Source: Natrinema salsiterrestre | GTDB taxonomy: Archaea; Halobacteriota; Halobacteria; Halobacteriales; Natrialbaceae | Direction of reading: 5' to 3' | Assembly: GCF_029502005.1 (NCBI RefSeq) | Contig: NZ_JAMQOT010000004.1 | Coordinates: forward strand, 62,001-126,000 | DNA length: 64,000 nucleotides | Notes under the pieces: model-generated | Seen by the model: only the letters and a program-made list of their open reading frames with translations | The model's database searches: none | Told to the model about the DNA's origin: nothing | Made by a program: the position numbers and the translations under genes | In this document: one piece after another, positions 1 through 64,000 of the stretch | How positions within the stretch are numbered: the first letter of the stretch is position 1 | How the letters are laid out: every line of letters begins with the position of its first letter

Positions 1-1
1 T

Positions 2-343
2 GCGGAGGTGAACTTGCTGAATCCGAGCACGCCGTTCATGCGCGACCACCTTCGCATCGTCTGGACGGGCTTCGTGATCTGGTTCGTCATCGTCTTCGGA
101 CCGGTAACGATGACGCGGCTCGCTCCGGGCGTGATGACGACGGAACTGCCGGTGATCGGATTCCCGCTGCACTACTTCCTGGTCGCGACCGTCGCGCCGA
201 CCGGTGCGTTGATCCTCTCGTTCTGGTACTCCCGCAAGCGCGACGCGCTCGACGCGAAGTACGGTATCGAACATCAGACGGCCGAGGAAACCGGACGCGG
301 CGGCGGAGACGCTGCGGCGACTGACGGAGGGATCGACGAATGA
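2..343 (+). CDS. Small subunit of a solute:sodium symporter (DUF4212-like), 5' truncated
   Basis: Small membrane partner of the sodium:solute symporter encoded next. Two hydrophobic segments are visible (about residues 18-38 and 52-76 from the GTG at 8), followed by a basic patch (RKRDALDAKYG) and a Gly/Asp-rich tail, as in the small proteins that accompany VC_2705-type symporters. The frame is open to the left edge and the peptide EVNLLNPSTPF reads like mid-protein, so I treat the gene as cut by the window; the GTG at 8 is an alternative start but GGAG abuts it with no spacer. Its TGA overlaps the ATG of the symporter (ATGA), which points to translational coupling. Substrate is not shown by sequence; short organic acids such as acetate are typical of the family. 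Confidence 0.75.
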   Translation, partial: AEVNLLNPSTPFMRDHLRIVWTGFVIWFVIVFGPVTMTRLAPGVMTTELPVIGFPLHYFLVATVAPTGALILSFWYSRKRDALDAKYGIEHQTAEETGRGGGDAAATDGGIDE

Positions 344-2025
344 CGGGCGCTGCGAACGTCGTTCTCCAGAGCGGCCTCCTTCCGGAGGGACTGAACGTCT
401 CGTTCAAGCTCGTTCCGGCGATCCTGGTCCTCTCGATGCTGCTCCTGTTCCTCGCCATCGGCTTCGTCTTCCGCGTGGCCGACACGGAGAACATGTGGGT
501 CGCGGGACGATCGATCGGGAACGTCGAGAACGGGATGGCGATCGGCGCCAACTGGATGTCGGCCGCTTCGTATCTCGGGATGGCGGCCCTGATCGCACTG
601 TCGGGCTTCTACGGCCTGGCGTTCGTCGTCGGCTGGACGACGGGCTACTTCATCCTGCTGATCTTCATGGCCGCACAGCTGCGCCGGTTCGGGAAGTACA
701 CCGCGCCGGACTTCGTCGGGGACCGCTTCAACTCCGACGCCGCACGCGCGATCGCGGCCATCACGACGTTCCTCATCGGGTTCGTCTACGCGATCGGGCA
801 GGCCCGCGGGATGGGTCTGGTCGGCCTGTACATCTTCGGTGACATCGGCCTCCCGGGACTCTCCGGCTACCAGTCGATGGTCGTCTTCATGATGGCCATC
901 ACGGTCGGCTACCTGACGCTCTCGGGGATGCTGGGCGCGACCAAGAACATGGCCGTCCAGTACACCATCCTCATCATCGCGTTCATCGCCGGCCTCTACG
1001 TCGTCGGCTTCACCCAGGGGTACTCGACGGTGCTTCCCCACATCGAGTACGGCGCACTGATAGGCGAGCTCGGCAGCGAGTTCAGCGAACCCTTCGTGAG
1101 CGGGAGCTACTACCTGTGGATAGCCACGTGTTTCTCGTTGATCGTCGGCACGTGTGGACTTCCACACGTGCTCGTGCGGTTCTACACGGTCGAAAGCGAG
1201 CGGACGGCTCGCTGGTCGACAGTGTGGGGCCTGTTCTTCATCTGCCTGCTGTACTGGAGCGCCCCCGCGTTCGCGGCCTTCGGGACCGACCTCTACGGCG
1301 AGAACGTCGGCGCAGTGTACGGCGACCCCGGCATGAGTAGTGCCGCGGGCGACGTCATCGTCGTGCTGGCGGCCCAGCTGGCGGAACTGCCCCAGTGGTT
1401 CGTCGGACTCATCGCAGCGGGCGGCATCGCCGCAGCGATCGCGACGGTCGCCGGACTGTTCATCGCCGGCTCGTCGGCCATCTCCCACGACATCTACACG
1501 AACATCATCAACCCCGACGCCACGCAGCGCCAGCAGATCCTCGTCGGCCGCCTGAGCATTATCGCGCTGGGCGTGCTGACGACGCTCGCTGCACTGGACC
1601 CCGCGGCACCCATCGCCGCGCTGGTGTCCTACGCGTTCTCGCTGGCCGGCTCGGTGCTGTTCCCGATGTTCTTCCTCGGCATGTGGTGGGAGAACACGAA
1701 CCGGCAAGGTGCCCTCGCCGGAATGCTCACCGGACTGAGCATCTGGAGCATCTCGATGATCAACGAAGTGGTGCCGACGTATATCAGCAGCGTCGAGGGC
1801 GCGTTCGTCCCGGTACTCGCGCAGTGGATGCCCGCGATCGGCTCGGCGCTGATCGCGGTCCCGATCGTCTTCACCATCACCATCGTCGTCTCGATGGTGA
1901 CCGACGAACCGCCGATGGAAACGAAACGGGTCGTGCGCCAGTGTCACAGCCCCGAACCGATGACCCAACAGCAGACGGCGGAAGACGTCGTCACTGATGG
2001 TGGCGAAACTCCAGCAGACGACTAA
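340..2025 (+). CDS. Sodium:solute symporter family (acetate/organic-acid type), large subunit
   Basis: 561 residues with about 13 membrane segments. The SSS-family core is clear: a GANWMSAASYLGMAALIALSG stretch begins near residue 67, followed by GFYGLAF and a long run of helices to about residue 520, then a hydrophilic tail rich in Asp/Glu and Gln. It imports a small solute with Na+ across the cytoplasmic membrane. Resemblance to VC_2705-type symporters plus the DUF4212-like small subunit directly upstream suggests a monocarboxylate (acetate, propionate or similar); this is inference from family. It overlaps the upstream gene by four bases and is followed after two bases by a universal stress protein, so the three genes look like one operon. 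Confidence 0.88.
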   Translation: MTGAANVVLQSGLLPEGLNVSFKLVPAILVLSMLLLFLAIGFVFRVADTENMWVAGRSIGNVENGMAIGANWMSAASYLGMAALIALSGFYGLAFVVGWTTGYFILLIFMAAQLRRFGKYTAPDFVGDRFNSDAARAIAAITTFLIGFVYAIGQARGMGLVGLYIFGDIGLPGLSGYQSMVVFMMAITVGYLTLSGMLGATKNMAVQYTILIIAFIAGLYVVGFTQGYSTVLPHIEYGALIGELGSEFSEPFVSGSYYLWIATCFSLIVGTCGLPHVLVRFYTVESERTARWSTVWGLFFICLLYWSAPAFAAFGTDLYGENVGAVYGDPGMSSAAGDVIVVLAAQLAELPQWFVGLIAAGGIAAAIATVAGLFIAGSSAISHDIYTNIINPDATQRQQILVGRLSIIALGVLTTLAALDPAAPIAALVSYAFSLAGSVLFPMFFLGMWWENTNRQGALAGMLTGLSIWSISMINEVVPTYISSVEGAFVPVLAQWMPAIGSALIAVPIVFTITIVVSMVTDEPPMETKRVVRQCHSPEPMTQQQTAEDVVTDGGETPADD

Positions 2026-2027
2026 CA

Positions 2028-2489
2028 ATGTACGAGAAAATACTCGTTCCGACGGACGGCAGTTCGACCTCGGAGGCGGCCGTCGAACACGCGGTCGACC
2101 TCGCCGAGAAGTACGAAGCCGGACTCCACGCGCTGTACGTGATCGACACCGACTCGATGAGTCTGAGCCTCGGCGGCGAACAGCTCGATCGCATCGAACA
2201 GGGCCAGTACGGCGAGATGACCGAAGTGCGAGAGCGGGCCGAAAAGGCCACCGGCTACGTGGCCGACCGGGCTCGAGAGCGCGGCCTCGAGACCGTCGAG
2301 CACGTCTCGGCCGGGAAGCCCCACTCGCTCATCGCCGATTACGTCGAGGACAACGGCATCGACCTCGTCGTAATGGGATCCCACGGGCGGTCGGGCATCC
2401 GACGTGCACTGCTCGGTAGCGTCACCGAACGGACGCTCCGGTCGACGCACACGCCGGTTCTGGTCGTCGACGCCGACGGACGAGAGTAG
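2028..2489 (+). CDS. Universal stress protein, UspA family
   Basis: 153-residue single-domain Usp protein. The N-terminal beta strand MYEKILVPTDGSSTSEAAV and the C-terminal nucleotide-binding motif GSHGRSGIRRALLGSVTERTL match the ATP-binding class of the family (G-x2-G-x9-G-S/T). It is a soluble alpha/beta protein, probably a dimer. The ATG lies two bases after the symporter stop, so it is co-transcribed with the transporter; haloarchaea often place Usp genes beside transporters, where they are thought to modulate activity in response to energy state. That role is inference. A T6 run after a GC-rich stretch about 20 bases downstream likely ends the transcript. Confidence 0.93.
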   Translation: MYEKILVPTDGSSTSEAAVEHAVDLAEKYEAGLHALYVIDTDSMSLSLGGEQLDRIEQGQYGEMTEVRERAEKATGYVADRARERGLETVEHVSAGKPHSLIADYVEDNGIDLVVMGSHGRSGIRRALLGSVTERTLRSTHTPVLVVDADGRE

Positions 2490-2499
2490 CGACACGCGG

Positions 2500-2516
2500 G
2501 TTGCGGCGCGTTTTTT
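2500..2516 (+). terminator. Probable U-tract terminator after the symporter/usp operon
   Basis: GC-rich GGTTGCGGCGCG followed by six T residues at 2511-2516, 20 bases after the usp stop. Archaeal termination is driven mainly by such U tracts. The next gene is on the opposite strand, so a terminator is expected here. Confidence 0.55.
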
Positions 2517-2567
2517 GTGACGCTTTCCGGCCAGCGACAGCGATGGCGGAGATCGTTCGTGAGGACC

Positions 2568-2789
2568 CTACTGGTTTTGCTGGCTGGTCGCGAGGTCGAA
2601 GTTCCAGAGGAAGCCGAAGTACGCGACGATTCCGGCGAGCATGAGTAGATAGTACACCGTGGTCGGGGGCTCGAGGAAGTAGTTAATGAGTTCGACCAGC
2701 GTCACCCAGACGACCGCGAACGCGAGATCGGTCAGTATCCCCCAGCGTTCTTCGCGGGCGGTCGCTATCCACTCGCGAACGTCCGTCAT
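2568..2789 (-). CDS. Small two-helix membrane protein of unknown function
   Basis: 73 residues starting MTDVREWIATAREERW. A short amphipathic N-terminus is followed by two hydrophobic stretches (about residues 17-36 and 44-63) joined by a short LEPPT turn, and a polar end. I chose the ATG at 2789 because the upstream frame is Arg/Pro-rich and not protein-like. Small proteins of this build are common in haloarchaea but I know no function. It is convergent with usp and lies downstream of a cupin gene on the same strand with a gap of about 90 bases, so it may share that transcript. Confidence 0.7.
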   Translation of the reverse strand: MTDVREWIATAREERWGILTDLAFAVVWVTLVELINYFLEPPTTVYYLLMLAGIVAYFGFLWNFDLATSQQNQ

Positions 2790-2878
2790 CGGCCGATCAC
2801 CGCGTCGGACTGAGTCATCACGCGAGTGTTTCGCAGGGGGCCGAAAAAGCCTATCGACGTCTCGACGACCGTGCCGGG

Positions 2879-3244
2879 TCACTCGTCGTAGAACTCGTCG
2901 ACATCGCGCTCGGGGAACGCCGGCGTCGCCGCGGAGACGTACTCGAGGGTGGTATCGCCGGTGTTCTCGAGCCCGTGTTCGGTGTTCGCCGGGATGTGAA
3001 CCAGATCGCCGGCCTCGACCGCACGTTCGTCGTCGCCGACGGTCATCACGCCCTCGCCGGCGACGATGACGTACACCTGCTCGGGGTCGTGTTCGTGACG
3101 GAGCTGCCGTGCGCCCGGTTCGACGTCCACCCAGGTGATCGTCAAGTCCGTCCCCGCGGCGTCTCGCCGGGAGTGCAGGATGTGAGAAACGAGCCCGTCG
3201 TCTCGACTCAGTGCCGGTACGTCGGATTTGTTTACGGACCTCAT
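2879..3244 (-). CDS. Small cupin-domain protein
   Basis: 121-residue single-cupin protein. Cupin motif 1 is RHEHDPEQVYVIVAGEG, with two His and a Glu ligand, and motif 2 is HIPANTEHGLENTG, giving the expected metal-binding His/His/Glu/His set. These proteins are cytosolic beta barrels; function ranges from isomerase and dioxygenase to sugar or ligand binding, and nothing here narrows it. The ATG at 3244 (MRSVNKSD) is preferred over the upstream in-frame start, which would add an atypical AGGAYFNS leader. A second cupin gene lies 54 bases upstream on the same strand; the two share only the general fold. Confidence 0.85.
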   Translation of the reverse strand: MRSVNKSDVPALSRDDGLVSHILHSRRDAAGTDLTITWVDVEPGARQLRHEHDPEQVYVIVAGEGVMTVGDDERAVEAGDLVHIPANTEHGLENTGDTTLEYVSAATPAFPERDVDEFYDE

Positions 3245-3298
3245 AGAATTAAAATACGCCCCTCCTGCCATAACTATTCCGCCGATCCGCCGGCGTCG

Positions 3299-3775
3299 TC
3301 ACTCCTCCCAGTAGTCCGTCTCGTCGTCGATGCGGTAGTAGCCCTCGAGCGAGCGGTCCTCGCGGCCGCCCGGCGGGGAGCCGACGTAGACGCCGAACTT
3401 GTTCATATCCGGGTAGACCGTCACGTCCGGCTCGTTCATCGTCGACATCGCCAGGTATCGGAGCGGCTCGTCGCCGTCGTTGACGACTCTGTGGCCGCCC
3501 CCCTCGTTCGCCGGGAACGTCGCGTAGTCGCCGGTCTTCAGGGGCTCGAGCCCGTCCGGCGTCTGGAGTTTCCCCTCGCCAGCCAGCACGTAGATCGCCT
3601 CCTCGTTGGCCGCGTGGTAGTGGTAGGGCCACGACCGCATACCGGCGGGGAGTTCGTAGAGGCTACAGCCGAGGTCGGACGCGTCGACGGCGTTCGAGAG
3701 TTCCTTCCGGCGGAACGCGGTTTCACCGTGGTCGTACTCCTTCCACTCGACGTCGGATTCGTTCGTCTTTCGCAT
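3299..3775 (-). CDS. Cupin-domain protein, sugar-phosphate-isomerase-like
   Basis: 158 residues. Motif 1 (YHYHAANEEAIYVLAGEG) contains His, His and Glu ligands, and motif 2 (YATFPANEGGGHRVVN) the last His, so the metal site is intact. The extended C-terminal part with VTVYPDMNKFGVYVG and the closing YYRIDDETDYWEE resembles the group of cupins often annotated as acting near sugar nucleotides or as RmlC-like proteins. The start MRKTNESDVEW at 3775 matches the conserved N-terminus of such proteins. It is first of two tandem cupin genes on this strand and is divergent from the tRNA methyltransferase gene across a spacer of about 200 bases. Confidence 0.83.
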   Translation of the reverse strand: MRKTNESDVEWKEYDHGETAFRRKELSNAVDASDLGCSLYELPAGMRSWPYHYHAANEEAIYVLAGEGKLQTPDGLEPLKTGDYATFPANEGGGHRVVNDGDEPLRYLAMSTMNEPDVTVYPDMNKFGVYVGSPPGGREDRSLEGYYRIDDETDYWEE

Positions 3776-3984
3776 ACGGTATCCCACTCACGTCGAGTAC
3801 GTATGGATTTGCGTCGCACTGTTCGGTTCACCGGTTGGCCTTCAGCGCGCGCCACCGCAGATCCGGCGCTCGTCTCGAGGGACGTCGGTCGTTTTCCGTC
3901 CCGATCCGTCGCGGGTCGAACCCGATCGGGCGGCAGCGGGCGGAAAACGAAACCCCCTAACCGCCGCCGAGAGTGGATAGACGC

Positions 3985-4548
3985 ATGCACGACGACAGCG
4001 AGGTCGCCGTCCTCCGGCTCGGCCACCGCCCCGGCCGGGACGACCGGATGACGACCCACGTCGGCCTGACCGCCCGGGCGCTGGGAGCCGATCGCGTCCT
4101 CTTTCCCGACAACGCCGGCCAGTCGCTCGAGACCGTGACGGACATCACCGACCGGTTCGGCGGTCCCTTCGAGGCCGAACTCACCGGGTCGCCGCAGGGA
4201 GTGATCAACAACTGGGCGGGGCGGGTCGTCCACCTCACGATGTACGGCGAGCGCGTTCAGGACGTCGAGGCGGATATCCGGGCGGCACACGCGACCGAGG
4301 GCGAGCCGCTCCTGCTCGTCGTCGGCTCCGAGAAAGTCCCCTTCGACGTCTACGAGGCGGCCGACTGGAACGTCGGCGTCACCAACCAGCCCCACTCCGA
4401 GGTGGCCGGGCTGGCCGTCTTCCTCGACCGGCTGTTCGAGGGGCGGGAACTCGAGCGGGAGTGGGACGACGCTGACCGGCAGGTAATTCCGAAGGAGACG
4501 GGCAAGCGCGTCGAACCGACGGAGTCCGAATCGGAACGGGAAGAGTGA
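3985..4548 (+). CDS. tRNA (cytidine(56)-2'-O)-methyltransferase, archaeal Trm56
   Basis: 187-residue SPOUT-class RNA methylase that puts a 2'-O-methyl group on C56 in the T loop of archaeal tRNAs using S-adenosylmethionine. The opening VAVLRLGHRPGRDDRMTTH and the knot region near the C-terminus (VVGSEKVPFDVYEAADWNVG followed by TNQPHSEVAGLAVFLDRL) are characteristic. Length fits the family (about 175-200). ATG at 3985 is chosen over the GTG 12 bases upstream because it gives a native-looking MHDDSEVAVLRLG start. It stands alone, divergent from the cupins and convergent with the next gene. Confidence 0.93.
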   Translation: MHDDSEVAVLRLGHRPGRDDRMTTHVGLTARALGADRVLFPDNAGQSLETVTDITDRFGGPFEAELTGSPQGVINNWAGRVVHLTMYGERVQDVEADIRAAHATEGEPLLLVVGSEKVPFDVYEAADWNVGVTNQPHSEVAGLAVFLDRLFEGRELEREWDDADRQVIPKETGKRVEPTESESEREE

Positions 4549-4593
4549 CGGGGAAACCGTGTCGCCGTCGCGCTGAGTCAGCTAGCCCGGCGT

Positions 4594-5247
4594 TCAACCA
4601 GCCGACCGAAACAGTCGGAACGGACGGAAGAGACGGGCGAAAACCGCATACACGACGTTCCGAACGAACGCGCTGGCACCCATCTCGTCCTCGTCGATCG
4701 CGTATCCGTTACCGACCCGCTCGATCGGTCCCGAATCGCCGTGGATCTCGAGCAAGCGCTCGAAATCTTCGTCCAGCAGTCCGGTGCGGTCACAGATTTC
4801 CGCTTTCGTGAGCGGTCGGTCGGCCGCGCGGAGTTCCTCGAGCAGCCAGCGGTTGTGCTCGCCGACGAGGAGGAGCTCGTCTTCCGTCATGTCCTCTTCG
4901 TCACGCGCAGTTCCGTCCCCAGTACGCCACGTATAGACCCCATCGAGACAGATCCAGAACCCGATGGCGAGCAACGACCCACCGAACAGGCGGCCGCCGT
5001 CTTGGAGTTGAACGACGCCGGCAGCGATGGCGAACGCACCGAAGGCGATTCCGGCGATACCCGGGCCGATATCGAATCGCTCGAGGAGCGGTTCGGCGAG
5101 CGGCGTCACGACTGCGGCCCCGAGGACCGTTCCGATCAGGCTCGCGTCCACTCCGAGACGGAGGAGTACGACGGCGACGCCCGCGGAAACGACGATATCG
5201 GACGGATCGATCCGGTCGCGAAACCTGGCGAGCGACTCGCGGAGCAT
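4594..5247 (-). CDS. Membrane protein with C-terminal winged-helix-like domain
   Basis: 217 residues. The first 110 hold about four hydrophobic helices (for example SAGVAVVLLRLGVDASLIG and IAFGAFAIAAGVVQL). A short acidic linker (DEEDMTEDE) follows, and residues about 125-190 look like a winged helix: LVGEHNRWLLEELRAADRPLTKAEICDRTG and then LDEDFERLLEIHGDSGPIERVGNGY. That layout suggests a membrane-tethered sensor or regulator, but I do not recognise the family and assign no function. It is convergent with the tRNA methyltransferase and divergent from the acyl-CoA ligase, so it is probably a single-gene unit. Confidence 0.75.
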   Translation of the reverse strand: MLRESLARFRDRIDPSDIVVSAGVAVVLLRLGVDASLIGTVLGAAVVTPLAEPLLERFDIGPGIAGIAFGAFAIAAGVVQLQDGGRLFGGSLLAIGFWICLDGVYTWRTGDGTARDEEDMTEDELLLVGEHNRWLLEELRAADRPLTKAEICDRTGLLDEDFERLLEIHGDSGPIERVGNGYAIDEDEMGASAFVRNVVYAVFARLFRPFRLFRSAG

Positions 5248-5340
5248 CCTATTGGCGGTACAACATGACGACTCCTAAGCGTATCGTTCGGGTGATCGAT
5301 GAGCCCTCGACCGGTTCGGCCGTTAGATGTAAGCGAGGAA

Positions 5341-5351
5341 AACCTTTTATC
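5341..5351 (+). promoter_or_regulatory. TATA box for acyl-CoA ligase
   Basis: AACCTTTTATC is centred about 27 bases before the ATG at 5374, so the transcript is predicted to be leaderless, as is common in haloarchaea. Confidence 0.6.
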
Positions 5352-5373
5352 GTGACCTTCGGTATCACGATAC

Positions 5374-6948
5374 ATGGACCTGGACGCAGTCGATGACTCC
5401 GCACTTGACGGCAACGTCGCGACACTGTTCGATCAGACCGCGGCCCATCACGGAGATGCGCAGGCGATGGAACACCACGGCCGGCGCTGGACTCACGACG
5501 AGGTACGCGACTGGACTGCGGAACTGGCCGGCGGACTCCACGACATCGGCCTCGAGCCCGGCGACCGAATGCTTCTCTTCCTGCCGAACTGTCCGCAGTA
5601 CCTGATCGCCTCGATCGGCGCGTTCAAAGCCGGCGTTGTGATCTCGCCGGTCAATCCCCAGTACAAGCGCCGGGAGGTGGCCTACCAGCTCGAGGACACC
5701 GAGGCGAGCGCCATCGTCACCCACCCGGCGCTGCGGGAGGTCGTCGACGAGGCGCTCGAGGACGCCGACACGGACCTCGAAATCATCACGATCCGAAGCG
5801 AGGACTGGCCTCGGAATCCGGACGACCACGCGTTCGAGGAACTGCGGGGCGAGCCGACCCTGGTCGAGCGCGCGAACGACGACGTGGCATTGTTGCCCTA
5901 CACGTCGGGAACAACCGGCGATCCGAAGGGCGTCCAGCTCACCCACGCCAATACGCGGGCACAGCTCATGTGGCCGCTGACCGCCTCCAACGTCGACGTC
6001 GAACCCGAAGACGTCCGCAGCCTCACCTGGCTCCCGCTGTATCACATCACCGGGTTCACCCACACCGCGCTCCAGCCGCTGGTCGGCGGCGGGCGGCTCT
6101 ACTTCCGGAGCGCGCTCGAGTGGGACCCTCAGGAGTGCATGCAACTGATCGAGGACGAGGGGATCACGCACTTCGTCGGCGTGACGACGATGTACGCGGA
6201 CATGGTCGAAGCCGACGACTTCGGCGAGTACGATCTCACGAGCCTCGAGTCGGCGTCGGAGGGCGGCGCGAAGCTTTCCGCAGCGGTCCAGGAACGGTTC
6301 GAAGAGACCGCCGGCGTGGACATCTCCGAAGGGTACGGTCTCACCGAGACCCACGGGGCGACCCACACCCAGAGCGGCTCGACGTTCGGCCTCCGACACG
6401 GCACGATCGGCCAGCCCCTGCGGATGACCGATTGCAAGATCGTCGACGATTCGGGCGAGGAGGTCGGACCCGGGGAGGAGGGCGAACTCCTCGTGCGCGG
6501 CCCGCAGGTGATGACGGGCTACCACAATATGCCCGAGGCCACGGACGCCGCCTTCACCGACAACGGCTACTTCCGGACCGGCGACGTCGCCCGCCGCGAC
6601 GGCGACAACTACTACGAGATCGTCGACCGGAAGAAACACGTCATCGTGAGCGGCGGGTACAACGTCTACCCCAGCGAACTCGAGGGGCTCCTGCTCGAGC
6701 ACGAGGCCGTCGCGGACGCCGCCGTCGTCGGGATCCCGGACGAGCGGCGCAACGAAGTGCCGAAGGCGTTCGTCGTCCCCGCCTCCGGCGTCGAACCCGG
6801 CAGCGACGTGACCGCCGACGAGATCAAACAGTTCTGTCTCGAGGAAGTCGCCGAGTACAAACACCCCCGCGAGGTCGAGTTCATCGACGAGCTCCCGCGG
6901 ACGACCAGCGGGAAGGTTCAGAAGTACAAACTCGAGGACGAGGAGTAG
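5374..6948 (+). CDS. AMP-forming acyl-CoA ligase (fatty/aryl-acid CoA synthetase)
   Basis: 524 residues of the ANL adenylate-forming superfamily. The P-loop-like A3 motif (LLPYTSGTTGDPKGVQLTH, about residues 171-189), GYGLTETHG (A5), the hinge region YFRTGDVARRDGDNYYEIVDRKKH (A7-A8) and the catalytic lysine in RTTSGKVQKYKL at the C-terminus are all present, so the enzyme should activate a carboxylic acid to its CoA thioester with ATP. Length is normal. Substrate cannot be read; medium/long-chain or aromatic acids are possible. It is a single gene with its own TATA box and is distinct from the second ligase at 37.6 kb. Confidence 0.9.
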   Translation: MDLDAVDDSALDGNVATLFDQTAAHHGDAQAMEHHGRRWTHDEVRDWTAELAGGLHDIGLEPGDRMLLFLPNCPQYLIASIGAFKAGVVISPVNPQYKRREVAYQLEDTEASAIVTHPALREVVDEALEDADTDLEIITIRSEDWPRNPDDHAFEELRGEPTLVERANDDVALLPYTSGTTGDPKGVQLTHANTRAQLMWPLTASNVDVEPEDVRSLTWLPLYHITGFTHTALQPLVGGGRLYFRSALEWDPQECMQLIEDEGITHFVGVTTMYADMVEADDFGEYDLTSLESASEGGAKLSAAVQERFEETAGVDISEGYGLTETHGATHTQSGSTFGLRHGTIGQPLRMTDCKIVDDSGEEVGPGEEGELLVRGPQVMTGYHNMPEATDAAFTDNGYFRTGDVARRDGDNYYEIVDRKKHVIVSGGYNVYPSELEGLLLEHEAVADAAVVGIPDERRNEVPKAFVVPASGVEPGSDVTADEIKQFCLEEVAEYKHPREVEFIDELPRTTSGKVQKYKLEDEE

Positions 6949-7012
6949 ACCGGCGACCCAGCCAGTGCGTTCGTTCGACGAACGCGCCGCGCAGATTGGA
7001 GCGTTCTGTTCG

Positions 7013-7195
7013 TCAACAGAAGTACACCCAGAACGCGTGGCCGTCCGGACACGCGACTGTGGCATGGTCGCCGAATAGTGCGACGGACCGTCTGACTTCC
7101 AGTTCGACGTCCGTATTCGGAATCGAGACGGCCGTTTCTCGCTCGCAGTGGGGACAGGACACGGCAGCCAGCTCTCGTTCCGGAGTCGTCGCCAT
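7013..7195 (-). CDS. Small zinc-finger protein
   Basis: 60 residues: MATTPERELAAVSCPHCERE then a short beta-rich stretch and ACPDGHAFWVYFC. Two CPxC/CPDGH-type knuckles (Cys14, Cys17 and Cys49 with a nearby His) suggest one structural zinc site. Haloarchaea encode many such small zinc proteins, mostly uncharacterised. Its ATG starts two bases before the stop codon region of the upstream cupin gene (gap of two bases), so the two are co-transcribed, cupin first. Confidence 0.75.
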   Translation of the reverse strand: MATTPERELAAVSCPHCERETAVSIPNTDVELEVRRSVALFGDHATVACPDGHAFWVYFC

Positions 7196-7197
7196 CG

Positions 7198-7587
7198 TCA
7201 GTCCTCCATCCTGGTCGCCATGTGGTCGAAGACGTCCGTGTGCTCTTCGTGCGGGCTAAACAGGACGAACTCCGCGTCATCGTCGCCGACCCAGAGGGTA
7301 TGGCCCGGCGGCCAGTAGACGAGGTCGCCGGCCTCGTCTACCTCCTCGGAGCCGTCGGAGTACTGGACCGTGATTTCGCCATCGATCACGTACCCCCAGT
7401 GTGGGCACTGACACCGATCTTCGTGTAACCCCTCCAGGAGGGGCGTGAGATCGGTCCCGGCGCTGATTCGGAAGTGTTCTGCGGCCATCTCGTCGTCTTC
7501 GGTTGCCCCACCGAAGCCCGCTTGATGTTGGACCACTGCGTCCGGCGTTTCCATGACTACTGCTAGCTCTTCTTTGGATTGGTTCAT
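7198..7587 (-). CDS. Cupin-domain protein
   Basis: 129-residue cupin. The first motif is short of one ligand compared with the classical consensus: CQCPHWGYVIDGEI has Cys and one His where H-x-H is usual, whereas motif 2 is VYWPPGHTLWVG with its His. The core otherwise matches small AraC-type or sensor-like cupins. I chose the ATG at 7587 (MNQSKEELAVVME) because the frame upstream only offers a TTG three codons earlier. The downstream zinc-finger gene follows after two bases, and a 190-base spacer separates this unit from the divergent membrane zinc-ribbon gene. Confidence 0.82.
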   Translation of the reverse strand: MNQSKEELAVVMETPDAVVQHQAGFGGATEDDEMAAEHFRISAGTDLTPLLEGLHEDRCQCPHWGYVIDGEITVQYSDGSEEVDEAGDLVYWPPGHTLWVGDDDAEFVLFSPHEEHTDVFDHMATRMED

Positions 7588-7781
7588 CGTATTCAACTCG
7601 AGTCCGACACGTAGGGTACGGGAGAGTGGCGTATGTAGTCACCTCGTGACGACCGGTCATCGGCTGACCGCTCTGCAGTCGATGACCGAGACCATCGAGT
7701 CGGGATACACTGCCGAAAACACGGATCTACTGTCACACTCCCACCGAAACGCTTTTGATCACAAACTGGAGAGTTGCAGTC

Positions 7782-8057
7782 ATGTACGAAGTGTCACGAG
7801 AGATACTCTACGTGATCGTCGGGGTTCCGATACTCGCGGTCCTCGGGTACGTGATGGTCGTCATGTTGGCTGTAAACCCGTTCGGGTTTTTGATACTCGG
7901 GATCTTCCTCCTCCTCGTCGCGCTCGCAGTCGATTCGATGAAATCGGGGGGCGAGCCGCCGGCCCGGATCAACTGTTCGGAGTGTGGCGCACCCAACGAC
8001 CCCGACCGCGACCGGTGTAAACACTGCGAGGTGCCCCTCGAGTCCGCCGCCGACTGA
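7782..8057 (+). CDS. Membrane protein with C-terminal zinc ribbon
   Basis: 91 residues. The N-terminal half has two hydrophobic segments (about residues 8-28 and 31-50), and the C-terminal part carries a four-Cys zinc ribbon, INCSECGAPNDPDRDRCKHC, that faces the cytoplasm if the usual topology applies. I chose the ATG at 7782 (MYEVSREILY); the longer frame has no ribosome-binding or TATA support. An AT-rich AACGCTTTTGATC lies about 30 bases upstream as a likely promoter. Function unknown; similar double-helix plus zinc-ribbon proteins are widespread in Halobacteria. Confidence 0.75.
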   Translation: MYEVSREILYVIVGVPILAVLGYVMVVMLAVNPFGFLILGIFLLLVALAVDSMKSGGEPPARINCSECGAPNDPDRDRCKHCEVPLESAAD

Positions 8058-8092
8058 CCCCAACTCCGATCAGAGCGGTGCTCCGCGAGCGG

Positions 8093-9106
8093 TCACTGCG
8101 TCTCGTAGTCCCGAACGCCGTCGTCGATCTCGTAGGAGACGGTCCCCTGTTTCTCGAGCGTCCCGAGCGCCCCGAGCGTATCGAGCACGGGCGCGTGATA
8201 GCGGACGTTCCCGACGCGCTCCTCGGCGATCGACAGCGGCGTCGCGGGTTCGATTTCCGCGAGCGCCGCCGCCGTCTCCTCGAGCAGCGCGTCCAGCCGT
8301 TCCCGCGTCGTCTCGACGACGCGCTGGGGGTCCTCGAAGACGGGGCCGTGGCCGGGGAAGACGTGCGTCGCGGTCGTCTCGGTCAGCCGGTCCATAGCTT
8401 CGTAGTAGGCTTCGACGGCGTCGTAGGCACCGGGATGGAATCCGACCTGGAAGGCCCCGGCGCGGAACGGTTCGATGAGCGCGTCGCCCGCGAAGAGCAC
8501 GTCCGTGCCCTCGACGGTCGTCTCGAAACACAGGTGGTCGATCTCGTGACCCGGCGTCTCGAAGACCGTGAACTCGCGACCGCCGACGGAGAGGGGGTCG
8601 GCGGGATCGATCGGTTGGGCGGTCTCGCGATCGACCAGTCGCCGGTCCCGGCGGCGCGAGTCGAGTTCCTCCTCGATCACCGTCTCGAGGGCGTCGCCGC
8701 TGTAGCCCGCCGAGGTCGCCGTCGCTCGAAGCCCGGACTGGACGGCGTCCAGGTCGCCCTCGAGTCGTTCGATTCCCGCCTTCGGCGCGTGAACCGTCGC
8801 GCCGGCGGCCCGCAGCGCGGGGAGCTGGCCGATGTGATCGCTGTGGATATGCGTCACGAGTACGTGGTCGACGTCGGCCGGTTCGTAGCCGAACTCGGCG
8901 AGGCCCTCGCGCAGTTCCGACTCGCCCTCGTGTTCGGCCCCGCCGGTTTCGTCGGGCGCACCAGCGTCGATCAGGATCGGTTCCGGCCCCTCGAGCAGGT
9001 AGGCGGCGACGTGTTTGGGCGGCCAGGGGACGTCGAACTCGAGGCGGTGGATCCGCGAGCGGGCGGCGTCGTCGCGAACGGCGCGACAGGAAGCGTCGGA
9101 AGTCAT
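8093..9106 (-). CDS. MBL-fold metallo-hydrolase (LACTB2/glyoxalase II-like)
   Basis: 337 residues. The metallo-beta-lactamase signature THIHSDHIGQLPAL gives the HxHxDH zinc ligands, and further metal ligands are in TPGHEIDHLCF, FAGDAL and FPGHGPVF. The last 70 residues (after ATHVFPGHGPVFED) look like a small helical or winged-helix tail, as in LACTB2-type hydrolases. Likely substrates are thioesters or phosphodiesters, but this cannot be decided. The start at 9106 (MTSDASCRAVRDD) is preferred: a TATA box at 9130-9138 puts the transcript start almost at that ATG, and upstream frame residues are Arg-rich and not conserved-looking. Confidence 0.87.
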   Translation of the reverse strand: MTSDASCRAVRDDAARSRIHRLEFDVPWPPKHVAAYLLEGPEPILIDAGAPDETGGAEHEGESELREGLAEFGYEPADVDHVLVTHIHSDHIGQLPALRAAGATVHAPKAGIERLEGDLDAVQSGLRATATSAGYSGDALETVIEEELDSRRRDRRLVDRETAQPIDPADPLSVGGREFTVFETPGHEIDHLCFETTVEGTDVLFAGDALIEPFRAGAFQVGFHPGAYDAVEAYYEAMDRLTETTATHVFPGHGPVFEDPQRVVETTRERLDALLEETAAALAEIEPATPLSIAEERVGNVRYHAPVLDTLGALGTLEKQGTVSYEIDDGVRDYETQ

Positions 9107-9129
9107 TGTCACGAACAGGTCGATCCAGC

Positions 9130-9138
9130 GGTATAAGC
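9130..9138 (-). promoter_or_regulatory. TATA box for MBL hydrolase
   Basis: On the minus strand the sequence reads CGCTTATAC, about 27 bases before the ATG at 9106, predicting a leaderless message and supporting that start. Confidence 0.55.
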
Positions 9139-9261
9139 GTCGCGCTCGAATTTTCTGACGGGTTCCGAAACTGGTGCGGTGATTTCTCTGTTGAACGATA
9201 CGTGCAGGCACTATCGTTACCGTTGGAAGGTTTTACTGAACTTTCCCAGTGGTTTAAAATA

Positions 9262-9453
9262 ATGGCTGTCGAAGCGATACTGTTCTGGCTCAATATCATC
9301 ATCGCCCTCCTGTGTAGTCTCCTTTTGGTCCTGGTTTTTTCGGTACTCCCACCGGAGGGCTTGGGTTTCGGTATTGTTTTGCTCTTTCTCATTTCTCCTG
9401 CGATCCTTTGGATCGCGATACGACTACGCACGAATGCGTCCGACGATTCGTAA
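9262..9453 (+). CDS. Very small two-helix membrane protein
   Basis: 63 residues (MAVEAILFWLNIII...) with two hydrophobic segments, about 4-30 and 36-56, and a short polar tail RTNASDDS. The base composition is clearly lower in GC than its neighbours, and a GGTTTTACTG element about 30 bases upstream could be the TATA box. I do not recognise it. The low GC and its position beside a repeat-like spacer suggest it may be a recent acquisition, but a small non-conserved frame cannot be excluded. Confidence 0.5.
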   Translation: MAVEAILFWLNIIIALLCSLLLVLVFSVLPPEGLGFGIVLLFLISPAILWIAIRLRTNASDDS

Positions 9454-9780
9454 GGCGGGACGGTTATTCTCGCAGAATTACTCGAGAACCGATTTCTGAC
9501 AGCTGTTTCTGAAGCAGCGATAACGACGGTTACTGACCTGCCCATCCTGGCGGCATGGAATTGCCACGCCCTCCCCAGCCGATTCACTCACTCCCGCTGG
9601 TCGTTCGCTCATCCCTCGCACGGCATCGTTGGCCGCCCTCGTTCTCACTCAGGCGGCCAACAGCGTTCGCCACGGCACGTGGTATGATCGGTCCGAGGTA
9701 CAGGGTATCCCGTCAGTGGTCGCCGGGTTTCGGTGGCGACACACGGATCGCACGCCATCGCAGGCGGGGTCACTTGACAA
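9454..9780. other. Intergenic spacer with a repeat-like relic
   Basis: No gene is visible in this spacer of about 330 bases. The middle part (about 9550-9660) has alternating CTCACTCCCGCTGGTCGTTCGCTC-like text that resembles a second stretch at 41590-41616 beside the tRNA gene (both contain GCCGATTCACTC). Such text is often seen near haloarchaeal insertion-sequence remnants. I cannot find terminal inverted repeats or a transposase. Confidence 0.4.
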
Positions 9781-9789
9781 GCTTTAATG
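9781..9789 (+). promoter_or_regulatory. TATA box for tfe operon
   Basis: GCTTTAATG lies about 28 bases before the ATG at 9814, so the message is predicted to start at or next to the start codon; this argues against the in-frame ATGs further upstream. Confidence 0.6.
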
Positions 9790-9813
9790 GCTCCATGGCG
9801 TTACATACGGGTA

Positions 9814-10338
9814 ATGGCTTTTGAGGACCTGCTCGAGGACCCGGTGATCCAGAAATATTTGCACGAGCTGGTCGGTCCCAAGGGGATGCCCGTCGCGGCG
9901 GCACCTCCGGACGGCGAGGTGACCGACGAGGAGCTCGCGGAGGAACTGGACCTCGAGTTGAACGACGTGCGGCGCGCGCTGTTCATTCTGTACGAGAACG
10001 ATCTCGCCACGTACCGGCGGCTGCGCGACGAGGACTCGGGGTGGCTGACCTACCTCTGGACGTTCGAGTACGACAACATTCCGGAGAACCTCGAGGAGGA
10101 GATGTACCGGCTCCGCGAGGCGCTCGACGAGCGCCGGGAGTACGAGCGCAACCACGAGTTCTATCTCTGCGAGATCTGTTCCATCCGCTTCGAGTTCGGC
10201 GAGGCGATGGACTTCAACTTCGAGTGCCCCGAGTGCGGCTCGCCGCTGGAATCGATGGACAACAATCGACTGGTCACCGCGATGGACGACCGCCTCGACG
10301 ACCTCGAGGACGAACTCAACATCGACGCGGACGCCTGA
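9814..10338 (+). CDS. tfe: Transcription initiation factor TFE (TFIIE-alpha homologue)
   Basis: 174 residues. An N-terminal extended winged helix (FEDLLEDPVIQKYLHELVG through TYLWTFEYDNIP) is followed by a helical linker and a zinc ribbon with CEIC and CPEC knuckles (about residues 120-144), then an acidic C-terminus. TFE joins the RNA polymerase pre-initiation complex, helps open the promoter and stabilises the clamp. Length and domain order match archaeal TFE alpha. Start at 9814 is supported by the TATA spacing. The stop overlaps the next gene's ATG (TGATG), so tfe, the DUF2110-like gene and the lipoprotein gene form one operon. Confidence 0.96.
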   Translation: MAFEDLLEDPVIQKYLHELVGPKGMPVAAAPPDGEVTDEELAEELDLELNDVRRALFILYENDLATYRRLRDEDSGWLTYLWTFEYDNIPENLEEEMYRLREALDERREYERNHEFYLCEICSIRFEFGEAMDFNFECPECGSPLESMDNNRLVTAMDDRLDDLEDELNIDADA

Positions 10339-11033
10339 TGGTCGTACTCGCAACTAAACTGTACGTCGAGGGCGAGGCCCGCGAGCGGTCACTCGATTCG
10401 CTGCGCTCGCTCGTGACCAACGAGATCGGCGAACTCGACGTCGAGTTCGAGATCGGCGTTCGCCACGACGACTTCCCGTCGGTGACGATCGAGGGCGAGG
10501 ACGCTACCGTCGCGCGGAACGTCCTCCGCGAGGAGTTCGGCGAGATCGTCCCGGATCTCGAGGCCGGCGAGACCTACGTCGGGACGCTCGAGTCCTGGGA
10601 CGAGGACGGGTTCGTCCTCGACGCGGGGCAGGGCGAAGGCGTGCGGATCCCGGTGGACGAACTCGGGCTCGGCCCGGGATCGGCGACGCAGATCCGAGAC
10701 CGCTACGGGCTGGTCCAGCACTTGCCCCTCCAGTTCGTCTACGGCGGCGATAGCGACGACGCGGATAGCGAGCCGTCCCGGCTCGCCGACGCCGAGCAGG
10801 ACCGCCTCTACGAGTGGACCCGCGGCGACGGCCGGCTCAACGTCAACAGCGCGACGCGGGCCGAGGTACGGGCCACGCTCAACCGTGCTGGCCACGCACA
10901 GGACTACGTGACCGTCGAGCGACTCGGCCTGCTCGAGCAGAGCGTCATCTGTACCGAGAACACCGATCCGCCGGGGCTGCTCGCCAGCGTCGGCGAGTAT
11001 CTCCCGGCCGAACTCCGCTGTATCGTTCCCTAG
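10338..11033 (+). CDS. DUF2110-like archaeal protein
   Basis: 231-residue soluble protein that follows tfe in many haloarchaea (context remembered, not checked here). The N-terminal half is alpha/beta (MVVLATKLYVEGEARERSLDS...); the middle GETYVGTLESWDEDGFVLDAG reads like a small beta barrel of OB/S1-type; and the C-terminal half (about residues 150-231) has RLNVNSATRAEVRATLNRAG, similar to a helix-hairpin-helix or split-domain helix. The combination suggests nucleic-acid binding, possibly RNA, but this is inference. It overlaps tfe by one base and is followed by the lipoprotein gene after one base, so all three are co-expressed. Confidence 0.8.
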   Translation: MVVLATKLYVEGEARERSLDSLRSLVTNEIGELDVEFEIGVRHDDFPSVTIEGEDATVARNVLREEFGEIVPDLEAGETYVGTLESWDEDGFVLDAGQGEGVRIPVDELGLGPGSATQIRDRYGLVQHLPLQFVYGGDSDDADSEPSRLADAEQDRLYEWTRGDGRLNVNSATRAEVRATLNRAGHAQDYVTVERLGLLEQSVICTENTDPPGLLASVGEYLPAELRCIVP

Positions 11034-11034
11034 C

Positions 11035-11805
11035 ATGAATCGACGGCTCGTCCTCGCGGCGGTCGCGGTCGCACTTCTCGCAGGGTTAGCGGGATGTTCG
11101 GCGCTTTCCGGGGGTATCTCCGACGAGCAGCTCGATCGGGAGGCGGACTACAGCGATCTCCGCGACAGCGATGCCGACGTCGCCATCGATCTCGAGGACG
11201 GCAGCCTGATCGAAGACGGCGAGTTCCGGGCGGTCTACGACCTCAACGGCACGGGCGAACTGTCGCTGTACAGATCGTCCCTCTACCGCGACGAACCGTT
11301 GGACGTCGATAGCGTCCGCTACTGGTATCCCAACGGTACCGAGCTAACGGGCTCGGAACTCGAGGTCGAACAGGGTCAATCGGAGACGACCGTCCAGGTA
11401 CCCGACGAGAACGGGACGCTCGCGTTCTCGGGCGAAGCCGGACGGAAGACCTTCCAACTGCCGGCGTACGTCGAGGGCTCCTACGAGGTCACGGTCCCCG
11501 AGGGCCACCGGACGTCGAACTTCCTGTTCGGCGACGTCGCGCCGAACGGGTACGAGCGCGAGGTCGTCGACGATCGCGAGCGCCTCTACTGGGAGAGCGT
11601 CGACACCACGATCTCGCTTCGATACTATCTCGCGCGGGATATCACGCTGTTCCTCGGCCTCGTCGGGGTCGTCGTCCTGTTCGGCGGGATCGGTATCGCC
11701 TACTACTATCGGCAAGTCAGACGGCTCCGCGAGGAGCGAGAGGAGTTCGGCCTCGACGTGGATGCCGGTGACGACTCGGACGGCGGACCGCCCGGCTTTC
11801 CGTGA
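11035..11805 (+). CDS. Secreted lipoprotein with C-terminal membrane helix (DUF5803-like)
   Basis: 256 residues. N-terminal signal MNRRLVLAAVAVALLAGLAGCSALSGG has a lipobox (AGLAGC) with the lipid-anchored Cys at residue 21, and no twin arginine motif. The bulk is an extracytoplasmic beta-rich domain with repeated DLNGTGELSLYRSS-like and PDENGTLAF strands. Near residues 203-225 there is a membrane helix (LFLGLVGVVVLFGGIGIAYYY) followed by a charged cytoplasmic end RQVRRLREEREEF. Function unknown. It ends the tfe operon, so it probably depends on the tfe promoter; no separate promoter is visible in the one-base gap. Confidence 0.8.
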   Translation: MNRRLVLAAVAVALLAGLAGCSALSGGISDEQLDREADYSDLRDSDADVAIDLEDGSLIEDGEFRAVYDLNGTGELSLYRSSLYRDEPLDVDSVRYWYPNGTELTGSELEVEQGQSETTVQVPDENGTLAFSGEAGRKTFQLPAYVEGSYEVTVPEGHRTSNFLFGDVAPNGYEREVVDDRERLYWESVDTTISLRYYLARDITLFLGLVGVVVLFGGIGIAYYYRQVRRLREEREEFGLDVDAGDDSDGGPPGFP

Positions 11806-11851
11806 TCGATCCCCGTCGAGACGCCATACCGGCTCCGAGACGAAATCCCTC

Positions 11852-12310
11852 TCAGGCGTGGATCGCCCGCTGATCGAGCCAGAGGACTTCTTCGCCGCCG
11901 ATATCGAGTCGGCCCTTGACGTGGCTCGTGTCCAGTCTCGGGGCCTCGAGCGACGCAGTTCGGACGGTTCTGGTCACGTCGACGTCGTCGACCAACCATC
12001 CGTAGTAGCGGCCGTCGTCGTCGGTGACCGAAAAGACGAGCAGTTTCGGCTCGTCGACGCGGGCAGACGACCGGGACGACGAGCCGACTATCCGGGGAAG
12101 GTCGACGACTCTGACCAGTTCGCCGGCGACGGTGATCGTCCCCGCGTTCCACAGATCGTCGGCGTCCGCCAGAGAGGTGCCGTCCGCGACCTCGAGTACG
12201 GAGGCCGTCGACTCGGCCTCGACGCAGTATTGCGTCCCCTCGAGACCGAACGTAAGAACTTTTACACTATCGCTGGTGCCGGTCCCGTTACCGTTCGAGG
12301 ACGTACCCAT
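11852..12310 (-). CDS. cheW: CheW-type chemotaxis coupling protein (divergent copy)
   Basis: 152 residues. CheW links transducers to CheA in the signalling array. A CheW beta-barrel core is visible: VKVLTFGLEGTQYCVEAESTASVLEV, WNAGTITVAGELVRVVDLPRIVG, KLLVFSVTDDDGRYYGWLVDDV and the C-terminal IGGEEVLWLDQRAIHA. The start MGTSSNGNGT at 12310 is the first plausible ATG; a TATA-like GGTTTATTC about 27 bases upstream supports it. This gene is divergent from the rest of the che operon across a 354-base spacer, so it is on its own promoter. Divergence between the two CheW proteins suggests different partners. Confidence 0.88.
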   Translation of the reverse strand: MGTSSNGNGTGTSDSVKVLTFGLEGTQYCVEAESTASVLEVADGTSLADADDLWNAGTITVAGELVRVVDLPRIVGSSSRSSARVDEPKLLVFSVTDDDGRYYGWLVDDVDVTRTVRTASLEAPRLDTSHVKGRLDIGGEEVLWLDQRAIHA

Positions 12311-12335
12311 TCTCCCTGAGGGAGGGGCGTTACGA

Positions 12336-12344
12336 GAATAAACC
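12336..12344 (-). promoter_or_regulatory. TATA box for divergent cheW
   Basis: On the minus strand GGTTTATTC lies about 27 bases before the ATG at 12310, which fits an almost leaderless message. Confidence 0.5.
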
Positions 12345-12366
12345 TTCCGATGGACTACATCCAATA

Positions 12367-12380
12367 ATACATATATGTAT
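12367..12380. promoter_or_regulatory. Perfect 14-base palindrome, candidate operator
   Basis: ATACATATATGTAT is its own reverse complement. It sits about 20 bases upstream of the divergent cheW TATA box, a position where a dimeric regulator could act. No known regulator is implied. Confidence 0.4.
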
Positions 12381-12630
12381 GTGAACGAGAACGATTTCCG
12401 AGTGGTGTGAGAAAACCGTATTGTCGTTCGCGTTCGGTGGCGAATCGTCGTGGAGTCGACAACCCCCCCCCCCTCCGAAAGTGTCACTAAGACAACTTTA
12501 TTTCCGTCATCGAGACGGATACCAATTCGACTCCGTGAGCGACGCCGAAGCGAGCTGGAGGGGCACGGTGAATCGGAGACCGACACCGCATAAAATGACA
12601 AATTATCGAACACCCACGGTGGAGTCAACG

Positions 12631-12640
12631 TTTTATTGAT
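12631..12640 (+). promoter_or_regulatory. TATA box for the main che operon
   Basis: TTTTATTGAT about 30 bases before the ATG at 12665; transcript start is predicted close to the start codon. Confidence 0.55.
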
Positions 12641-12664
12641 GGAACCTGATACACGAACAGGACC

Positions 12665-13462
12665 ATGGCCCCGGATCTCTCGGAAAAGCTTCTCGGAATG
12701 GGAACCGACGACGACCGCACTCGCGACTCGGACGGTGACGAGGATGAGCAGGAGCGACTCGTCCAGTTCATCTTCGTCGGGATCGGTGAACACCGCCTCG
12801 CGCTACCGGTCGACGCGGTCAGGACGATCACTGAACCGTCGGACGACTTGACGCGAGTCCCGCGTGCGCCCCCCGCCATCGAGGGCCTGATGGACCTTCG
12901 CGGCGAAATTACCGCCGTTATCGATCCGACGGTCCACTTTCCGGTGACCGAATCCCGCCCGGGTCGCGAGCGCCTGCTCGTGCTCGATCGGACGAGCGAC
13001 CAGCAGTCGGTCGCGATTCGAGTCGACGAGGTCATCGGCGTCGAGACGGTCGCAGAGAGCGACATCCTCCACGCCGACGCGATCGAGGGAAGCGAGTTCT
13101 CCGGAGACGTCCTCGAGCATCCCCTACTCGTCGCACTCGTCACCCAGGAGCGGAAGTCACGCCTCGATGTCGGGGGTGCGGTGTCGGACGGGCCCGTCGA
13201 CGCCGCTGCGAGTGCGGCACCCGAGACGGAGCCCAACGGTGTGTCCGGTGCGGGTGGATCCGCGGCGCTGTCGTCGGCCCACGGAACGGCCGGTGGACTC
13301 GGTGAGTCCGTCGGGGAGGCGTTCGAGATCGAACCGACCGAGGAGGCCGCGGAACCGGACGACGGCGGCGAGGACGAGGAATCGATCCAGGAGATCGTCG
13401 TCGAAGCGACCGCACTGGTCGATGTCGACCGCCTGCTATTAGCGTCCGGTCAACCCGACTGA
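12665..13462 (+). CDS. cheW: CheW-type protein with long acidic C-terminal extension
   Basis: 265 residues. The CheW domain spans about residues 30-165 (VQFIFVGIGEHRLALPVDAV, EGLMDLRGEITAVIDP, SVAIRVDEVIGVETV) and contains the usual interface for CheA and transducers. About 75 Ser/Gly/Ala/Glu/Asp-rich residues follow, then a short conserved-looking end (QEIVVEATALVDVDRLLLA) that resembles the start of another CheW-like strand. The extension is not part of the normal CheW fold. Located 136 bases before cheY, with a separate TATA box for cheY, so coupling to the next genes may be partial. Confidence 0.86.
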   Translation: MAPDLSEKLLGMGTDDDRTRDSDGDEDEQERLVQFIFVGIGEHRLALPVDAVRTITEPSDDLTRVPRAPPAIEGLMDLRGEITAVIDPTVHFPVTESRPGRERLLVLDRTSDQQSVAIRVDEVIGVETVAESDILHADAIEGSEFSGDVLEHPLLVALVTQERKSRLDVGGAVSDGPVDAAASAAPETEPNGVSGAGGSAALSSAHGTAGGLGESVGEAFEIEPTEEAAEPDDGGEDEESIQEIVVEATALVDVDRLLLASGQPD

Positions 13463-13550
13463 ATCGAGGAAACGGCCCAGATCTGATATGGCCTTTTGAG
13501 CGGTGTCTTCGGGGCGTATTCGACGTTTATCACGACTGATAATCGAGAGA

Positions 13551-13560
13551 AAGCATTTAT
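13551..13560 (+). promoter_or_regulatory. TATA-like box for cheY
   Basis: AAGCATTTAT about 43 bases before the cheY ATG would give a short leader of roughly 15 bases. Confidence 0.45.
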
Positions 13561-13598
13561 GGTAGTTGTATCTCTACGAGAGTTTGGTGTACTACTGA

Positions 13599-13961
13599 AT
13601 GTCGACAGGGGTGCTAATCGTAGACGACTCTCATTTTATGCGGAATCTACTGCGTCAGATATTAGAGCAGGATTACCGCATTCTCGGAGAGGCGTCAAAC
13701 GGCGCTGAAGCCGTCAAACTGTACAAAGAACACGATCCCGACATCGTCATGATGGACATCGTGATGCCCAAATGCAACGGCATCAAAGCGACCGCGGCGA
13801 TCAAAAAGATCGATCCGGACGCACGCGTCATCATGTGTACGAGCGTCGGACAGCGTGAGAAAATGAAACTCGCCGTGAAGGCTGGCGCGGACGGCTACGT
13901 CACGAAACCGTTCGAAGAGCCCAGCGTCAGAAAAGCACTTTCAGACGTCGTCGCTGCATGA
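13599..13961 (+). CDS. cheY: Response regulator CheY
   Basis: 120-residue single receiver domain that carries the chemotaxis signal from CheA to the motility machinery. All key residues are visible: acidic pair in LIVDDSHF, phospho-acceptor Asp in IVMMDIVMPKCNG, Thr in IMCTSVGQ and Lys in GYVTKPFEEP. ATG at 13599 gives a normal length. It is the first of a tightly packed run; its TGA overlaps the ATG of cheB by four bases. In archaea CheY acts on the archaellum through CheF-type adaptors, which are not in this window. Confidence 0.96.
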   Translation: MSTGVLIVDDSHFMRNLLRQILEQDYRILGEASNGAEAVKLYKEHDPDIVMMDIVMPKCNGIKATAAIKKIDPDARVIMCTSVGQREKMKLAVKAGADGYVTKPFEEPSVRKALSDVVAA

Positions 13962-15166
13962 CGCGAGTACTCGTTGTCGACGACTCGACGTTTATGCGGA
14001 CAGTCATCGGCAACGCGCTCGAGGCGGCAGACTACGACGTCGAAACGGCCGCAGACGGGTCCGAGGCCATCGAGGCCGTGGCCGCGTTCGATCCCGATGT
14101 CGTAACGATGGACGTCGAAATGCCCGAAATGGGCGGAATCGACGCCGTCGAGCGAATCATGACGACGAACCCGACCCCGATTCTCATGCTCAGCGTTCAC
14201 ACTGAACGCGGGGCGGAGGCCACGCTCGATGCGCTCGAGCGTGGGGCCGCGGATTTCCTTCACAAGCCCGACGGTTCCGACTCCCGGAACATCGCGCATC
14301 TCAGCGACGAGGTCGTCGAGAAAGTCGACGATCTCGCCGAAGCCGACGTCTCGTCGGTGGCGCTCGCTCGAGCCTCCGCAACGGCCTATGCGACCCGGGC
14401 CGGGCGAACCGGCAGTGCAGGCCGAGGCGCCGCTCGCAATGCCGTCGCCGGCGGTGGGGCCGACGTCCCGCTCGGAGGCGACGGCGGACCGTCCGGACCA
14501 GAGATGGTCCCCGGAATCGGATCGGAGTCCAACGAGGACGCGACCCCGGTCGCCCTCGAGGGCGACCGGACGGTTGCGCCCACGATCGTCCTCGGTGCGT
14601 CGACCGGCGGGCCCAAGATCGTCGAACGGCTGTTCGAACGACTCCCGCCCGAGCTCGGGGCGAAAGTGCTGGTCGTCCAGCACATGCCTCCCGGGTTCAC
14701 GGAGCGGTTCGCCGACCGGCTCGACTCGCGCAGCGCGTACGACGTGCGCGAAGCCGCAGATCGGGATCGACTCCGTCCCGGCGAGGCCGCCGTCGCGCCC
14801 GGGGACTTTCACCTCGAGGTGGCGAACGACGTCGGCGACGCGCTCCGTTTGCGGGTCGACGACGGCGATCGAGTCCACGGCGTCCGGCCGGCGATCGACG
14901 TGACGATGAACAGCGCGGCCGAACGGGTTTCGGACGGGCTCTGTGGCGTCGTCCTGACCGGAATGGGCCGAGACGGTGCGGCCGGAATCGAGGCGATCAA
15001 GGCCGCGGGCGGTCGGACGATCGCACAGGACGAGGCGACGAGTCCGGTCTTTGGCATCCCCTGTCAGGCAATCGAAACGGGCTGTGTCGACACGATCGCG
15101 CCCGCTGACGGCATCGTCGGCGCAATCGTCGACGCGTTTACGACGGACGGTGAGAACGATGACTGA
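13958..15166 (+). CDS. cheB: Chemotaxis protein methylesterase CheB
   Basis: 402 residues: receiver domain (1-120, phospho-Asp in DVVTMDVEMPEMGG), Ala/Gly-rich linker (about 135-190), and methylesterase domain (205-395) with the catalytic Ser in LGASTGGPK, His in QHMPPGFTERF and Asp in TGMGRDGAAG. It removes methyl groups from, or deamidates, transducers for adaptation. Phosphorylation by CheA activates it. The start overlaps the cheY stop and its end overlaps the ATG of cheA (ATGACTGA), so the three should be translated in coupled fashion. Linker is longer than in bacterial CheB. Confidence 0.95.
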   Translation: MTRVLVVDDSTFMRTVIGNALEAADYDVETAADGSEAIEAVAAFDPDVVTMDVEMPEMGGIDAVERIMTTNPTPILMLSVHTERGAEATLDALERGAADFLHKPDGSDSRNIAHLSDEVVEKVDDLAEADVSSVALARASATAYATRAGRTGSAGRGAARNAVAGGGADVPLGGDGGPSGPEMVPGIGSESNEDATPVALEGDRTVAPTIVLGASTGGPKIVERLFERLPPELGAKVLVVQHMPPGFTERFADRLDSRSAYDVREAADRDRLRPGEAAVAPGDFHLEVANDVGDALRLRVDDGDRVHGVRPAIDVTMNSAAERVSDGLCGVVLTGMGRDGAAGIEAIKAAGGRTIAQDEATSPVFGIPCQAIETGCVDTIAPADGIVGAIVDAFTTDGENDD

Positions 15167-18100
15167 TTATCTGACAGACTTCGTTCAGGAAAGCGAAGAA
15201 CGGATAACGGAACTGAACAACGCCTTGCTCACCCTCGAGCGAGATCCCGATAACGAGGAGGCGATGGAGAACATCTTCCGGATCGCACACACCCTCAAGG
15301 GTAACTGCGGGGCGATGGGGCTGGAATCGGCCAGCGATCTCGCCCACGCGATCGAGGATCTGCTCGACGCCGTCCGCGCCGACGAGATCCCGGTGACGAC
15401 CGAGCTGATGGACAGCATCTTCGACGCGGTCGACGAACTCGAGACGATGGTCGACGAGGTCGCCGACGACGGCGAGATCGAGACCGATCCCTCGGCGACG
15501 ATCCGAGCGCTTCGGGACCACCTGGCGGAGTCGGACGATGCGGTCGCCGGGATCACGAGGCCCGCGCCCGACGAGATCGCCGACGTCTGTTCGCGGTTCG
15601 ATCCCCCGGGTGACGACGATCACGACGTCTACCTGGCCCGTCTCGCGATCGCCGAGGAGGCGGGCGTCAACAACGGCAAACTGGTCGTCGATGCGCTGAT
15701 CGATGCGTTCGATCTGATCGGAACTGATCCGCCTCGCGAGACGATCGAGAGCGCGGAGTACGGGCACCGGTTCGACGCGGTCTTCGCGACGGCGGTCGGT
15801 GAGGCCGCGATCGCGTCCGGACTCGAGCCGGTCGAAGAGGTCGACGACTTCGAAATCGTCGACGCCACCGACGGGTTCGACGAGGAGTCGGCCCCAGCAC
15901 AGCCGGCCGAGGAGTCCGAACCCGGTAGCGGCATCTCGTCCGACGAAGCACAGGACCTCGAGGTCGACGATCTGCTCGACGAGTTCGACGAGTTCGACGA
16001 CTTGGACGAGATGGTCGAAGACGTCGAGGACGAGGACCTCGACGCGTTCGAGGACATGGGCGAAGCCGGCTCGTTCGACGATCTGCTCGACGACGCAGCC
16101 GTCGACGAGCTCGACGCCGAACCGGGCGAACCGCCGGCCGACTCCCTCGAGGACGACGCGAACCTCCCCGAACCGGAATCCGCCGACGCGGCCGGCTCCG
16201 GTGTGGAACCGACGGAGGACGCCGAAGACGAGGAAGTCGAGGACGCCGGCGCGGTGTTCAACGAACTCAAAGACGAAGTCGAGATGGTCGGCTTCGACGA
16301 GCTCCAGGACGAACTCGAGGAGCTCGAGTTCGACGAGTTCGACGACGAAGAGGAGGTCGATATGGACGAACTCCTCGGCGACGAGGCCGACGACGATTCG
16401 TTCCTCGAGGACGTAGAACCGTCCGAAGATGCGGTCGACGACATCCTCGTCGATGCGGATCCCGCCGATGACGGTGAGAGCGCCTCCGACGGGACGGACG
16501 CCGTCGAGGCCGCCGGTACCGAGGAGACGACCGCTGGAACGGACGCTGACGTGACGTCGCCGGCGAACGGGGACGGATCCGATGCGACCGACGCGGTCGA
16601 GTTCGGTGACGACGACGGCGTCGCGGCGACGGATACCGAAGACGACGCGGCGGCGACGGCGAGCGAGGCGGACGCATCGTCCGCTGACGGTCTCGAGGCG
16701 TCATCGTCGACCGAGGACGACGACTCTCAGCCAGCCGATTCGGAAGCCGCCGTGCCGAGCGGCGGGCCGTCTGACGGAACTGATTTCGAATCGGAGACGT
16801 CCGACGACGTACTAACCGAGGAGGACGCCGTCGCTGACGCGACGAGTGACGGAGAGGGTGGTGCGGAGACGACGACCGACGAACCGGTCGCTGACGGGAC
16901 GGTGGCTGACGACACGGTGGCCGACGAAGCCGACAGTGGCGCTGTCGTGGACGCGGACATCGGTGACGATGGCTCGGCCGATGCTGGTGCTGTCGAAGAT
17001 CCGTCCGATGCGGGTGGTATCGAAGACCCGACAGCGTCGCCCTCTGTTGAGGATGAGTCCGCGGAGGAAACGGCGTCGGGTACCGATACGGACGATGAGA
17101 ACGAGGAGACAGACGACGCGACCGCGTTCGATTCGGACGAGGTGGCCACGTCTCCGTCGGCCGAAGAGAGCGCCGAACCCGTGGACGAACCCGCGACGGC
17201 CGACCTCGAGACCGACGAGAGTGCGACGCCCGACGAGCCGGACGATGCCGCGGAAGCCGAGACCGTCGACGAGTCGGCAAGCGAATCGTTCGGCGACGCC
17301 GCCGAGAGCGGATTCGAACCGACGGCGACGTTCGACGACGACCTCGAGTCGGCCGAGGACGACTCGGATCCGTTCGAGGACGCCGGTTTCTCGGACGCCG
17401 ATGACGACTTCGAGGATGTCGGCTTCTCGGACCCCGATGACGATGCGTTCGACGACCCGCTCGAGGAGCAACCCGACGATGCGTTCGCCGGAACCGACGA
17501 GTTCGACACCGCCGACTCCGGCTTCGATTCGACGGCGGATCCCGAAACGGGCGTCGAATCGAGTCTGGACGGCGTCTCGTCGTTCGGCGACGACGCGGTC
17601 GAATCGGACGACGACGACGGCGAGGAAGACGTGGTGCGGACCGTCGAAGAGCCGGAGATGGAGATACCGGACATCTCGCTCCCCGAAACGTCCGACCGAC
17701 CGGACGCCGAGGACGAGGCCGGCCAGATTCAATCGGTCCGGGTCGACGTCGAACAGATCGACTCCCTGCTCACGCTCGTCGAGGGACTGGTGACGAGCCG
17801 GGTCCGACTCCGGCACGCGGCGGACGAGACCGACGAGGGAGCGGCCCTCGAGAAGGAACTCGACGCGCTGTCGGACCTGACGACGGATCTGCAGGAGACG
17901 GTGATGGACATCCGGCTCGTCCCGCTGCAGACGGTGACCAACCGGCTGCCGCGGGTCGTCCGCGACATCGCCCGCGATCAGGACAAGGAAGTCGCCTTCG
18001 AGATGACCGGCGAAGACGTCGAACTCGACCGGAGTATTCTCGACCGGATCGGCGATCCGTTGATCCATCTGGTTCGCAACGCCGTCGACCACGGGATCGA

Positions 18101-18860
18101 ACCGCCCGCACAGCGCGAAGAGGCCGGCAAACCCCGCGAAGGTGCGGTCGAAGTGCGTGCGGAACGGGCGCGCGACCAGGTCACGATCACGGTCGAGGAC
18201 GACGGGAGCGGACTCGATCCCGATCGGCTGCGGTCCGAGGCAATCGAGGCCGGGGTTCTCGACGCGGCGGAAGCGGAATCCATGCCCGACGGGGACGCCT
18301 ACGAGTTGATCTTCCATCCCGGCCTCTCGACGGCCGACGAGGTGACGGACGTCAGCGGCCGCGGCGTCGGGATGGACGTGGTCAAACGAACGATCGAGGA
18401 CCTGGACGGCACCGTCTCGGTCGATAGCGACGAGAGCGAGGGGACCACCGTCACGATGACGCTTCCGGTGACGGTCGCGATCGACGAGATCCTGTTCGTC
18501 GAGAGCGGCGGCGAGGAGTTCGGTATCCCGACCAAGGCCGTCCAGGATATCGAACCCGCTACCGCGGTCGAGACGATCGGGAACGAGTCCGTTCTCGCCG
18601 GCGAAAACGGCGAGTATCCCGTCATCCAACTGGCCGACGTCCTCGAGACGCCGGCGCCAGGTGGAAACGGCAACGGGATGGTCGTCCGCATTCGCGACGA
18701 CGTCCGGGAGGTAGCGCTGCACTGCGATCACGTAGAGGGCCAGCAGGAGGTCGTCGTCAAGCCGTTCGAAGGCGTTATGGGCGGCATTCCGGGGCTCAGC
18801 GGTGCGACGGTGCGGGGACGAGGGGAAGTAGTCAACATCCTAGACGTGTCAACACTATGA
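15159..18860 (+). CDS. cheA: Chemotaxis histidine kinase CheA with giant acidic linker
   Basis: 1233 residues, unusually large. Order: Hpt/P1 domain with phospho-His44 (RIAHTLKGNCGAMG), a probable P2-like CheY/CheB-docking domain (about 140-240), an acidic low-complexity linker (about 242-855), P3 dimerisation helices (857-925), P4 ATPase with N box HLVRNAVDHGI, G1 DDGSGLD, G2 GRGVGMDVV and SEGTTVTM, and P5 regulatory CheW-like domain to the end. The linker contains near repeats such as DAGFSDADDDFEDVGFSD. ATG at 15159 overlaps the cheB stop and gives the native N-terminus MTDYLTDFVQ; longer frames upstream are cheB shadow. Confidence 0.95.
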   Translation: MTDYLTDFVQESEERITELNNALLTLERDPDNEEAMENIFRIAHTLKGNCGAMGLESASDLAHAIEDLLDAVRADEIPVTTELMDSIFDAVDELETMVDEVADDGEIETDPSATIRALRDHLAESDDAVAGITRPAPDEIADVCSRFDPPGDDDHDVYLARLAIAEEAGVNNGKLVVDALIDAFDLIGTDPPRETIESAEYGHRFDAVFATAVGEAAIASGLEPVEEVDDFEIVDATDGFDEESAPAQPAEESEPGSGISSDEAQDLEVDDLLDEFDEFDDLDEMVEDVEDEDLDAFEDMGEAGSFDDLLDDAAVDELDAEPGEPPADSLEDDANLPEPESADAAGSGVEPTEDAEDEEVEDAGAVFNELKDEVEMVGFDELQDELEELEFDEFDDEEEVDMDELLGDEADDDSFLEDVEPSEDAVDDILVDADPADDGESASDGTDAVEAAGTEETTAGTDADVTSPANGDGSDATDAVEFGDDDGVAATDTEDDAAATASEADASSADGLEASSSTEDDDSQPADSEAAVPSGGPSDGTDFESETSDDVLTEEDAVADATSDGEGGAETTTDEPVADGTVADDTVADEADSGAVVDADIGDDGSADAGAVEDPSDAGGIEDPTASPSVEDESAEETASGTDTDDENEETDDATAFDSDEVATSPSAEESAEPVDEPATADLETDESATPDEPDDAAEAETVDESASESFGDAAESGFEPTATFDDDLESAEDDSDPFEDAGFSDADDDFEDVGFSDPDDDAFDDPLEEQPDDAFAGTDEFDTADSGFDSTADPETGVESSLDGVSSFGDDAVESDDDDGEEDVVRTVEEPEMEIPDISLPETSDRPDAEDEAGQIQSVRVDVEQIDSLLTLVEGLVTSRVRLRHAADETDEGAALEKELDALSDLTTDLQETVMDIRLVPLQTVTNRLPRVVRDIARDQDKEVAFEMTGEDVELDRSILDRIGDPLIHLVRNAVDHGIEPPAQREEAGKPREGAVEVRAERARDQVTITVEDDGSGLDPDRLRSEAIEAGVLDAAEAESMPDGDAYELIFHPGLSTADEVTDVSGRGVGMDVVKRTIEDLDGTVSVDSDESEGTTVTMTLPVTVAIDEILFVESGGEEFGIPTKAVQDIEPATAVETIGNESVLAGENGEYPVIQLADVLETPAPGGNGNGMVVRIRDDVREVALHCDHVEGQQEVVVKPFEGVMGGIPGLSGATVRGRGEVVNILDVSTL

Positions 18861-18884
18861 ATAAAAGCGAACACCCACACCAAC

Positions 18885-18890
18885 GGAGGA
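18885..18890 (+). promoter_or_regulatory. Shine-Dalgarno site for cheC
   Basis: GGAGGA is centred seven bases before the ATG at 18895 and defines that start. It is one of the few strong ribosome sites inside this otherwise overlapping operon, because a 34-base gap follows cheA. Confidence 0.55.
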
Positions 18891-18894
18891 ATCC

Positions 18895-19500
18895 ATGACG
18901 ATGATGGTCGATATACGCAAGCTGAGCTTCATAAACGAGATGGCGAAAGTCGGGACGAACGGCGTCGCCGACAACATGAGCAAACTGACCGGCGAGGACG
19001 CCCACATGGAGGTGACGAAGACCAACTTCATCGACGTCGAGGACATCGAGTCACAGCTCGACGGCGGCAAGCGGGTCGGCGTCCGCGTCCGACTGCTGGA
19101 CCCTCCACACGGGCACATCCTCATTCTCTTCCCCGAGGCGAGCGCGAAGAAGATCACGGCGATCATGCTTCGCGACGTCGTCGATGACATGGGAGACGTC
19201 TCCGGCAAGATGGCCCGGAGCGCAGTCGAGGAGATGGGCAACATGATGGCGAGCGGATTCATCGACGGCTGGGCCGACGTGCTCGGGCGGGCGATCGACA
19301 TCGCCGCGCCCCAGCTCGTCTACGCACCGACGGAAGACATCGTGACCCGGACGGCGAGTCTGGGTGGCGACGACCTCGCGCTGTTCTTCGATTCGGACCT
19401 GTCTGTTCCCAGTTACCAGATCGAAGCCGAGATCTACGCCTTCCCGGACCTCGAAGAGTTCGTCGAAATGGTCAACGGCATCGAAGTCCAACCCGCATGA
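18895..19500 (+). CDS. cheC: CheC-family phosphatase/adaptor (single, two-half-site)
   Basis: 201 residues of the CheC/CheX/FliY family, which dephosphorylates CheY-P and can bind CheD. Of the two ExxN half-sites expected in CheC, the first reads EMAK (Asn replaced by Lys), and the second, in SAVEEMGNMMASGFIDGWAD, is intact. So only one active site is predicted. The family hallmark GFIDGWAD recurs in the next gene. Start ATG at 18895 is set by the GGAGGA site. Its TGA overlaps the ATG of the larger cheC gene by four bases. Confidence 0.9.
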   Translation: MTMMVDIRKLSFINEMAKVGTNGVADNMSKLTGEDAHMEVTKTNFIDVEDIESQLDGGKRVGVRVRLLDPPHGHILILFPEASAKKITAIMLRDVVDDMGDVSGKMARSAVEEMGNMMASGFIDGWADVLGRAIDIAAPQLVYAPTEDIVTRTASLGGDDLALFFDSDLSVPSYQIEAEIYAFPDLEEFVEMVNGIEVQPA

Positions 19501-20765
19501 AACTCGACGTCAACGCGCTCGGCACGTTCTACCGGATGGCGCGAGAGGGAGCCGGAATAGCGGCGGGCCGCCTGACCCACATGCTGGACGTCGAAACGAA
19601 AGTCGGCGTGACCAAGCTCAACTTCATGCGCGGCGAGGAGATCCGCCGCGAATTCGAGGATTCGACGGACAAAGTCGGCGTGCGGGTCAAGCTGACCGGC
19701 GGTATCGAGGGCTACTCCGTGGTCGTCTTCGAGCGCGAGAACGCGCTCCGCATCGTCGAAACGTTGCTCGCCGAAGCCGGCCCCGACGCGGACGTCGACA
19801 CCGACGTCAGCGACCTCGACGGGTTCGACGAGATGACCGAGAGCGCAGCCACCGAGGTCGGTCACATCATGAACAGCGGGTTCATCGACGGCTGGGCCGA
19901 CGTCCTCGAGACCGTCATCGACGTCTCGACCCCCGAATTCGTGGAGGGCAAAACCGCCGAGCCGTTCTTCGGCGACATCGACGAGGCGCCGGTCGAGGAC
20001 GACCTCGCCTTGCTCTTCCAGAGCCGGATCGAAACCGTCGGCACCGAGGTCGGGTTCAACCACTACCTCTTCCCGAAACGCGAGTCGATGTCGAAGCTCC
20101 TGGAGCGACTGCGCACCAGCGAGGGCATCGAGTACGACAAACTCGACGGCTTCGACCGGATGGCCGAACGCGGCGCCGAAGAAGTCGCCAAGACGGCGAC
20201 GACCCTGACCGGGATCGATACCAGCGTCGACATCCGGCGGCTGAACTTCGTCTCGCTCGAGGCGATTCCGGAACAGGTGGCCGACGAGAAACTCGTCGGC
20301 GTCGCCTTCGAGTTCGACGGGATGCCGAGCGGCTATCTCCTCTTCCTGTTCGACGAGGAGTCGGCCCACGAGATCGTCGACGCGATGGTTCCCATGGAGA
20401 TCGACGAGGAGGGCTTCGGCGAGATGGGGACCAGCGCGATCAAGGAACTCGGCAACATCATGGCGAGCGGGTTCCTCGACGGGTGGGCGAACGTCCTCGA
20501 TACGACGATCGATCACTCGACGCCGGAGTTCATCCACGACATCGGCGCTGCGGCGGTCGACCCGGTGATCATCCAGCTCGGGGAGAACCAGGACTACGCG
20601 TTCGTCTTCGACACGGTCGTCGTGGCCGACGGCCGGGAGTTCGACTGCGAAGTGTACGCCATCCCCGACGAGTCGGATCTCGAGCGGGCGCTGAACAACT
20701 TGGACGTCGATCGGATCGAAGAAGCGCCGACGACGGCGGAGTTTCAGGAAGTCGATAACACATGA
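19497..20765 (+). CDS. cheC: Tandem CheC protein (two fused CheC domains)
   Basis: 422 residues, twice the usual length: domain A about 5-200, domain B about 215-415, related to each other by the shared segments HIMNSGFIDGWADVLE and NIMASGFLDGWANVLD. Of the four potential ExxN half-sites, three are altered (first A: RMAR; second A: EVGH; first B: RMAE) and only the last (ELGN) is intact. It is therefore probably mostly a structural or adaptor protein, with at most one phosphatase site. It lies between single cheC and cheD with four-base overlaps on both sides. Possible roles: CheY-P turnover and CheD binding. Confidence 0.9.
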   Translation: MKLDVNALGTFYRMAREGAGIAAGRLTHMLDVETKVGVTKLNFMRGEEIRREFEDSTDKVGVRVKLTGGIEGYSVVVFERENALRIVETLLAEAGPDADVDTDVSDLDGFDEMTESAATEVGHIMNSGFIDGWADVLETVIDVSTPEFVEGKTAEPFFGDIDEAPVEDDLALLFQSRIETVGTEVGFNHYLFPKRESMSKLLERLRTSEGIEYDKLDGFDRMAERGAEEVAKTATTLTGIDTSVDIRRLNFVSLEAIPEQVADEKLVGVAFEFDGMPSGYLLFLFDEESAHEIVDAMVPMEIDEEGFGEMGTSAIKELGNIMASGFLDGWANVLDTTIDHSTPEFIHDIGAAAVDPVIIQLGENQDYAFVFDTVVVADGREFDCEVYAIPDESDLERALNNLDVDRIEEAPTTAEFQEVDNT

Positions 20766-21277
20766 AAACGTACGGCACCGAACCAGGCGCACCGACGCCG
20801 GTCCAGGTCGGCATCTCGGAACTGGTCGTCAGCGACGGCGACGATACGCTCAAGTCCTACGGTCTCGGTTCGTGTCTCGCAATCGCGCTGTACGATCCGA
20901 ACTCCGAAATCGGCGGGTTGGCACACGTCATGTTGCCCGACGGTGACGCTGCGGACAACAGCGACCGCAAGCCGGGCAAGTACGCCGACACGGCGATTCG
21001 CGCACTCCTGCGGCGAATGGTCGAGCAGGGAGCCAACTACACCGCCGTCGAAGCGAAGATCGCCGGCGGCAGCGACATGTTCGAGTTCGAGAGCTTCGGC
21101 GACGGCGTCGGGCAGCGAAACATCGCCGCCGCGAAGACGGAACTGGAGAAACTCGGCGTCCCGCTCGAGGGGGAAGACGTCGGCGGCGAACACGGCCGTA
21201 CCGTGGAGTTTACCCCCGGAACCGGCACGCTCACCGTGAAAACGGCCGACGGCGACAACGGAGTGACGGAGTTGTGA
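20762..21277 (+). CDS. cheD: Chemoreceptor glutamine deamidase CheD
   Basis: 171 residues. The catalytic Cys in YGLGSCLAIALYD, His in GGLAHVMLP and Thr-type partner region in GGSDMFEFES are present. CheD deamidates Gln residues on transducers and interacts with CheC in adaptation. The N-terminus (MKTYGTEPGAPTPVQVG) leads directly into the fold. Its ATG overlaps the upstream cheC stop, and its stop overlaps the GTG of cheR, placing it in the same transcript. The family length of 150-170 fits. Confidence 0.94.
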   Translation: MKTYGTEPGAPTPVQVGISELVVSDGDDTLKSYGLGSCLAIALYDPNSEIGGLAHVMLPDGDAADNSDRKPGKYADTAIRALLRRMVEQGANYTAVEAKIAGGSDMFEFESFGDGVGQRNIAAAKTELEKLGVPLEGEDVGGEHGRTVEFTPGTGTLTVKTADGDNGVTEL

Positions 21278-22182
21278 GCGGCGACGGTGCTGGCGCCGCC
21301 GGCACTGATCCCGATACCGGTACCGACAGTGACAGCGGGACTGCCGACGCCTTCTCGGAGCTGCTAACGTTCGTCGAGGACGAACTGGCCTTCGCGACCA
21401 GTCACTACAACGACAGCTACCTCGACCGACGCGTCTCCTCGCGGATGCGGCGCACCCAAAGCGATACGTACGACGCGTACTTCGAGAAACTGCGCACGGA
21501 TCCGGATGAACAGAACGCGCTGCTCGAGGCACTGAGCATCAACGTCACGGGCTTCTTTCGAAATCCCGACGTCTGGGAGGGGATCCGAACGATCCTCCGA
21601 ACGCTCTCCGCGAACAACACCACCGTCCGCGTCTGGAGCGCTGCGTGTGCCGACGGTCGGGAACCCTACTCCCTCGCGATGCTCGCCCACGCCGACCCGC
21701 AGATCGACGAATCGAACGTTTACGTCCTCGGAACCGACATCAGTTCCCCCGCGCTCGAAACCGCTCGAGCGGGCGTGTACGAGGAATCGCGAACGATCGA
21801 TCTCGACGATCAGCTCTCTTTTCTCGACGACTACGAAGAGTACGTCGCCGTGGACGGTCGTACCTATCGAATCAACGACGAAATCAAGCGAAACGTCCGC
21901 TTCCAGCGCCACGACCTGATCAACGACGAGCCGAAGTCCGGATTCGATCTCGTCACCTGTCGCAACCTCTTCATTTACATCGACAACGAGTACAAGGAGC
22001 CGATGCTCGCGACGATCGCCCGATCGCTCCGGACGGACGGCTACCTCGTCATCGGGAAGGCCGAGACGATTCCGCCCACCCTCCAGTCGACCTTCGCCGT
22101 CCGCGAGGCTCGCCTCCGAATCTATCAGCGCGAACCGCCCGGAACGGACGGCGCGGCGACCGATCGCGGCTCGGACTCGTAA
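21274..22182 (+). CDS. cheR: Chemotaxis protein methyltransferase CheR
   Basis: 302 residues starting with GTG inside the cheD stop (GTGA). After about 35 acidic/Gly residues, the N-terminal helical domain (FSELLTFVEDELAFATSHYN through NVTGFFRNP) contacts the receptor, and the SAM-binding domain contains VRVWSAACADGREPYSLAML and YVLGTDISSPALETARAG, then FDLVTCRNLFIYI. It methylates glutamates on transducers. This is the last gene of the che run; a 139-base gap with no strong promoter follows before the HsdR-N-like gene. Confidence 0.94.
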   Translation: MSGDGAGAAGTDPDTGTDSDSGTADAFSELLTFVEDELAFATSHYNDSYLDRRVSSRMRRTQSDTYDAYFEKLRTDPDEQNALLEALSINVTGFFRNPDVWEGIRTILRTLSANNTTVRVWSAACADGREPYSLAMLAHADPQIDESNVYVLGTDISSPALETARAGVYEESRTIDLDDQLSFLDDYEEYVAVDGRTYRINDEIKRNVRFQRHDLINDEPKSGFDLVTCRNLFIYIDNEYKEPMLATIARSLRTDGYLVIGKAETIPPTLQSTFAVREARLRIYQREPPGTDGAATDRGSDS

Positions 22183-22321
22183 CGCAGGCCGCGGATAGGA
22201 ACGCCGGATCGCTTCTGAACCGACCACCGCAGAGAGTCGTATCCTCGATCCCGCCACGCCGGGTTCGGCCGCTGGAAGACAACCAGTTATTACATGACGG
22301 TTCGCCGAGTACACCCGACGA

Positions 22322-23641
22322 ATGCCTTCGCTCGGCCTCCGTTCGTTCGTCGCTCGCAGCGCGGCGCTGGTCGATTCGTCCCCGCCGGAATCCCGTCAGG
22401 AAACCCGGACCTGGCTCGTCGAGCCGTTCCTCGAGACGCTCGGCTGGGACCTCCGTGCCGACTCGTGTGCGACCGACCGGACCGTCGACGAGACGCGACT
22501 CGCGTACGTGCCGACGATCGACGGCGTTCCCGCGCTGGTGGTCGCCATCGAGGCGTACGACGAGTCGCTCGAGAAGTCCCGAGCGAACGCGCTGCAGACG
22601 GTCATGGCCTGGACGGGCGTCGATCGCGCGATCTACACGAACGGTCGGGAGTACCTCCTGCTGTCCGGATCGACCGACGCCGACTCTCACGCGTTCACGC
22701 TCTCCGAACTCGCGGACAACGACTCCGCAGTCGGGGAGTACTCGAGAGCCACGGTCGGCCAGCGCCTCGAGCACCACTCCCGGACCCACGTCGCCAGACG
22801 GCTCGCTATCGAACGACCGCGGCTCGTCGATGCGATCGTCGATCAACTGCTGGCGGCTACCCGTCAGGGGGACGTGTACGCCGGCGAGCTCGAGTCCGCT
22901 GCCGAGCGGTTTCTCGACCAGCTCGTCGTCGCGTTCGCCGACGACGGCCCGGACGATCAGGAGACGACAGCGGACGTCTCGATTCGGTTCAGCGAGTCGG
23001 CGATTGCCGACGACGAGACGAGTACCGATCCCGACGCTCGATCCGGACCGACCGCTGAGGGACCGACCAGCGATGACGCCGCCGAGGACGAATCGAACGC
23101 GACCCGGCCCCGTTGGGAACGCACTTCCGACTCGAGCGAGGGCGCCGGCTTCGAGTGGGACACCGACGACACCGCTGGACCCGAGTCGGACGACCGAGCG
23201 GGAGCCACCGCTCGCGACACCGATGCCGAGGGCTCGAGCACTGACGCAGAGACGGACGCGCAAGCGGGTACCGAAGACGGAGGGACGGACGGAACGGGGG
23301 ACGGCGAATACGTCGTCCGGTTTTTCAACGAGCGCGGCTCGATCGGGGCGATCGGCCACTCGACGCCGGAGGGGGCACTCGTGGGCACAGCCGAATACCT
23401 CTTCGACCGCGGGCTCTCGGGTGTCACAGTCCCCTGGAGCCCGGACGATAGCGACGACACAGTCCTGAACGCGGAACCGACCCACGCCGACGGGACGCCG
23501 ATGAGTGCGCCGACGCAGCTCTCGAACGGACTCTATCTCGCCACCGCGGGCGACGTCGACGATCACGCTGCCCGCATCGAGGCCCTGGCCGCTCGCGCCG
23601 GGTTGCGAGCGATGCTGTCCGGGGACTGGGAAGCCGAGTGA
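22322..23641 (+). CDS. HsdR-N-like (PD-(D/E)xK fold) protein, probably nuclease-dead
   Basis: 439 residues. Residues about 20-210 resemble the N-terminal nuclease domain of type I restriction subunits (TRTWLVEPFLETLGWDLR; VPALVVAIEAYDESLEKSRANALQTV; VDRAIYTNGREYLLL). In the usual E-x-K motif the Lys is Tyr79 (IEAY) and the expected Asp strand before it lacks Asp, so no nuclease activity is predicted. An acidic Thr/Glu/Asp stretch (about 215-325) links to a C-terminal domain (YVVRFFNERGSIGAIG...GLSGVTVPW). It lies between cheR (same strand) and the pilus operon (convergent, 25 bases away). Function unknown; possibly an adaptor for taxis or pili. Confidence 0.75.
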   Translation: MPSLGLRSFVARSAALVDSSPPESRQETRTWLVEPFLETLGWDLRADSCATDRTVDETRLAYVPTIDGVPALVVAIEAYDESLEKSRANALQTVMAWTGVDRAIYTNGREYLLLSGSTDADSHAFTLSELADNDSAVGEYSRATVGQRLEHHSRTHVARRLAIERPRLVDAIVDQLLAATRQGDVYAGELESAAERFLDQLVVAFADDGPDDQETTADVSIRFSESAIADDETSTDPDARSGPTAEGPTSDDAAEDESNATRPRWERTSDSSEGAGFEWDTDDTAGPESDDRAGATARDTDAEGSSTDAETDAQAGTEDGGTDGTGDGEYVVRFFNERGSIGAIGHSTPEGALVGTAEYLFDRGLSGVTVPWSPDDSDDTVLNAEPTHADGTPMSAPTQLSNGLYLATAGDVDDHAARIEALAARAGLRAMLSGDWEAE

Positions 23642-23666
23642 CGGAGTCGGAACGGGGTCGCCTCGC

Positions 23667-24416
23667 TCAATACTCGACGTCCACGTCGACGATCGTGACG
23701 ACCACTCGGCCGGTGTCGTCGAACTCGCACGTGCCCGTGGTCCCGTCTCGCTCCCAGTCGCCGCTCTCGAGTGTCGAATTCCAGGCGGCGTCGTACTCCG
23801 TGTCCACGACGGAAACGTTCACGCGGTTTTGGTCAGTATAGACCTTGCTATTCCGATTTTCCACGGACATGGTGAATCCGAGTCCGCCGCTGGTCTGTAT
23901 CGACCCCTCGTCCGCCGAAACGGTCACCAGAGAAACGACTGCGGTGTCATTCCCACAGCGGAGCTGTGGTCGTTTGAGGACGTGACTCCAGGTTCCCGAT
24001 TCCTCCTGGCGGACGAGGCCGCCGCCTTCGTATACGATCCGCGTCCCGTCCGACGTGTACGCGAATTCGCCCAGGTCAGCGGTTTTCGTATCGTCGTCGA
24101 GCGAAATCTCGAGTTCCGTCCCACTGGGTCCGGTACTGGCTCTCCCCTCGCGAAGCGACAGTTCGCCGTACCGTTTCTCGATTCCGCCGTAGCGCAGGAC
24201 GTCGTTGAAGTTGACCGTCAGCGCCTCCATTCCGCGTTCGGCGTTTCGAAGCTGTTCGTTCTCCTGATAATCTGTCATGGCCTGCATTCCCATCGTGGAC
24301 AACAGCGCGACGGAGCTGAGGATGATCCCGAAGACGAGAATGAACGCGAGTACGTCGGAAACCGCACGGGTATCCGTCGAGTCTCGGCCAGTCGTCAGTG
24401 TGTCCGTCGTCTTCAT
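23667..24416 (-). CDS. Pilin-like secreted protein 5 (large)
   Basis: 249 residues. The N-terminus has a basic leader ending TDTRAVSDVLAFILVFGII, which fits an archaeal class III (prepilin peptidase) signal: charged n-region, RA|V cleavage-like site and a hydrophobic alpha-helix. The rest is a beta-rich extracytoplasmic domain with many Thr/Ser/Gly and several NxS/T sites. It is the last gene of the operon and overlaps the preceding gene by one base (TAATG). Start at 24416 (MKTTDTLTT) avoids Arg-rich upstream text. Likely a minor pilin or tip adhesin; the family number I recall (DUF7289) is unverified. Confidence 0.75.
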   Translation of the reverse strand: MKTTDTLTTGRDSTDTRAVSDVLAFILVFGIILSSVALLSTMGMQAMTDYQENEQLRNAERGMEALTVNFNDVLRYGGIEKRYGELSLREGRASTGPSGTELEISLDDDTKTADLGEFAYTSDGTRIVYEGGGLVRQEESGTWSHVLKRPQLRCGNDTAVVSLVTVSADEGSIQTSGGLGFTMSVENRNSKVYTDQNRVNVSVVDTEYDAAWNSTLESGDWERDGTTGTCEFDDTGRVVVTIVDVDVEY

Positions 24417-24901
24417 TATGACCAGCTCCTGATTGAGATATCGGACCCGTCGTAGACGATTTCGATCGTCCCGCCGCGTGCCGAGCTCCCGTAATCGATG
24501 TCTTCCTCGGTCTCGATCGGGACGTGGACGACCACGTTGGTGTTCGATGCCGTCAGTATCAGACAATCAGTGGATCCATCGAGCAACGGGGCCTCACAGT
24601 CTTCGCCCAGCTCAACGGTGTATCGGGAGTTCGCGACCGTTCGCGGGTGGTCGGTCGTGATCGTCACGTTGTCAGTGCTCGTCGCCGCGATCTGATCGAC
24701 GTTGCCGATCTCGTCTGCCATCCGTTCGCCGATCGTCTCGAGCGATGCCTCGGTACTGCGCTCTGTTTCCGTCTCGAGCATGGTTCCGGCACTCGTCAGC
24801 AGGCCGGCGATGAGGATCGTGGTGATCCCGATCGTCAGGACGTGCGTGACCGTGATCGAAACGCCACGGTCTCGTGCTGTGTGTCGTTCGATCATGGTCA
24901 T
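24416..24901 (-). CDS. Pilin-like secreted protein 4
   Basis: 161 residues beginning MTMIERHTARDRGVSITVTHVLTIG: basic leader, RG|V boundary and hydrophobic H-domain to about residue 35, then an extracellular domain (TETERSTEASLETIGERMADEIG...) with beta strands and one short Cys pair (GEDCEAPLLDGSTDCL). Overlaps its upstream neighbour by four bases (ATGA). It belongs to a five-gene set of such single-helix proteins that follows the pilus ATPase and platform genes. Probably a minor pilin; substrate and order of assembly are unknown. Confidence 0.75.
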   Translation of the reverse strand: MTMIERHTARDRGVSITVTHVLTIGITTILIAGLLTSAGTMLETETERSTEASLETIGERMADEIGNVDQIAATSTDNVTITTDHPRTVANSRYTVELGEDCEAPLLDGSTDCLILTASNTNVVVHVPIETEEDIDYGSSARGGTIEIVYDGSDISIRSWS

Positions 24902-25350
24902 TCGGTCGGGCAGTCCTCCGGCTCGATGGTCTTCTCCTGTTCGTAACTGAGACTGTTCGAATCGTACGTAATTATTACAGTTACAGAGTCTATGTCGGAA
25001 GCGGAAATGATGTTCGTAGTATCGAGGCTTACATTCACGGCTGTCGGTGTCGATTTCGCCGTCGTATTCTGATAGGCCTGGCTGAACTCCGTCACGTTCT
25101 CCTCTATAGGTGCAGAGGTCAAGCTACCGGTTAGGTCATCCTCGACTCCCGTAAGCATACAGCTAACACCCTGTTCGACCTCGTACTCGACTACGTCAGC
25201 GTTGCTCGCACTCTGTGTCGTTCCGCCGGAAGACAGGGTCTCCGTGTAGAGGGCGCCGTTGAAGACGACGACGATACCCAGAATGATGAACGCGAGTGTG
25301 ATCGCGCCGATGAGGATCAGTTGCGCGCGATCGCGCGTGTGGCTCACCAT
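24898..25350 (-). CDS. Pilin-like secreted protein 3
   Basis: 150 residues. The start MVSHTRDRAQLILIGAITLAFI gives RA|Q followed by a long hydrophobic helix, the classical pilin pattern, and the outside domain is Thr/Asn-rich (NTTAKSTPTAVNVSLDTTN). Start at 25350 overlaps the stop of the preceding gene by seven bases; the longer frame upstream is Arg-rich and is the antisense of real text. One Cys pair (SCMLTGV and EDCPTE) could form a disulfide. Part of the pilin-like quintet. Confidence 0.75.
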   Translation of the reverse strand: MVSHTRDRAQLILIGAITLAFIILGIVVVFNGALYTETLSSGGTTQSASNADVVEYEVEQGVSCMLTGVEDDLTGSLTSAPIEENVTEFSQAYQNTTAKSTPTAVNVSLDTTNIISASDIDSVTVIITYDSNSLSYEQEKTIEPEDCPTE

Positions 25351-25964
25351 AGTATCACCCGCACTTCCACGACGTTGTAGATGGCCGTCTCGTCGCCTGG
25401 ATTCCATTGTGGGATCGATTCGTCGCCATCAGCCGCTGCTTCTTCAAGCGTGCGGTCATCACCATCCGCCGTAATGTTCTGGTCATTGTATAGCGTAACC
25501 GTATAACTCGCCGTCAGGGCACTGGCCGGTGGATTTCCTTGATAGACCAGCGTCTGATTGCTGCTATTGGTATGAAGTTCGACGTTGTAGCTCCACCCGG
25601 TCTCGCTGAATCGATCCTTCAGGAGATGGCCGAGGGCGGATTCGTTCGCAAATCGGTCTACGGAGTAGGTCCGATTGGATTCATCTGGTGCCGGAGGCTG
25701 GTCGGTATTGTTGAAACCGCCGGATCCGTTCCAGTACCGGGTCGTATTCGAGAGGTTCCCGTCCTGATTCGAAACGACCATCATATCCCGTGCCTCCTGC
25801 TGGACCTGCTCTTGGACCGTTCGATCGGCCAATCCGCCCGTCGTCGGCGTGATCACGACCGACTGTAGCGCGAAGAGGACCGCCAGCAGGACGACCATGG
25901 CACCGATGAACCCCTCGAGAGTGTAGGCCTGCCCGCGTTCGGTGGTAGTAGTTGAATCGGACAT
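25344..25964 (-). CDS. Pilin-like secreted protein 2
   Basis: 206 residues. N-terminus SDSTTTTERGQAYTLEGFIG contains a strong class III motif: RG|QAYTLE with an acidic residue at +6, then a hydrophobic helix of about 20 residues. The body is rich in Asn and carries many N-x-S/T glycosylation sequons (for example NLSNTT and NESALG), as in archaeal pilins. It begins four bases after the previous gene ends. Likely a pilin or minor pilin; I recall a haloarchaeal uncharacterised family for this position but give no number. Confidence 0.77.
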   Translation of the reverse strand: MSDSTTTTERGQAYTLEGFIGAMVVLLAVLFALQSVVITPTTGGLADRTVQEQVQQEARDMMVVSNQDGNLSNTTRYWNGSGGFNNTDQPPAPDESNRTYSVDRFANESALGHLLKDRFSETGWSYNVELHTNSSNQTLVYQGNPPASALTASYTVTLYNDQNITADGDDRTLEEAAADGDESIPQWNPGDETAIYNVVEVRVILW

Positions 25965-25968
25965 GCTA

Positions 25969-26505
25969 TCACCAGACCCTCACGACGAGCCGACAGGCGG
26001 GATCACATTTATTACTGGCTGGATCGAGCGTAACGATGCGTGCGGAACTCGCTGCAGACTGGTCATCGTATACCTCCCCACCGGAAAGTTGGGATGTATC
26101 AACGGGATTTCCGTCGAACGTCTCGACACTTACGTTCACCCGATCGAAGACAACGTTGTCGCTGTCGCTCGCCCGAAGGCCGAGTTCGGCCGTTAGGTTC
26201 TCTTTCGCATATCGACTGCCGAACCCACCTCTGGCGATCTCATTTGGCGTCTCCGTCGAGACGTCGTGGACGATCAGATCCGCGATCCGGTCCGCTTGTG
26301 CCGTCTCCGCACCGCCGACGGAGGAGTCGTAGGGCGTTATGACCGACGGGAGAAACGAAAACACGAACGCGATCGCCAGCAGGAAGACGCCGATACCGAC
26401 GGCGAAGTCCTGCGTGGTTTGTCCCCGATCGGCCAGCGAAATCGAAATCGTCCGCGGTCGCCTGGCGTCATCTCGGTTCGGATCCTGTGTCCGTTTCCCG
26501 ATCAT
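25969..26505 (-). CDS. Pilin-like secreted protein 1
   Basis: 178 residues. After a long basic leader (MIGKRTQDPNRDDARRPRT...) comes ADRG|QTTQDFAVGIGVFLLAIAF, a clear match to the Q-x-T/S-x-D/E class III signal. The extracellular part has VSVETFDGNPV, a pair of Cys (KCDPAC) near the end, and few predicted helices. ATG at 26505 sits one base after the platform gene's stop. It is the first of the five pilin-like genes and therefore a candidate for the main pilin or the initiator. Confidence 0.77.
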   Translation of the reverse strand: MIGKRTQDPNRDDARRPRTISISLADRGQTTQDFAVGIGVFLLAIAFVFSFLPSVITPYDSSVGGAETAQADRIADLIVHDVSTETPNEIARGGFGSRYAKENLTAELGLRASDSDNVVFDRVNVSVETFDGNPVDTSQLSGGEVYDDQSAASSARIVTLDPASNKCDPACRLVVRVW

Positions 26506-26506
26506 A

Positions 26507-28570
26507 TTAGGCCACCAGCGTCCAGCCGATGAGTGCAACCGCGGACAGTCCGATCGCATATTTCAATCCACTGAGCAGGTCCGCGTCCCGGATGTACCCG
26601 CAGATGAACCCGGAAATAATCGCCTGCAATGTCACTGCGTGGAAGAACAACACCGACAGCATGTCGACGTTGATGTTCTCGCTGAAATTTGCTCCCTGGG
26701 CGGCGCCCCCTCCGCCACCGCCGCCACCGCCACCGCTATCGGCGGTTTCGAGACCGGCCATCGTATCGATAAACTGCGTCTTGAGGATCGCGATCACCGC
26801 GAGCACCGTCATGAACGTCATGATGATGATCACGATCTGCATCCGGGTTCGGGATTTCCGCTCGCGTTCGATGTCGTCGTGGTTCTCGCTCGCACGCGCA
26901 GCCGTCCGAAGGACGTCGGATATCTGGTTCGACGCTTCCTGGGCTTCGGTGACCAGTCGCGTGATCCGAGCGAGCCGCGGGATGTGATACTTGTTGTTGA
27001 ACTCGATGAGTGCCTCCTTCAGGCTCGTCCCGTAGTTGACCTTCGTGTGCATCATCTCGAACTCACGGGCCAACTTGCCACTCGTCGTATCGGAGACCGC
27101 CTTGAGCGACTCGAGCAGCGTCAGCCCGGTGTCGTTGGAACTCGAGAGCTTCCGGAGGTCCTCCGAGAGCTGGTTGACGACGGAGTTTCGATGGCGAACG
27201 TTCCATTCTCGGAAGATTGCGAGTGGAAGTCCCATGATGTATAGCGGCAAGTATAGATAAATGAACGTTCCCCAGATAGGGTTCCGGAGGAGCTCGTCCC
27301 ATGACATCGGCGTCATTCCGTTTACCATCGCGGTCACGACGAGAACGAGCGTCAGGGGAACGGTCAGTGCGAGAGTAACCAGCGGGTTATCCCGGAAGAA
27401 GAGGTGCGGCTTGCGCAAGACCTCGAGCGTTTCGTAGGTCCCCTCGCGGTTCTTGATCCGGTCGAAGACGCTGTGGGTCCCGGTGAACTGCTCGACGAGA
27501 CCGAGACTCAGCAGTCCGTCGTTCTGGCCGGTTTCGGTTCGCTGCTCGGTGTTCCCCATCGAGAGGTAGCCGTCGCCGGGCTCGTCGTGTTTGACCGTCG
27601 AGACGAGGACGATAAAGCCGATCCCGATCATCGGAATCAGTCCGTAGACGGTCATGTAGAGCATATTGTTCGAGACCCCTGCGTTCGGGATCATCTGCAT
27701 GATGACCATGATGATGATCAACAGGAGCGGGAACAGCGACAGCGTCATGTACATCTCCCCGAACAACTCGAGCGTTTCGAGGGTGAGTTCCTGTTCCTGT
27801 TTCGCGGTTCGCATGTGCTTTTCTTTCTTGTCCTCGAGGAAGCTCTCCATGTCGCCACCGCTGTTGACGATCGAGAGCATGTCGGTCAGGAACTGCGAGA
27901 GATCGTCGCTGGGGGTTTCGAGTGCCTGTTTCCGGATTGCGGTCCGGTAATCGATGTCGAAGTATTCGGTCTCTTTGACGATGCTCTGGAACTCGTTTGC
28001 GACCTCGCCGTAGGTGTCGTCGGCCTGCGCCATCGCCTCGATGATCTCGAGTTGGTTCAGCCCCCCGACCGACAGGGCGTACATGAACGAGACCGCGTCG
28101 GTCAGCAGCATATTGATTTCGCGCTTGCGGGCTGAGGCGCGCGAATAGGGGATCGCGACCATCGAGCCGAACCCGATCCCGAACCCGATCGAACCGAGTA
28201 CCAGTCCGGTAAAGAGGACGACGGCCGGGACGCGAAGGAGCTCGATGATATCGAGGAGGAGCCCGGTACCGACCGGGATACCGATAATGGGCTCGTTCGA
28301 AAGGAGACCGATGGCGAAGACCGCATAGCCGAGCATCAGCCCGATCATCCAGAGACTGAACCCGCTGATAAAGCCGATTCCCAGCGCTCGAGAGAGGTAG
28401 AGTTCGACCGTATCGGTCATCCGCGCCTGTGCGAGTTTCGTCTCGACATCGGCGACGAATTCGCTGTCCTCACCGAACAACCGGTCGTACATCGGATAGA
28501 ACCGATCGCCGAGGGCGTCGGAGCTGGCCGACATTCCCGACCCGCCACTGTCGTCGGTCTGGAGGCTCAT
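26507..28570 (-). CDS. pilC: Archaeal pilus platform protein, PilC/TadC (type II secretion F) family
   Basis: 687 residues, with two T2SF-like domains: one near residues 120-330 and a second near 420-600, each with a conserved helix-loop pair in a cytoplasmic region. Hydrophobic segments at both ends and the middle form the membrane platform on which the ATPase acts. A run of ten Gly (encoded by a GCC/ACC repeat at 26706-26736) follows TADS in a loop near the C-terminus. It overlaps the ATPase gene by four bases and precedes pilin-like 1 by one base. This is not the archaellum protein ArlJ by context, since arlCDE and arlH are absent. Confidence 0.85.
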   Translation of the reverse strand: MSLQTDDSGGSGMSASSDALGDRFYPMYDRLFGEDSEFVADVETKLAQARMTDTVELYLSRALGIGFISGFSLWMIGLMLGYAVFAIGLLSNEPIIGIPVGTGLLLDIIELLRVPAVVLFTGLVLGSIGFGIGFGSMVAIPYSRASARKREINMLLTDAVSFMYALSVGGLNQLEIIEAMAQADDTYGEVANEFQSIVKETEYFDIDYRTAIRKQALETPSDDLSQFLTDMLSIVNSGGDMESFLEDKKEKHMRTAKQEQELTLETLELFGEMYMTLSLFPLLLIIIMVIMQMIPNAGVSNNMLYMTVYGLIPMIGIGFIVLVSTVKHDEPGDGYLSMGNTEQRTETGQNDGLLSLGLVEQFTGTHSVFDRIKNREGTYETLEVLRKPHLFFRDNPLVTLALTVPLTLVLVVTAMVNGMTPMSWDELLRNPIWGTFIYLYLPLYIMGLPLAIFREWNVRHRNSVVNQLSEDLRKLSSSNDTGLTLLESLKAVSDTTSGKLAREFEMMHTKVNYGTSLKEALIEFNNKYHIPRLARITRLVTEAQEASNQISDVLRTAARASENHDDIERERKSRTRMQIVIIIMTFMTVLAVIAILKTQFIDTMAGLETADSGGGGGGGGGGAAQGANFSENINVDMLSVLFFHAVTLQAIISGFICGYIRDADLLSGLKYAIGLSAVALIGWTLVA

Positions 28571-31500
28571 GAGTCGGTCTCCTCGTCACGTCCGTCGTCG
28601 TCGAAGATACTGCCGTCGTTCTCCGACGATTCCGCCGACTCGTCGTCTCTGAAGATCGATTCCTCGTCCGACTCGCTCCCGTCGAACAGCGAGCCCTCGT
28701 CGTCGGCCGCGTCCGATTCGTCGTCATCGGAGAAGATCGAGTCGGATTCGTCGCCGAAGATCGAGTCATCGCCGTCCCCCGCCGATGCCGAGTCGTCGCG
28801 GGCGTCGTCCCCGTCTTCGGCGTCCGAGCCGTCCGGCGGGTCACCAGTGCCATCGTCGATATCGATCGTCGGCGGTTCGCGGTCGGTACCAGTAGTGGCC
28901 TCGTCGTCGGCACTGTCTCCTGTGTCGCCTGTCGCCGGCGAGTCACCGGCGCGTTCGTCCGGCTCTCCGCTCGCCGCTTCGCTGTCGATGTCGATCGTCG
29001 GCGGTTCGCGCTCGTCGGCCGATGCGTCACTCGAGGACGCACCATCGTCCGCCGGTGACCCCGAGGCGGATTCTCCCCCGTTCTCGAGTTGCTCGCCGAG
29101 GCTGTCCGTCGGCTCGTCGTCCGTAGCGTTCGGATCGAAGATCGAATCGAGATCGTCTTCCGGGAACATCGAGTCGAACCCGGCGGTATCGGTGTCCGTG
29201 CCGGTGGTGGCCCCCGCGTCATCGGTCGCGGTTGCCTGCCCCGCGTTGGCATCGTCGATCTTCTCGATCGTCTCTCCCATATCGTTGAACAGCCCACCGA
29301 GGTCACCGTCGTCGGCGTCGTCGGAGGGAAGTACCGTCGATTCGTTCGTCGGTCCACCTGACTCAGTAGCGCCAGCGTCGACCGTTCCACCCGCCGTGGC
29401 GCGGTCGACGGTATCGTCGCTCGGACCGGCCGGTACATCGGCGTCGAGCTCCGCCGTCGATTCCGTGGTCTCGGTTGCAGCGCCGTCCTGCGGACCGCTG
29501 CTCGAGTCGGATGCGGCACCCGCGCTGCCGGCCTCGAGTTCGCCGGCGACCGCGTCACTGTCGCCCGCTTCGACGGCTCCCGCGGTGTCACTTCCGCTGC
29601 TATCGACGTCGAACCCGGTGTCTTCGCTGAGCCACGCCGGCTCACCGCCGGCGTCGGCCGAAGCGCCTTCGCCGGCGAACGCCGTCGAGCTGTCGCCGAG
29701 TTCCCAGTCGCTCTCGTCGACGGTGTCGTCGACATCGCCGCCGAACTCGAACTCGTCGCTATCGGCCCGGTCGACGTCGATCGTGGTCTCTTCCTCGACG
29801 TCACCGAGCGCGCTCGCGAGCCCGCTCGGAACCTCGCCGCGGTACTGCTCGAACATCGACTCTTCGGCTCGTTCGAGGATGTCCATCGAGAGATTGTACG
29901 TCTCGCTGGTCGACTCCGGACGGGGAACGAGCTCCTCTTTCTCCGGATCGACGTCGATCAGGACGCTTTCCATCTCTCGGAGGTCCTCGAGACTGTCCTC
30001 GAGTTGCCCGTTCGCGATGAGCGTGAGGATGGTATCGGGGTCGTTGATGAAGGCCTGCACCGTCGCGGCGACCTGCGCGTACGTGTTCAGCCCGTTCTTG
30101 ATGAGGTACGCGAGGATGACCTCGCGTTTGAACAGTTCCTCCTCGAGTTTCTCTTTGCTCCACCCGCGGTCGAACTGGATCTCCTCGAGGGTGTTCGAGT
30201 CCCCCATCTTGAGGTACTCGTCGGTCTCCGCCTGCCACTGGTAGACGTCCTGGACGTTGATCTCGTCGTGTTCGGCCTCGTAGTGGTTGATCTCCGTCAG
30301 CGACTTGTTCCGGCGGACCTTCTGTCCCTGCACCCGGGTCTGGGTCTGGATCGAGACCAGGTCCAGCGCCGTGAACATCGTCTTCGAGACGTTGATCGGG
30401 TCCGTCGTGAACCGCTTGAGCACTTCGTCGACGGAGTCGGCGTGGAACGTGGTGTAGGTGGTGTGCCCGGTCGACATGACCTGGAACAGCGTCCGGCCCT
30501 CCTCGCCACGGATCTCGCCCATCACGATGTAGTCTGGGCGCTGGCGCAGTGCGGCTTCCAGCAGGTCGAACTCGTCGACGTCGCCCTGCTCGTCGTCGGA
30601 GAACGAGGGTCGGGTGACGCTGGCGATCCAGTTGCGCTGTGGGAGTTCGACCTCGCGGGTGTCCTCGATGGAGACGATCTTCGCGCTCGAGGGGATAAAC
30701 AGCGAGACGGCGTTCAGCGAGGTCGTCTTCCCGGACGCGGTACCGCCGGCGAAGATCAGGCTCTTGTGATTCTCGATGGCGAGCCAGAGGAACGCCATCT
30801 CGTCCAGCGAGAAGGTGTTCCAGTTGATGAGGTCGACCGGGGTGAACGGAACGTCCTTGAACTGACGGATGGTGTAGTTGGTCCCGTGGTCGGACACTTC
30901 CTTGCCGAGCGTTAGTTGCGCACGCGAGCCGTCCGGAAGCGTGGCGTCGACCTGTGGCAGTCGCTTGCTGATCCCTTTCCCCGAGCGCTGGGCGAGTTTG
31001 ACGACGAAGTCGTCGAGCTCGTCCTCGCCGTGGTAGATGTTCGTGATGATCTGTTCGTACTCGGAGTGATAGACGAACACCGGCGAGTTGTACCCGTCGA
31101 CGGAGATGTCCTCGACGTTGATGTCGTGTTTGATCCCGTCGATGCGCTCGTAGCCGATGAAATCGCGCTTGAGCAGGTACAGTAACTTTTCGACCTGATA
31201 CTCGTTCAACGTGTCCGGATCGTCCGCGAGGACGGCCGGTTCGGGTCGGACTTCGATCCCCTCCAGTTGGCTCGGGCCGACGTCTTCGACCTCGACGTCC
31301 TCCGGATCGTCGAGGAGGCCGCGAACCGTCTCGAGCATGCTCTTCGATGCCTTCCCGGAGGTCGCCTCGAAGAGGTCGTACCGCTTCAACAGGCGACGGG
31401 TCTCGTCTTCGATGACGTCTCGGCGGCCGTCTTCGGTCGCTTTCTCTTTGATCCCGTCCTCGGAGTACTTGATCGCCTTCCGGAGCTTGCCCGAGAGGAA

Positions 31501-32382
31501 CTCCTGGAGTTCCAGTTCGATCTCGTTCCGGTAGGGCTCGACCATGTAGTACTTCTTCTCGTTTTCCTTCTCCGAGTGGAAGATCACGACGCAGGCGTAG
31601 GGTTTGTTCACCCAGTAGCGCTCGACTTCGCGGAAGTGGGTCTTCTTTTCGAAGGGGACGGCCTTCTCGAGGTCGTAGCGGTTGACGACGGTCGTGTTGC
31701 CCGCGGCCGTGGAGAAGAATTCGTCTTCGTCGAGGTCTTCCTGGACGTTGACGGTCCGTTCGTCGACCGTGTCGTCGAGTTCCAGTGCGGTATCGTTGGC
31801 GGCTGCGAGCCGCTGTTCTAACGTGTCCGGATCGAACCCGAGGGCGTCCTCCTCGTCGTGAGGAACGATCTCGCCGTTACTGTCGCGGGGTCGACTCCCG
31901 TCGTCTTCGTAGTAGTACTCCCACTTGTAGTGCTCCCAGGACCAGATATCCTTGACGACCGGTGTCGTTTCCGGATCGACGTGGTCGAGGAAGAGCGCTT
32001 CGAGCGTTGCTGCGTGGTCGCCGGCCGATGGCAGCACGCGGTCCGTGAGATCGTCGGGGTGGTGACCGAGATACGATTCCGGATCGAACTCGACCCGGTT
32101 CCAGTCGTCCCCGCTGGGGACGGTCGACTCGGCGTCCGAGCTCGTGCTCAGTCCGAGTTGGCCGCTTGATTCGGTCTGTCCCGCATCCGGGTAGAGGGCG
32201 GACACGTCGTCGCCGTACCCGTACTCGTTCATGAACTCTTCCCAGGTGTACTCGCCGACGCTGACTCCCGAATTCGATGTCGGGTCAGCGGCAGAAGACC
32301 GCTCGTCCTCCGACGCAGAGTCGGATGGGTCCCCCTCAGAAAAGTCCCCGGCATCCGATTGGTCGGCCTCGTCAATAGCCAT
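28567..32382 (-). CDS. pilB: Pilus assembly ATPase (PilB/TadA type) with long acidic tail
   Basis: 1271 residues, about twice the usual size. N-terminal acidic leader and a YTWEEFMNEYG motif, a middle domain to about 520, then the secretion ATPase core with Walker A GGTASGKTTS (about residue 546), Asp box, Walker B IVMGEIRGEE (about 617) and His box STGHTTYTTFHADS. The core ends near residue 850. The last 420 residues are Asp/Glu/Ser/Gly-rich and end with repeats of SIF plus acidic residues (SIFGDE, SIFSDD, SLFDGS, SIFRDD, SIFDDD). Start ATG at 32382 (MAIDEADQ) is chosen because the only upstream in-frame codon is TTG. It drives pilus subunit assembly. Confidence 0.88.
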   Translation of the reverse strand: MAIDEADQSDAGDFSEGDPSDSASEDERSSAADPTSNSGVSVGEYTWEEFMNEYGYGDDVSALYPDAGQTESSGQLGLSTSSDAESTVPSGDDWNRVEFDPESYLGHHPDDLTDRVLPSAGDHAATLEALFLDHVDPETTPVVKDIWSWEHYKWEYYYEDDGSRPRDSNGEIVPHDEEDALGFDPDTLEQRLAAANDTALELDDTVDERTVNVQEDLDEDEFFSTAAGNTTVVNRYDLEKAVPFEKKTHFREVERYWVNKPYACVVIFHSEKENEKKYYMVEPYRNEIELELQEFLSGKLRKAIKYSEDGIKEKATEDGRRDVIEDETRRLLKRYDLFEATSGKASKSMLETVRGLLDDPEDVEVEDVGPSQLEGIEVRPEPAVLADDPDTLNEYQVEKLLYLLKRDFIGYERIDGIKHDINVEDISVDGYNSPVFVYHSEYEQIITNIYHGEDELDDFVVKLAQRSGKGISKRLPQVDATLPDGSRAQLTLGKEVSDHGTNYTIRQFKDVPFTPVDLINWNTFSLDEMAFLWLAIENHKSLIFAGGTASGKTTSLNAVSLFIPSSAKIVSIEDTREVELPQRNWIASVTRPSFSDDEQGDVDEFDLLEAALRQRPDYIVMGEIRGEEGRTLFQVMSTGHTTYTTFHADSVDEVLKRFTTDPINVSKTMFTALDLVSIQTQTRVQGQKVRRNKSLTEINHYEAEHDEINVQDVYQWQAETDEYLKMGDSNTLEEIQFDRGWSKEKLEEELFKREVILAYLIKNGLNTYAQVAATVQAFINDPDTILTLIANGQLEDSLEDLREMESVLIDVDPEKEELVPRPESTSETYNLSMDILERAEESMFEQYRGEVPSGLASALGDVEEETTIDVDRADSDEFEFGGDVDDTVDESDWELGDSSTAFAGEGASADAGGEPAWLSEDTGFDVDSSGSDTAGAVEAGDSDAVAGELEAGSAGAASDSSSGPQDGAATETTESTAELDADVPAGPSDDTVDRATAGGTVDAGATESGGPTNESTVLPSDDADDGDLGGLFNDMGETIEKIDDANAGQATATDDAGATTGTDTDTAGFDSMFPEDDLDSIFDPNATDDEPTDSLGEQLENGGESASGSPADDGASSSDASADEREPPTIDIDSEAASGEPDERAGDSPATGDTGDSADDEATTGTDREPPTIDIDDGTGDPPDGSDAEDGDDARDDSASAGDGDDSIFGDESDSIFSDDDESDAADDEGSLFDGSESDEESIFRDDESAESSENDGSIFDDDGRDEETDS

Positions 32383-32718
32383 TGCGCTCAACTAACCTTC
32401 ACCCCTCAAAAAACTCATCCGCCGATTACCAGGTTTGATAATCTTGAATACGCCGAATTTCGAGGGTCTCTCGTGTTACATGCCGGAAGTAATACATTAG
32501 GTGGGAAGTATTATCAATACAATATTGTGTCCGAAGATCGATAAAGTGTTCTATATTATGTGAAGTAATTATTATGTATATTGAGTCTATCAAATATAAT
32601 TAGAAAATTGGAAAGTCGAAGACGGCGGTAGGAAATTCGACTGAAATTCGAGTAACTCAGACCAGGAAATGTGGGAATTTATACATCATGTTTATATATA
32701 GTCCTTACCCACGGTCTG
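32383..32718. other. AT-rich spacer between divergent pilus and ABC-transporter operons
   Basis: No convincing gene. The bulk (about 32420-32720) is markedly richer in A+T than any other stretch here, with runs such as AAGTAATACATTAG and TGTATATTGAGTC. It contains the ABC operon TATA box at 32691-32700 and, on the minus strand, a possible promoter for the pilus operon (GATTATCAAACC near 32425-32445). Confidence 0.6.
32691..32700 (+). promoter_or_regulatory. TATA box for the ABC-transporter operon
   Basis: TTTATATATA is centred about 24 bases before the ATG at 32719, predicting a leaderless message from that codon. Confidence 0.65.
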
Positions 32719-34044
32719 ATGTGGTTGACAGTGGTTGACAAGAACATTACACGAGATGCGGACGGAATCGGCTCATCGACGAGTGGGACCGGGTACGATC
32801 GGCGAACGATTTTGAAAACGGCAACGGCTGGCGCGGGACTCACGTCGATCGCCGGTTGTCTCGGCGGCGGCAGCGGTGGAAGCGGTAGCGTCACGCTGGG
32901 TGCGATGAACATCCTGTCCGGCTTCGCTTCGTTGTACGGCGAAGAAGCCGAGCGCGGGTACGATCTCGCCGTCGAGGAGATCAACAACAACGGTGGTATC
33001 GACGGGAACGACGTCGAGGTAATCGTACGTGACACGGAGGCGGACTCCGGCACGGCGACCCAGCAGATGACGAGTCTGATCGAGGAGGACGGCGTCGACG
33101 GGCTGATGGGGCTCGACAGTAGCGGTGTCGCACAGAACATCGCCCCGCAGATCAAGCAGAGCCAGATGCCGCTGATGATTACGCACGCGGCGACGCCGTA
33201 CGTCACCTCCCCGGAGGGCGAGTCGGAGGATTCGGTGGGTAACGACTACGTCTTCCGGTGTTCGAACACCGTCGCCCACGACATGTACGGTGCCGCGCAG
33301 GTCGCGTCGGAACTCGACGCGACCGACTGGGCGACGATCGGTCCCGACTACGCGTTCGGGTACGACACCTGGGCCTATTTTCAGGCGTTCGCGGAAGGGA
33401 TGGGCGTCGACGCCAATTTCACGACCGAGCAGTATCCTCCCCTCGCGACGAGCGACTACTCCCCGTACATCAGTTCCATCCTCGACGCGGAGCCGGACGC
33501 CGTCATTACGCCCCTGTGGGGCTCCGACCTGACGACGTTCCTCGGACAGGCCGAAGACTCCGGCTGGTTCGACCAGATCGACCACACGCTGTTCAGCGTC
33601 GGGATGGGGACGGATCTCCCCTCCGACGGGAGTCCGCTTCCCGAGGGCGAGTGGGCGTCTACCCGCTACGATCCCTTCGTTCCCGACACCGAGGAGAACA
33701 ACACGTTCCTCGAGACCTACATGGAGGAGTACGACACCCTGCCGACGTACAACGCCGAAGGTGCGTACCGAGCAGTGTATCTGTACAAGAAGGCCATCGA
33801 GGAGGGCGGCAGCACGAACGCCGGCGATCTCGTCGATCAGTTCAGCGGGATGCAGCACACTGGTCCGGTCGGCGAGTACGAGTTCACCGAGACGAACCAG
33901 GCGTCGGTCGCGTCCATCTGGGGCGAGGTCACGTACTCGGACGAATACGAGAGTAACGTGCTCGAGCCGGTCGAACGGTACGAGGCCGCACCGGCCGACG
34001 TCCGAGGCGCACTCGAAGGCTCGGATCTGCCGCCGGGCCTGTAA
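32719..34044 (+). CDS. livJ: ABC transporter substrate-binding lipoprotein, branched-chain amino acid type
   Basis: 441 residues. Twin-arginine signal (RRTILKTATAG) followed by lipobox TSIAGC, so exported folded and lipid-anchored, typical for haloarchaea. A Gly/Ser linker leads into a LivJ/periplasmic binding protein type 1 fold: VTLGAMNILSGFASLYGEEAERGYDLAVEEINNNGG and later MIGLD-like hinge regions. Binds an amino acid or other small carboxylate outside the cell and hands it to LivHMGF. Start at 32719 (MWLTVVDKN) matches the TATA spacing; a GTG twelve bases later is the alternative. The first of five transporter genes in one operon. Confidence 0.93.
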   Translation: MWLTVVDKNITRDADGIGSSTSGTGYDRRTILKTATAGAGLTSIAGCLGGGSGGSGSVTLGAMNILSGFASLYGEEAERGYDLAVEEINNNGGIDGNDVEVIVRDTEADSGTATQQMTSLIEEDGVDGLMGLDSSGVAQNIAPQIKQSQMPLMITHAATPYVTSPEGESEDSVGNDYVFRCSNTVAHDMYGAAQVASELDATDWATIGPDYAFGYDTWAYFQAFAEGMGVDANFTTEQYPPLATSDYSPYISSILDAEPDAVITPLWGSDLTTFLGQAEDSGWFDQIDHTLFSVGMGTDLPSDGSPLPEGEWASTRYDPFVPDTEENNTFLETYMEEYDTLPTYNAEGAYRAVYLYKKAIEEGGSTNAGDLVDQFSGMQHTGPVGEYEFTETNQASVASIWGEVTYSDEYESNVLEPVERYEAAPADVRGALEGSDLPPGL

Positions 34045-34067
34045 ACCCGATCAGCATCATTATTGCC

Positions 34068-34961
34068 ATGAATCCTGTAAACATATTTCCACTCATCGGG
34101 GTCGGAGACGTCGTTATCGGTCTGAGCCTCGGGAGTCGGTTGTTCCTGATCGCCGTGGGCCTGAGCCTGATCTTCGGCGTGCTCGGCGTACTCAATTTCG
34201 CACACGGCGCGCTCTACATGCTCGGCGCGTACTTCGCACTGAGCGTCGTGACGAACGTGGTCGATAACTTCTGGCTGGCGATCGTCGTCGGCGCGATCGC
34301 AGTCGGGATCGTCGGGGCCGCGATCGAGGTGGTAACGATCCGGCCGCTGTACGAACGCGCCGAGAGCGATCTCGACCAGTTGATCGTCACGTTCGGCTTC
34401 GTCCTCATTACACACGAGGCCGTTCGGTTCATCTGGGGATCACAGCCGTACTCGACGCCGATGCCGGACGCGCTCAATTTCACCATGTCGATCGGCGGCA
34501 GTCAGTTCACTGCCTATCGGCTGTTCGTCGTCATCGCAGCGGCGCTGGTGATGGTCGGTCTCTGGCTGTTCATCAAACGAACGTACTTCGGCTCGCTGGT
34601 CCGCGGAACCTCGTCTGACCGGGAGATGGCGTCGATGCTCGGCGTCGACGTACCGCGGCTATACACCGCAGTCTTCTTCGCAGGAAGCTTCCTCGCGGGA
34701 CTCGGTGGTGCCCTCGCCGCTCCGATGCAATCGATCGGACCCAATCTAGGCGAGGCAGTCATCATCGACGCGTTCATCATCGTCGTCATCGGCGGCCTCG
34801 GGTCGCTCTCGGGCGCCTTCGTCGGCGCGATGTTCGTCGGCATGATGCAGAGCATCGTCCCCCAGTTCTTCGATGCCGGCAGTATCGCAGTGCCGTTCCT
34901 CGCTATGGTCATCGTATTACTCCTCAAACCGGAAGGACTGTTCGGAGGGATCGGTGAATGA
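34068..34961 (+). CDS. livH: ABC transporter permease, LivH family
   Basis: 297 residues with about eight membrane helices. The FGVLGVLNFAHGALYMLGAYFAL segment near residue 45 and LIVTFGFVLITHEAVRF later are typical of branched-chain amino acid permease subunit 1. EAA-like loop: GTSSDREMASMLGVDVPRLY. Ends with overlap of four bases (ATGA) into livM. It forms the channel with LivM. ATG at 34068 is 23 bases after the binding-protein stop. Confidence 0.93.
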   Translation: MNPVNIFPLIGVGDVVIGLSLGSRLFLIAVGLSLIFGVLGVLNFAHGALYMLGAYFALSVVTNVVDNFWLAIVVGAIAVGIVGAAIEVVTIRPLYERAESDLDQLIVTFGFVLITHEAVRFIWGSQPYSTPMPDALNFTMSIGGSQFTAYRLFVVIAAALVMVGLWLFIKRTYFGSLVRGTSSDREMASMLGVDVPRLYTAVFFAGSFLAGLGGALAAPMQSIGPNLGEAVIIDAFIIVVIGGLGSLSGAFVGAMFVGMMQSIVPQFFDAGSIAVPFLAMVIVLLLKPEGLFGGIGE

Positions 34962-36148
34962 GTACGCAAAACGACGGTCTCGTCGACCGAATCGGGAACG
35001 TCGGACGCCAGGCGATCGGCAACGGCTGGACGACCGAGCGGTTCGCGCTGCTCGGCCTGCTCGCCCTCGTCGTCGTCTCCGTCGGCCCGCAGTTCCAGGT
35101 CTACCTCTTCACCGAGTTCCTGATCATCGCGCTGTTCGCCGTCGCGTTTAACCTCCTGTATGGCTACACCGGGTTGCTCTCGTTCGGTCACGCGATGTTC
35201 TTCGGCGCGGGCGCGTACGGGCTCGCGATCGTACTTCGCGACTACCAGTCGGCGATCGCCGAGATCGTCGGCACCGGACTCGCCCCGCTCGCCACCTTCG
35301 TCGTCGGCGGGATCGCCGGCGTCGCTCTGGCACTCCTGATCGCGATCCCCGTCGGCTACCTCAGCGTCCGCCTCGAGGAGATCTACTTCGCGCTGATCAC
35401 CCTCGCCTTCGGGATGCTGTTCTACTCGCTGCTCCTCCAGGACCCCTACGGGCTCACCAACGGCTCCGACGGCATCTTCGTGGCGCTCGGCGGGGTCGAA
35501 CTCGGCGGAACGGAGTTCAGACTCGCCGGCCGCCGGATCTACTACTACATCACGGCGACGGTCGTGACGATCTCGATTTACGGCATCTGGCGGATCGTCA
35601 ACTCGCCGTTCGGAACGATCTGTAAGGCGCTCCGCGAGAGTCCCGACCGAGCCGCGGCCCTCGGGATCAACGTCAGCGTCCACCGCTGGATGACGTTCAT
35701 CGTCTCGGCGCTGTTCGTCAGCATCGCCGGCGTGTTGATCGCCGGCTTCTCGAGCGTCGCGACGCCCAACGAAGCCCACTGGTCGATGAGCGCGACGCCC
35801 GTCGTCGCGACCGTCATCGGCGGTGCGAGCTACTTCGGCGGACCGATCGTCGGCGCGTTCCTCTATCACTACGTCCGCTGGGGAATCAGCCGATTCCCGG
35901 CGCTCGAGGCCTACTGGGAGCTGTTCTTCGGCATCATGCTCATCGTCGTCGTCCTCTACTTCAAGCAGGGGGCGGCCGGCGGACTGGCCATGGTCGGTGC
36001 GTGGCTCCGGAACGTGCAGGCGGCGTACGACCGCGGCGGCGCGAACGCCGCGACGGCGTTCGTTCGCGAATCGATCGGCGAGAAACTCGGAAGTATGATG
36101 TCACGATCCACCACCGGACGATCCGACGACGGGGGTACTGACCGATGA
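34958..36148 (+). CDS. livM: ABC transporter permease, LivM family
   Basis: 396 residues with about ten hydrophobic helices and the EAA-like CKALRESPDRAAALGINV loop. The C-terminal 50 residues are a soluble, charged extension (DRGGANAATAFVRESIGEK...) that many bacterial LivM proteins lack. Partner of LivH. Overlaps livG by four bases (ATGA). Family assignment rests on VGYTGLLSFGHAMFFGAGAYG-type text near residue 65. Confidence 0.92.
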   Translation: MSTQNDGLVDRIGNVGRQAIGNGWTTERFALLGLLALVVVSVGPQFQVYLFTEFLIIALFAVAFNLLYGYTGLLSFGHAMFFGAGAYGLAIVLRDYQSAIAEIVGTGLAPLATFVVGGIAGVALALLIAIPVGYLSVRLEEIYFALITLAFGMLFYSLLLQDPYGLTNGSDGIFVALGGVELGGTEFRLAGRRIYYYITATVVTISIYGIWRIVNSPFGTICKALRESPDRAAALGINVSVHRWMTFIVSALFVSIAGVLIAGFSSVATPNEAHWSMSATPVVATVIGGASYFGGPIVGAFLYHYVRWGISRFPALEAYWELFFGIMLIVVVLYFKQGAAGGLAMVGAWLRNVQAAYDRGGANAATAFVRESIGEKLGSMMSRSTTGRSDDGGTDR

Positions 36149-36912
36149 CGACTGTCCTCCGAACCGAGGAACTCCGCAAGCAGTTCGGTGACCTGGTCGC
36201 GACCGACGACGTCAGTCTCGAGTTCGACGACCAGCACGTCACCAGCATCATCGGTCCCAATGGGGCCGGGAAGACGACGTTCTACAACCTCCTCACGGGG
36301 GTGTTGCAGCCGACCAGCGGCGAAATCTGGCTCCGAAAGGACGGCGACATGACCGAGATCACCGACGCGGAACCGCACGAGGTCGCACGCAGCGGTCTCT
36401 CGAGGTCCTACCAGATCACGAACATCTTCGAGGGGCTGACGGTCCGCGAGAACCTGCAGGTCGCACGGATCGCCCACGAGGGACGGACGTTCGACATGCG
36501 CTCGCGTCCGGACGCCGACGAGGAGCTCAACGAGGAGATCGACGACCTGATGGAGCTCACCAACTTGACGGAGATCGCCGAGACGAAGTGCGATACGCTG
36601 AGTCACGGCGAGAAGCGCAACGTCGAGATCGCGCTGGCGCTGGCCATCGAACCGTCGGTGTTCCTCCTGGACGAGCCGACCGCGGGAATGAACCCGACCG
36701 AGACGGAGGAGATCGTCTCGCTGATTCGGGAACTGAATCGGGACATCGACGCGACGTTCATCGTCACCGAACACGACATGGGCGTCGTCACTGACATCTC
36801 CGATCGGATCGTCGTCCTCGCGGAGGGTGCGGTGCTCGCCGACGGCGAGCCGGAGGCGGTACTGAGCGACGAACGAGTGACCGAAGCCTACCTCGGAAGT
36901 GAGACCGTATGA
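36145..36912 (+). CDS. livG: ABC transporter ATP-binding protein, LivG family
   Basis: 255 residues. Walker A GPNGAGKTTF (about residue 38), signature LSHGEKRNVEIALALA and Walker B VFLLDEPTAGMNPTE, followed by the LivG-type NRDIDATFIVTEHDMGVV H-loop. Energises uptake with LivF. Four-base overlaps with neighbours place it firmly in the operon. The signature has SHGE where SGGQ is common, as in other LivG proteins. Confidence 0.94.
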   Translation: MTTVLRTEELRKQFGDLVATDDVSLEFDDQHVTSIIGPNGAGKTTFYNLLTGVLQPTSGEIWLRKDGDMTEITDAEPHEVARSGLSRSYQITNIFEGLTVRENLQVARIAHEGRTFDMRSRPDADEELNEEIDDLMELTNLTEIAETKCDTLSHGEKRNVEIALALAIEPSVFLLDEPTAGMNPTETEEIVSLIRELNRDIDATFIVTEHDMGVVTDISDRIVVLAEGAVLADGEPEAVLSDERVTEAYLGSETV

Positions 36913-37625
36913 CCGTTCTCGAAATCGACGACATCGACACCTACTACGGCAACAGCCACATCCTCCACGACGTCTCGCTGGACCTCGCGGAGGGGGAGGT
37001 CGTCGCACTGCTCGGCCGGAACGGAGCCGGGAAGACGACCACGATGCGCTCGATCATGGGAGCCACCCCGCCGCGACGCGGCAGTATCAGATACCGCGGC
37101 GAAGAGATCGTGGGGAAATCGCCGGACGAGATCAACGAACTCGGGATCAATCTCGTTCCCGAGGATCGGCGCGTCTTCCCGACGCTGACGGTCCACGAGA
37201 ACATCGTCCTCGCACACAAGCTCGCGGACGACCCCCGACCCGTCGAGGAGATGTACGAGCTGTTCCCGATCCTCGACGACCTGCGGTCGAACAACGGCCA
37301 GAACCTGAGCGGCGGCGAACAACAGATGCTCGCGGTCGCTCGGGCACTGGTCCAGCGGCCGTCGACGCTGTTACTCGACGAACCGACCGAGGGGCTGGCC
37401 CCCGTCATCGTCGACGACCTGCGCGATATGCTTCAGGACGTCGTCGAGCAGGACGTGACCGTCCTGCTCTCCGAGCAGAACGTCAACTTCGCGTTCGATC
37501 TCGCGACGCGGGGGTACATCATCGACACCGGGTCGATCGTCTTCGAAGGCTCCATCGACGAGATCCGCGAACGCGACGATCTGCTCGAGAAGTACCTCGC
37601 CGTCTCGCCGGAGGAGGTGGCCTGA
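36909..37625 (+). CDS. livF: ABC transporter ATP-binding protein, LivF family
   Basis: 238 residues. Walker A GRNGAGKTTT, signature LSGGEQQMLAVARALV, Walker B TLLLDEPTEGLAPVI and H-loop LLSEQN. The LivF-specific text LVPEDRRVFPTLTV is present. Overlaps livG by four bases and is separated from the acyl-CoA ligase gene by one base, which makes the ligase part of the same operon. Confidence 0.94.
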   Translation: MTVLEIDDIDTYYGNSHILHDVSLDLAEGEVVALLGRNGAGKTTTMRSIMGATPPRRGSIRYRGEEIVGKSPDEINELGINLVPEDRRVFPTLTVHENIVLAHKLADDPRPVEEMYELFPILDDLRSNNGQNLSGGEQQMLAVARALVQRPSTLLLDEPTEGLAPVIVDDLRDMLQDVVEQDVTVLLSEQNVNFAFDLATRGYIIDTGSIVFEGSIDEIRERDDLLEKYLAVSPEEVA

Positions 37626-37626
37626 C

Positions 37627-39246
37627 GTGACCGACCTGACGATCCGCCCGTTCTTCTGGCGGCCGACGAACCTCTTTCCGGAGACCCGACTCGTCTCTCG
37701 GACGCACGACGGGACCGTCGATACGTCCTACGGGGAGTTCGGCGAACGCGTCAGGTCGCTGCTGGCCGCGCTGGCGGATCGCGGCTTCGGTCCCGGCGAC
37801 CGGATCGGGACGTTCGGGTGGAACCATCATCGCCACCTCGAGACCTACTACGCCGCCCCCCTGTCGGGCGCGCAGTTGCACACGATCAACGTCCAGCTCG
37901 GCGACGAGGACATCGTCTACATCGTCGAGGACGCCGACGATGACGTCCTGTTCGTCGATCCGGGCGACCCCTTCGAGACGATCGAGCGACTCTGGTCGGA
38001 GCTCTCCGTCGAACAGGTCGTCGTGATGGACGAGACGGTTCCCGAGACCGACGTGGACGCCGTCGCCTACGAGGACCTGATCGCGGAACACGAGCCGATC
38101 GCGGAGTCCGAGATGCCCGAGCTCGAGGAGGAATACCCCGCCGGCATGTGTTACACCTCCGGCACCACGGGCCGGCCGAAGGGCGTGGAGTACACCCAGA
38201 AGATGATCTACGCCCACGCGATGATGGTGATGACCCCCGCCGGCCTCGGCATCGAGGAGGGAGACGTCGTCATGCCCGTCGTCCCGATGTTCCACGTCAA
38301 CTCCTGGGAGTTCCCCTACGCGGCGACGATGGCCGGCGCGACGCAGGTCTACCCCGGCCCGTCGCCGAGCGCCGCCGACCTGCTCGAGTTGATCGAACGC
38401 GAGGGCGTCACCATGACCGCCGGCGTCCCGACGGTCTGGATCAACTTGCTCGAGCACGTCGACGAGCACGGCGGCGACCTCTCGAGCCTCGAGCGGATCG
38501 TCGTCGGCGGCAGCGCCGCCCCCGAGGAGATGATGCGCCGCTACGACGAGGAGTTCGACGTCACCGTCGAACACGCCTGGGGGATGACCGAGACGATGAG
38601 CATCGGCTCGGTCTCCCGGCCGAAATCCAGCATGGCCGACTGGGATCCGAGCCGGAAGTACGAGAAACGCCGGAAACAGGGCCTGCTCTCGCCCGGCCTC
38701 GAGATGCGCGTGGTCAACGACGCCGGCGAGGACGTCCCGTGGGACGGCGAGTCCGCGGGCGAACTCCTCGTTCGTGGGCCGACCGTCATCACGGAATACT
38801 ACAACCGTCCGCAGGCGAACGAGGAAGACTTCGAGGGTGACTGGTTGAAGACCGGCGATATCGTCTCCGTCGACGAGGACGGCTACATCGAGGTCGTCGA
38901 CCGAGCGAAGGACGTCATCAAGAGCGGCGGCGAGTGGATCTCCTCGATCGCGCTCGAGAACGCCCTGATGGCCAATCCGGACGTCGTCGAGGCGGCGGTC
39001 GTCGGCGTTCCCCACGAAAAGTGGCAGGAACGACCGCTCGCGACGGTCGTCGCTGCCGAGGACGCCGATCCCGACGAGGAAGAGTTGCAGAACCACCTCC
39101 GGGAAACGCTCGAGCAGCCCGACTGGTGGCTTCCGGACGAGATCCGCGTCCTCGAGCGAATTCCCAAGACGGCGACGGGGAAGTTCGACAAGCAGGGACT
39201 GCGCGAAAAGCTTGACGTGGACACCGCCGAAACGGAGGACCGATGA
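37627..39246 (+). CDS. AMP-forming acyl-CoA ligase downstream of the ABC importer
   Basis: 539 residues starting with GTG one base after livF. Adenylation motifs CYTSGTTGRPKGVEYTQ (A3), HAWGMTET (A5), WLKTGDIVSVDEDGYIEVVDRAKD (A7-A8) and the catalytic Lys in PKTATGKFDKQGLREKL. The family that includes fatty-acid and aryl-acid CoA synthetases (close to those acting on medium-chain or propanoid-like acids). Its place in a transporter operon suggests it activates the acid imported by the Liv system. It overlaps the SDR gene by four bases. Confidence 0.92.
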   Translation: MTDLTIRPFFWRPTNLFPETRLVSRTHDGTVDTSYGEFGERVRSLLAALADRGFGPGDRIGTFGWNHHRHLETYYAAPLSGAQLHTINVQLGDEDIVYIVEDADDDVLFVDPGDPFETIERLWSELSVEQVVVMDETVPETDVDAVAYEDLIAEHEPIAESEMPELEEEYPAGMCYTSGTTGRPKGVEYTQKMIYAHAMMVMTPAGLGIEEGDVVMPVVPMFHVNSWEFPYAATMAGATQVYPGPSPSAADLLELIEREGVTMTAGVPTVWINLLEHVDEHGGDLSSLERIVVGGSAAPEEMMRRYDEEFDVTVEHAWGMTETMSIGSVSRPKSSMADWDPSRKYEKRRKQGLLSPGLEMRVVNDAGEDVPWDGESAGELLVRGPTVITEYYNRPQANEEDFEGDWLKTGDIVSVDEDGYIEVVDRAKDVIKSGGEWISSIALENALMANPDVVEAAVVGVPHEKWQERPLATVVAAEDADPDEEELQNHLRETLEQPDWWLPDEIRVLERIPKTATGKFDKQGLREKLDVDTAETEDR

Positions 39247-40010
39247 GCGAGTTATTCGATCTCGACGGACGGGTCGCAGTGGTAACGGGCGGCGGACGCG
39301 GCATCGGCCGCGCCATCGCCGTCGAACTGGCGAACGCGGGGGCTGCGGTCGTCCCGAGCGCGCGCTCGACGGACGAAATCGAGGCCGTCGCCGCGGACAT
39401 CGAGGACGCGGGCGGCGACGCGCTCGCCGTCCCCGCCGACGTAACGGATCCCGACGCCGTCCGCAACGTCATCGACCGCGCCGCCGACGAGTTCGGCGGC
39501 GTGGACATCGTCGTCAACAACGCCGGCTTCAATCCGGACGACGCGCTCGGCCGGCCGGAAGACGTCGAGACCGAGAGCCTCGACCGCGTGCTGGACGTCA
39601 ACCTGAACGGTGCCTACGAGGTCACGCACGCGGCGGCAGACCATCTCCTCGAGAGCGACGGGGGCTCCGTCATCAACGTCGCCAGCGTCGGCGGCCTGGT
39701 CGGGCTCCCGCGTCAGCACCCCTACGTCGCCTCGAAACACGGGCTCGTCGGCCTCACGAAGAGCATGTCCCTGGACTGGGCCCCCGAGGTCCGGGTCAAC
39801 GCCGTCGCGCCGGGCTACGTCTCGACGGAACTGACCGAGGAACTCGAGGGGAACGAACAGCTTCGACAGTCGATCGTCGACCGCACCCCGCTCGATCGGT
39901 TCGCCGACCCCGAGGAGATCGCCGGCCCGGTCGTCTTCCTCGCGAGCGACGCCGCGAGCTACGTGACCGGCTCGGTGCTCGCGGCCGACGGCGGCTGGAC
40001 GGCGCGCTAG
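39243..40010 (+). CDS. Short-chain dehydrogenase/reductase (FabG-like)
   Basis: 255 residues. Classical SDR: NAD(P) motif TGGGRGIGRAIA, NNAGFNP, active-site Ser in INVASVGG with Tyr-x3-Lys in PYVASKHGLVGL, and a PG motif (VAPGYVSTEL). Acts on a hydroxy/keto group, here probably a 3-hydroxyacyl-CoA or an alcohol intermediate. Overlaps the ligase gene by four bases and is followed after 131 bases by acyl-CoA dehydrogenase. Cofactor choice cannot be read with confidence; the acidic residue pattern after beta-2 (SARSTDEIE) leans to NADP or mixed use. Confidence 0.93.
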   Translation: MSELFDLDGRVAVVTGGGRGIGRAIAVELANAGAAVVPSARSTDEIEAVAADIEDAGGDALAVPADVTDPDAVRNVIDRAADEFGGVDIVVNNAGFNPDDALGRPEDVETESLDRVLDVNLNGAYEVTHAAADHLLESDGGSVINVASVGGLVGLPRQHPYVASKHGLVGLTKSMSLDWAPEVRVNAVAPGYVSTELTEELEGNEQLRQSIVDRTPLDRFADPEEIAGPVVFLASDAASYVTGSVLAADGGWTAR

Positions 40011-40141
40011 AAGTCCGACCTTCCGCGCGTTCGAACCGATCACGTTCGGCCGATTCCGTTTTCGATGAAAAATCACGGGGGTAGTTGCGACCGTCTGGAA
40101 GTTCTCCGAACGCTTAGCCTTCGAGCGGGGCTATCTCCGGT

Positions 40142-41383
40142 ATGCGATACAATGACAGTGACCGGGCGCGCGAGGTCGCCGAGCGTGCCAACGACTTGAT
40201 GGAAGAGGTCGTCCTGCCGATCGAACGCGAGCGAGCCGGCGGGATGGCCGTCTCGAGCGGCACCGTCGCGGAGCTCCGCGAGGCCGCCCGCGAATACGAC
40301 GTCTACGCACCGCAGATCCCCGAGGAGTACGGCGGCATGGGGCTGAGCTTCCGCGATTCGCTGCCCGCCTTCGAGGAAGCGGGCCGCAGTCTTCTCGGTC
40401 AGGTCGCGATGCGCGTCGACGCGCCCGACGAGGGGAACATGCACCTCCTCGAGCTCGCCGGCGACGAGTTACAGAAGGAAACCTACCTCGAGCCCCTCGT
40501 CGCGGGCGACATCAGGTCCGGCTTCTCGATGACCGAGCCGATGCAGGGTGCCGGTTCGGACCCGAAGATGATCCAGACCCGTGCAGAGAGAGACGGCGAC
40601 GAGTGGGTCATCGACGGCCACAAGTGGTGGACGACGCAGGGCGTCGAGGCCGACGTGCTGATCGTCCTCGCGCGGACCGACCCGGACGCCCATCCTTACG
40701 AGGGCTGTTCGCTCTTTCTCGTGCCGGCCGACGCCGACGGCGTCGACGTCATCCGCGACGTTCCCCACATGGGCGGCGGCGGGCACGGTATCTCCCACGC
40801 CGAAATCCGGTACGACAACGTTCGCGTTCCGGAAGAACACCTGCTCGGCGATCTGAATCAGGGGTTCGTCCACGCGCAGGAGCGACTCGGGCCCGCCCGA
40901 CTGACCCACTGTATGCGCTACTCCGGCATGGCCCAGCGCTCGCTCGACATCGCGAAGGCCTACACGAGCGAACGCGAGGGGTTCGACTCCGCGCTCTCGG
41001 ACAAGCAGTCCCTTCGCCACCGGATCGCCGACGCCGAGACGAAACTCCACATGGCCCGGACCGGGATCCGCGACGCCGCCGACCGGATCGCCGCCGGCGA
41101 CGAAGCCCGCGTCCCCGTCTCGATGTGCAAAGTGTTCACCGCGAACGTCACTCAGGACGCCATCGACCTGGCCGTCCAGTGTTGCGGGGCGAACGGCATC
41201 GGCAAGGACCTCCCGCTGTCCGACTTCTACGAGTCCGTCCGGCAGTTCCGCATCGTCGACGGCGCCGACGAGGTCCACCGCCGCGTCATCGCTCGTGCGG
41301 CCTTCGAGGACGTTCCCGAGGAGGAACTCGAGCCGCTGACCCGCTTCGGTGACCCCAACCGGGAACGGAGCGGCGGACACTGA
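40142..41383 (+). CDS. Acyl-CoA dehydrogenase (ACAD10/11-like)
   Basis: 413 residues. FAD-dependent: substrate-binding text GFSMTEPMQGAGSDP, KWWTTQGVEADVLIVLARTDP and the C-terminal domain with IVDGADEVHRRVIAR. That last motif resembles ACAD10/11 proteins more than the classical YEGT motif, so substrates may be longer, branched or hydroxylated acyl-CoAs. It oxidises the alpha-beta bond with electron transfer to ETF. It follows the SDR gene in the same direction after a 131-base gap, so it may be in the same operon or have its own promoter. Length is normal (380-420). Confidence 0.92.
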   Translation: MRYNDSDRAREVAERANDLMEEVVLPIERERAGGMAVSSGTVAELREAAREYDVYAPQIPEEYGGMGLSFRDSLPAFEEAGRSLLGQVAMRVDAPDEGNMHLLELAGDELQKETYLEPLVAGDIRSGFSMTEPMQGAGSDPKMIQTRAERDGDEWVIDGHKWWTTQGVEADVLIVLARTDPDAHPYEGCSLFLVPADADGVDVIRDVPHMGGGGHGISHAEIRYDNVRVPEEHLLGDLNQGFVHAQERLGPARLTHCMRYSGMAQRSLDIAKAYTSEREGFDSALSDKQSLRHRIADAETKLHMARTGIRDAADRIAAGDEARVPVSMCKVFTANVTQDAIDLAVQCCGANGIGKDLPLSDFYESVRQFRIVDGADEVHRRVIARAAFEDVPEEELEPLTRFGDPNRERSGGH

Positions 41384-41522
41384 CGACGAGTCCGGTGGTC
41401 CTCCGTCGATCGTTTCCGTCTCCGATGTGTGTTTACTGTTTGCATGGGATAGTCGTCTAGACCGTGACGGGTCGAAATCCTCGAGACCCGTCGCTACTCG
41501 TCGCTCGAGTGGAACGTAAACA

Positions 41523-41545
41523 GGCGTGGCGGGATTCGAACCACG
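41523..41545 (-). repeat. Partial duplicate of tRNA-Arg 3' end
   Basis: GGCGTGGCGGGATTCGAACC followed by ACG matches the 3' part of the tRNA-Arg gene at 41626-41649 with a single missing C. Duplicated tRNA 3' ends are typical traces of integrase-mediated insertion and loss, or of local duplication. No integrase is present. Confidence 0.6.
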
Positions 41546-41624
41546 CGAACGGCTCGCTTCGCTTCCCGTTCTCTCATTCGAATCCGCCATGCCGATTCAC
41601 TCGCCACTCCGTGGCTCGTTGCAC

Positions 41625-41696
41625 GGGCGTGGCGGGATTCGAACCCACGATCAGAAGGTTAGGAACCTCCTGCCCTATCCGCTAGGCCACACGCCC
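41625..41696 (-). tRNA. tRNA-Arg, anticodon CCT
   Basis: 72 bases, CCA not encoded. Read on the minus strand: acceptor GGGCGTG pairs with CACGCCC at the end; D arm GCCTAGCGGATAGGGC; anticodon arm GGAGG-TTCCTAA-CCTTC with anticodon CCT (codon AGG, Arg); short variable loop; T arm GTGGG-TTCGAAT-CCCGC. All stems close with standard or G-T pairs. A poly-T rich GTTCTTTTTCG a short distance upstream (toward tatA) may be its TATA box. It lies 16 bases downstream of tatA on the same strand. Confidence 0.93.
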
Positions 41697-41712
41697 CGGT
41701 CGAAAAAGAACG

Positions 41713-42027
41713 TCAGTTGGTTTCCGTCTCGGTCTCGGTTCCGGTCTCGCCGGCCGTCTCCTCGTCGGTGGTGACGGGTTCCGTGTCGACGAACTCCTCG
41801 TCGTCGGAGTCCGTCTCGCTGACGGTGCCGCCCTCTCGCATTTCTTCGAGCTCCGTTTCGACTTTCTCGCGCCCCTTCTGGAACTCACCCATCGCCTCAC
41901 CGGTCGATCGTGCCAGCTTCGGGATCTTGTTCGCCCCGAAGAGCAAGACCGCGATGACGAGAATGATGGCGAGTTCCGGAGGCCCCATGCCGCCGGGAAT
42001 GAACAGCGGTGCAATTTCGGCTACCAT
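41713..42027 (-). CDS. tatA: Twin-arginine translocase subunit TatA/TatE
   Basis: 104 residues. One N-terminal membrane helix (PELAIILVIAVLLFG), the hinge ANKIPKLARSTGEAMGEFQKG with its amphipathic helix, and a long acidic Glu/Thr-rich tail to residue 104. TatA assembles the pore that exports folded proteins, including many haloarchaeal Tat lipoproteins such as the LivJ-type protein in this window. Start at 42027 (MVAEIAPLF) fits a TATA box at 42052-42060. Neither tatC nor tatB is in the window, as is normal since they sit elsewhere. Confidence 0.93.
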   Translation of the reverse strand: MVAEIAPLFIPGGMGPPELAIILVIAVLLFGANKIPKLARSTGEAMGEFQKGREKVETELEEMREGGTVSETDSDDEEFVDTEPVTTDEETAGETGTETETETN

Positions 42028-42051
42028 CTCTATGCGTTGCTTACCCGCTGG

Positions 42052-42060
42052 CAATTATAA
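42052..42060 (-). promoter_or_regulatory. TATA box for tatA
   Basis: On the minus strand GGTTATAAT is about 28 bases before the ATG at 42027, predicting a leaderless message. Confidence 0.55.
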
Positions 42061-42238
42061 CCTTTTTGGACCACTGAGATAAGCAAGCCCCCGCGACAGT
42101 CCGTTTGCGAACGATATTCGCCGGCGCGTGTGAAACACACGACAAGAGGGTGAACGATAGCGGTTCGGCATCGTCACTGGAAGTCCAATCGTTCCGCAAA
42201 CGAAACTGTCTTTCCGCCTAACACGCTATAGACGGACG

Positions 42239-42718
42239 ATGGTAACAACCGGAGACGCCGCGCCCGACTTCACCGCACCGCTCGCAAACGGCGACATCGA
42301 AGAGTTCACCCTCACCGACGCGCTCGAGACCGACGCGCCGATCGTCCTCGCCTTCTTCCCCGGCGCGTTCACCAGCGTCTGCACGACCGAGATGTGTGCG
42401 TTCCAGGACCGTCTGGCCGCCTTCAATGACCTCGACGCCACGGTCTACGGCATCAGCCGCGACTCGCCGTTCACGCTCAACGAGTTCCGCGAGCAAAACG
42501 ACCTCGAGTTCGGCCTGCTCAGCGACTACAATAAGGAGATCACCGACGCCTACGGCATCTCGATGGACTTCGCCGATCTGGGCGTCTACGGCGTCTCCAA
42601 GCGATCGGTGTTCGTCATCGACGCCGACGGCGAGATCACGTACTCGTGGGTCAGCGACGACCCCGGCGTCGAACCCGACTACGACGAGGTCGAGGCGGCC
42701 GTCGAAGAGCTCGCCTGA
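42239..42718 (+). CDS. Peroxiredoxin (BCP/AhpE-like thiol peroxidase)
   Basis: 159 residues. Thioredoxin fold with peroxidatic Cys in FTSVCTTEMCAFQ (T-x2-C motif) and a second Cys five residues later (TEMC) that may be the resolving thiol. FPGAFTSVCTTE, CISRDSPFTLNEF-like loop, and VFVIDADGEITYSW are typical. Reduces H2O2 and organic peroxides. It stands alone: tatA is divergent on the other side of a 211-base spacer, and a T6 run after its stop may end transcription. The HD-domain gene starts 69 bases later and could be read through. Confidence 0.93.
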   Translation: MVTTGDAAPDFTAPLANGDIEEFTLTDALETDAPIVLAFFPGAFTSVCTTEMCAFQDRLAAFNDLDATVYGISRDSPFTLNEFREQNDLEFGLLSDYNKEITDAYGISMDFADLGVYGVSKRSVFVIDADGEITYSWVSDDPGVEPDYDEVEAAVEELA

Positions 42719-42756
42719 GCCGTTCCACGCACCCGCGAACGCGCGACCGTCGCAGG

Positions 42757-42766
42757 TCTTTTTTAG
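42757..42766 (+). promoter_or_regulatory. T-rich element: terminator for peroxiredoxin and/or TATA for HD gene
   Basis: TCTTTTTTAG at 42757-42766 lies 40 bases after the peroxiredoxin stop and about 22-30 bases before the ATG of the HD-domain gene. It could end the first message or start the second, or both. Confidence 0.4.
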
Positions 42767-42786
42767 TCCGCAGCCGACGTTCACCC

Positions 42787-43602
42787 ATGAGCGACCCCGC
42801 CGCCGACGACGGTTCCCGCCGCGTCTACGCTCCCGACGCCGATCACAACTTTCCCGACGCGAAACTCAACGCCGTCCTCGAGTTCGTCGACGACGACGAG
42901 GAGATCACGACCTACCTCGAGGCCCAGAACGTCAACGCGGTCGATCGGATGCGGTACAACGATCACGGCGCGAAGCACATCGAGATCGTCCGCAACCGAG
43001 CGCTGTGTCTGTACGACCTACTCAAGGCCGGCGACGTCGACTTCAACGGTGCGCGTCAGCAGGGACTCGACGAGGAGGACGAAGCGGTCATCATCGCGCT
43101 CGCGGCGACCCTCCACGACGTCGGTCACGTCGTCCACCGCGACAGTCACGCCTACTACTCGATCCCGCTGGCCGCGGACATCCTCGACCGGGTCCTCCCC
43201 GAGTTCTACGACGTCGCCGATACCGTCCGGATGAGAGGCGAGGTGCTCCACGCCATCCTCTGTCACCACACGGCCGAGACGCCGCTGACCACCGAAGCGG
43301 GCGTCATCCGCGTCGCCGACGCCCTCGATATGGAACGAGGGCGCTCGCGGATCCCCTACGAATCCGGCGGCCGCGGAATCAACACCCTCTCGAGTCAGGC
43401 CATCAGTCGCGTATCGCTCCAGCGGGGCGACACCACGCCCGTCATGGTCGAAATCGCGATGACCAACGCCGCCGGCGTCTACCAGGTCGACAACCTGCTC
43501 AAGGCCAAGCTCAAAGACTCCGGTCTCGAAGACCAGATCCGAATCGTCGCCCTCAACACGAACGAGAACCGCGAGCAGTTGGTGGAACGGATCGAGCTCT
43601 AG
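42787..43602 (+). CDS. HD-domain phosphohydrolase
   Basis: 271 residues. The HD signature is GAKHIEIVRNR, ATLHDVGHVVHRDSHAYYSI and HAILCHHTAETPLTTE, giving His, His-Asp and a second His-His pair that form a divalent metal site. Such proteins hydrolyse phosphate esters, including nucleotides or signalling nucleotides; no adjacent partner tells which. Archaeal proteins of this type also act on unknown nucleotides. Start at 42787 (MSDPAADDG) is the first ATG in a plausible context. Convergent with the small HTH gene. Confidence 0.86.
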   Translation: MSDPAADDGSRRVYAPDADHNFPDAKLNAVLEFVDDDEEITTYLEAQNVNAVDRMRYNDHGAKHIEIVRNRALCLYDLLKAGDVDFNGARQQGLDEEDEAVIIALAATLHDVGHVVHRDSHAYYSIPLAADILDRVLPEFYDVADTVRMRGEVLHAILCHHTAETPLTTEAGVIRVADALDMERGRSRIPYESGGRGINTLSSQAISRVSLQRGDTTPVMVEIAMTNAAGVYQVDNLLKAKLKDSGLEDQIRIVALNTNENREQLVERIEL

Positions 43603-43834
43603 AAACGAACTTTTGCGCTGCGGGCGCGGCTTCGCCGCGCCCTCGGCAAAACTTCGATGAAAAGCACTCCTCCTTCCGTTCCGGACGCATAGCGTCCTCC
43701 ACATCAGTCGTCGGCCCGCTCGCGCCTTCGGCGCTCGCGGCGAGTACCGGTGAACGGCCTGCCCTCCCCCGAGTCGCGAGTTCCTCGCGATGCTCGGAAC
43801 TCGCTCCCGGCCCGTCGGCGCTGTTACTCTCTTC
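43603..43834. other. Spacer with nested palindromes (repeat-like)
   Basis: Between two convergent genes, with no frame I trust. GCGGGCGCGGCTTCGCCGCGCCC, GGACGCATAGCGTCC, GCGCCTTCGGCGC and CGAGTTCCTCGCGATGCTCGGAACTCG are back-to-back inverted repeats. The sentence AAACTTCGATGAAAAGCACTCC is familiar to me from other haloarchaeal spacers, so this is likely a dispersed repeat; that recollection is unchecked. Confidence 0.45.
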
Positions 43835-44056
43835 TCAAGCGATCTCGTACCGCCCGTCTCGCCGCTCGAGATAGCCGCGATCCCGAAGCGTACCGGTAAT
43901 CGAGAGCACCGTCCCTTTCGTGACCGCCAGATCGTCACGGAGTTCGTCCGCGGTCGCCCCGTTCCCCGCAGCCACGTACAGGTAGACGAGTTTCGCGCGC
44001 GAGGAGTCGAGATCGGTCGGAATCGATACGTCGAGGTCCGTCGTCCTTTGATTCAT
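43835..44056 (-). CDS. Small winged-helix DNA-binding protein
   Basis: 73 residues. After a short acidic lead (NQRTTDLDVSIPTD), residues 20-73 form one wHTH: SRAKLVYLYVAAGNGATADEL, then VTKGTVLSITGTLRDRGYLERRDGRYEI. It looks like an MarR/PadR-like minimal domain without extra parts. Likely a transcription regulator; target unknown. Start at 44056, with a promoter-like TTATTATCG nearby on the same strand. No operon partner: HD-domain gene converges, XapX gene is divergent. Confidence 0.8.
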   Translation of the reverse strand: MNQRTTDLDVSIPTDLDSSRAKLVYLYVAAGNGATADELRDDLAVTKGTVLSITGTLRDRGYLERRDGRYEIA

Positions 44057-44326
44057 ACTCGATGCTCTGTATTTCGACGATAATAAATGCCATCTACAAC
44101 GATCGTCGAAAACCTGGTCGTGAGACGGCTGTCTCGCTTCGTCGAAACCGGGAATGCCTACCGTCGAATCGCGGTCAAAATAACTTGCGAATCGGCTGAG
44201 CAGCCGGACTGGGGGATAGGCAATCGTCGTGACCGGCGATTCGTGCCAGCAGATCGCGGGCTCGCCGCGAGGGCTGAATCAGACGGACCGCTTTTGTAGA
44301 CTCACTCGAGAATGGTAGGACACGCA

Positions 44327-44521
44327 ATGTCGACGCAAATCACCGTTCTCGCGCTCCTCACTGGGTTGCTGACCGGCGCACTGTTTCGGTTTCTCAATAT
44401 TCCGATTCCGGCACCGCCCGAACTCCCCGGGATCATGGGCATCGTCGGGATTTACGTCGGGTACAAGCTGATCGAGTATTTCGACGTCGGCGTGGATCTG
44501 CTCGAGGTACTCGGACTGTAG
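44327..44521 (+). CDS. XapX-domain small membrane protein
   Basis: 64 residues (MSTQITVLALLTGLLTGALF...). Two hydrophobic segments with the PIPAPPELPGIMGIVGIYVG core between them define the XapX family, small membrane proteins of unknown role. Start at 44327 (MSTQ) is chosen over the ATG 15 bases earlier because it gives the conserved length. ACCGCTTTTGTAG about 35 bases upstream is a candidate promoter. It is convergent with the 52-residue membrane protein that follows (30-base gap). Confidence 0.85.
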   Translation: MSTQITVLALLTGLLTGALFRFLNIPIPAPPELPGIMGIVGIYVGYKLIEYFDVGVDLLEVLGL

Positions 44522-44550
44522 GGATCGAGCGGTGGCCGCCGGCCGCGTCC

Positions 44551-44709
44551 TCAGGCTGCAGACTCGCTACTGAAAAAGTGTTGCATGAGCATCCAGAGCG
44601 TCAGCAGGACCGCCGCCGGCGAGAACACGACCGCTATGAACAGCAGCGGGCCGGCCAGAACGGAGTTGCCCAGGAAAGACGCGACGACGAGCAGTGAAAC
44701 GGTACCCAT
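44551..44709 (-). CDS. Small membrane protein, 52 residues
   Basis: Short gene on the minus strand: MGTVSLLVVASFLGNSVLAG then a second hydrophobic run (PLLFIAVVFSPAAVLLTLW) and MLMQHFFSSESAA. Two membrane helices are predicted. A TATA-like CCGTTCCCGACTAATGCG with GGTTTAAGC on the minus strand lies about 25-30 bases upstream. The frame is intact, hydrophobic in the right pattern, and fills a gap between XapX and sdhA. I do not know a function; conservation would be decisive. Confidence 0.55.
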   Translation of the reverse strand: MGTVSLLVVASFLGNSVLAGPLLFIAVVFSPAAVLLTLWMLMQHFFSSESAA

Positions 44710-44801
44710 ACGGATCGCATTAGTCGGGAACGGTTTAAGCGATTCTACTCGCAGCGAGCTCCGGTCGGATTACCGCGAAAACGAAAACGACTGCGCCGTC
44801 G

Positions 44802-46640
44802 TCAGTAGCTGCGCTCTTTCGGCTCGTAGGTCTTGTTCTGGCCCTCGAGAATGACCGGGCGGTAGAAGATCGAGGGCTCGCCGTCGTCCCAGGAGATGAG
44901 CGTGTGCTTGAGCCACTCCTCGTCCTTGCGCTCCTGGTGTTCCTTGCGCCAGTGGGCGCCGCGGAACTCGTCGCGGACGAGCGCGCCGAGCGCGATGGAC
45001 TCCGCGACGTCGATCAGGTTCCGCGTCTCGATCGTCTGCTGGAGGTCCGTGTTGAACGTTCGCGACGGGTCGTCGACGTAGACGTCCTGGTACTCCTGGC
45101 GGCACTCGCGGATGATCTCGAGCGCCTTCTTGACGCCCTCTTCCGTGCGGAAGACGTTGACGTAGTCGGTCATCGCCTGCTGGAGCTTCGCGCGGATCTC
45201 GGCGTGTTGCACGCCGTCTTCCTTGTCCATCAGGCGGTCGACGCGCTCGCGTGCGGTCTCGACGGTTCGCTCGAGGATTCCCTCGGGGTCGGCCGTGACG
45301 CCGCCGTCCGCGGCGACGCCGCCGGTCGTGTCGAGTCCCGCCTCGCCCGGTGCGACCGGAAGCTCGGTCTCGGTCTCGTCCTCGACGTCGTCGCCGTAGC
45401 CGGTCCGGATCTTCGGCTCGCCGAGGTCGTCGCCGGCGGCGTGGCGGCCGGCGCGCTTGCCGAAGACGATCAGTTCCGGCAGGGCGTTCCCGCCGAGGCG
45501 GTTGCCGCCGTGGACGGAGACGCAGGCGCACTCGCCGGCGGCGTAGAGGCCGTCGACGCAGGTCTGGCCGTTCTCGTCGACCTCGATGCCGCCCATCGCG
45601 TAGTGCTGGCCGGGCTTGACCGGCATCGGCTCGACGAGGCCGTCGACGCCCTCGAAGTCCTCCGCGAGGTGGAGGATGTTCTCGAGGCGGTCCATGATGC
45701 GGTCCTCGCCGAGGTGGCGCATGTCGAGGTGAACGTACTCGTCCTCGACGCCGCGGCCCTCGTCGACTTCGGTGAGTTCGGCGCGAGCGACGACGTCGCG
45801 CGAGGCGAGTTCGCCGGAGTTGTTCGCGTAGCCGTGCTCGAACATGAACCGCTCGCCCTCGCTGTTGTAGAGGATCCCGCCTTCCCCGCGGACGCCCTCC
45901 GAAATGAGGACGCCCGTCGAGGGCAGCGAGGTCGGGTGGAACTGGATGAACTCCATGTCCTCGAGCGGCGCGCCCGCGCGGTAGGCCATGGCGTGGCCGT
46001 CGCCGGTACAGGAGACGGCGTTGGTAGTGTGATCGAAGGCCTGCCCGGGGCCGCCCGTCGCGAGGACGACGCCCTGATTCGCCTTGAAGCCTTCAATCTT
46101 CCCGGACTGAACGTCGTACGCGACGACGCCGTGGCACTCCCGATCGTTCGGGTCCGGCTCGTCGGTCGTCGCCATGTTCATCACGTACCACTCGTCGTAG
46201 ACCTGAATGCCCCGTTTGACGACCTGCTCGTACATCGTGTGCAGCAGGTGGTGGCCCGTCTCGGCGCCGGCGTACGTGGTCCGCGGGTACGAGAGCCCGC
46301 CGAACGGCCGCTGGGAGACGCGGCCGTCCTCCTCGCGGGAGAACGGCATCCCCCAGTGCTCGAGGTTGATCGTCTCTTCGGGGGCGTCCTGGGCGAGGGT
46401 CTCGACCGCCGGCGCGTCGCCGAGGTAGTCCGACCCCTTCATGGTGTCGTAGGCGTGGAGCTCCCAGTCGTCGCCCTCCTGGAGCGCGGCGTTGATGCCG
46501 CCCTCGGCCGCGCCGGTGTGGCTGCGGACGGGGTGGAGCTTCGTGACCATCGCCACGTCGGCTCCCGCTTCGTGCGCTGCGATCGCGGCCCGGAGGCCGG
46601 CGCCGCCGGCGCCGACCACGATAACGTCGTGTTCGTACAT
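44802..46640 (-). CDS. sdhA: Succinate dehydrogenase flavoprotein subunit SdhA
   Basis: 612 residues. FAD-binding GAGGAGLRAA, covalent-FAD histidine at residue 41 in SHTGAAEGGINAAL, succinate-binding FHPTSLPSTGVL with RGEGG, and GRGVEDEYVHLD. Two insertions compared with bacterial SdhA, including an acidic stretch after GKRAGRHAAG. It oxidises succinate to fumarate in the TCA cycle and passes electrons to SdhB. Last gene of sdhCDBA: three bases separate it from sdhB. Second related flavoprotein in this window (58926-60806) is its distant paralogue. Confidence 0.96.
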   Translation of the reverse strand: MYEHDVIVVGAGGAGLRAAIAAHEAGADVAMVTKLHPVRSHTGAAEGGINAALQEGDDWELHAYDTMKGSDYLGDAPAVETLAQDAPEETINLEHWGMPFSREEDGRVSQRPFGGLSYPRTTYAGAETGHHLLHTMYEQVVKRGIQVYDEWYVMNMATTDEPDPNDRECHGVVAYDVQSGKIEGFKANQGVVLATGGPGQAFDHTTNAVSCTGDGHAMAYRAGAPLEDMEFIQFHPTSLPSTGVLISEGVRGEGGILYNSEGERFMFEHGYANNSGELASRDVVARAELTEVDEGRGVEDEYVHLDMRHLGEDRIMDRLENILHLAEDFEGVDGLVEPMPVKPGQHYAMGGIEVDENGQTCVDGLYAAGECACVSVHGGNRLGGNALPELIVFGKRAGRHAAGDDLGEPKIRTGYGDDVEDETETELPVAPGEAGLDTTGGVAADGGVTADPEGILERTVETARERVDRLMDKEDGVQHAEIRAKLQQAMTDYVNVFRTEEGVKKALEIIRECRQEYQDVYVDDPSRTFNTDLQQTIETRNLIDVAESIALGALVRDEFRGAHWRKEHQERKDEEWLKHTLISWDDGEPSIFYRPVILEGQNKTYEPKERSY

Positions 46641-46643
46641 GGA

Positions 46644-47516
46644 TTACCAGAATTTCAGGTTTTTCTTGACTGCTTCCCGCTTGAGCTCCTGAATGTGCTC
46701 GGTGAGCGGAATGTCTTTCGGACACACTTCGGTACAGGAGAACTGGGTCTGGCACCGCCAGACGCCGTGTTCCTGCTCGAGAATGCGGAGTCGGTGCTCT
46801 TTGATTTCCTCGCCCTCGCGGTCGTCCATCGCGAACTTGTAGGCCTTGTTGATCGCCGCGGGGCCCAGGTACTCGTTGTCGCCGGCCGCGATGTTACAAC
46901 TGGACATACACGCGCCACACCAGATACACCGCGAGGACATCTTGATCTTCTCGCGGTTTTCCGGGCTCTGGCGTTGCTCTTCGAGCGCGTCCGTCTCGGG
47001 CGTGTCCTCGTCCTGGAAGTACGGCTCGACCGCGTGCATCTGGTCGTAGAAGTGGTCCATGTCGACGACCAGGTCCTTGACGACTTCCTGATGGGGCAGC
47101 GGCTCGATACGGACCGGCTGCTCGAGGTCCGAGATCTGGGTCTTGCAGCCGAGTCGCTGCTTGCCGTTGACGAAGAAGGCGTCGGAGCCGCAGACGGCCT
47201 GCCGGCAGGAGTGACGGAAGGTGAGCGAGGAGTCGTACTCGTCGCGGGCGTACATGACGGAGTCGAGGACCGTCATCCCCTTCGTGAACGGAACGTGGAA
47301 GTCGTCGAATCGGGGCTCTTGCTTGCCCTCGACTTCGGGGTCGTAGCGGAACACCTTGATGTGGACCGTTTCCCCTTCGAGTTCGGCCTCCTTTTCGGCC
47401 TGCTCGTCGACCATCCCGCCGCCTTTCTGCTGCTCCGCTGCCGGCGACTCGGCGCCTTTCATCTCCGGATCTTCCGGTGCTTCTTGACTTTCGGGTTCGG
47501 CTTGTTGTGTGCTCAT
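46644..47516 (-). CDS. sdhB: Succinate dehydrogenase iron-sulfur subunit SdhB
   Basis: 290 residues. [2Fe-2S] motif CRQAVCGSDAFFVNGKQRLGC, [4Fe-4S] motif CIWCGACMSSC and [3Fe-4S] motif with CTEVCPKDIPL. About 55 extra residues precede the plant-type ferredoxin domain: an acidic, Glu/Gln/Lys-rich N-terminus (AEPESQEAPED...). It carries electrons from SdhA to the membrane anchor. One base downstream of sdhD. Cysteine spacing shows all three clusters are intact. Confidence 0.96.
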   Translation of the reverse strand: MSTQQAEPESQEAPEDPEMKGAESPAAEQQKGGGMVDEQAEKEAELEGETVHIKVFRYDPEVEGKQEPRFDDFHVPFTKGMTVLDSVMYARDEYDSSLTFRHSCRQAVCGSDAFFVNGKQRLGCKTQISDLEQPVRIEPLPHQEVVKDLVVDMDHFYDQMHAVEPYFQDEDTPETDALEEQRQSPENREKIKMSSRCIWCGACMSSCNIAAGDNEYLGPAAINKAYKFAMDDREGEEIKEHRLRILEQEHGVWRCQTQFSCTEVCPKDIPLTEHIQELKREAVKKNLKFW

Positions 47517-47517
47517 G

Positions 47518-47883
47518 TTAGATCATCCCCGACATCGTCAGTGCGACGTAGGTTCCCTGGGCGACGAGCCCGACGCTGGCGACGACCAGCACTGCCAGCA
47601 CGGCCTTCTTCTGGGTGCCCTCCAGTCCCTGATTGACCAGCGCGTTATAAACGCCGTTGACGCCGTGGAACGTGGCGGTGATCAGGAACAACACCATCGT
47701 CAACAGGTATCCGACGTTCTCCATTCTGGCCTGCGTGCCCAAGAACGTTACCTCGTAGGCGTGGTTGACGAAGTGCAGGAGGAAGAAGTGGAAGGCGAGA
47801 ACGACCACCAGAAACGCCGCCGTGACCCGCTGGAGGAACCAGCGCGTCCCGCCGGGCGTAAAGGAGGAGTACTGTTCCGCCAT
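47518..47883 (-). CDS. sdhD: Succinate dehydrogenase membrane anchor SdhD
   Basis: 121 residues with three hydrophobic helices: RVTAAFLVVVLAFHFFLLHF, NVGYLLTMVLFLITATFHG and KAVLAVLVVASVGLVAQG. A conserved His in FHFFLLHF and one in TFHGVNG may ligate haem b or line the quinone site. Starts [15 protein letters not shown]; its ATG overlaps sdhC's last base. Together with SdhC it anchors SdhAB and reduces menaquinone. Confidence 0.93.
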   Translation of the reverse strand: MAEQYSSFTPGGTRWFLQRVTAAFLVVVLAFHFFLLHFVNHAYEVTFLGTQARMENVGYLLTMVLFLITATFHGVNGVYNALVNQGLEGTQKKAVLAVLVVASVGLVAQGTYVALTMSGMI

Positions 47884-48308
47884 CAGAGGGACACCCCGGT
47901 CAGGAAGGTCGGAACGCTCGCAACCGTGATCGCACCCGTCAGAACGAGCGAAGCGTAGAAACTCTTGTCCTGTGCCTCGAGTCCGACCCCGAGATCGACC
48001 ATCAGCAGGCGGAGGCCGTTCAGGATGTGGAAGACGGCCACCGCGAGCAGGCCGACCTCGAGCAGTCGGATGAGGAACAGCCCTTCGAGTCCCTGTAGCG
48101 TCGTGGTGTAGACGTCCGACTCCGCCATGATTGCAGCTTCGTTCCCCGCTGCGCCGACAGACGTGCTCAGCACGGCGATGTGAGTGAACAGGTAGCCGAT
48201 CAGCATCCACCCGGTGAACTTGTGGAAGATCCACGCCCACATGCCGGCCGAGAACTCCTTCCAGCGACCGAAGTCCTCGATGAGGCCGCGATTGTAAGAC
48301 TGACTCAT
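47883..48308 (-). CDS. sdhC: Succinate dehydrogenase cytochrome b subunit SdhC
   Basis: 141 residues with three membrane helices ([54 protein letters not shown]). His in IFHKFTGW and in [10 protein letters not shown] are candidate haem b ligands. First gene of the sdhCDBA operon; a TATA-like box at 48349-48357 is about 45 bases upstream, giving a leader of about 20 bases. Together with SdhD it forms the quinone-reducing anchor. Confidence 0.94.
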
Positions 48309-48348
48309 ACTCTCGTATGGACCGTTTGACCGCGGCGGTATAGAAGTT

Positions 48349-48357
48349 ACTTTTATC
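48349..48357 (-). promoter_or_regulatory. TATA box for sdhCDBA
   Basis: On the minus strand GATAAAAGT lies about 45 bases before the sdhC ATG. It is the only TATA-like element in the spacer. Confidence 0.5.
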
Positions 48358-48419
48358 TCTCCTAGCAGGACTTCGGTGCGGCCGGATAGAGACGGAAAGC
48401 AACCAGTTCGCGCTGCAAA

Positions 48420-48439
48420 CTCCCGAATCGGTTCGGGAG
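48420..48439. terminator. Perfect 8-bp hairpin between aspartoacylase-like gene and sdhC
   Basis: CTCCCGAA-TCGG-TTCGGGAG. It follows the stop of the gene at 48472-49554 by about 30 bases on the minus strand. No T tract follows directly, so it may act as a message-stabilising or partial terminator structure. Confidence 0.4.
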
Positions 48440-48471
48440 TGGTCGTCCGATCGGTCGACTACGAAGTCCGG

Positions 48472-49554
48472 TCAGTCGTCCTGCCGGAGGTCCGAGCGCG
48501 ACCGCTCGGTGGTGCGCTCGCGCTCGAGCGCCGTGAGCGTGTCCGGCGAGAGCCCGACGAGGTGACAGAGGGGGTTCCCCGGGTAGACGACGGGGTTCTC
48601 CAGAACGCCGACGATGAGGCCGGTGAAGGGGGCCTCGACGGTGACGATGTCGTCCTCTTCCTTGAACGGGTTCGTGATGGTACAGATGACCTCGCCCTCC
48701 TCGACGAGCGCGCCGCGGCCGCGCTTCATGTCGACGATGCCGCCGGCGTCCGCGCGGAGCCACGTCTTCTCGTCGTCGTCGTCGATGACGGTCCGCCAGC
48801 CGGGCCAGTGGACGGACGACTCGTGGTGACACCCGAACTCGGCGAGCACGCTCGCGACGCCCGTGAGCGCGCGGTCGATCAGTCGCCGTTGGAACCGGTG
48901 GGCCTCGCCCATCTCGACGGTGATCGTCGGGATCCCGCCTTCGGTCGCCTCCCGTCGGAGCGTTCCCGAGGGACCCTCGCCCGCGATGATGACGTTGGAA
49001 CTGAACGCCTTGGCGAGTCTCTCGACGCCCGGTTCCTCGATGTTCGCCCGAACGTGGAGCATGTTCGTTCGCCCGCGCGTCGACGTGTGGAAGTCGATCC
49101 CGAGATCGCAGGGCTCGATGAAGTTCGTGTATATCTGATGGGCCATCCGTCTGGCGCTGGTCGATCCCTCGCGGCCGGGGAACGACCGATTCAGGTCCCG
49201 ATCGTAGATGGGGAGGTATCGCTCCTGTGCGAGGAAACCCGGGACGTTCATCACCGGCAGGCAGACGAGCGTCCCGTGAAGCACCGAGTGATCCCAGTCG
49301 TGGGCGACCTCGCGGACGACCTCGATCCCGTTGAGTTCGTCGCCGTGGGCCGCCGCTGAGAGGAAGACCGTCGGCCCCGGATGTTCGCCGTTGATCACCG
49401 TAACGGGGATTCTGACCGGATCCCCGAGATACGTCTCGCTGATACCGTATCGAATGTTCGCCGACTCGCCGGGATCGACCCGACCGCCGTTGTACGTGAA
49501 CGCGTCGGACTCGCCCGACTGGTCGGGCGGCCCGGTCGCTTCGTCGTCGCTCAT
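48472..49554 (-). CDS. Succinylglutamate desuccinylase/aspartoacylase family zinc enzyme
   Basis: 360 residues. M14-type zinc peptidase-like: AAHGDELNG (His-x2-Glu ligands), FHTSTRG (third His) and the catalytic Glu in TITVEMGE. An extra C-terminal beta domain follows (VDMKRGRGALVEEGEVICTITNPF), a biotinyl-like or barrel-sandwich region seen in this COG3608-type group. It probably hydrolyses an amide bond between a small acid and an amino acid; substrate unknown. In other prokaryotes relatives neighbour RimK-type ligases; one is present 3 kb away in this window. Confidence 0.88.
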   Translation of the reverse strand: MSDDEATGPPDQSGESDAFTYNGGRVDPGESANIRYGISETYLGDPVRIPVTVINGEHPGPTVFLSAAAHGDELNGIEVVREVAHDWDHSVLHGTLVCLPVMNVPGFLAQERYLPIYDRDLNRSFPGREGSTSARRMAHQIYTNFIEPCDLGIDFHTSTRGRTNMLHVRANIEEPGVERLAKAFSSNVIIAGEGPSGTLRREATEGGIPTITVEMGEAHRFQRRLIDRALTGVASVLAEFGCHHESSVHWPGWRTVIDDDDEKTWLRADAGGIVDMKRGRGALVEEGEVICTITNPFKEEDDIVTVEAPFTGLIVGVLENPVVYPGNPLCHLVGLSPDTLTALERERTTERSRSDLRQDD

Positions 49555-49739
49555 ACGACGTTCTCCGGCGGCACCACCGTGAATGTTCTCCCTTCAGTTT
49601 CTCGAGTCCGTTCCAGCGCGTGATCCCGAGCCATTGCACGCTACTTTTCCCGGAGAAAAACCGGTTTCTCCCCGACACCGTCGATCAATATCCGGGACTG
49701 TGGGCATACGTTTTGTATCTGGCTGTGCTATGGACACCC

Positions 49740-50492
49740 ATGGAGATTCGCCACGCAACCGACTCGGACGCCGACGCGATCCGCTCGATCGCCCACGATT
49801 CGCTCAATTCGACGTACACGGACTTTCTCGCGGAGGAAACCATCGACGAGGCGATCGAGCAGTGGTACGGCGACTCGCTCACCGACGAGCTGGCGGACGA
49901 CCACACCCTCTTCTTGATCGTCGAACGCGACGGCGAAATCGCCGGGTTCTCCCAGAGCGAGGTGGTCGGCCAACACCCCAGTACCGGCCACCTCCTCTGG
50001 TTGCACGTCCACCCCGATCACCGCGGCGACGCGACCGGCGTGCGATTGCTCGTCCACACGCGCGAAGCCTTACTCGAGGAGGGTGCGGACGGAATCCGGT
50101 GTTTCGTCCTCGCGGACAACGAGGGCGGCAACGAGTTCTACCGGAGCCACGGCTTCAACCGGGCCGACCAGCGCGAGGTCGAGATCGGATCGGAGACGTT
50201 CACCGAGAACGTCTACGTCGAAGGCGACCTCGAGGACGACGGGGAGTGGGGTGCGGTCGACGAAGTCGCGGCCGACGGCGAGACGATCTACGTGAGCTAC
50301 GGTGAAGCGACCCGCGGGACGCAGTCGCCGTTTTACACGGCCTACGAGAGCCCGGATCGGAACGACATATACGCGTGGTTCTGCGGGAACTGCGACTCGG
50401 TCGACAACGCGATGGACGCGATGGGGCGGATCGAATGCAACAGGTGCGGCAACCGACGGAAAGCGACCCGCTGGGACGCGTCGTACCTCTAG
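49740..50492 (+). CDS. GNAT acetyltransferase fused to a C-terminal zinc-ribbon domain
   Basis: 250 residues. Residues 1-160 are a GNAT fold: MEIRHATDSDADAIRSIAHDS, acetyl-CoA loop LHVHPDHRGDATGVRLL, and YRSHGFNRADQRE. After an acidic linker the C-terminal part (about 195-250) contains CGNCDSVDNAMDAMGRIECNRC, a four-Cys zinc ribbon followed by GNRRKATRWDASY. This tail is like a small uncharacterised haloarchaeal domain (I recall DUF5816, unverified). It acetylates an unknown amine; the ribbon may bind nucleic acid or the target. Confidence 0.82.
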   Translation: MEIRHATDSDADAIRSIAHDSLNSTYTDFLAEETIDEAIEQWYGDSLTDELADDHTLFLIVERDGEIAGFSQSEVVGQHPSTGHLLWLHVHPDHRGDATGVRLLVHTREALLEEGADGIRCFVLADNEGGNEFYRSHGFNRADQREVEIGSETFTENVYVEGDLEDDGEWGAVDEVAADGETIYVSYGEATRGTQSPFYTAYESPDRNDIYAWFCGNCDSVDNAMDAMGRIECNRCGNRRKATRWDASYL

Positions 50493-50929
50493 CCGCGCGA
50501 AACCGCCGTCCCGACCGTAGCATCCGGTGCGTCATCGTCGCCGATCGCGGCGTCCGGCCGCGGAATGCGAGTGACGGGATCGGTCGACGCTTCCGCTCGA
50601 CTCGAACGATCGCCGGCAACCGGTCGTCAGCCGGGTGATTGACGACCGCGTCTCTGTCTCTCAGAACTGACTTCAAGTTTCGGTTACCTGTACGCGCGGA
50701 TTTCGACGGTTTGAGCGACGATACAGAGGCACCATCAGCGGACTGGGTCCGCTGGTTCGGTTCGTCGGGACCGCGTCTCGAGAATGGCCCTCTCGGCAGT
50801 CCCGTTGTGGCCGGTTTCGGGCTGTTGCCCCCCCATTACAATCCCTCGCTCGCTCGAGTCTCCGTCTACGTTGGTCGCTCACGCCCCTGGCAGCAGTCGG
50901 TCACGAGTGTCTCATCCCCCACACCGAGT
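50493..50929. other. 437-base spacer with no visible gene
   Basis: The frame of the next gene is open upstream to about 50639, but the extra 97 residues are Pro/Ser/Gly/Arg-rich and show no membrane helix or domain. A C7 tract at 50827-50833 and a CATTACAATCC near 50834-50844 may belong to the promoter of the flippase gene. Confidence 0.5.
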
Positions 50930-52399
50930 ATGAACAGAGCGGATCACATCGTCGACGGCTTCAAGGCAACGCTCCTCGCGCGCGGGATCTACATGGTCTC
51001 GAGCGCGTTGTTGATGTTCGTTCTGGCACGGTACCTGCTCGACCCGGGCGGGTACGGTGCGCTGTACTGGGCGATCGGGGTGTTGACCATCATTCAGTTA
51101 TTCGCCGATCTGGGACTCAGCAAATCCGTCGCGCGGTACATCTCGGAGTACCGCGAGACGGATCCCGGTCAGGTTCCGTACCTGATCAGATCCGTGATTA
51201 CGGCCAAGATCGTCCTCCTGACGGTCGTCGGGTACGTCCTGTTGCTCTTTCACGAGCGGATCGCGATCGCGCTGGGCGATCCGGGAGCGGCACCGTTTCT
51301 CGCCGCGGGCGTGCTCTATCTCGTCGTCTTCTCGCTCAGCACCTTCTCGCAGGTGGCGTTTCAGGGGTTCAATCACCTCGGCTACAGCGCGCTCGTGCAG
51401 GCGGTCAGCGGGACCGGTCGGTTCCTCTTCGCCGTCGCCTTCGTGCTCGCCGGCCTCGGTGCGCTCGGGGCGTTCTTCGGGTACATCGTCGGCTACGCGA
51501 TCTCCGCTACGCTCGGGATCGGCATCCTCTACTACGGCTTCCTCCGGAAACACGAGAGGGCCGACGAGTACGAAGAGGGCCTTTCTCGGCGGCTCATCGA
51601 GTACAGTATCCCGCTGACGGCCACCCGGAGCGCGAACGTCATCGACAAGCAGATCGACATCGTGCTGGTCGGGTTCTTCCTCAACCCCGCCGCCGTCGCC
51701 TTTTACACCCTCGCGAAGCAAATCTCCGACTTCGTGCTCGCCCCCGCGGAGTCGCTCGGATTCACCATCTCGCCGAACTTCGGCGAACAAAAGGCCGCCG
51801 ACCAACTCGAGGAGGCCAGACGGATCTACGAGACGTCGCTGACGAACGTCCTGTTGCTGTACATCCCGGCGGCCGTCGGGCTCGCGATCGTCGCCGGCCC
51901 GTTCCTGACGCTGGTGTTCGGAAGTGATTACGCGGCAGCCGTGCCCGTGCTTCAGGTGCTCGCCGGGTTCGTCGTGTTGCAGGCGATCACGAACCTGACC
52001 AGCGACAGTCTGGACTATCTCGGACGCGCTCGAGCGCGCGCCGTCGCGAAGGGCGGAACGGCCGTCGCCAACCTCGGGCTGAACGTCCTCCTAATTCCGA
52101 CCGTCGGCGTCGTCGGCGCTGCCATCGCGACGGTGGCGACCCACTCGGTGTACGTCGCGGTGAACCTCTACATCGTCCACACCGAACTCGAGTTGAACGT
52201 CGTTCGGATCGCCCGCACGACGGGACTCGTCTGCGGGATCACCGGCGTGATGGCGGTGGCCGTGTTGCTGGTGACGCCGCTGATCTCGAGCCTGTTCATG
52301 CTGGTCGGTGCGATCGCCGTCGGGACGATCACCTGGGGCGTACTGGCGGTGATGAGCGGGCTGGTCGACCCGAGACAGGTGCGGTCCGTCATCGGCTGA
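50930..52399 (+). CDS. Oligosaccharide flippase (Wzx/polysaccharide export family)
   Basis: 489 residues with 12-14 hydrophobic helices. The N-terminal MNRADHIVDGFKATLLARGIY then FVLARYLLDPGGYGALYWAIG and FADLGLSKSVARYISEYRETD are classical for the MATE-like polysaccharide exporters that flip lipid-linked sugars across the membrane. In haloarchaea such proteins serve S-layer/archaellin glycosylation or exopolysaccharide. No glycosyltransferase is next to it, so the pathway is not identified. The start at 50930 is the first ATG after an unlikely upstream extension. It precedes the RimK-like gene by 90 bases. Confidence 0.88.
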   Translation: MNRADHIVDGFKATLLARGIYMVSSALLMFVLARYLLDPGGYGALYWAIGVLTIIQLFADLGLSKSVARYISEYRETDPGQVPYLIRSVITAKIVLLTVVGYVLLLFHERIAIALGDPGAAPFLAAGVLYLVVFSLSTFSQVAFQGFNHLGYSALVQAVSGTGRFLFAVAFVLAGLGALGAFFGYIVGYAISATLGIGILYYGFLRKHERADEYEEGLSRRLIEYSIPLTATRSANVIDKQIDIVLVGFFLNPAAVAFYTLAKQISDFVLAPAESLGFTISPNFGEQKAADQLEEARRIYETSLTNVLLLYIPAAVGLAIVAGPFLTLVFGSDYAAAVPVLQVLAGFVVLQAITNLTSDSLDYLGRARARAVAKGGTAVANLGLNVLLIPTVGVVGAAIATVATHSVYVAVNLYIVHTELELNVVRIARTTGLVCGITGVMAVAVLLVTPLISSLFMLVGAIAVGTITWGVLAVMSGLVDPRQVRSVIG

Positions 52400-52489
52400 A
52401 CCGATTGCTCCTGCCGTATTCTTATCGTTCTCTCAACCGAAATCGAACGAACTGCCAATACTTATCCGACGGTTCGGTGTGTAGTCCGT

Positions 52490-53833
52490 ATGGTCGGTGC
52501 CGATCCCGTGACTGTCGGGGTATTGAGCCTTCATACGAGCAAGGAAACCAAGGCGATTCTCAACGCCGTCGAAGATCTCGGGCACGATTCCGAGTGGCTT
52601 CGAGCGGAGAACACGTCGATCAGCGTCGCGGACGGCAGTCCCGTCCTCGAGCCCGACGTCGACGTGATCGCGAACCGAATGCTGCTCTCGAACACCGAAC
52701 AGCCCGCCGAGGAGCTCGGGCTCGCGAACACGTTCTCCCAGCTCGTGCCGACGCTCAACGAGCCGAGCGCGGTGTTGACGGCGATCCACAAGCTCTCGAC
52801 TGCGTCCGCGCTGGCGGGGAACGACATCCGGACGCCGGACGTCACGCTCGCGCTCAGCGGCGACCGGTTGCGGGCCGCACGGGACCGATACGGTGAGGAA
52901 GCGGTGTACAAGACCGCGATCGGAACGCACGGGGGCGGGACCTGGAAAGTCGGCCCCGACGATCCGATCAACGCGAAGGTGGGCAACCGATACGCCTTCC
53001 TGCAGGAACTCGTCGACCAGGAGGACGTCCGCCACCGCGACCTCCGCGTCTACGTCGTCGGCGGCGAGGTCGTCGCCGCGATGTACCGCTACGCGCCGGA
53101 CAACGACTGGCGAACCAACGTCGCGCTCGGCGGCTCCGTCGAGGACGCGACCGACGATCTCCCCGAAGAAGCCGCCGAGATGGCCCGTCGCGCGGCCGAC
53201 GTCGTCGGTCTCGACTACGCCGGCGTCGACCTCGTCGAGGGCGACGAGGGCTGGTTCGTCCTCGAAGTCAACCCGACGGCGGGGTTCAAGGGACTCTACG
53301 AAGCGACGCAAGTGAGCCCGGCGCCCTATATCGCGAAAACGGCGATCGAACGCGCGGGCGGCGAGGTGGACGACGACCGCGTCCGAGATATTTCCAACGT
53401 CCTCGACGACTCCCGGCCGGCGGCCCAGCCGGCGGAGGCGATCACGAACGATACGGAGCCGGCCGTGATCGGCTACACCGAGGAGGTCGTCCTCTCCGGA
53501 ACGAGCGGCTCGAAGTCGGTGCTCGCGAAGTCCGACACCGGCGCGACGCGGACGAGCATCGACACCAGCCTCGCGGCCGACATCGGTGCCGGCCCGATCA
53601 AGTCCATCACGCGCATCCGCTCCGGCAGCAGCAAACAGTCGAAGAGCCGTCCGGTCGTCGACGTCGTCGTCGGCGTCGGCGGCAACCAGCACACCGTCAC
53701 GGCGAGCGTCGAGGATCGGAGCCACATGGATTATCCCGTCCTGCTCGGACGCGACATTCTGGGGAACTACCAGGTCGACGTGAGCCGCCGCATCGATAGC
53801 GACGCCAGTGATACGCCCGAAGAAGAGGAGTAA
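52490..53833 (+). CDS. RimK-type ATP-grasp ligase fused to retropepsin-like protease domain
   Basis: 447 residues. Residues 1-300: ATP-grasp of RimK family (VYKTAIGTHGGG, AFLQELVDQ, DYAGVDLVEGDEGWFVLEVNPT), which ligates an amino acid such as Glu to a carboxylate. Linker about 300-330. Residues 335-435: retropepsin-like, with active Asp349 in KSDTGATRTS and the closing LLGRDILGNYQVDVSRR. This resembles the zinc-dependent/aspartyl protease (RimB/COG4067-type) that opposes RimK. One polypeptide thus holds a ligase and a predicted hydrolase. TATA and SD are not clear; 90 bases after the flippase gene. Confidence 0.85.
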   Translation: MVGADPVTVGVLSLHTSKETKAILNAVEDLGHDSEWLRAENTSISVADGSPVLEPDVDVIANRMLLSNTEQPAEELGLANTFSQLVPTLNEPSAVLTAIHKLSTASALAGNDIRTPDVTLALSGDRLRAARDRYGEEAVYKTAIGTHGGGTWKVGPDDPINAKVGNRYAFLQELVDQEDVRHRDLRVYVVGGEVVAAMYRYAPDNDWRTNVALGGSVEDATDDLPEEAAEMARRAADVVGLDYAGVDLVEGDEGWFVLEVNPTAGFKGLYEATQVSPAPYIAKTAIERAGGEVDDDRVRDISNVLDDSRPAAQPAEAITNDTEPAVIGYTEEVVLSGTSGSKSVLAKSDTGATRTSIDTSLAADIGAGPIKSITRIRSGSSKQSKSRPVVDVVVGVGGNQHTVTASVEDRSHMDYPVLLGRDILGNYQVDVSRRIDSDASDTPEEEE

Positions 53834-53897
53834 TCGGCCGGCCGATTCGGGGTAGCTTTCGAGACGGCGATTCGTTACGTATCGCCATCGGTACCGG

Positions 53898-53907
53898 TTA
53901 TTTTATT
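53898..53907 (+). promoter_or_regulatory. TATA box for PRC-barrel gene
   Basis: TTATTTTATT is centred 31 bases before the ATG at 53934, so the leader would be very short. Confidence 0.5.
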
Positions 53908-53933
53908 GACTCGTCTCGCGAACAGCGACTCGC

Positions 53934-54188
53934 ATGACGACGGTCCTCGCCTCCGCGCTCTCCGAGACGCCAGTGATGAGATCCGATGGGGTGGAACTGG
54001 GAACGGTTCACACCATTACGATGAACGTCGAAACGGGTGAGCTCGAACGGTTATTCCTCACGCCGACTATCGACGATCTCCGAGGGATCGACACGAACGA
54101 TGACGGGAAAATCGTCGTCCCGGCCCGCTGTATGAGCGACCTCGACGACTACCTGGTCGTCGATCTGACGAAGCGCGACTCGGGGTGA
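53934..54188 (+). CDS. Small PRC-barrel domain protein
   Basis: 84 residues: MTTVLASALSETPVMRSDGV, ELGTVHTITMNVETGELERLFL and VPARCMSDLDDYLVVDL describe a single PRC-barrel, a small beta-barrel found in photosystem-H and RNA-processing proteins. Single-domain members are common in haloarchaea; role unknown. It is the first of two PRC-barrel proteins flanking katG. A separate 296-base spacer and two TATA boxes sit before katG, so it is not clearly in one operon with it. Confidence 0.85.
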   Translation: MTTVLASALSETPVMRSDGVELGTVHTITMNVETGELERLFLTPTIDDLRGIDTNDDGKIVVPARCMSDLDDYLVVDLTKRDSG

Positions 54189-56632
<2,444 letters not shown>

Positions 56633-56722
56633 TCGAGTCTCCGTACCGACGCGGATCGCAGAGAAGTCGACAACCGCTTTCGCCGGACCGATTCCCGCCC
56701 GATCGGAACGGGTTCCGAGCGA

Positions 56723-57997
56723 TCACTCGCTCCGGATGACGACTTCGTCGTCCGTGATCTCCATTATTTGCGAGGACTCGATCGGATAATCGTCGTCGCC
56801 GTGGCTCCCCCAGTCCATGCGCGCTTTGAGTCGGTCCGTCAGCCCCGGTTCCGGATCGACGTACGCCGTCTGGCCCTCGACTTCGGCGACCATTCCGATC
56901 TGCTGTCCCGACTCGTCGACGACGTCCTTCCCCTGATCGTCGTGGGAGAGTTCGACCGCCGACGCGCCCGCCATCTCGTCGGACGTTCCCATGCCGGACT
57001 CGCCGCTCGCCATCGACTCGTCACCCGTGGCACCGGCTTCCATCTCGCCGGTCTCCATGGTTTCGTACTCCTCCATATCGATGATCTCGCCCTCGATCGT
57101 CTCGCTGCGGACCACGTCGGACTCGACCAGCTCGGACTCCTCGAGGACGTATCGCATCTCCAACCGTTCGTCGAGCTCCTCCTCGACCGTCCGCCGCTCG
57201 ATGAGTTCGCTCTGGACGGCGTCGCCCTCGGTGCGCTGGCTCTGGATGACCTCCCGCTCGAGCACCTCGTCGGTGGTCACGTCCGACCGGACGACGTCGC
57301 TCTCGAGGATCGATCGCTGCACGCTCTCGAGTTCGATGTCCGTCTGGACGACGTCGCTTTCCATCTCCTGGTCTTGCTCGATGTCTACGTCTACGACGCG
57401 GCTCTCGACGATGTAGCGTTCGATCTCCTCGATCGTGTCGAGGCGGGTTTCGTCGACGGTCACCTCGATCATGTCGTCGGCGATGAATTCCGTCTCGACG
57501 ACCTCGCGGGACAGGAGCTCGGAATCGACGATCTCGCGTTCGACCAGGTCCGTGTCGACGACCTCGCTCTCGATCGTGTCCCGCTCGACGACCTCGGTCT
57601 CGACGACCTGCGTCTCGACGATTTCGGTCGTCACCGTCTCGCCCTGGCGGAGTTGCTCCTCCATTTCGTCCCGTCCGAGGTCGGCCCGTTCGAACGCGTG
57701 CTCGCGCTCGACGATCTCGAAGAAGCCCATTTCATCGCCGGCGGGTTCCGCCTCGTGATAGACGAAGACGAGGTCGTCGTCTTCGAACCGCTGCTCGAAC
57801 TCGTCCCAGGTGTACTCCTCGTGGTGCTCACCCATCTCGTCGCGGCGAGCGAAGGAGTGACCGTGGCCGTCGCTGTCTCGGACGCTGACCGGAACGGCGT
57901 CGCGAGCCTCGGCCCACTCTCGGATTCGCTCGGTATCCGTCGTCATCCGTCGCTGATCGGGTGCGTCCGCGTCGTTCGAGGGTGTCTCGTTTGCCAT
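56723..57997 (-). CDS. Pentad-repeat protein with PRC-barrel C-terminus
   Basis: 424 residues. N-terminal domain (about 18-100; RIREWAEARDAVPVSV, EYTWDEFEQRFEDDDLVFVYHE) resembles a small haloarchaeal domain in which a similar EISWEEFF...LVYQE pattern occurs. Residues 126-309 are about 36 five-residue repeats such as VVETE, VVERD, TIESE, VVDTD, LVERE and IVDSE, with one four-residue slip at 231-234. Then a Glu/Ser/Gly linker and a PRC-barrel-like domain (GKDVVDESGQQIGMVAEVEG, from about 347). It is transcribed towards katG, 90 bases apart. Function unknown; DUF2382-like stress proteins are the nearest analogue I can think of. Confidence 0.8.
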   Translation of the reverse strand: MANETPSNDADAPDQRRMTTDTERIREWAEARDAVPVSVRDSDGHGHSFARRDEMGEHHEEYTWDEFEQRFEDDDLVFVYHEAEPAGDEMGFFEIVEREHAFERADLGRDEMEEQLRQGETVTTEIVETQVVETEVVERDTIESEVVDTDLVEREIVDSELLSREVVETEFIADDMIEVTVDETRLDTIEEIERYIVESRVVDVDIEQDQEMESDVVQTDIELESVQRSILESDVVRSDVTTDEVLEREVIQSQRTEGDAVQSELIERRTVEEELDERLEMRYVLEESELVESDVVRSETIEGEIIDMEEYETMETGEMEAGATGDESMASGESGMGTSDEMAGASAVELSHDDQGKDVVDESGQQIGMVAEVEGQTAYVDPEPGLTDRLKARMDWGSHGDDDYPIESSQIMEITDDEVVIRSE

Positions 57998-58256
57998 CTC
58001 GCCACGAACTGCGACCGGTCCGTACTTCAGTCGACAGGGCGATTCCGTCGGAACACTGTCTCATTTCTCGAGACCCCTCGTTCTGCCGGCACGGGCCGGG
58101 CCGTAATCCGCTGTTTCCCTCTCGGGCGGTGACTGTTTCACGGTTCGAGTGGGCTGTAGCAGACCGTTACCCTAGAGAACCGTTCAGCGAGTCGGTCGGC
58201 GGCCGGTCACTGGATACCGTCGCGCCGCGAGCGACGACGATCGACGGCGGTTGCGG

Positions 58257-58847
58257 TCACTCGGACTCGTACTCGGCCCAGATGTACCGCGTCGCGACGC
58301 TCCGATAGGGTCGCCACGGCTCGGCGATCTCGCGCATCTCCGCCCGAGTCAGTTCGTCGCCGTCCGCGTACAGTCGCTCGATCCCGCGACGAACGGCGAG
58401 GTCGCCGAGGGGGAGCACGTCCGGTCGCTCGAGGACGAACATGAGGTACATGCGCGCGGTCCACGCGCCGATTCCCTTGATGTCGGTGAGGAGGTCGACG
58501 ACCTCGTCGTCGGAGGACGAGGCCAGCCCGCGCTTCGTGTAGTCGTTCTCCCGAAACGCGTTCGCGGCGTTCCGGATATACTCGACCTTGCTTCGAGAGA
58601 GCCCCGCATCCCGGAGCGCCGCCTCGTCCGCAGCGAGGACGGAGGCCGGCGTCACGTCGCCCTCGAGGACGTCGAAGACGCGCTCTCGGACGGCCGCCGC
58701 GCTGGCCGTCGAGAGCTGCTGGTTGATGATCGTGATACAGAGTCGCTCGTACTCGTCCCAGTCGCGTTCGGCGTAGGGATCGTGTCGGTCGACGAGACCC
58801 GCCATGACGGGATCCTCTCGGAGAACGGAGTGTGCCTCTTCTCTCAT
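58257..58847 (-). CDS. DNA-3-methyladenine glycosylase, AlkA/HhH-GPD type
   Basis: 196 residues. Helix-hairpin-helix LTDIKGIGAWTARMYLMFVL followed by the catalytic Asp in LPLGDLAVRRGIERLYA, plus LCITIINQQLSTASAAAV in the N-terminal part. It excises alkylated purines in base-excision repair. No iron-sulfur Cys motif, so it is the AlkA/AfAlkA type, not the Nth/MutY type. Start at 58847 (MREEAHSVL); longer frame is Arg/Pro-rich. It is 78 bases downstream of the flavoprotein gene and may share its transcript. Confidence 0.9.
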   Translation of the reverse strand: MREEAHSVLREDPVMAGLVDRHDPYAERDWDEYERLCITIINQQLSTASAAAVRERVFDVLEGDVTPASVLAADEAALRDAGLSRSKVEYIRNAANAFRENDYTKRGLASSSDDEVVDLLTDIKGIGAWTARMYLMFVLERPDVLPLGDLAVRRGIERLYADGDELTRAEMREIAEPWRPYRSVATRYIWAEYESE

Positions 58848-58925
58848 GTAAAGGGTGGATACGGGAGTAGGGGGGCGAGAACGCATATGCGTCTCGGTAG
58901 CGGCACCCGGTCGGACCGGGACCAC

Positions 58926-60806
58926 TCACTCGAGGTGGTGGTAGTCGAGTTCGTATCCCTCCTCGAGGGCCTCACGAACGGCCGGGCTCGGTTCGGCGAC
59001 GCCGCGGCGGCTGATCGAGAGCCCGTTCGTCCCGGCCGCGTGGACGAGGGTGACTCGCCAGTCGGAGTCGGTCTCGGGGTAGTCCGTCCGGTAGTGAGCG
59101 CCGCGGGATTCGGTACGCTCGAGGGCCGCCCGGAGCATCGCCTCGGCGACGGTGAGGCTCGCCGAGAGGTCCACGGCGTACTCGAAGTCCTTCGAGGTGA
59201 GTCCGCCCTCGACGCGGAGGTCGGCCGTTCGATCCCGAAGCGCATCGACCTTTGCGAGCCCCTCCCGGAGCCCCGCCTCGTCGCGGAGGATCCCGGCGTG
59301 GTCCCACAGCAGGTCGCCGAGGTCCGCGAGGAGTTCGGTCGGCGTGACGGCCCCGTCCGACGCGGCGAGCTCGCTGAGGGCCCGAAACTCCCGTTCGGCC
59401 AGCGCACGCTGGCCGTCGGTAACCGTGGGGTCGCCGTCGTCGCCGGTCACCGCTTTCGCGACGTGGTCGCCGACGAGTTTCCCGATCGCGACGGTTTCGG
59501 CCAGCGAGTTCCCGCCGAGGCGGTTCGCGCCGTGGACGCCCGCGACCGTCTCACCGACCGCGTAGAGGCCCTCGACGCCGGTCTCGCCCGTTCGGAAGTC
59601 GATGTCGACGCCGCCCATCGTGTAGTGGGCCGTCGGCGCGACCACCATCGGTTCCTCGGTGATGTCGACGCCGAGGGACTCGAAGCGGTCGACCATCGAC
59701 GGCAAGCGCTCGCGAACGTACTCGGCATCCCGGTGGGAAATGTCGAGATAGACGCCGCCGTCGTCGGTGCCCCGGCCCTCGCTGACCTCCTGTGCGATGG
59801 CTCGCGCGACCACGTCGCGGGCGTCGAGTTCCATCTGATCGGGCGAGTACCGCTCCATGAACCGCTCTCCCTCCGCGTTGTAGAGCCGGCCGCCCTCACC
59901 GCGGACCGCTTCGGTCACCAGCCGGCCGTCCCACTCCTCGCCGTAGCGCTCGCCGACCATCCCCGTCGGGTGGAACTGGACGAATTCGAGGTCCAGCAAT
60001 CGTGCACCGGCCTCGAGCGCGAGCGCCTGTCCGTCGCCGTTGTTCTCGTCGTCCCGCGAGGAGTGGCGGTGATAGAGCGCGGAGAACCCGCCCGCCGCGA
60101 GCACGACGTGGTTCGTTCGGAACACCAGCCCCTCGCCGGTCTCCATGTCGAAGCCGACGGCCCCGTCGACGCGCTCGCCGTCGGAGAGCAAGCGCGTGAT
60201 CATCACGTTCTCGCGGTAGGGGATCTCGAGGTCGCGAGCGCGACCGATCAGCGTCTCGAGCATGGCCTCGCCGGTCCGGTCGCCGACGAAACAGGTGCGG
60301 CGGTAGGACTGCGCGCCGAAGTACCGCTGGTTGATCTCGCCGTCGTCCGTTCGATCGAACGACATCCCCCACTCGACGAGTTCGCGAATGCGGTCGGGCA
60401 TCTCCCGTGCGGTCAGCTCGACGGCGTCGGGGTCGTTCAGGTGGTGACCCTCGTTGAACGTGTCCGCCGCGTGGATCGTCCAGTCGTCCTCGGAGTCGAG
60501 CGACCCGAGCGCGGCGTTGACGCCGCCGGCCGCCCACGTCGTGTGCGCGTCCCCGTGGTCGCGTTTGCCGATCACGAGCGGCTCGACGCCCGATTCGGCG
60601 AGTTCGATGGCGACGCGAGCGCCCGCCGCCCCAGCTCCGACGACGAGCACGGGCGTCGTGACCACCTCGTACTCGAGGCCGCCGGCCGACTGCGGGTCGC
60701 CCTCGGTCTCGATGCGGTTCTCGACGCCGGCAGTGGCTCGTCCCAGACTCGACGATATGTAGTCGTCGGCTGCCGTTCCGTGGCCGTCTGACGGTGTTTC
60801 TGTCAT
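58926..60806 (-). CDS. Fumarate reductase/L-aspartate oxidase-like flavoprotein
   Basis: 626 residues of the SdhA/FrdA/NadB family: GAGAAGARVAIELAESGVEP, WAAGGVNAALG where SdhA has its covalent-FAD His, QFHPTGMVG with RGEGGRLYN, and TMGGVDIDFRTGETGVEGLYAVGE. The peptide THTG/SHTG with His is missing at the FAD site (HTTWAAGG has His at another position), so FAD is probably not covalently bound, as in NadB-type enzymes. No FeS or anchor gene adjoins. It may be L-aspartate oxidase or an orphan fumarate reductase; gene order with nadA/nadC would decide. Confidence 0.82.
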   Translation of the reverse strand: MTETPSDGHGTAADDYISSSLGRATAGVENRIETEGDPQSAGGLEYEVVTTPVLVVGAGAAGARVAIELAESGVEPLVIGKRDHGDAHTTWAAGGVNAALGSLDSEDDWTIHAADTFNEGHHLNDPDAVELTAREMPDRIRELVEWGMSFDRTDDGEINQRYFGAQSYRRTCFVGDRTGEAMLETLIGRARDLEIPYRENVMITRLLSDGERVDGAVGFDMETGEGLVFRTNHVVLAAGGFSALYHRHSSRDDENNGDGQALALEAGARLLDLEFVQFHPTGMVGERYGEEWDGRLVTEAVRGEGGRLYNAEGERFMERYSPDQMELDARDVVARAIAQEVSEGRGTDDGGVYLDISHRDAEYVRERLPSMVDRFESLGVDITEEPMVVAPTAHYTMGGVDIDFRTGETGVEGLYAVGETVAGVHGANRLGGNSLAETVAIGKLVGDHVAKAVTGDDGDPTVTDGQRALAEREFRALSELAASDGAVTPTELLADLGDLLWDHAGILRDEAGLREGLAKVDALRDRTADLRVEGGLTSKDFEYAVDLSASLTVAEAMLRAALERTESRGAHYRTDYPETDSDWRVTLVHAAGTNGLSISRRGVAEPSPAVREALEEGYELDYHHLE

Positions 60807-61101
60807 CGATAGGATATTAGCGACGAGCGCGTTTAGGTATCGTCCCGAACGATGCAGAATGTGCGTTAGACGTACTGAAGCGGTACTATAACCCGATACG
60901 GTGAGCGAGAGAACACCCGTCAGAGACCGGTTCGCATTTGCTCTTCACGCCGCGCTGACTGTCTCCCCTATCGTGTACGGTTCGTCGCTTCGGCCGTCGA
61001 GAAACGTCGGCGGCCGTGATCGAACGACGCTCCGACTCGTCGGCGGGGTCGCTACCGATACCGAAACTCGTCTCGGGCGAGGGCTCGACCCAGCACGCGA
61101 G
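60807..61101. other. Spacer between flavoprotein gene and metal ATPase
   Basis: No gene is evident. On the minus strand it contains the upstream region of the flavoprotein (GATACCTAAACGCG near 60825-60840 as a weak promoter) and downstream of the ATPase stop. A CTATAACCCG near 60890 reads as TATA on either strand but is far from both starts. Confidence 0.4.
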
Positions 61102-63714
<2,613 letters not shown>

Positions 63715-63804
63715 TACCCGTCTCTACTCGCTCGTTACCTATACCGGTTATTCGGCGTGCGCCAACTCGATTTCCCTCGCGCGACCGGGTCGGTCGGGGG
63801 CCCG

Positions 63805-64000
63805 TCAGTGACCCGCCGCGAGCGTCTCGAGCGAGTCGTCTTCCGTCACGAACGTCGTCGCGAGGCTCGCTTCGGCCCGCCGAAGGCGGTAGGAGAGCGT
63901 CGACCGCGGAACGTTCAGTTCGTCCGCGAGCGCGGAGAGATCGATCCGTCGGGGCGTCTCGTAGTACCCGTGTTCGACGGCCGCCCGCAGCGCGTCCCGT
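63805..64000 (-). CDS. HTH-10 family regulator, C-terminal fragment
   Basis: Only the last 65 codons are in the window. They read RDALRAAVEHGYYETPRRID, SALADELNVPRSTLSYRLRR and AEASLATTFV, the bacterioopsin-activator (Bat)-type helix-turn-helix that ends many haloarchaeal sensor/regulator proteins. The upstream domain, lying outside, would tell its signal. It is upstream of the metal ATPase on the same strand (90-base gap), which makes regulation of the pump plausible but unproven. Confidence 0.85.
   Translation of the reverse strand, partial: RDALRAAVEHGYYETPRRIDLSALADELNVPRSTLSYRLRRAEASLATTFVTEDDSLETLAAGH

Follow-up and report, generated by a model that had tools for sequence, protein, structure and literature searches.

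A conserved haloarchaeal three-part protein whose middle carries a five-residue hydrophobic period and is predicted to form a long beta-hairpin

The window analysed here, a stretch of 64,000 nucleotides from Natrinema salsiterrestre, contains on its minus strand (positions 56723-57997) an open reading frame (ORF) encoding 424 amino acids, which adjoins the catalase-peroxidase gene katG (54485-56632, plus strand) in convergent orientation. Beyond katG lies a small PRC-barrel gene (53934-54188, plus strand), reported in an earlier note on this DNA and real by its Pfam match (PRC, E 5.4e-5). It is followed outwards by a gene for a RimK-like ATP-grasp fused to a putative zinc-protease domain (52490-53833; PF08443 + PF05618), which is retained even where katG is absent. 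A TATA-box-like TTTATA is found immediately upstream of the katG start codon (54463-54487). No promoter or terminator was found by a scan of bacterial type. A plus-strand ORF of 454 aa was taken to be a high-GC artefact, because conservation tracks the minus-strand frame.

The 424-aa ORF is a real gene under purifying selection: compared with its nearest relative, which is 94% identical, dN/dS is 0.18 for the whole protein, 0.12 for the pentad region described below, 0.07 for the C-terminal domain and 0.44 for the linker. Protein identity is mostly 74-81% across the genus, and the set of homologues used throughout comprises 43 natural sequences with 28-81% identity. With a profile of residues 1-310, relatives were detected in 130 of 392 sampled genomes of the order, a count that includes a few matches to the N-terminal domain only, and in 39 of 95 genera. 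Whole-protein searches of Pfam, NCBIfam, PHROGs and PDB sequences returned no credible match. The protein is a member of a conserved, previously undescribed haloarchaeal family of three-part proteins, present in about one-third of the sampled genomes of the order. It has a pI of 4.05, no cysteine and two lysines. The earlier note had read it as modular, with a small N-terminal domain, a pentad-patterned middle and a PRC-barrel at the end, and this was right, the barrel being recognised by predicted fold and without a Pfam match (Table 1).

Table 1. Parts of the 424-aa protein and their positions in the window
Part	Residues	Position (strand)	Remarks
N-terminal domain	15-108	57674..57955 (-)	alpha/beta (AlphaFold2 elements), invariant W-P-W-F
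M1	119-170 (about 118-170)	57488..57643 (-)	pentad pattern cleanest here; predicted to form the first long hairpin strand
M2	176-217	57347..57472 (-)	second long strand; homologous to M1
Middle stretch	218-256	57230..57346 (-)	two short AlphaFold2 helices, 223-232 and 242-247; lower confidence
M3	257-309	57071..57229 (-)	homologous to M1, the last of the three pentad modules; predicted strand 260-284
Acidic flexible linker	310-347	56957..57070 (-)	pLDDT <50 at 318-346; 10-147 aa in homologues; dN/dS 0.44
PRC-barrel-like domain	348-424	56726..56956 (-)	Foldseek and VIA fold match

Hydrophobic residues in the middle of the protein recur every five positions. For residues 126-309, the hydrophobic period-5 power was 5.7, a value that none of 5000 shuffles of these residues reached, their highest being 2.1. 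The phasing claimed in the earlier note could be reproduced (21 pentads at 126-230, a slip, LESD, at 231-234, and 15 pentads at 235-309). Its account of some 36 clean pentads stood as to the period, which is 5.0 and far above chance, but not as to the cleanness, with both first positions hydrophobic in only 20 of the 36 pentads and the full hydrophobic-hydrophobic-acid-x-acid pattern in only 10. The pattern is strict only in residues 121-170 and fairly strict in 290-309. Acidic residues are abundant, their own five-residue periodicity not being clear (267 of 5000 shuffles attain the value), and residues 119-309 contain no proline. Among the homologues, the M1 hydrophobic peak falls at 4.9-5.1 residues in all 43, and period 5 is significant for M3 in 42; most or all homologues have hydrophobic residues at M1 pentad positions 1 and 2, and almost never at positions 3-5.

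The three pentad modules are related to one another: profile comparison with hhalign gave a probability of 95 for M1 against M2 and 96 for M1 against M3, values that the shared period itself may inflate. The earlier note proposed to check whether the number of repeats varies, and among the 43 homologues it does not. M1 is 52 aa long in 36 of them (range 52-65), the M2 core measures 25 aa and M3 53 aa with few exceptions, and length varies mainly in the tip between M1 and M2 (residues 171-181; 11-110 aa) and in the linker that precedes the PRC-barrel (10-147 aa). Nearly fixed modules next to a variable tip and linker indicate an old triplication frozen into the fold, rather than an expanding tandem array. 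Three residues of the pentad region, E133, E138 and S199, are invariant. In three homologues of one clade (L069, L071 and L075), the long tip insert opens with a CxxC motif (ECTSC, ECTNC and QCTSC), which is possibly metal-binding.

An AlphaFold2 run on the protein with the 43 natural homologues predicted strands at residues 138-173, 176-206 and 260-284 (36, 31 and 25 residues), with pLDDT of about 85-92 in the hairpin, and when residues 109-312 were folded alone the strands were placed at 135-173, 176-208 and 260-284 with pLDDT of about 77-90. The middle of the protein is therefore predicted to be one giant antiparallel beta-hairpin plus a third long strand, and the earlier suggestion of a long beta structure is supported by these predictions. 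Near-constant strands, with length change mostly in the tip and linker, are as expected of a hairpin. The pTM was low (0.33 for the whole protein and 0.49 for the ribbon alone), so that neither the position of M3 nor the overall shape is certain. When the ribbon alone was compared with solved structures, neither Foldseek (best E 0.014, probability 0.15) nor VIA (best Z 4.8, to a phage neck protein, counted as no match) returned a convincing match, which does not prove the fold new, and comparison with viral structures was likewise without a convincing match. Hairpins of pore-forming proteins were among the weak matches with very low probability, and a role as a pore is not supported, because the pI is 4.

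The C-terminal domain (pLDDT mostly 84-90) is predicted to adopt a PRC-barrel fold. Foldseek matched residues 348-424 to CdpB1/CdpB2, a RimM and PRC proteins with probabilities of 0.99-1.00, and VIA gave Z-scores of 5.5-7.2 over 57-68 residues to matches that include CdvA, the best having Z 7.2 and an rmsd of 2.6 over 62 aligned residues. The Pfam model PF05239 has no match in the protein and reaches E <=1 in nine of the 43 homologues (best 0.0076). In its predicted fold, the domain resembles CdpB1/CdpB2, RimM and CdvA of the PF05239 superfamily, and the PRC domains of CdpB and RimM are protein docks, those of CdpB1/CdpB2 belonging to proteins that organise the archaeal divisome (PMC12186497); it differs from them in lacking a Pfam PRC match and in being joined to large extra domains.

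The N-terminal domain is a mobile module common to haloarchaea and soil bacteria. Searches with tblastn matched it to stand-alone proteins of 87-90 aa on plasmids of Rhizobium, Ensifer and Xanthomonas (E 2e-6 to 3e-3), small 'hypothetical proteins' with about 35% identity that differ in having neither ribbon nor PRC-barrel, and an alignment of 25 members places them together with W, P, W and F invariant. Haloarchaeal copies of the domain are also found by themselves (L154), as a pair ahead of a lamin-tail domain (PF00932, E 1e-16) in L151:493-1611 and L153:380-1453, and, in a 289-aa frame at L152:397-1263, as N-terminal domain, linker and PRC-barrel with no pentad ribbon. The existence of this ribbonless version marks the ribbon as a module, and the occurrence of the N-terminal domain alone, doubled and fused to PRC suggests a protein built from mobile parts, with the ribbon optional in the wider architecture. 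Neither NCBIfam nor Pfam yielded a family for the domain, Pfam giving only a partial likeness to Prim-Pol (PF09250), also for the copies in L151 and L153. On two of the Rhizobium plasmids (L136 and L138), the stand-alone genes lie near genes for DUF4142 and protein-L-isoaspartate methyltransferase, surroundings that perhaps represent a stress island.

Several other readings of the pentad region have to be weighed against this anatomy. Its period recalls the pentapeptide-repeat proteins, in which eight or more consecutive A(D/N)Lxx-type pentads build a right-handed four-sided beta-helix (PMC8145042); the earlier note had pointed to such helices, remarking that their classical consensus is absent, and had suggested a new halophilic solenoid. 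The period is indeed exactly five residues, and in one register four of the nine M1 pentads fit the consensus if Val, Ile or Met is allowed at the centre; without this relaxation, the broad published consensus fits at most one of nine M1 pentads and at most one of the 14 pentads of residues 235-309 in any register, and PF00805 has no match in the protein at E 10. Moreover, the buried positions of the repeat-helix fold are two apart, whereas here the hydrophobics are adjacent; the module lengths are nearly fixed among homologues and the repeat number does not vary; and AlphaFold2 predicted a hairpin, not a four-sided helix, in both runs. A helix of this kind, or another solenoid with an altered consensus, is accordingly very improbable. 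Somewhat less improbable, but still unlikely, is native disorder, with the pentad region as acidic sequence of low complexity and the AlphaFold2 strands as an artefact of its Val/Ile content. The low pTM and several stretches with pLDDT below 50 would agree with disorder; the fixed lengths, the three invariant residues, the dN/dS of 0.12 and a period kept across the order would not, and the linker and tip display what disorder looks like in this protein. The earlier note had also named DUF2382 (YsnF/AvaK), a bacterial general-stress-protein domain often joined to PRC, and proposed a profile-profile search. A divergent DUF2382 would share the type of partner (PRC and DUF2382 occur together in Kocuria) and a Val/Ile/Glu-rich, probably beta-forming composition, likenesses that concern the way of working only. 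We compared the protein with ten DUF2382 proteins from several bacterial groups, for which PF09557 scored 98-104 bits in the two tested as positive controls (L128 and L133). PF09557 matched neither the protein nor any of the 43 homologues, DUF2382 is absent from the host genome and not found above the cut-off in 345 genomes of the phylum, and hhalign of the pentad profile against the profile of the ten proteins gave a probability of 0.2%. None of the ten shows a period-5 signal (p 0.24-0.81), their hydrophobics peaking at 5.5-5.8 or 2.25-2.4 residues as opposed to 5.0 here, and their PRC-barrel, where the partner is PRC and not YflT, is located at the opposite end. No relative was found in viral contigs scanned for DUF2382; a plasmid search with a first DUF2382 consensus yielded nothing, and a second search was successful. 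Divergent descent from DUF2382 is thus hardly probable, and membership of both this family and the pentapeptide repeats is rejected, although a DUF2382-like role, combining a PRC-barrel with a long beta region, is possible.

The neighbourhood suggests yet another reading, in which the protein assists KatG in the defence against oxidative stress. The earlier note had considered a role in oxidative or osmotic stress and asked whether the gene travels with katG. Within Natrialbaceae it largely does: of 24 syntenic loci, 22 have katG next to the gene and seven have a detectable small PRC gene beyond katG, and on the other side of the pentad gene lies a base-excision glycosylase gene (HhH-GPD). Among 21 other loci, three of them from further Natrialbaceae, katG lies within 6 kb in Halomicrococcus (L061) only. 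The two Natrialbaceae exceptions (L052 and L054) keep the glycosylase and ATP-grasp genes on either side and lack katG there, and the tree places them as sister to a single clade with 100/100 support that is made up of the 20 katG-linked rows shown. Furthermore, the two genes are convergent and form no operon, and katG is present in 371 of the 392 genomes of the order against 130 for the pentad gene, lying far from it in the position-compared genomes outside the clade, Halomicrococcus excepted. Since katG is near-universal and yet adjacent mainly in one clade, the adjacency looks like a single event kept by descent, and its confinement to that clade and one other genome says little about function. 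The link to katG is mostly an accident of gene order, and an accessory role for KatG is very unlikely. No neighbour recurring across families points to a pathway; outside Natrialbaceae, neighbours are shared mainly in Halorussus and its near kin, which amounts to ordinary synteny. The main text of a salinity transcriptome study of Natrinema J7-2 mentions neither a PRC nor a catalase gene (PMC5604999).

While the anatomy is well supported, the function we infer from it. A scaffold or spacer is suggested jointly by the acidic composition without cysteine, the docking by PRC domains in other archaea, the length of the ribbon and the variability of the tip and linker. The most likely reading, to which we give even odds, is that the protein is a soluble scaffold consisting of an adaptor domain, a twisted beta-ribbon, a flexible linker and a PRC-barrel dock, with the ribbon derived by triplication of one pentad-patterned strand. 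Such a protein would be strongly acidic and probably cytoplasmic. M1 and M2 would pair as the giant antiparallel hairpin, to which M3 would add its long strand. On a flat strand, pairs of adjacent hydrophobics every five residues would point to alternate faces; a ribbon twist of about 36 degrees per residue would line them up on one side. The five-residue spacing could keep that side buried, as a step of five residues turns the side chain through 180 degrees and the twist would return it. The ribbon, which would be roughly 10 nm long, might then be a rigid spacer that also offers a binding surface, its tip bearing a lineage-specific insert, and the PRC-barrel might dock a partner protein, as those of CdpB and RimM do.

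A bolder version of this scaffold can be drawn from the alveolins, the IMC1 proteins of Plasmodium and Toxoplasma, whose Val-rich repeats are modelled by AlphaFold-Multimer as a twisted beta-ribbon in a filamentous scaffold (PMC12465100). By analogy, the pentad modules would be a new element, a twisted beta-ribbon following a five-residue rule, and ribbons of different molecules would pair or polymerise to form a PRC-anchored cytoplasmic scaffold. The likeness is one of working principle, a predicted twisted ribbon with a precedent for a filament role, and not of kinship. Alveolins carry EKIVEVP heptads within 12-residue repeats, are rich in proline and mostly need a partner to form the ribbon (PMC12465100), whereas here the period is 5.0, prolines are missing from residues 119-309 and repeats of the EKIVEVP type are not present; no alveolin-type Pfam family was among the matches of the protein or its 43 homologues. 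We consider this archaeal counterpart of the alveolin filament unlikely, though a shade less so than disorder.

The pentad modules offer a sequence rule, two hydrophobics per five residues, for a predicted long beta-hairpin, comparable to what heptads are for coiled coils; should a structure bear it out, similar ribbons could be recognised elsewhere by this rule. The protein also marks an undescribed family, together with a mobile N-terminal domain for which neither Pfam nor NCBIfam yielded a family. Searched against the wider phylum, the ribbon profile gave weak partial matches only, in two genomes outside the order. A 116-aa minus-strand frame from the same phylum, also outside the order (L155), contains near-perfect tandem ELIDE/ELVEG pentads, which might be either a simple repeat or a pentad strand of convergent origin.
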